This document shows positions 1 to 13,860 of a stretch of 13,860 nt of DNA, one piece after another; position 1 is the stretch's first letter; each line of letters begins with the position of its first letter. The DNA is from Paludibacteraceae bacterium (lineage in GTDB: Bacteria > Bacteroidota > Bacteroidia > Bacteroidales > Paludibacteraceae), in NCBI GenBank assembly GCA_017402895.1, contig JAFPLG010000087.1, forward strand, positions 1 through 13,860. Direction: 5' to 3'. Below the pieces are notes generated by a model, which ran no database searches, was not told the origin of the DNA, and saw only the letters and a program-made list of their open reading frames with translations. The position numbers and the translations under genes were made by a program.

Positions 1-2697
1 ACGCCATGGACACTGCCAAGCAATACGGCACTTTGCGTCGGCCCGAAGATTGACTACGTGGCTGTAAGAAAGCCGTCAGTATTCAGCGATCAGCATTCAG
101 AGGTTGTCATTCTGGCGGAAGCGCGTCTGGATGCGTACAAGAAAGAGTTGTGCGGCACGGACGAAGAGGGCAACGTACGCGAACCGGAAATCGTATGGCG
201 CGGCAAGGGAACCGACCTGGTAGGATTGGAGTATGAACCGCTCTTCCCGTGGGTGAAGTTGGAGAACGCATGGCGCGTTATCCCGGGTGACTACGTGACG
301 ACGGAAGACGGTACGGGTATCGTACATATCGCGCCTACCTTCGGTGCGGACGATAAGAAAGTGGCAGACGCTGCCGGTGTGCCGGGACTGTACATGCAGA
401 CCAAGAACAATGGTCCGCGTCCGATGGTGGACTTCACCGGTAAATACTGGAAAGTGGAAGACCTGGACGAAGCATGGTATAAAGCAAATGTCAACGACGA
501 ATTATATAGTAAGTACGCCGGCCGATGGGTGAAGAATGCCTACGACCCGCAGTTCACTGTGGATGGCAAGTACGACGAAGCCGCTGCCCAGAAGGCTGAG
601 ACGCTGGACCTGCACCTATGCCTGGAGATGAAACAGGACGGCCGACTGCTGCGCACCGAAAAACATGTGCACTCGTACCCACACTGCTGGCGCACCGACA
701 AGCCGGTACTCTACTATCCGCTGGACAGCTGGTTCATCCAGTCGACCAAGGCTCGTGAGGATATGATTCGTCTGAATCAGACCATCAACTGGCAACCCGA
801 ATCCACCGGTACAGGACGTTTTGGTCAGTGGCTCAACAACCTCAACGACTGGAACCTGAGTCGCTCGCGTTATTGGGGCACACCGCTGCCAATCTGGCGC
901 ACTGAGGACGGACAAGAGGAGATCTGTATCGGCAGCATCAAAGAGCTATTCGAGGAGATAGACAAATCCATCAAGGCCGGACTGATGACCGAGAACCCGT
1001 GGCCGAAACACGTGGTAGGCGACTACAGCAAGGAGAACTACGACCCAAGCGTCATCGACCTGCACCGTCCGTACGTGGATAATATCATACTGGTTTCGCC
1101 GAGCGGCAAGCCGATGCGTAGGGAACTGGACCTGATCGATGTTTGGTTCGACTCGGGCGCTATGCCGTATGCGCAAAACCACTATCCGTTCGAGAACCAA
1201 GACCTGCCCCGCACAGCCGACTTTATCTCGGAGGGCGTGGACCAGACCCGCGGATGGTTCTTTACGCTCCATGCCATCCATACGATGATCGAAGGCACCG
1301 TGGCATACAAAAATGTCATCTCCAACGGACTCGTGCTCGACAAGAACGGCAATAAGATGAGTAAACGTTTGGGCAATGCCGTAGATCCTTTCGGCGCGAT
1401 GGACCAATATGGTCCGGATGCCGTACGCTGGTATATGCTCACGAACAGCAGTCCGTGGGAGAACCTGAAATTCGATACGGAAGGTGTGGATGAGGTGCGT
1501 CGTAAGTTCTTCGGCACACTGTATAACACCTACGGATTCTTTGCGCTGTACGCGAATGTGGATAATTGGCCCGGTTTAGAACCGGAGCAAGCCAGCCATG
1601 CGGCGTACTCCGAAATTGATAAGTGGATACTTTCCAAACTGAACTCCCTTGTCAAGGAGGTGACGGAGGCTTATGAGGCATACGAACCCACCAAGGCCGG
1701 ACGTGCTATTTCGGACTTTGTGTAGGACGACCTGAGCAACTGGTATGTTCGATTGAACCGCAAACGTTTCTGGGGCGGCGAGATGACGCCCGACAAAGAG
1801 GCAGCCTACGAGACGTTGTATCAGTGCCTGAAGACCATCGCCCAACTGATGGCTCCGAATGCGCCGTTCTTCGGCGACCGCCTCTATCGTGACTTGGTAG
1901 GCGAGACCGTTCACCTGAGCGAGTGGCCCAAGGCCGACGAAGCGCTGATTGATAAGAATCTGGAGCGTCAGATGTACCTGGCACAACAGGCTACGAGCAC
2001 CATCCTCAGCTTGCGTAAGCGCGCCGAAAAGAACGTGCGTCAACCGCTGCAGAAGGCCGTCATCCCGACGCCAGACCTAGAGACGGCAGAGGCCCTGAAG
2101 CACGTGGAGGAACTGATTCGCAGCGAGGTGAACGTCAAGGAACTGGTGATCGTTCCGGCCGAGAAATCGGAGATTCGACTGGTGAAGAAAATCAAGCCTC
2201 AGTTTAAGGTGCTGGGCAAGAAAGTTGGTGCCCAGATGAAAGCTGTGGCTGCGGAGATCAACGCGATGACGCAAGATCAGATCGCCCAAATGGAAGCCGA
2301 GGGTACGTACACCCTACACGATACACCCTACACCCTTGTTGCCGAGGACGTAGAGATACTGACGGAAGACATGCCGGGTTGGCTTGTAGCGAACAACGGC
2401 ATACTGACTGTCGCGCTGGATATCGAACTGACCGACGAACTAATCGAAGAGGGTGTGGCTCGCGAACTGGTGAACCGTATTCAAAACCTCCGCAAGTCCT
2501 CCGGACTGGAGATAACCGACCGTATCCGCGTGGAGATCGAAGACCAAGAGACGATTCACAACGCCGTGCTCCACTGCCAGGAGTATATCGCCGCACAGGT
2601 GCTGGCTACGGATATTAGGCTAATGGCGAATGGTGAATGGCCAACGGCTATTGACATCAACGGACAGAACGTAAACATCAAAATAGAAAAAGCATAA
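1..2697 (+). CDS. ileS: Isoleucyl-tRNA synthetase, 5' partial, interrupted by an in-frame TAG
   Basis: Charges tRNA-Ile with isoleucine in the cytosol. The frame is open from base 1, so the gene begins left of the window; the HIGH region is missing. The visible part opens in the CP1 editing domain (TPWTLPSNTA, then GTGIVHIAPTFGADD with the editing-site aspartate), continues through the catalytic core (NLSRSRYWGTPLPIW, DVWFDSGAMPYAQ) and the KMSKR loop at 1354-1368, then the anticodon-binding domain (LSNWYVRLNRKRFWGG). The C-terminus has no cysteine zinc site, which fits the type 2 (eukaryote-like) IleRS of Bacteroidota, a class often little affected by mupirocin (family knowledge). A TAG at 1723-1725 falls between ISDFV and DDLSNWYVR, where I recall asparagine in Bacteroides; the same frame then runs on with full family similarity to a TAA at 2695-2697. 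Three 7-bp-period arrays lie in the gene. Either a nonsense mutation, a sequence error or readthrough; identity is near certain, functionality is not. Confidence 0.93.
74..101 (+). repeat. Degenerate 7-bp tandem array, unit NNTCAGN, four copies, inside ileS
   Basis: Four successive 7-mers share TCAG at the same phase: CGTCAGT at 74, ATTCAGC at 81, GATCAGC at 88, ATTCAGA at 95. It encodes roughly PSVFSDQHSE, in the editing-domain loop after KIDYVAVRK. As I recall, Bacteroides IleRS has a stretch like YNAYTGEKMT here, of nearly the same length and unrelated sequence. The units are degenerate, so taken alone chance is possible. Confidence 0.55.
1723..1725 (+). other. In-frame amber (TAG) codon inside ileS
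   Basis: The codon splits the gene just after the KMSKR-bearing core and before the anticodon-binding domain. The 323 codons after it are open, in the same frame, and read as conserved IleRS, so there is no frameshift. A single C-to-T change from CAG (Gln), or one substitution from AAG, GAG or TAC/TAT, would create it. The other gene ends seen in the window use TAA (seven, counting the true ileS end) or TGA (one); none uses TAG. Confidence 0.9.
2308..2335 (+). repeat. 7-bp tandem array, unit TACACCC, four copies, inside ileS
   Basis: Units start at 2308, 2315, 2322 and 2329. Three are exactly TACACCC and the second is TACACGA. Because three units make 21 bases, the peptide repeats every seven residues (TYTLHDT then PYTL). 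It lies in the C-terminal domain between a conserved lysine-rich segment and the EDVEILTEDMPGWLVAN block. Confidence 0.8.
2621..2648 (+). repeat. 7-bp tandem array, unit GAATGGC, four copies, near the ileS 3' end
   Basis: Units start at 2621 (TAATGGC), 2628 (GAATGGT), 2635 (GAATGGC) and 2642 (CAACGGC). A fifth, weaker unit, ATTAGGC, precedes them at 2614. They encode about LMANGEWPTA in the last 30 residues of IleRS, a poorly conserved part of the protein. Confidence 0.75.
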
Positions 2698-3159
2698 ATG
2701 AATTTCAAATTTAAAATTCCAAATTTCAAATTCCTATGTCTTGTTCTGCTAGGCATGGTGATGACGAGTTGTTTCAACAACCAGCCGACCTTCTATCTAA
2801 AGGACCTGCAGGGTCTATGGCAAGAGAACAACACCGAACATTATGTGCGCTTCACCACCGAGCAATCCGACGAGGCGGGTTACCTCTACGGCCGCGAGTG
2901 GGATGAGTCGGAAGATATCTACGAGCAGGACCTGCTGGACTACCTGAGCAAGTACGGTATCCACGGTAACGGATGGTTTAAGTACCTCTTCGAGACCGAC
3001 AACCAAAAGCTGACCGAGATCCATCTCATGGACAACGGCGGTGCGGAGATACCGAAGATATACGTGGTGACCAAGTTGACGAGCACCACATTGGAGTACT
3101 ACGAGAAAGACCACAAGGCCATCTCGTTCAGCTTCCAGAAAATGGTGGAAAAACAGTAA
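2698..3159 (+). CDS. Small lipoprotein of unknown function, possibly lipocalin-like
   Basis: A 153-residue secreted lipoprotein. Residues 1-25 form a signal peptide: a basic start (Lys4, Lys6, Lys11), a hydrophobic run FLCLVLLGMVM and a lipobox MTSC with Cys25 as the lipidation site. The mature part begins with asparagine-rich FNNQ, then LQGLWQENN and alternating strand-like stretches such as HYVRFTTEQ, IYVVTKLTS and TTLEYYEKD. This recalls the small lipocalin-like lipoproteins of Bacteroidota (a GLW motif followed by beta strands), but I do not recognise the family with certainty. The ATG follows the ileS TAA with no gap, so translation is probably coupled. The next in-frame ATG (residue 20) would destroy the signal peptide, so this start is required. 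Codons 2-13 consist of an A/T-rich 7-bp array, making the signal peptide's basic region a repeat product. Confidence 0.8.
   Translation: MNFKFKIPNFKFLCLVLLGMVMTSCFNNQPTFYLKDLQGLWQENNTEHYVRFTTEQSDEAGYLYGREWDESEDIYEQDLLDYLSKYGIHGNGWFKYLFETDNQKLTEIHLMDNGGAEIPKIYVVTKLTSTTLEYYEKDHKAISFSFQKMVEKQ
2701..2735 (+). repeat. 7-bp tandem array, unit AATTTCA, five copies, at the lipoprotein start
   Basis: Units start at 2701, 2708, 2715, 2722 and 2729. Two are AATTTCA exactly; the others are AATTTAA, AATTCCA and AATTCCT. The array begins on the base after the start codon and encodes NFKFKIPNFKFL, which shows the expected seven-residue period. It is much richer in A+T than its surroundings. Confidence 0.85.
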
Positions 3160-3172
3160 GCCCAATACGCAA

Positions 3173-6100
3173 ATGAAACTCTTTTGGAAAATACTGAAGA
3201 TCAGCGCTATCACTCTGGCGAGTCTGGTAGCGGCGGTTATACTGGTCATCGGTATAGCCGTTTGGATCGTGTTCACCCCGGAACAGGTGACACCTATTGC
3301 TCGCAACTTTGCGGACGAGTACGTGACGGCTCCTCATGAGTTGGGCGAGGTGGAACTGACGTTCTTCTCTACCTTCCCCTATTTTGGCCTGCACGTGGAC
3401 GGACTGCATATCCTCAACCCGATGGAGGGGGCCCAGAGCGATACGCTGCTGGCAGCCAAGGAAGTGGAGGCCACGATCGACATTATGGCATTTTTGAACA
3501 ACCGGAAACTGGATATCGGACGACTGACGCTGCGTGATATCCAAGCAAACGTGTTCATCAACGAAGAGGGCCGTGCCAACTGGGAGGTATTCAAACTGCC
3601 GCCCGACACCGCCGCCGAAGACACCTCTGCTTTCCGATTGCCCTTCGATGAGATACGCGTGGACAATGCTATGATGGCCAGCAACCGCTTGAGTTTCATC
3701 GACCGGAAAGACAGTATCGATGCCTCGATCCAGGGTTTTGCCTTCGATGCTGAGATCAATAGCTGGGATGATATCCATCTGAAACTGAAGACCCTGGCCG
3801 CCAATGCCCGCATCAAGGAGACGACGTATGCCACCGATGCCGAGATCGCTATCGACGCCCCGGCTGCGGTGCATCTGGATAGCATGCATTTTGCGGTGCA
3901 TGAAGCCACGGTGCAGGTCAACGACCTAAAATTGGGACTGGACGGCTGGATTACGATACAGGACGACATCCGCATGGACCTGACGGCCGAGGCACGGAAA
4001 TGGGACATCGGTTCGCTCCTGGCCGTAGTGCCGAAGAGTTATCGCGACATGCTCAACGACATAGAGGCTGAAGGACGGATCAGTCTGGAAGCAAAAGCCA
4101 AAGGCGTGTACAACGACTCGACGCTGCCCGTCATGGATGCCCACCTGATGATAGAGGATGTAGAGGCTCAGTATAAACCGCTGCCTTTCGTAATGAAGAA
4201 TGTCCAAGCCGAGGTGACCGCCCATTTGGATATGAACGACTCGCTCTCGTCAGCCGACCTGAGTCTGGAGGCCGACACCAAGAAGAGCCACATGAAGTTG
4301 GTGGGCAAGGGCACGGAACTGCTGACCGATGCGCTGATCGACGCGACGGCAACGGTGGATGCCAACCTGCCTGACTTTGCCTACTTCATGCCCAAAAACT
4401 TGAAACTGACCGGCCGGACGAAAGGCGACCTGAAGGTGAATGCCCGTCTGTCGGAACTCAAGACCATGACGCTTCGCAAGGGTACGATACGCGGCGATCT
4501 GAACCTGAGCAAATTGACGATGGAGCAGAACAACCTGCAAGCCCAGTTGCCAAGCGGCAAACTGTCGGTTCGTATGCCGAATACGAAACCTTCGGCACCG
4601 GCATATCGTTGGTTGGGACTGGATTTGCAAGCCAGCGAACTGCGTGCTAAGCTCTCGGATATGAAAGCCCAATTGGACAAACCTGTCGTTCGCGTAGAGA
4701 CCAACAACCTGATGAAGGGTAATACGATAGATGCTAATCTTGGACTGAATGCGCAGATGCTCACCGCTACGTCGGATAGCATGGACGTTCGGGGTCAGCA
4801 ACCGCGACTGGCGGCCAAGATGAACTACAACACCAAGCAGGATGCTTTGCCGGCCATTGATGCCACGCTCAACATGGGCGGACTGGATGCCCAGTATACG
4901 GATATAAAGGCTGCATTGAAGCAGACCAAACTGGTGGCATCGCTGCGCGACGACAAGCAGAATCGTGACGTGATGCACCTGACGGCCGACTTGCAGACGC
5001 CGGACCTGAACGTCGTGAAGGGCGACAGCATGAAGGTGCACATGACCGCTCCGAAAATGGCGGCCACGATGCTGTACAATAGCCAGGACACGACCACGTT
5101 GCCCACGATAGATGCGACGGTTGATTTCGCAGACATGGACGGTGCGTTCTCTGACATCACCGCTAATCTCAAGAAATCGAAACTAACGGCCGGCATACGC
5201 AGCGAGAAGAACCGCAAAGCGGAACCGCAGTTGACGGCTACACTCAACTCGTCGGCTCTGCGTGTAGCAATGGGCGAGACGGTGAAAGCGAACACCCAGA
5301 CTATCTCGCTGGACGCGAAGGCACACTACAACCCGAAAGCCAAGAAGAACGTGCTGCTCCAGTGGAATCCGAAGTTGCGGGTCAACCTGGTGCAAGGCGA
5401 GGCCGAACTGGCTATGCTGAACATGCCGATAGTCATACCGGCTATCGACTTCTCGTATTCGAACCAGCTCTTCCAGATCAATCGCTCACAGGTGCAGTTG
5501 GGTAGTTCGGACTTTGCGTTGTCGGGTCAGGTGACCGATATCGGTCCGTGGTTGCGTGGCGAAGGTGTTCTGAAGGGAGACCTCAACTTCGAGAGCGACT
5601 ACACCGATGTGAACGAACTGATGGCGATGTTCTCGGCCGAAGAGGGTAGCGAAGAGCAGAGTAGCGAACCGCAACCCAAAACGGAGAAGAAGGCTACGGA
5701 GCATGAAGGCCCGTTCCTGGTGCCTACCGACCTGGATCTGGCGCTCAATACCCGTATCGGCACGGCCGATGTGTTCACCGAGCAGATATACAACGTGAAG
5801 GGTAAGGTCTATGTGCGCAACGGTATCCTAGCGCTGGAGGAAATGGGATTTGTATGCAATGCCGCCCGTCTGCAGCTGACGGCTATGTACCGCACGCCAA
5901 GAAAGAATCACCTCTATCTGGGACTGGACTATCATATGCTCGACGTAGATATTGATACGTTGATCGACATGATTCCGACAGTCAAGGAGATGGTGCCGAT
6001 GCTCAGTTCGTTCAAGGGCAATGCCGAGTTCCACCTGGCTGCTGAGACCTACCTGAACCAGAACTACGAACCGAAGATGTCGACCCTACGCGGCGCGGCA

Positions 6101-6514
6101 TCGCTGTTTGCCAAGGACCTGGTGGTGATGGACAGCGAGACCTTCACAAAGATTGCCAAACTGCTGCGGTTCAACAAGAAGACCGAGAACAAGGTGGATA
6201 GTATCTCAGCGGAACTGACCGTCTATAAGAACGAGATCGACGTCTATCCGTTCTGTGTGCAGATGGACAACTACATGGTAGCCCTCGGCGGAAGGCATAA
6301 TACCAACATGACCTTCGACTACGATATCAACGTGCTGAGTCCGATATACCTGGGCGTGAACGTAAGTGGCAACATAGATAACCTGAAGATCAAGTTGGCC
6401 AACTGTAAGTTTGCCAAAGATTTCAAGCCGCTCTTCCATCGCAAGGTGGATACCGAGTCGGCCGACCTACGGCGCAGGATACGCGAATCGATGCAAAAGA
6501 ATGTTAAAATATAA
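3173..6514 (+). CDS. AsmA-family envelope protein with ~85-residue internal repeats
   Basis: A 1113-residue protein anchored by one N-terminal transmembrane segment (about residues 8-34) with the rest facing the periplasm. The start resembles AsmA (FPYFGLHVDGLHI, then a LDIGRLTLRD and GRANWEVF region), and the last ~130 residues resemble the AsmA C-terminal part (MDNYMVALGGRHN, YDINVLSPIYLGVNVSGN). AsmA-like proteins such as YhdP and TamB are thought to form long beta grooves that carry lipids between membranes; that role is inferred here. Units of about 85 residues start near 459, 544, 629 and 713; the middle two share LPAIDAT/LPTIDAT, a D-I-K/T-A-L stretch and a basic segment. A charged linker rich in Glu and Ser spans about 822-845. 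The ATG lies 13 nt after the lipoprotein stop and only 5 nt separate its TAA from the peptidase gene. Confidence 0.85.
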   Translation: MKLFWKILKISAITLASLVAAVILVIGIAVWIVFTPEQVTPIARNFADEYVTAPHELGEVELTFFSTFPYFGLHVDGLHILNPMEGAQSDTLLAAKEVEATIDIMAFLNNRKLDIGRLTLRDIQANVFINEEGRANWEVFKLPPDTAAEDTSAFRLPFDEIRVDNAMMASNRLSFIDRKDSIDASIQGFAFDAEINSWDDIHLKLKTLAANARIKETTYATDAEIAIDAPAAVHLDSMHFAVHEATVQVNDLKLGLDGWITIQDDIRMDLTAEARKWDIGSLLAVVPKSYRDMLNDIEAEGRISLEAKAKGVYNDSTLPVMDAHLMIEDVEAQYKPLPFVMKNVQAEVTAHLDMNDSLSSADLSLEADTKKSHMKLVGKGTELLTDALIDATATVDANLPDFAYFMPKNLKLTGRTKGDLKVNARLSELKTMTLRKGTIRGDLNLSKLTMEQNNLQAQLPSGKLSVRMPNTKPSAPAYRWLGLDLQASELRAKLSDMKAQLDKPVVRVETNNLMKGNTIDANLGLNAQMLTATSDSMDVRGQQPRLAAKMNYNTKQDALPAIDATLNMGGLDAQYTDIKAALKQTKLVASLRDDKQNRDVMHLTADLQTPDLNVVKGDSMKVHMTAPKMAATMLYNSQDTTTLPTIDATVDFADMDGAFSDITANLKKSKLTAGIRSEKNRKAEPQLTATLNSSALRVAMGETVKANTQTISLDAKAHYNPKAKKNVLLQWNPKLRVNLVQGEAELAMLNMPIVIPAIDFSYSNQLFQINRSQVQLGSSDFALSGQVTDIGPWLRGEGVLKGDLNFESDYTDVNELMAMFSAEEGSEEQSSEPQPKTEKKATEHEGPFLVPTDLDLALNTRIGTADVFTEQIYNVKGKVYVRNGILALEEMGFVCNAARLQLTAMYRTPRKNHLYLGLDYHMLDVDIDTLIDMIPTVKEMVPMLSSFKGNAEFHLAAETYLNQNYEPKMSTLRGAASLFAKDLVVMDSETFTKIAKLLRFNKKTENKVDSISAELTVYKNEIDVYPFCVQMDNYMVALGGRHNTNMTFDYDINVLSPIYLGVNVSGNIDNLKIKLANCKFAKDFKPLFHRKVDTESADLRRRIRESMQKNVKI

Positions 6515-6519
6515 CCATT

Positions 6520-8622
6520 ATGAAAAAACTACTAATTATGAGCTTCGCGCTCTTATCGCTTATGGCTTGCAACAAGTCGGGGAAGGAGAATCCCCTGTTA
6601 GCAGAACCCGAGAATGCGTATGGTATTCCCGCTTTCGACAAAATCAAACTGGAGCATTACATGCCTGCTTTCGAGGAGGCTATTCGTCAAGAGAAGGCCG
6701 AGATTGCGGCTATCATCCGCAATGAGGAAGAACCTACTTTTGCCAACACCATCGAGGCGCTGGACCGCAGCGGTCAGTTGCTCAATCGCGTAGAAGGTGT
6801 GTTCTTCAACGTGCTCGAGGCTGACGGCAACGACGAGATGAACGAGATAGCCGAACAGGTATCGCCTATGCTGAGTGACCTCGGCAGCGAGATACTGCTC
6901 AACGACTCCCTGTTCCAGCGTGTGAAGGCCGTGTATGACCAACGCGAGTCGCTGGGTTTGGATCCGGAGCAGATGCGTCTGCTGACCGAGACCTACAAGT
7001 CGTTCGCCAACAACGGTGCTCTGCTCAACCCCGAGCAGAAAGCTCGTCTCGCTGAGATCAACAAAGAACTGGGCCTGCTGAGTCTGAAGTTCGGCAACAA
7101 CGTAGTAGCAGAGACCAACGCTTATCAGAAGTTCATCAAGGACGAAGCTGAACTCAAGGGTCTGCCCGAGAGTGCAAAGGCTGCTGCAGCAGAAGAGGCT
7201 GAAGCTGCCGGTCATAAGGGCGAGTGGCTCTTCACGCCGAAGCGCACCAGCTTCACGCCGGTACTCCAGTACTGCGAGAACCGCGAACTACGTAAGGAGT
7301 TGCTCATGGCCTATACCACGCGTGGTAACCACGGCAACGCCAACGACAACAAAGAGGTCATCAAGCGTACCATGGCGCTGCGTATCGAGAAGGCAAAACT
7401 CTTCGGTTATCAGAACCCGGCCGACTATATCCTGGCCGACTGCATGGCCAAGGACTCGAAGACCGTAGATCAGTTCCTGCAATCCGTTTGGACTCCGTCG
7501 CTCGAAGCTGCTAAGCGTGAGGCAGCCGAACTGCAGAAACTGCTGGACAAGGACCTGCCGGGCGAGAAACTGCAGCCCTGGGATTGGTGGTACTATGCCG
7601 AGAAACTGCGCGCAGAGAAATACAACCTCAACGAGGAGGAACTCAAGCCCTACTTCGAACTGAGCAATGTTCGTCAGGGTGCTTTTGACTTGGCACACAA
7701 ACTATACGGCATCAACTTCGAGAAACTGGAGGGTATGCCTGTCTACAACCCCGAAGTAGAGGTGTTCAAGGTAACCGAGGCGGACGGATCGCTGGTAGGT
7801 ATCCTCTATACCGACTATTTCCCCCGTTCGGGCAAGCGTCCGGGTGCTTGGATGAACAATATCCTGAGCCAGTACGTAGATGCTGATGGCGTAGATCACC
7901 GTCCGGTAATCATCAACGTAGGTAACTTCAACAAACCCACCAAGGACAACCCGTCGCTGCTCTCGATGGACGACGTAGAGACCCTGTTCCATGAGTTCGG
8001 TCATGCCCTGCACGGACTGCTGAGCAAAGCGCACTACCAGAGTCTGAGTGGCACCAATACGCCGCGCGACTTTGTGGAACTTCCTTCGCAATTCATGGAG
8101 AACTACTGCTACGAGCCGGAGATTATCCGTACCTATGCGCGTCATTATCAGACAGGCGTAGTTATCCCCGACAGCCTGATTGAGAAAATCAACAATGCCG
8201 GTAAGTTCAACCAGGGCTTTGTGACCACCGAACTGCTGTCTGCATCGATTCTGGATATGGATTATCATGAGTTGACCACTGCCGAGGGACTGGATGTAGA
8301 TCAGTTTGAGGCTGCTTCGATGGAGAAGATGCACATGATTCCGGAGATCATCGTTCGCTATCGTTCGACGTTCTACAACCATATCTTCACCACGGGTTAC
8401 GAGGCAGGCTACTACAGTTACACTTGGTCGGCCGTACTGGATGCTGATGCGTTTGCAGCCTTCAAGGAGACCGGTAATATCCTGAATCCTGAAGTGGCTA
8501 AACGCTTCCGTCATCTGCTGGAGCAAGGCGGTACGCGCGATGCTAAGGAATTGTATCTTGAGTTCCGCGGCAAAGAGGCTGACCCGCAAAACCTGCTCCG
8601 TCGCAAGGGATTTATCGAGTAA
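6520..8622 (+). CDS. dcp: M3-family dipeptidyl carboxypeptidase, lipoprotein form
   Basis: A 700-residue zinc metallopeptidase of the M3 family, close to the usual length for peptidyl-dipeptidase Dcp, which removes dipeptides from the C-termini of peptides. The zinc site is HEFGH at residues 491-495 with the third ligand expected at Glu520 in DFVELPSQFMENY. Further conserved parts are the opening PAFDKIKLEHYMPAFEEAI and the late YEAGYYSYTWSAVLDADAF, which carries tyrosines thought to contact substrate. The N-terminus is a lipoprotein signal with the lipobox LMAC (Cys17), so the enzyme is membrane-anchored and probably periplasmic. It follows the AsmA-like gene by 5 nt and likely belongs to its operon. 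Dcp is favoured over oligopeptidase A by the overall pattern, but these two subgroups cannot be told apart with full certainty by eye. Confidence 0.93.
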   Translation: MKKLLIMSFALLSLMACNKSGKENPLLAEPENAYGIPAFDKIKLEHYMPAFEEAIRQEKAEIAAIIRNEEEPTFANTIEALDRSGQLLNRVEGVFFNVLEADGNDEMNEIAEQVSPMLSDLGSEILLNDSLFQRVKAVYDQRESLGLDPEQMRLLTETYKSFANNGALLNPEQKARLAEINKELGLLSLKFGNNVVAETNAYQKFIKDEAELKGLPESAKAAAAEEAEAAGHKGEWLFTPKRTSFTPVLQYCENRELRKELLMAYTTRGNHGNANDNKEVIKRTMALRIEKAKLFGYQNPADYILADCMAKDSKTVDQFLQSVWTPSLEAAKREAAELQKLLDKDLPGEKLQPWDWWYYAEKLRAEKYNLNEEELKPYFELSNVRQGAFDLAHKLYGINFEKLEGMPVYNPEVEVFKVTEADGSLVGILYTDYFPRSGKRPGAWMNNILSQYVDADGVDHRPVIINVGNFNKPTKDNPSLLSMDDVETLFHEFGHALHGLLSKAHYQSLSGTNTPRDFVELPSQFMENYCYEPEIIRTYARHYQTGVVIPDSLIEKINNAGKFNQGFVTTELLSASILDMDYHELTTAEGLDVDQFEAASMEKMHMIPEIIVRYRSTFYNHIFTTGYEAGYYSYTWSAVLDADAFAAFKETGNILNPEVAKRFRHLLEQGGTRDAKELYLEFRGKEADPQNLLRRKGFIE

Positions 8623-8635
8623 CGGATAGGCAGTA

Positions 8636-9550
8636 GTGGGTCATCTGCTCAAACATATCACCAAACTGGCTCTACCGGTAGCACTGTTGCTACTGGTAGG
8701 GCTCGTTTTGCTGTGGACACCCTCATTTCGTGAGCAACCCACAGGAACGGTGCTGCTGACGCTCTGCCTCACTGCGGTTGGGGCCGCTCTATTGCAGTTC
8801 TTCTTCCACTTCTCCGGCATGACGCGCGAGACGGATATGTTGCCGGCCCTATTATACGTGGCTGCAATATCCGTGTTTCCCTCCCTGCATATCCAATGGC
8901 AGGCACAAGTGGCGGTTTGTGCCGTACTCATTATCCTACATATCCTCTATCGGGGCTTTCGCGAGAAAGATACTACGGAGGATGCGTTTATCTCATCGCT
9001 TCTTCTGCTCCTAACCACGCTCTTGGTGCCCGACATGATATGGCTCTTCCCGTTTATCTGGATAGCCTATATCGTGCTCTCAGCATTCAGTATGCGTACG
9101 ATGCTGGCTACGCTGATAGCGCTGGGGATGTGTGTGATCTATCTGGGACTTGGCTTATACCTGGGTAAGATGTCCAATCCGTTTGTCGGTTTGCTGGATA
9201 GGCAGTTTATCTTTATGAGCGCCGATCCGGAGGACTGGATCATGCAAGCCGTGCTGATGTTCATGGGGTGCTATTTCTTTGTTATTGCTGTCATTCGTGT
9301 AGACCGCGACAGCGTGCGCCAGCAAGCTGTGCTGACGCTCTTTGCGCTCTTCTATGCAGCTACGATGGTGATGGTTCTCTATCCCATGACACCGATGCGC
9401 TCGCTGCCGCTCATGCTGGTGATGCTTAGCGGTATGGCGACCACCTTCTTCCGTCAGACGGAATCAATCCACCGAGGCATAGTCTTTCTGCTATACCTCA
9501 TGCTCCTGGTGGCTGGCTATCTGGTGCCGACCCTGATTCTGGACCTCTAA
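8636..9550 (+). CDS. Polytopic inner-membrane protein of unknown function
   Basis: A 304-residue, strongly hydrophobic protein with about eight or nine predicted membrane helices. Examples are LALPVALLLLVGLVLLW near residue 13, the segments around VAVCAVLIILHILY and ALGMCVIYLGLGLYL, and the closing GIVFLLYLMLLVAGYLVPTLIL. Short charged loops such as RGFREKDTTEDAF and IRVDRDSVRQ separate them. I recognise no catalytic motif or named family; the layout resembles small Bacteroidota membrane proteins of unknown function. The start is the GTG at 8636, 13 nt after the peptidase stop; it is the only start there that keeps the first helix. It is the last gene of the plus-strand run. Confidence 0.75.
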   Translation: MGHLLKHITKLALPVALLLLVGLVLLWTPSFREQPTGTVLLTLCLTAVGAALLQFFFHFSGMTRETDMLPALLYVAAISVFPSLHIQWQAQVAVCAVLIILHILYRGFREKDTTEDAFISSLLLLLTTLLVPDMIWLFPFIWIAYIVLSAFSMRTMLATLIALGMCVIYLGLGLYLGKMSNPFVGLLDRQFIFMSADPEDWIMQAVLMFMGCYFFVIAVIRVDRDSVRQQAVLTLFALFYAATMVMVLYPMTPMRSLPLMLVMLSGMATTFFRQTESIHRGIVFLLYLMLLVAGYLVPTLILDL

Positions 9551-9574
9551 AAACAAGACGGATCTCCCGGCTGC
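9551..9574. other. Convergent intergenic gap
   Basis: Only 24 bases separate the stop of the membrane-protein gene from the stop of the TonB receptor on the other strand. I see no GC-rich hairpin followed by a T-run on either strand, so any terminator must be factor-dependent or lie inside the opposing gene. Confidence 0.6.
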
Positions 9575-11893
9575 TCAAAAATCCACCTGGAAACCGGCAT
9601 GTACGTTGATGCCCGCCTGAGCAAAGTACCACGTGCAACGACTGCCGTCTTGGAACCGGCTGGCTTCGGCGCCGCCGTTGTTGGCATATTTCTCGTTGAA
9701 GATATTATTAATTTGACAATTCAATCGTATCTCGGGCACACCGCGTCGCCCTGCACACCACTTCTGCATAGGTAGTTGGTACTGGAGGTGGACATTCGTT
9801 GTGGTATAGGCTTTGAGCATAGCATGTACGTCCATCGTGTTGTCCAGATACTGGCGACCGACGACATTGGTCTGGATAGTAGCCATGAATCCGGCATAGT
9901 CAAACGTAAAGAGAGACATAGCGGTGACCGAAGGCGAGAAAGCGATGGTTACATCACCCACGACGGAGTCTTGGCCCACCCAGTTCCAGTCGTTCTGGTT
10001 ATCATATACGTCGATCAGCTGACGATAGTTACGAATCTTGTTGCGGCTCAGCACCAAGTTGCCTTCCCAGCGGAACCAATTGGTGATGCGTACACCGGCC
10101 GTCAGTTCAACCCCCATACGATACGAGTCCTTGACATTCGTCGTCAGGTATTTGCCAACGTCGTTGTATTCGCCTGTGAGTACTAGCTGGTTGTCATAGT
10201 CCATGAAATAGAGGTTCATACCTATATTAAAACGCGTGTGCGCGTACGTGTAACCCAACTCATAGTCGTAGAGTGTCTCCGTCTTGGGCATCGTACCGGA
10301 ATACGTATTGCTCGTCGGGTCGAAGGCAATATTCTCCGTATAGTTGCTGCGGCTGGGTTCGCGATTGGCCATAGCAAACGAAGCCGAGAGCAGATGCCCG
10401 CCGTTCTGATAGGTCAGTCCGGCCTTAGGATTGAAGAAATGAAAATCCTGCGAGAGCGGCAGTTCGCTCATCGTCTCGTCGTTGATGCCGCTGAGCGTAT
10501 AGCGCACGAAGCGGTACTGTAGGTCGGCATAGAGCGCAAGCTCCTCTCGGGAACGATGGATGATACGCCAGTTGGCTTTGGCAAAAGCGTTCGCATCTAT
10601 CTTATTACCCCGATTGCGATAATACTCATAGTGCACAGGGAGTGGCGTCAGCGTCGGTTTGGCTAGGTAGTCGAGTACACCCCAGTGATGGCCCATGTAG
10701 TAGTTGGCTGCGGCGCCTAGCTGTACGTCCACGGGGTTGGACACGTACTTAGCCGATACGATGCCGCCGAAGAAGTGGTTCTCGAGCCATTTCTGGTAGA
10801 GAGAATAACTCTTCTTTCCTGGGTCGGCCACCATGGTGGTGTCCAATCCGAAATAGCTGTATTTCTTCTTCTTGTACTGCTCGTAGAAGCCACCTCCATG
10901 CGTGTAGTGGAGCGTGGTTTGGAACAACCACTGCGGCGTGAAACGATGGGTGATGCTCAGTTGCGCATGTTGCTGGGCGTAGTTGTCGGTCTGGTTGGGA
11001 TAATAGACCGTCGAATCCGAACCGTTGGCTGCGGGTACTGTATATTCACCTGCCGGGTTGTAGCGACGATCCGCTCCGTTCAGTCCATAGGCCACGTCGT
11101 ACGACACACCTTCCCATCCCATGCCGGTTTTCTCGTTGCCGCCAAAGAGGCGTGCCTCCACCTGAGTCTTGCTGCCCCGCCATCCGAAGTCGCCGTAGTA
11201 GCTATACAGGTCGGACTTGGTGCGATAGAGAAATCCGTCGGAGTTGACCTTCGAAAAACGTGCGTTGGCGTACCAGTTATTGGGCAGGACCAGATGGCCG
11301 CTCACCATCTCGCGAAACGTGTTGTACATACCACCGTTGAAGGCAATGCTCAGATGACTGCGATCCTCTTCGTTCTTCGCCATTCGCACTTCGCTATTAT
11401 CCGTTCGCATATTCAGACTCGCGCCAAACGAAGCCGAACCATTGGTGCTGGTTCCCACGCCGCGTTGCACGTCGATACTGGTGAGCGAACTCGACATATC
11501 AGTCATGTTGACCCAGAAGACAGTCTGGCTCTCCTGGTCGTTGAGCGGCACGTCGTTGACGGTCATGTTGATACGTGTGTGGTCGGTGCCGCGAACGCGG
11601 AAATAGGTATAACCTACGCCCAGACCGTCGTCCGAAGTGGCTTGCAGTCCGGGTACGGTGGTCAGCAGGAAAGGCAGATTCTGTCCCGTATTCTCCCGGT
11701 TGAGTTCCTCCGAACCGATGATATCGTTGCTCAGCGTCTCTTGTTTGACACGCGTAGCCTGGACGCTGACTTCGCCCAACTCTTTATAGCGCGTCAGCGA
11801 GTCCTTTTGATTCTCTACTTGAGCGAGGAGAGTCCCGCTCATGGAAGTGGCTGCCACGAGGCAGCAAACAGCATAAAACGTTTTGTTTTTCAT
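9575..11893 (-). CDS. TonB-dependent receptor under TPP-riboswitch control, likely thiamine importer
   Basis: A 772-residue outer-membrane receptor that should import its ligand with energy from TonB-ExbBD. Residues 1-24 are a signal peptide ending at LLA before QVEN. A TonB-box-like GEVSVQATR lies near 40-48, then the plug domain (LPFLLTTVPGLQA, YFRVRGTDHTRINMTVND, IDVQRGVGTSTNG) and a barrel ending in phenylalanine, the usual signal for the BAM complex. There is no N-terminal carboxypeptidase-like domain, unlike SusC-type receptors. The substrate is inferred from the TPP aptamer directly upstream; family knowledge links such receptors (omr1/OMthi of Bacteroides) to thiamine or its precursors. 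I chose the ATG at 11893 (MKNKTF), which follows AAGGAA, over the ATG at 11908, because the latter lies in the conserved TAATGC core of the aptamer. Confidence 0.92.
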   Translation of the reverse strand: MKNKTFYAVCCLVAATSMSGTLLAQVENQKDSLTRYKELGEVSVQATRVKQETLSNDIIGSEELNRENTGQNLPFLLTTVPGLQATSDDGLGVGYTYFRVRGTDHTRINMTVNDVPLNDQESQTVFWVNMTDMSSSLTSIDVQRGVGTSTNGSASFGASLNMRTDNSEVRMAKNEEDRSHLSIAFNGGMYNTFREMVSGHLVLPNNWYANARFSKVNSDGFLYRTKSDLYSYYGDFGWRGSKTQVEARLFGGNEKTGMGWEGVSYDVAYGLNGADRRYNPAGEYTVPAANGSDSTVYYPNQTDNYAQQHAQLSITHRFTPQWLFQTTLHYTHGGGFYEQYKKKKYSYFGLDTTMVADPGKKSYSLYQKWLENHFFGGIVSAKYVSNPVDVQLGAAANYYMGHHWGVLDYLAKPTLTPLPVHYEYYRNRGNKIDANAFAKANWRIIHRSREELALYADLQYRFVRYTLSGINDETMSELPLSQDFHFFNPKAGLTYQNGGHLLSASFAMANREPSRSNYTENIAFDPTSNTYSGTMPKTETLYDYELGYTYAHTRFNIGMNLYFMDYDNQLVLTGEYNDVGKYLTTNVKDSYRMGVELTAGVRITNWFRWEGNLVLSRNKIRNYRQLIDVYDNQNDWNWVGQDSVVGDVTIAFSPSVTAMSLFTFDYAGFMATIQTNVVGRQYLDNTMDVHAMLKAYTTTNVHLQYQLPMQKWCAGRRGVPEIRLNCQINNIFNEKYANNGGAEASRFQDGSRCTWYFAQAGINVHAGFQVDF

Positions 11894-11961
11894 TTTCCTT
11901 AGCAGCATTACCTGCTCAGGTTCAGCGGGTGTGTTCTCAGCCTTGCAGCACCCCGAATGAA
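11889..11961 (-). promoter_or_regulatory. TPP riboswitch (THI element)
   Basis: Read on the minus strand, the region matches the thiamine pyrophosphate aptamer: CGGGGTGC at 11955-11948, GGCTGAGA at 11942-11935, ACCCGCTGAACCTGA at 11930-11916, then GCAG, the loop GTAATG and CTGC (helix P5) and AAGGAA at 11900-11895. P3 is very short. P1 is six base pairs, TTCATT (11961-11956) with AATGAA (11894-11889), and the latter contains the receptor's start codon. With no room for a separate expression platform, the simplest model is that bound TPP stabilises P1 and blocks initiation. The aptamer starts 15 nt after the araC stop. Confidence 0.95.
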
Positions 11962-11968
11962 TCTGAAC

Positions 11969-11989
11969 GAAATGAATTATGAATTACGA
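11969..11989 (-). repeat. Short 7-bp tandem array, unit TCATAAT, across the araC stop codon
   Basis: On the minus strand three 7-mers run TCGTAAT (11989), TCATAAT (11982) and TCATTTC (11975). The middle unit is perfect and its neighbours share four or five positions. The array supplies the last two araC codons (Asn, Ser) and the TAA, and ends 7 nt before the riboswitch. Further TTCA-containing sequence lies between it and P1. With only three units it is the weakest of the five arrays along with the one at 74. Confidence 0.55.
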
Positions 11990-12825
11990 TATACTTTCGG
12001 TGTGACCCCTACGTGCGATTTGAAGAATCGGTTGAAGAATGCGATGTTGTCAAATCCCAGCGAGAGGGCGATCTCTTTGATTTGCAGATTAGTGACTTTG
12101 AGTTGTGCCTTAGCGTCGGTCAGTATGGCATCGTTGATGATATCGCCGGCCGTACGTTCGCTCACCTGACGAATCGTGGAGCAGAGGTGGGGCAGGGTGA
12201 TACGCATAGCTTGCGCATACTGGTTCACGTGATGCCACTCGTGGTAGTGCTTCACCACCAACTGGCAGTACTCGTGATAGATCTCCGACTTACGATCCAG
12301 CGGACGCAGTTCGACGTCGTTCTGTTGACGAGCCACGTTGACATAGCTGGTCTGGAGTAGATTGAAAATATGCACCATCTTCTCCGTACTCAGCATCGAC
12401 GGTTGCGTGTTGAGTGCCATGATGAGCGTCTGGTACATGCTGCAGAGCACATCCGTTTGTTCCTGTCGCAGACTCAGCTTCGGCGACTTGAGTTGCATAG
12501 CCGATAGCGACATGCGGTTGTTGAAGGTGTGCTTCTCCAGGAAGCTGCTACCAAACACAATCCAGTAGACCAGTGCGTCTTCCGATACATCGTGGATGAA
12601 CAGAAAGTTGCCCGGCTCAAACAGCAGCACGTCGTTGGCCTTGAAAGAGTATTCGGTGATATTGACTGTCGCACTCGCTGTTCCGCGCACGAGTAGGGCA
12701 TATACGCCGCACTTGATCTTACACGGGAAGCGACCATACTCCTTCATCAGTTTGCCGCTGGCATCACCGATCATGTAGTCGCCATACGGACAATCCAGTA
12801 TAGGTATATTGTTGTTTTCCTCCAT
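11977..12825 (-). CDS. AraC-family transcriptional regulator
   Basis: A 282-residue regulator. Residues ~20-110 look like a cupin sensor domain (GVYALLVRGTASATVN, FKANDVLLFEPGNFLFIHD). About residues 180-282 form the double helix-turn-helix of the AraC family: YAQAMRITLPHLCSTIRQ is the first motif, and KEIALSLGFDNIAFFNRFF with the family-typical ending HVGVTPKVYR the second. It should bind DNA after sensing a small ligand; the effector and targets are unknown. The start is the ATG at 12825, 18 nt after the potD stop, and the stop lies 15 nt before the TPP aptamer, so it is probably co-transcribed with potD and may read through into the receptor gene. Its codons near the end fall in a 7-bp array. 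Confidence 0.9.
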   Translation of the reverse strand: MEENNNIPILDCPYGDYMIGDASGKLMKEYGRFPCKIKCGVYALLVRGTASATVNITEYSFKANDVLLFEPGNFLFIHDVSEDALVYWIVFGSSFLEKHTFNNRMSLSAMQLKSPKLSLRQEQTDVLCSMYQTLIMALNTQPSMLSTEKMVHIFNLLQTSYVNVARQQNDVELRPLDRKSEIYHEYCQLVVKHYHEWHHVNQYAQAMRITLPHLCSTIRQVSERTAGDIINDAILTDAKAQLKVTNLQIKEIALSLGFDNIAFFNRFFKSHVGVTPKVYRNS

Positions 12826-12843
12826 AAATAGGGTGTTTTGTTA

Positions 12844-13860
12844 TTAGCGGGCCAACTTAATCTCGTTCCACATCTCGAGCAGCATCTCTTGTGCGTCACC
12901 GGCGTCGTGCATCAGCGCGCAGCGGTTGATAATGCTGTTGTCAGCGTAGTAAACGGGGTTAAGATGTAGTTTATGCGGGTCCAGTGTCTCGTCGCCCACT
13001 TTGATTGGATCGTGACCGAAGAAATACGAAGCATCTACTGTCTCAGGCCATGCCTCCGGATCGTTCTGATCTGCCAAAATAACAGCTGCAGCCTTCTCGC
13101 CACCGGCGCAGGATACATAACCGATCTCAGCCATGTTAGCCAGCGCGTTCTCAGCCTTACACATATAGTCGATGAAGTAGGCGGCCGCCTTGGTATTCTT
13201 GGCATACTTAGGAATTACCCAGCCGTCGAACCATACGTTCGAACCTTCTTTCGGCACGATATAGTCGAGCATCACGCCCATCTCGGCAGCCTCTTCGATA
13301 GCGAACTGTGCATCGCCTGACCAACTCAGATTGAGCCATGCCTTGCCCTTGGTCATCTCTTCTTTACCGAAGTCCACTTCCCATCCGCAGATCTGCTTCT
13401 TAGCTTCCAGCAGGATATCCTTGACTACCTCTACGCGCTCTGGAGTGATATTCTTTACCAAGTCGTCACGGGTGACTTCGCCAAACTCAATCTCATTTCT
13501 ATAACCATAGAGAACCAATACGGAATATACATCACGGAAGGCATCTTTCATCAGTATGCGATTCTCAAACTTCGGGTTCAGAATGGCACTCCACGACTGT
13601 AGATCTTCGCGGTTAACATATTGCGGGTTATAAATAAAGCCAGTCGTTCCCCACATGTAACCTGCGGTGTAGTCGCTCACCTTGACATCGGCGTTCGGCG
13701 CCATCTGCTGGAACTTATTCAGCACGAAGGGTGAGATGTTATCGAAATACTTAATCGAGTCAGGAATCAGGTCCTTCTGAATGGGAATCAGCAGGTCTTT
13801 CTTGAGCATGCGCTCGATGATATACTCCGACGGACAGAACACATCGTAGTCTTCGTGACC
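12844..13860 (-). CDS. potD: Spermidine/putrescine ABC transporter substrate-binding protein, 5' partial
   Basis: The periplasmic or lipoprotein binding component of a polyamine ABC transporter. The frame is open to the right edge of the window (GHEDYDVFCPSEY), so the signal peptide and first part are missing; 338 residues are visible. Conserved PotD features are YDVFCPSEYIIERM, the hinge region WGTTGFIYNP, DAFRDVYSVLVLYGY with the aspartate expected to meet the ligand's amine, the segment NLSWSGDAQFAI, and VPKEGSNVWFDGWVIP, whose Trp and Asp match ligand-contacting Trp255 and Asp257 of E. coli PotD. The gene ends in two consecutive TAA codons. The permease and ATPase genes (potABC) probably lie outside the window upstream. 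Spermidine versus putrescine preference cannot be settled from this sequence. Confidence 0.92.
   Translation of the reverse strand, partial: GHEDYDVFCPSEYIIERMLKKDLLIPIQKDLIPDSIKYFDNISPFVLNKFQQMAPNADVKVSDYTAGYMWGTTGFIYNPQYVNREDLQSWSAILNPKFENRILMKDAFRDVYSVLVLYGYRNEIEFGEVTRDDLVKNITPERVEVVKDILLEAKKQICGWEVDFGKEEMTKGKAWLNLSWSGDAQFAIEEAAEMGVMLDYIVPKEGSNVWFDGWVIPKYAKNTKAAAYFIDYMCKAENALANMAEIGYVSCAGGEKAAAVILADQNDPEAWPETVDASYFFGHDPIKVGDETLDPHKLHLNPVYYADNSIINRCALMHDAGDAQEMLLEMWNEIKLAR

Follow-up and report, generated by a model that had tools for sequence, protein, structure and literature searches.

Seven-base tandem arrays of changing unit in genes and spacers of a rumen Paludibacteraceae genus

The window, the whole 13,860-bp stretch of DNA analysed here, opens within ileS (1..2697, plus strand; matches to tRNA-synt_1, Anticodon_1 and DUF5915), which loses its 5′ end at the contig edge and carries an in-frame TAG at 1723-1725. 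Downstream on the same strand lies a small gene (2698..3159) that is lipoprotein-like, to judge from a signal peptide with a cysteine, and has no Pfam match at E 1e-5. A preliminary description had reported four heptamer arrays in this region, and three of them are upheld by TRF and by shuffled controls, two within the essential gene ileS as claimed. At site 1 (2308..2336, plus strand), four TACACCC units (4.1 copies by TRF) encode TYTLHDTPYTL, a predicted strand-turn-strand of the ileS C-terminal domain for which the AF2 model places strands at 185-187 and 194-196. At site 2 (2618..2641, plus strand), GGCGAAT and GGTGAAT units (TRF consensus GGCGAAT, 3.4 copies) encode LMANGEWP in a between-strand loop close to the C terminus. 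Site 3 (2701..2732, plus strand; AATTTCA, 4.6 copies, found by TRF) lies in the small gene and encodes the N-terminal part (MNFKFKIPNFKFL) of its lipoprotein signal peptide; at the gene start after ileS, one relative (L052) also has AATTTCA and four others (L032, L044, L045 and L060) have other heptamers. Upstream, the ANVDNW..EIDKW loop of ileS holds an inverted repeat, CCGGTT-TAG-AACCGG (site 0; 1571..1585, plus strand).

The fourth reported array (74..101, plus strand) is weak. It occupies an ileS loop that is six residues longer than the common VEVETPAGDHI form, and its periodicity is limited to a four-base TCAG core recurring every seven bases (starts at 76, 83, 90 and 97); it was missed by TRF and by a score-8 cut. 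What lends it credibility is chiefly that period-7 arrays, built from other units, occupy that loop in at least two relatives (L080 and L109). A fifth array, reported as TCATAAT at 11969-11989, reduces to about two perfect ATGAATT copies (11972..11986, plus strand; TRF score 30), also weak, which overlap a gene for an AraC-type regulator (HTH_18; minus strand, 11977-12825) at its 3′ end.

When segments were scored at +1 for a match and −2 for a mismatch, sites 1 to 3 reached 10, 10 and 13, respectively, and no other period from 4 to 13 reached 10 anywhere in the 13,860 bases. Within positions 1-2735, three segments scored at least 8; first-order Markov shuffles (500 of them) averaged 0.034 such segments and never had more than 1. 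A larger census covered the window and 80 related loci (1.49 Mb in all, from rumen metagenome-assembled genomes, MAGs) at a threshold of 14, below which all three of these window arrays fall. It yielded 178 arrays of period 7, 50 of period 11 and 16 of period 8, with 0-2 each for periods 2-6, 10, 12 and 13, and no more than 1 once period 12 is set aside. In 1.41 Mb of open reading frames there were 136 period-7 segments, compared with 0, 1 and 0 in three codon shuffles. This control had been posed beforehand as the test that could overturn the heptamer claim; the claim came through it, and a process with a fixed seven-base step in this clade, as first suggested, is borne out. The excess thus holds over both composition and codon usage, which rules out chance or codon usage as its source; repetition at the protein level alone is rejected because codon shuffling abolishes the signal. 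An assembly artefact is unlikely, as the pattern recurs in 80 MAG records from several projects and the ileS frames are open.

In part of this genus, a group of uncultured Paludibacteraceae of the rumen, heptamer arrays abound: head-to-tail seven-base units in at least three copies, typically about 4-5 copies and about 30 bp. Arrays of 11-mers and 8-mers make up a smaller class. The period is fixed and the unit varies; in 200 kb of one species (G035), 31 arrays comprise 23 different units. The units had been said to differ completely. They do differ, but they share a loose consensus (4.25 bits per unit for 73 distinct clade units, against 3.62 ± 0.10, maximum 3.84, in 60 letter-permuted sets). 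Rotated by eye on one strand, the window units read TCAGCAT, ACACCCT, TCRCCAT, TCAAATT and TCATAAT. For another genus of Bacteroidota (f42 g78), pattern counts had first hinted at an excess too, but 280 kb of two of its genomes showed none at the census threshold.

Across species, the variable sites of ileS change state often. Site 0 elsewhere holds arrays of 7-, 8-, 9- or 11-mers or other hairpins (81 sequences listed), with at least 41 state changes on the ileS tree. Site 1 was marked as period 7 in 50 of 81 sequences under a lenient rule that admits at least one edge spill-over (L097), and in 43 of 80 by stricter labels; it shows at least 33 changes across nine states. Site 2 was marked in 28 of 81 sequences, with several units, and a complex cassette containing GAGCAAAGCGG occurs there in 6 of the 80 tree rows. 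One ileS hairpin is encoded by at least seven units in different species. The site 1 hairpin pattern, [YF]xLxxxx[YF]x[LI], repeats after seven residues, that is, 21 nucleotides or three heptamers. Hairpins fill the same ileS loops as arrays in some species, whole loop alleles are common to several species, and flanks travel with array class. Two ileS genes (L077 and L062) that are 95.9% identical outside the variable sites nevertheless differ in the whole block at each of sites 1 and 2. The clustering in ileS reflects tolerant loops of the IleS protein and not a hotspot of ileS alone: arrays lie between genes and in frame within conserved, unrelated proteins, and the same loops are reused across species, as in PcrB, where a query with an array in one loop has 11 orthologs, 9 of them with arrays there as well. 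Near ileS, 35 of 178 arrays are intergenic, and in eleven same-genus sets of stretches away from ileS, 59 of 91. With a coding fraction of about 0.89-0.95 where computed, spacers are enriched in arrays and reading frames still hold many. A frame filter is apparent in coding sequences (CDS) other than ileS, where the coding strand alone was stop-free in 50 arrays and the opposite strand alone in 8; stops on both strands occurred in 5 of 85 such arrays, compared with 9 of 35 between genes.

Arrays had been described as apparently replacing the ancestral segment and not lengthening it. This is often, although not always, the case. Compared with array-free orthologs, arrays differed in length by 0 in 26 of 161 and by at most 6 nucleotides in 71 of 161 comparisons in other CDS, and in 81 and 294 of 775, respectively, in ileS, these comparisons being mutually non-independent. 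Where both orthologs carry an array (deduplicated pairs), length was identical in 42 of 52 pairs in other CDS and in 220 of 333 in ileS. Equal-length arrays of different unit agree at 4.19 of 7 positions in register, against 1.4-2.2 out of register, in ileS (32 unit pairs) and at 4.08 against 1.9-2.1 in other CDS (13 unit pairs), figures to which shared protein constraint contributes in part. One orthologous pair (L038 and L053) has five copies of TCACCTC and of TCAACTC, respectively, both 39 nucleotides long with flanks 96% identical, and ileS site 1 has alleles of four TTTCAAC or four TTTCGAC units, a change that looks DNA-driven because several residues are altered at once. Since agreement is in register, many orthologous arrays look like one array with its unit changed in all copies, and the original view that the arrays do not descend from one repeat is unsupported as it was put. 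Other unit differences are real swaps; pairs that did not match best in phase number 14 of 202 in ileS and 5 of 18 in CDS (7 of 32 and 5 of 13 distinct unit pairs). How an array first arises at a site is another matter. Where a site has no array, its allele is in many cases a hairpin or a sequence with no relation to the array. Over 82 arrays, the unit matched the array-free orthologous segment at 5.39 of 7 positions and random stretches at 5.00 (p = 6e-4), a slight excess that derives partly from decayed YQL alleles. For 11-mers there was none (6.60 against 6.84 for random stretches), and a first test for clean change in a single register found few cases (10 of 426 comparisons). In-place conversion is thus unsupported for array origins, as is local reiteration of the ancestral segment as a general origin.

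Mostly transient seven-nucleotide misalignment of a polymerase, combined with frame selection and recombination, is the explanation we favour, with a probability of about 0.45. Replication or repair synthesis would misalign by exactly seven nucleotides, and if the slip is resolved before synthesis ends, the new strand would copy the neighbouring heptamer with its length unchanged. Repeated slips could perfect weak seven-nucleotide quasi-repeats and spread any new base to all copies. Unresolved slips would alter length and survive only between genes or where they add up to whole codons. Selection on the protein would retain arrays with a fitting peptide, such as the site 1 hairpin pattern, and homologous recombination would carry alleles across species. 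This model draws together the fixed period, the lack of a single source unit, constant length, in-register differences, the frame filter, recombination and the hairpin. What a constitutive polymerase trait alone fails to explain is the load, which ranges from 0 to 568 pattern matches across species of one genus, or the sharing of TCAAYTT by all 15 pattern-found arrays of one genome (G404).

The second of these observations bears on a rather less probable account in which existing arrays serve as ready-made cassettes, copied into a break or gap elsewhere as filler DNA, by template switching or by some further enzyme. It predicts a favoured unit in each genome and arrays of similar length at unrelated sites. 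The G404 arrays, 22-34 bp long and found both in reading frames and between genes, have mostly unrelated flanks, and all have T at position 7, where the search pattern allowed any base; in another genome (G424), all but one of the 15 arrays listed first, out of 111 matches, carry A or G at that position. Units of one genome resembled each other more (4.65) than they did when labels were permuted (4.44; equalled in 0 of 500 permutations), identical units formed 12 of 234 within-genome pairs compared with 304 of 13,574 pairs, and the array and non-array alleles of one site are often unrelated. However, this excess is slight among the ileS loci, and G035 shows none of it. In the genome of the window (59% complete), a tandem pair of TACACCC units was seen at ileS and nowhere else, so that no other array was found from which this one might have been copied. 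Reverse transcriptase (PF00078) occurred in 7 of 30 genomes, some of them incomplete, split as 3 of the 15 array-rich and 4 of the 15 array-poor, so that a link to reverse transcriptase or a diversity-generating retroelement was rejected. The Y1 transposase domain PF01797 was present in 10 of the 15 array-rich genomes and in 4 of the 15 array-poor ones. RAYT-like proteins occur in 101 of 151 genomes of the genus; among the 61 that are at least 90% complete, the median was 17 matches with such a protein (42 genomes) and 4 without (19; p = 0.006). The association is weak and confounded with genome size (partial rank correlation 0.24, p = 0.06, uncorrected for phylogeny).

A bolder reading, which we think unlikely, posits a lineage-specific activity with a seven-nucleotide ruler and a second setting of 11, which rewrites the chromosome in place over short distances. 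It would fill loops of essential proteins that tolerate change with copies of a single heptamer and at a later time exchange that heptamer for another throughout the array, with length unchanged. Classical slipped-strand expansion of chance seeds, with a seven-nucleotide preference and a selection filter, would need neither in-place change nor special machinery. Among 10 orthologous pairs of intergenic 11-mer arrays, 5 show a length difference of precisely one unit (few loci, with several pairs each), and intergenic heptamer arrays reach 145 bp in array-rich species. Expansion is nonetheless improbable as the main source, since each seven-nucleotide step breaks the ileS frame, yet different units occur there at constant length. 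Differences of 21 nucleotides, the in-frame slippage step, are rare (3 of 385 pairs; 1 of 52 in other CDS and 2 of 333 in ileS), and a seven-nucleotide step was absent from nine intergenic heptamer pairs, most of which are different arrays. Least probable of all is a standing pool of loop alleles that each arose once, long ago, and have since recombined between species: flanks that travel with array class, the recurring site 2 cassette and the many changes at site 1 speak for such spread, but it leaves the origin, the fixed period and the in-register differences unaccounted for, and arrays also occur in other genes and spacers of the sampled genomes.

Recurrent heptamers in working genes, with a unit that differs between species at one and the same place, point to an active seven-base copying process that is open to study, and one genus offers a natural experiment in its range of loads, a period that in some species may move towards 11, and its many orthologous sites for tracing units. 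If units do change in place in genes intolerant of frameshifts, simple slippage is insufficient and blockwise evolution of loops in essential proteins is a real mode of protein change; were the ruler reading true, protein loops would diverge by blocks instead of by point mutation. Loop differences among such proteins should be read with caution, since they do not amount to point changes that arose independently.

REP/RAYT elements are hairpin-based repeat systems. Hairpins in the same ileS loops of some species and RAYT-like proteins in the genus recall them, but heptamer arrays are not hairpins, and there are clear exceptions to a joint occurrence of RAYT and arrays: the array-rich genomes G394 and G426 fall outside the 101, and G441 has nine protein matches and no pattern matches. 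The palindromic elements of Rickettsia place in-frame repeat DNA in unrelated metabolic genes, seemingly compatible with structure, but in the accessible text of PMC10969869 they are palindromic families of about 150 bp, in contrast to the unit-variable tandem arrays of about 30 bp seen here. A survey of short tandem repeats across the tree of life reports a high repeat density in Bacteroidota, CDS included, and finds some of the repeats of 6-9 bp to be enriched in prokaryotic phyla (PMC12699852), so that a Bacteroidota repeat excess as such is already published; its accessible text describes neither heptamer arrays in orthologous loops nor unit turnover. The introduction of PMC4679880, crediting a 2007 PNAS paper, states that in most genomes no class of long repeats is commoner than the heptanucleotides; the same article suggests a seven-nucleotide polymerase contact behind the bacterial preference and reports from the 2007 paper the idea of slipped-strand expansion with that preference. 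Heptanucleotide repeats, or STRR, are described in cyanobacteria, Xanthomonas and Nostoc (PMC4692102, PMC4679880) and, as far as those texts are accessible, resemble ours in their seven-base units, several copies, above-chance excess and patchy species distribution. Here, by contrast, many sites lie in conserved housekeeping proteins, one genome holds many units, species differ in unit at the same site, and a class of 11-mers stands alongside. The original remark that no described Bacteroidales equivalent was known is too strong: TAACTGA direct repeats occur in Beggiatoaceae, Cyanobacteria and five Bacteroidetes, including Paludibacter propionicigenes, a relative by family name (PMC4679880). 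They too form heptamer arrays, one set of them inside a purC gene, and mixed assemblages of other heptamers are noted in the same article; as far as its accessible text goes, the TAACTGA repeats share a single unit and lie mostly in spacers close to start codons. The TAACTGA unit is not among the TRF rows of the window, and its rotation AACTGAT is one of 31 arrays in G035. In a literature search that covered few subscription papers, we found no report that conserved proteins of this group carry arrays in orthologous loops. The heptamer excess itself is known (PMC4679880, PMC4692102); what seems to be new is that conserved sites within housekeeping genes exchange their unit while their length stays constant.

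As contig C5, the window belongs to a metagenome-assembled genome (MAG; 1.25 Mb, 185 contigs, 59% complete); the named records closest to it are MAGs of Paludibacteraceae or Bacteroidales, many titled rumen or other ruminant gut. TRF identified period-7 arrays at 2308–2336, 2618–2641 and 2701–2732, and two-copy arrays at 8479–8493 and 11972–11986. The cluster of heptamer arrays described for ileS and the next gene in the preliminary description is partly confirmed: these first three stand, but TRF found no period-7 array at 74–101. When matches at a 7-nt offset were scored +1 and mismatches −2, positions 1–2735 contained 3 segments scoring at least 8 (each below 14, the clade census cut), versus 0.034 on average when the sequence was Markov-shuffled 500 times. 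We also observed an in-frame TAG within ileS at 1723–1725 (ISDFV*DDLSNWYV), a position across which 29 aligned same-genus relatives have open frames of 1,106–1,207 residues; it may reflect a nonsense change, a population mixture or a sequencing error in the MAG.

The arrays in the window point to a broader, well-supported phenomenon. We conducted a census (segment score of at least 14) of an ileS-centred sample, the best 80 of 565 confirmed related ileS loci plus the window (1,490,415 bases). Period 7 yielded 178 segments, followed by periods 11 (50), 8 (16), 9 (6) and 12 (2), with 0 or 1 segment each for periods 2–6, 10 and 13; periods 15, 16, 18 and 24 gave 18, 15, 12 and 9, and periods 14, 21 and 22 are multiples of shorter ones. 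Markov shuffles of the sample produced zero period-7 segments, even at a cut of 12. The period-7 excess also outlasted synonymous-codon shuffling, the control named in the preliminary description, with 136 period-7 segments in 1,005 ORFs (1.41 Mb) versus 0, 1 and 0 in three shuffles. Outside the family, 274 kb of Bacteroidales sequence in twenty stretches had 1 segment of period 7 and 5 of period 10. A three-unit TCAAYTN pattern was present in 130 of 151 genus genomes (0 to 568 matches each, 12 in the window's own) and in 57 of 296 genomes phylum-wide. Away from ileS, period-7 arrays numbered 6 in 148 kb of the window's genome (window included), 3 and 1 in 100 kb each of genomes G014 and G008, and 0 in 100 kb each of G028 and G029. 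The preferred step may depend on species, as G027 carried 1 period-7 and 6 period-11 arrays in 100 kb, versus 31 and 5 in 200 kb of G035 away from ileS. The longest array seen was an intergenic heptamer array of 145 bp mixing TTATGGG and TTACGGG (L228:2280–2424, genome G456).

Using a simple ORF caller, we assigned 58 of the 178 census arrays to ileS, 85 to other ORFs and 35 to intergenic sequence; among arrays distant from ileS, 32 of 91 were inside ORFs. Eight of ten scanned array-bearing proteins had Pfam matches, including KsgA-type and RluD-type enzymes, a biotin/lipoate ligase, GH3 and an S66 peptidase, and further carriers were PcrB and, downstream of ileS, an M3 peptidase and a long protein. 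For non-ileS ORF arrays, the sole stop-free strand was the coding strand in 50 cases and the opposite strand in 8 (both open in 22, neither in 5); 9 of 35 intergenic arrays had stops on both strands.

Individual sites host different units. Site 1 of ileS (window 2308–2336) was marked as period 7 in 50 of 81 sequences under the lenient rule, and strict labels for 80 rows were TCAAYTR (14), TTTCAAC (13), TTTCGAC (7), TACACCY (3), TTTCAAC+CTCAACT (2), TTACGAA (2), TCAGCTR (2), hairpin (4) and none (33). This distribution requires at least 33 changes on the ileS tree, or 16 counting presence alone. Site 0 (window about 1555–1620; near position 9800 where a locus carries 10 kb of flank) holds 7-, 8-, 9- or 11-mer arrays or hairpins, with at least 41 changes, and site 2 (2618–2641) shows at least 20. 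Allele exchange may account for many of these changes, as flanks move with array class and ileS genes differ en bloc despite 95.9% identity elsewhere. The 11-bp arrays at site 0 (CCGACGGTCAA, AAACGAGACG and others; L034, L036, L038, L041, L047, L048 and other loci) also occur between genes, where the length of some changes by exactly 11 from one relative to another. The ileS array loops also host a second repeat kind, in-frame CCCTCCC/CCCTCTC-type inverted repeats (L035, L074, L080, L088, L089, L091, L093, L095), and a dispersed word, TTCMAACAGCGAAGCG or a slight variant of it, is tandem at site 2 (L053, L057, L062, L076) and at another ileS loop, site A (L089). In the PcrB loop, a period-7 score of at least 8 was reached by the query, which had been selected because of its array, as well as by 9 of 11 orthologs, with about eight units; of the remaining two, one had a C- and G-run hairpin and one had neither array nor hairpin. 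PcrB shares a single open frame with a cytidine/adenosine-deaminase-like domain at L264:1602–2846, apparently a gene fusion; frames of 386–434 aa occupy the matching position in 11 of 12 loci, domains being scanned in L264.

An AlphaFold model of the 314 C-terminal ileS residues (22 sequences; mean pLDDT 73, pTM 0.52) places 2308–2335 at strand 185–187, a turn and the first part of strand 194–196 (pLDDT about 65 nearby), and site 2 in the loop between strands 285–291 and 298–302. Most site-1 peptides, with or without an array, read [YF]xLxxxx[YF]x[LI] or an abbreviated version of it; the 7-residue spacing equals three heptamers, a proposed link read by eye.

As the preliminary description had suggested, arrays take the place of other sequence. 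In non-independent comparisons with array-less orthologs, the length difference was divisible by three in 150 of 161 (non-ileS CDS) and 767 of 775 (ileS) cases and was zero in 26 and 81, and the array unit was scarcely present in the array-less orthologous segment. Orthologous array pairs differed in length by 0 in 220 of 333 ileS and 42 of 52 other CDS pairs, and by 21 in 2 and 1. Among equally long orthologous arrays with unlike units, identity peaked in register in 188 of 202 pairs from ileS and 13 of 18 from other CDS (25 of 32 and 8 of 13 per distinct unit pair), a count to which shared protein constraint adds. Clean single-register changes, at 10 of 426 comparisons, speak against units changing in register. 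Once rotated and written on the same strand, the 73 distinct heptamers have a loose consensus in common, resembling CTTTCAA, of 4.25 bits versus 3.62 ± 0.10 for letter-permuted units.

The array-forming mechanism is one that we infer. Ready-made cassettes or filler DNA stay viable next to in-place conversion, because all 15 TCAAYTN-pattern arrays of genome G404 have T at position 7, with mostly unrelated flanks, and within-genome unit similarity is significant in ileS loci; however, that similarity is small, and it was absent among the arrays of G035. Separately, the genus encodes RAYT-like proteins (L241:1254–2324, L235:1082–2131 and relatives; roughly 330–470 aa, 1–9 matches per positive genome) whose Y1 domain is followed by a conserved C-terminal region.

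A 2025 survey describes high repeat density in Bacteroidota, coding sequence included, and enrichment of some 6–9 bp repeats in prokaryotic phyla (PMC12699852), and another paper reports heptamer repeats for Bacteroidetes (PMC4679880); the heptamer excess by itself is thus already known. What is, to our knowledge, undescribed in the literature searched is their form here: arrays in housekeeping proteins, with conserved site, variable unit and constant length.
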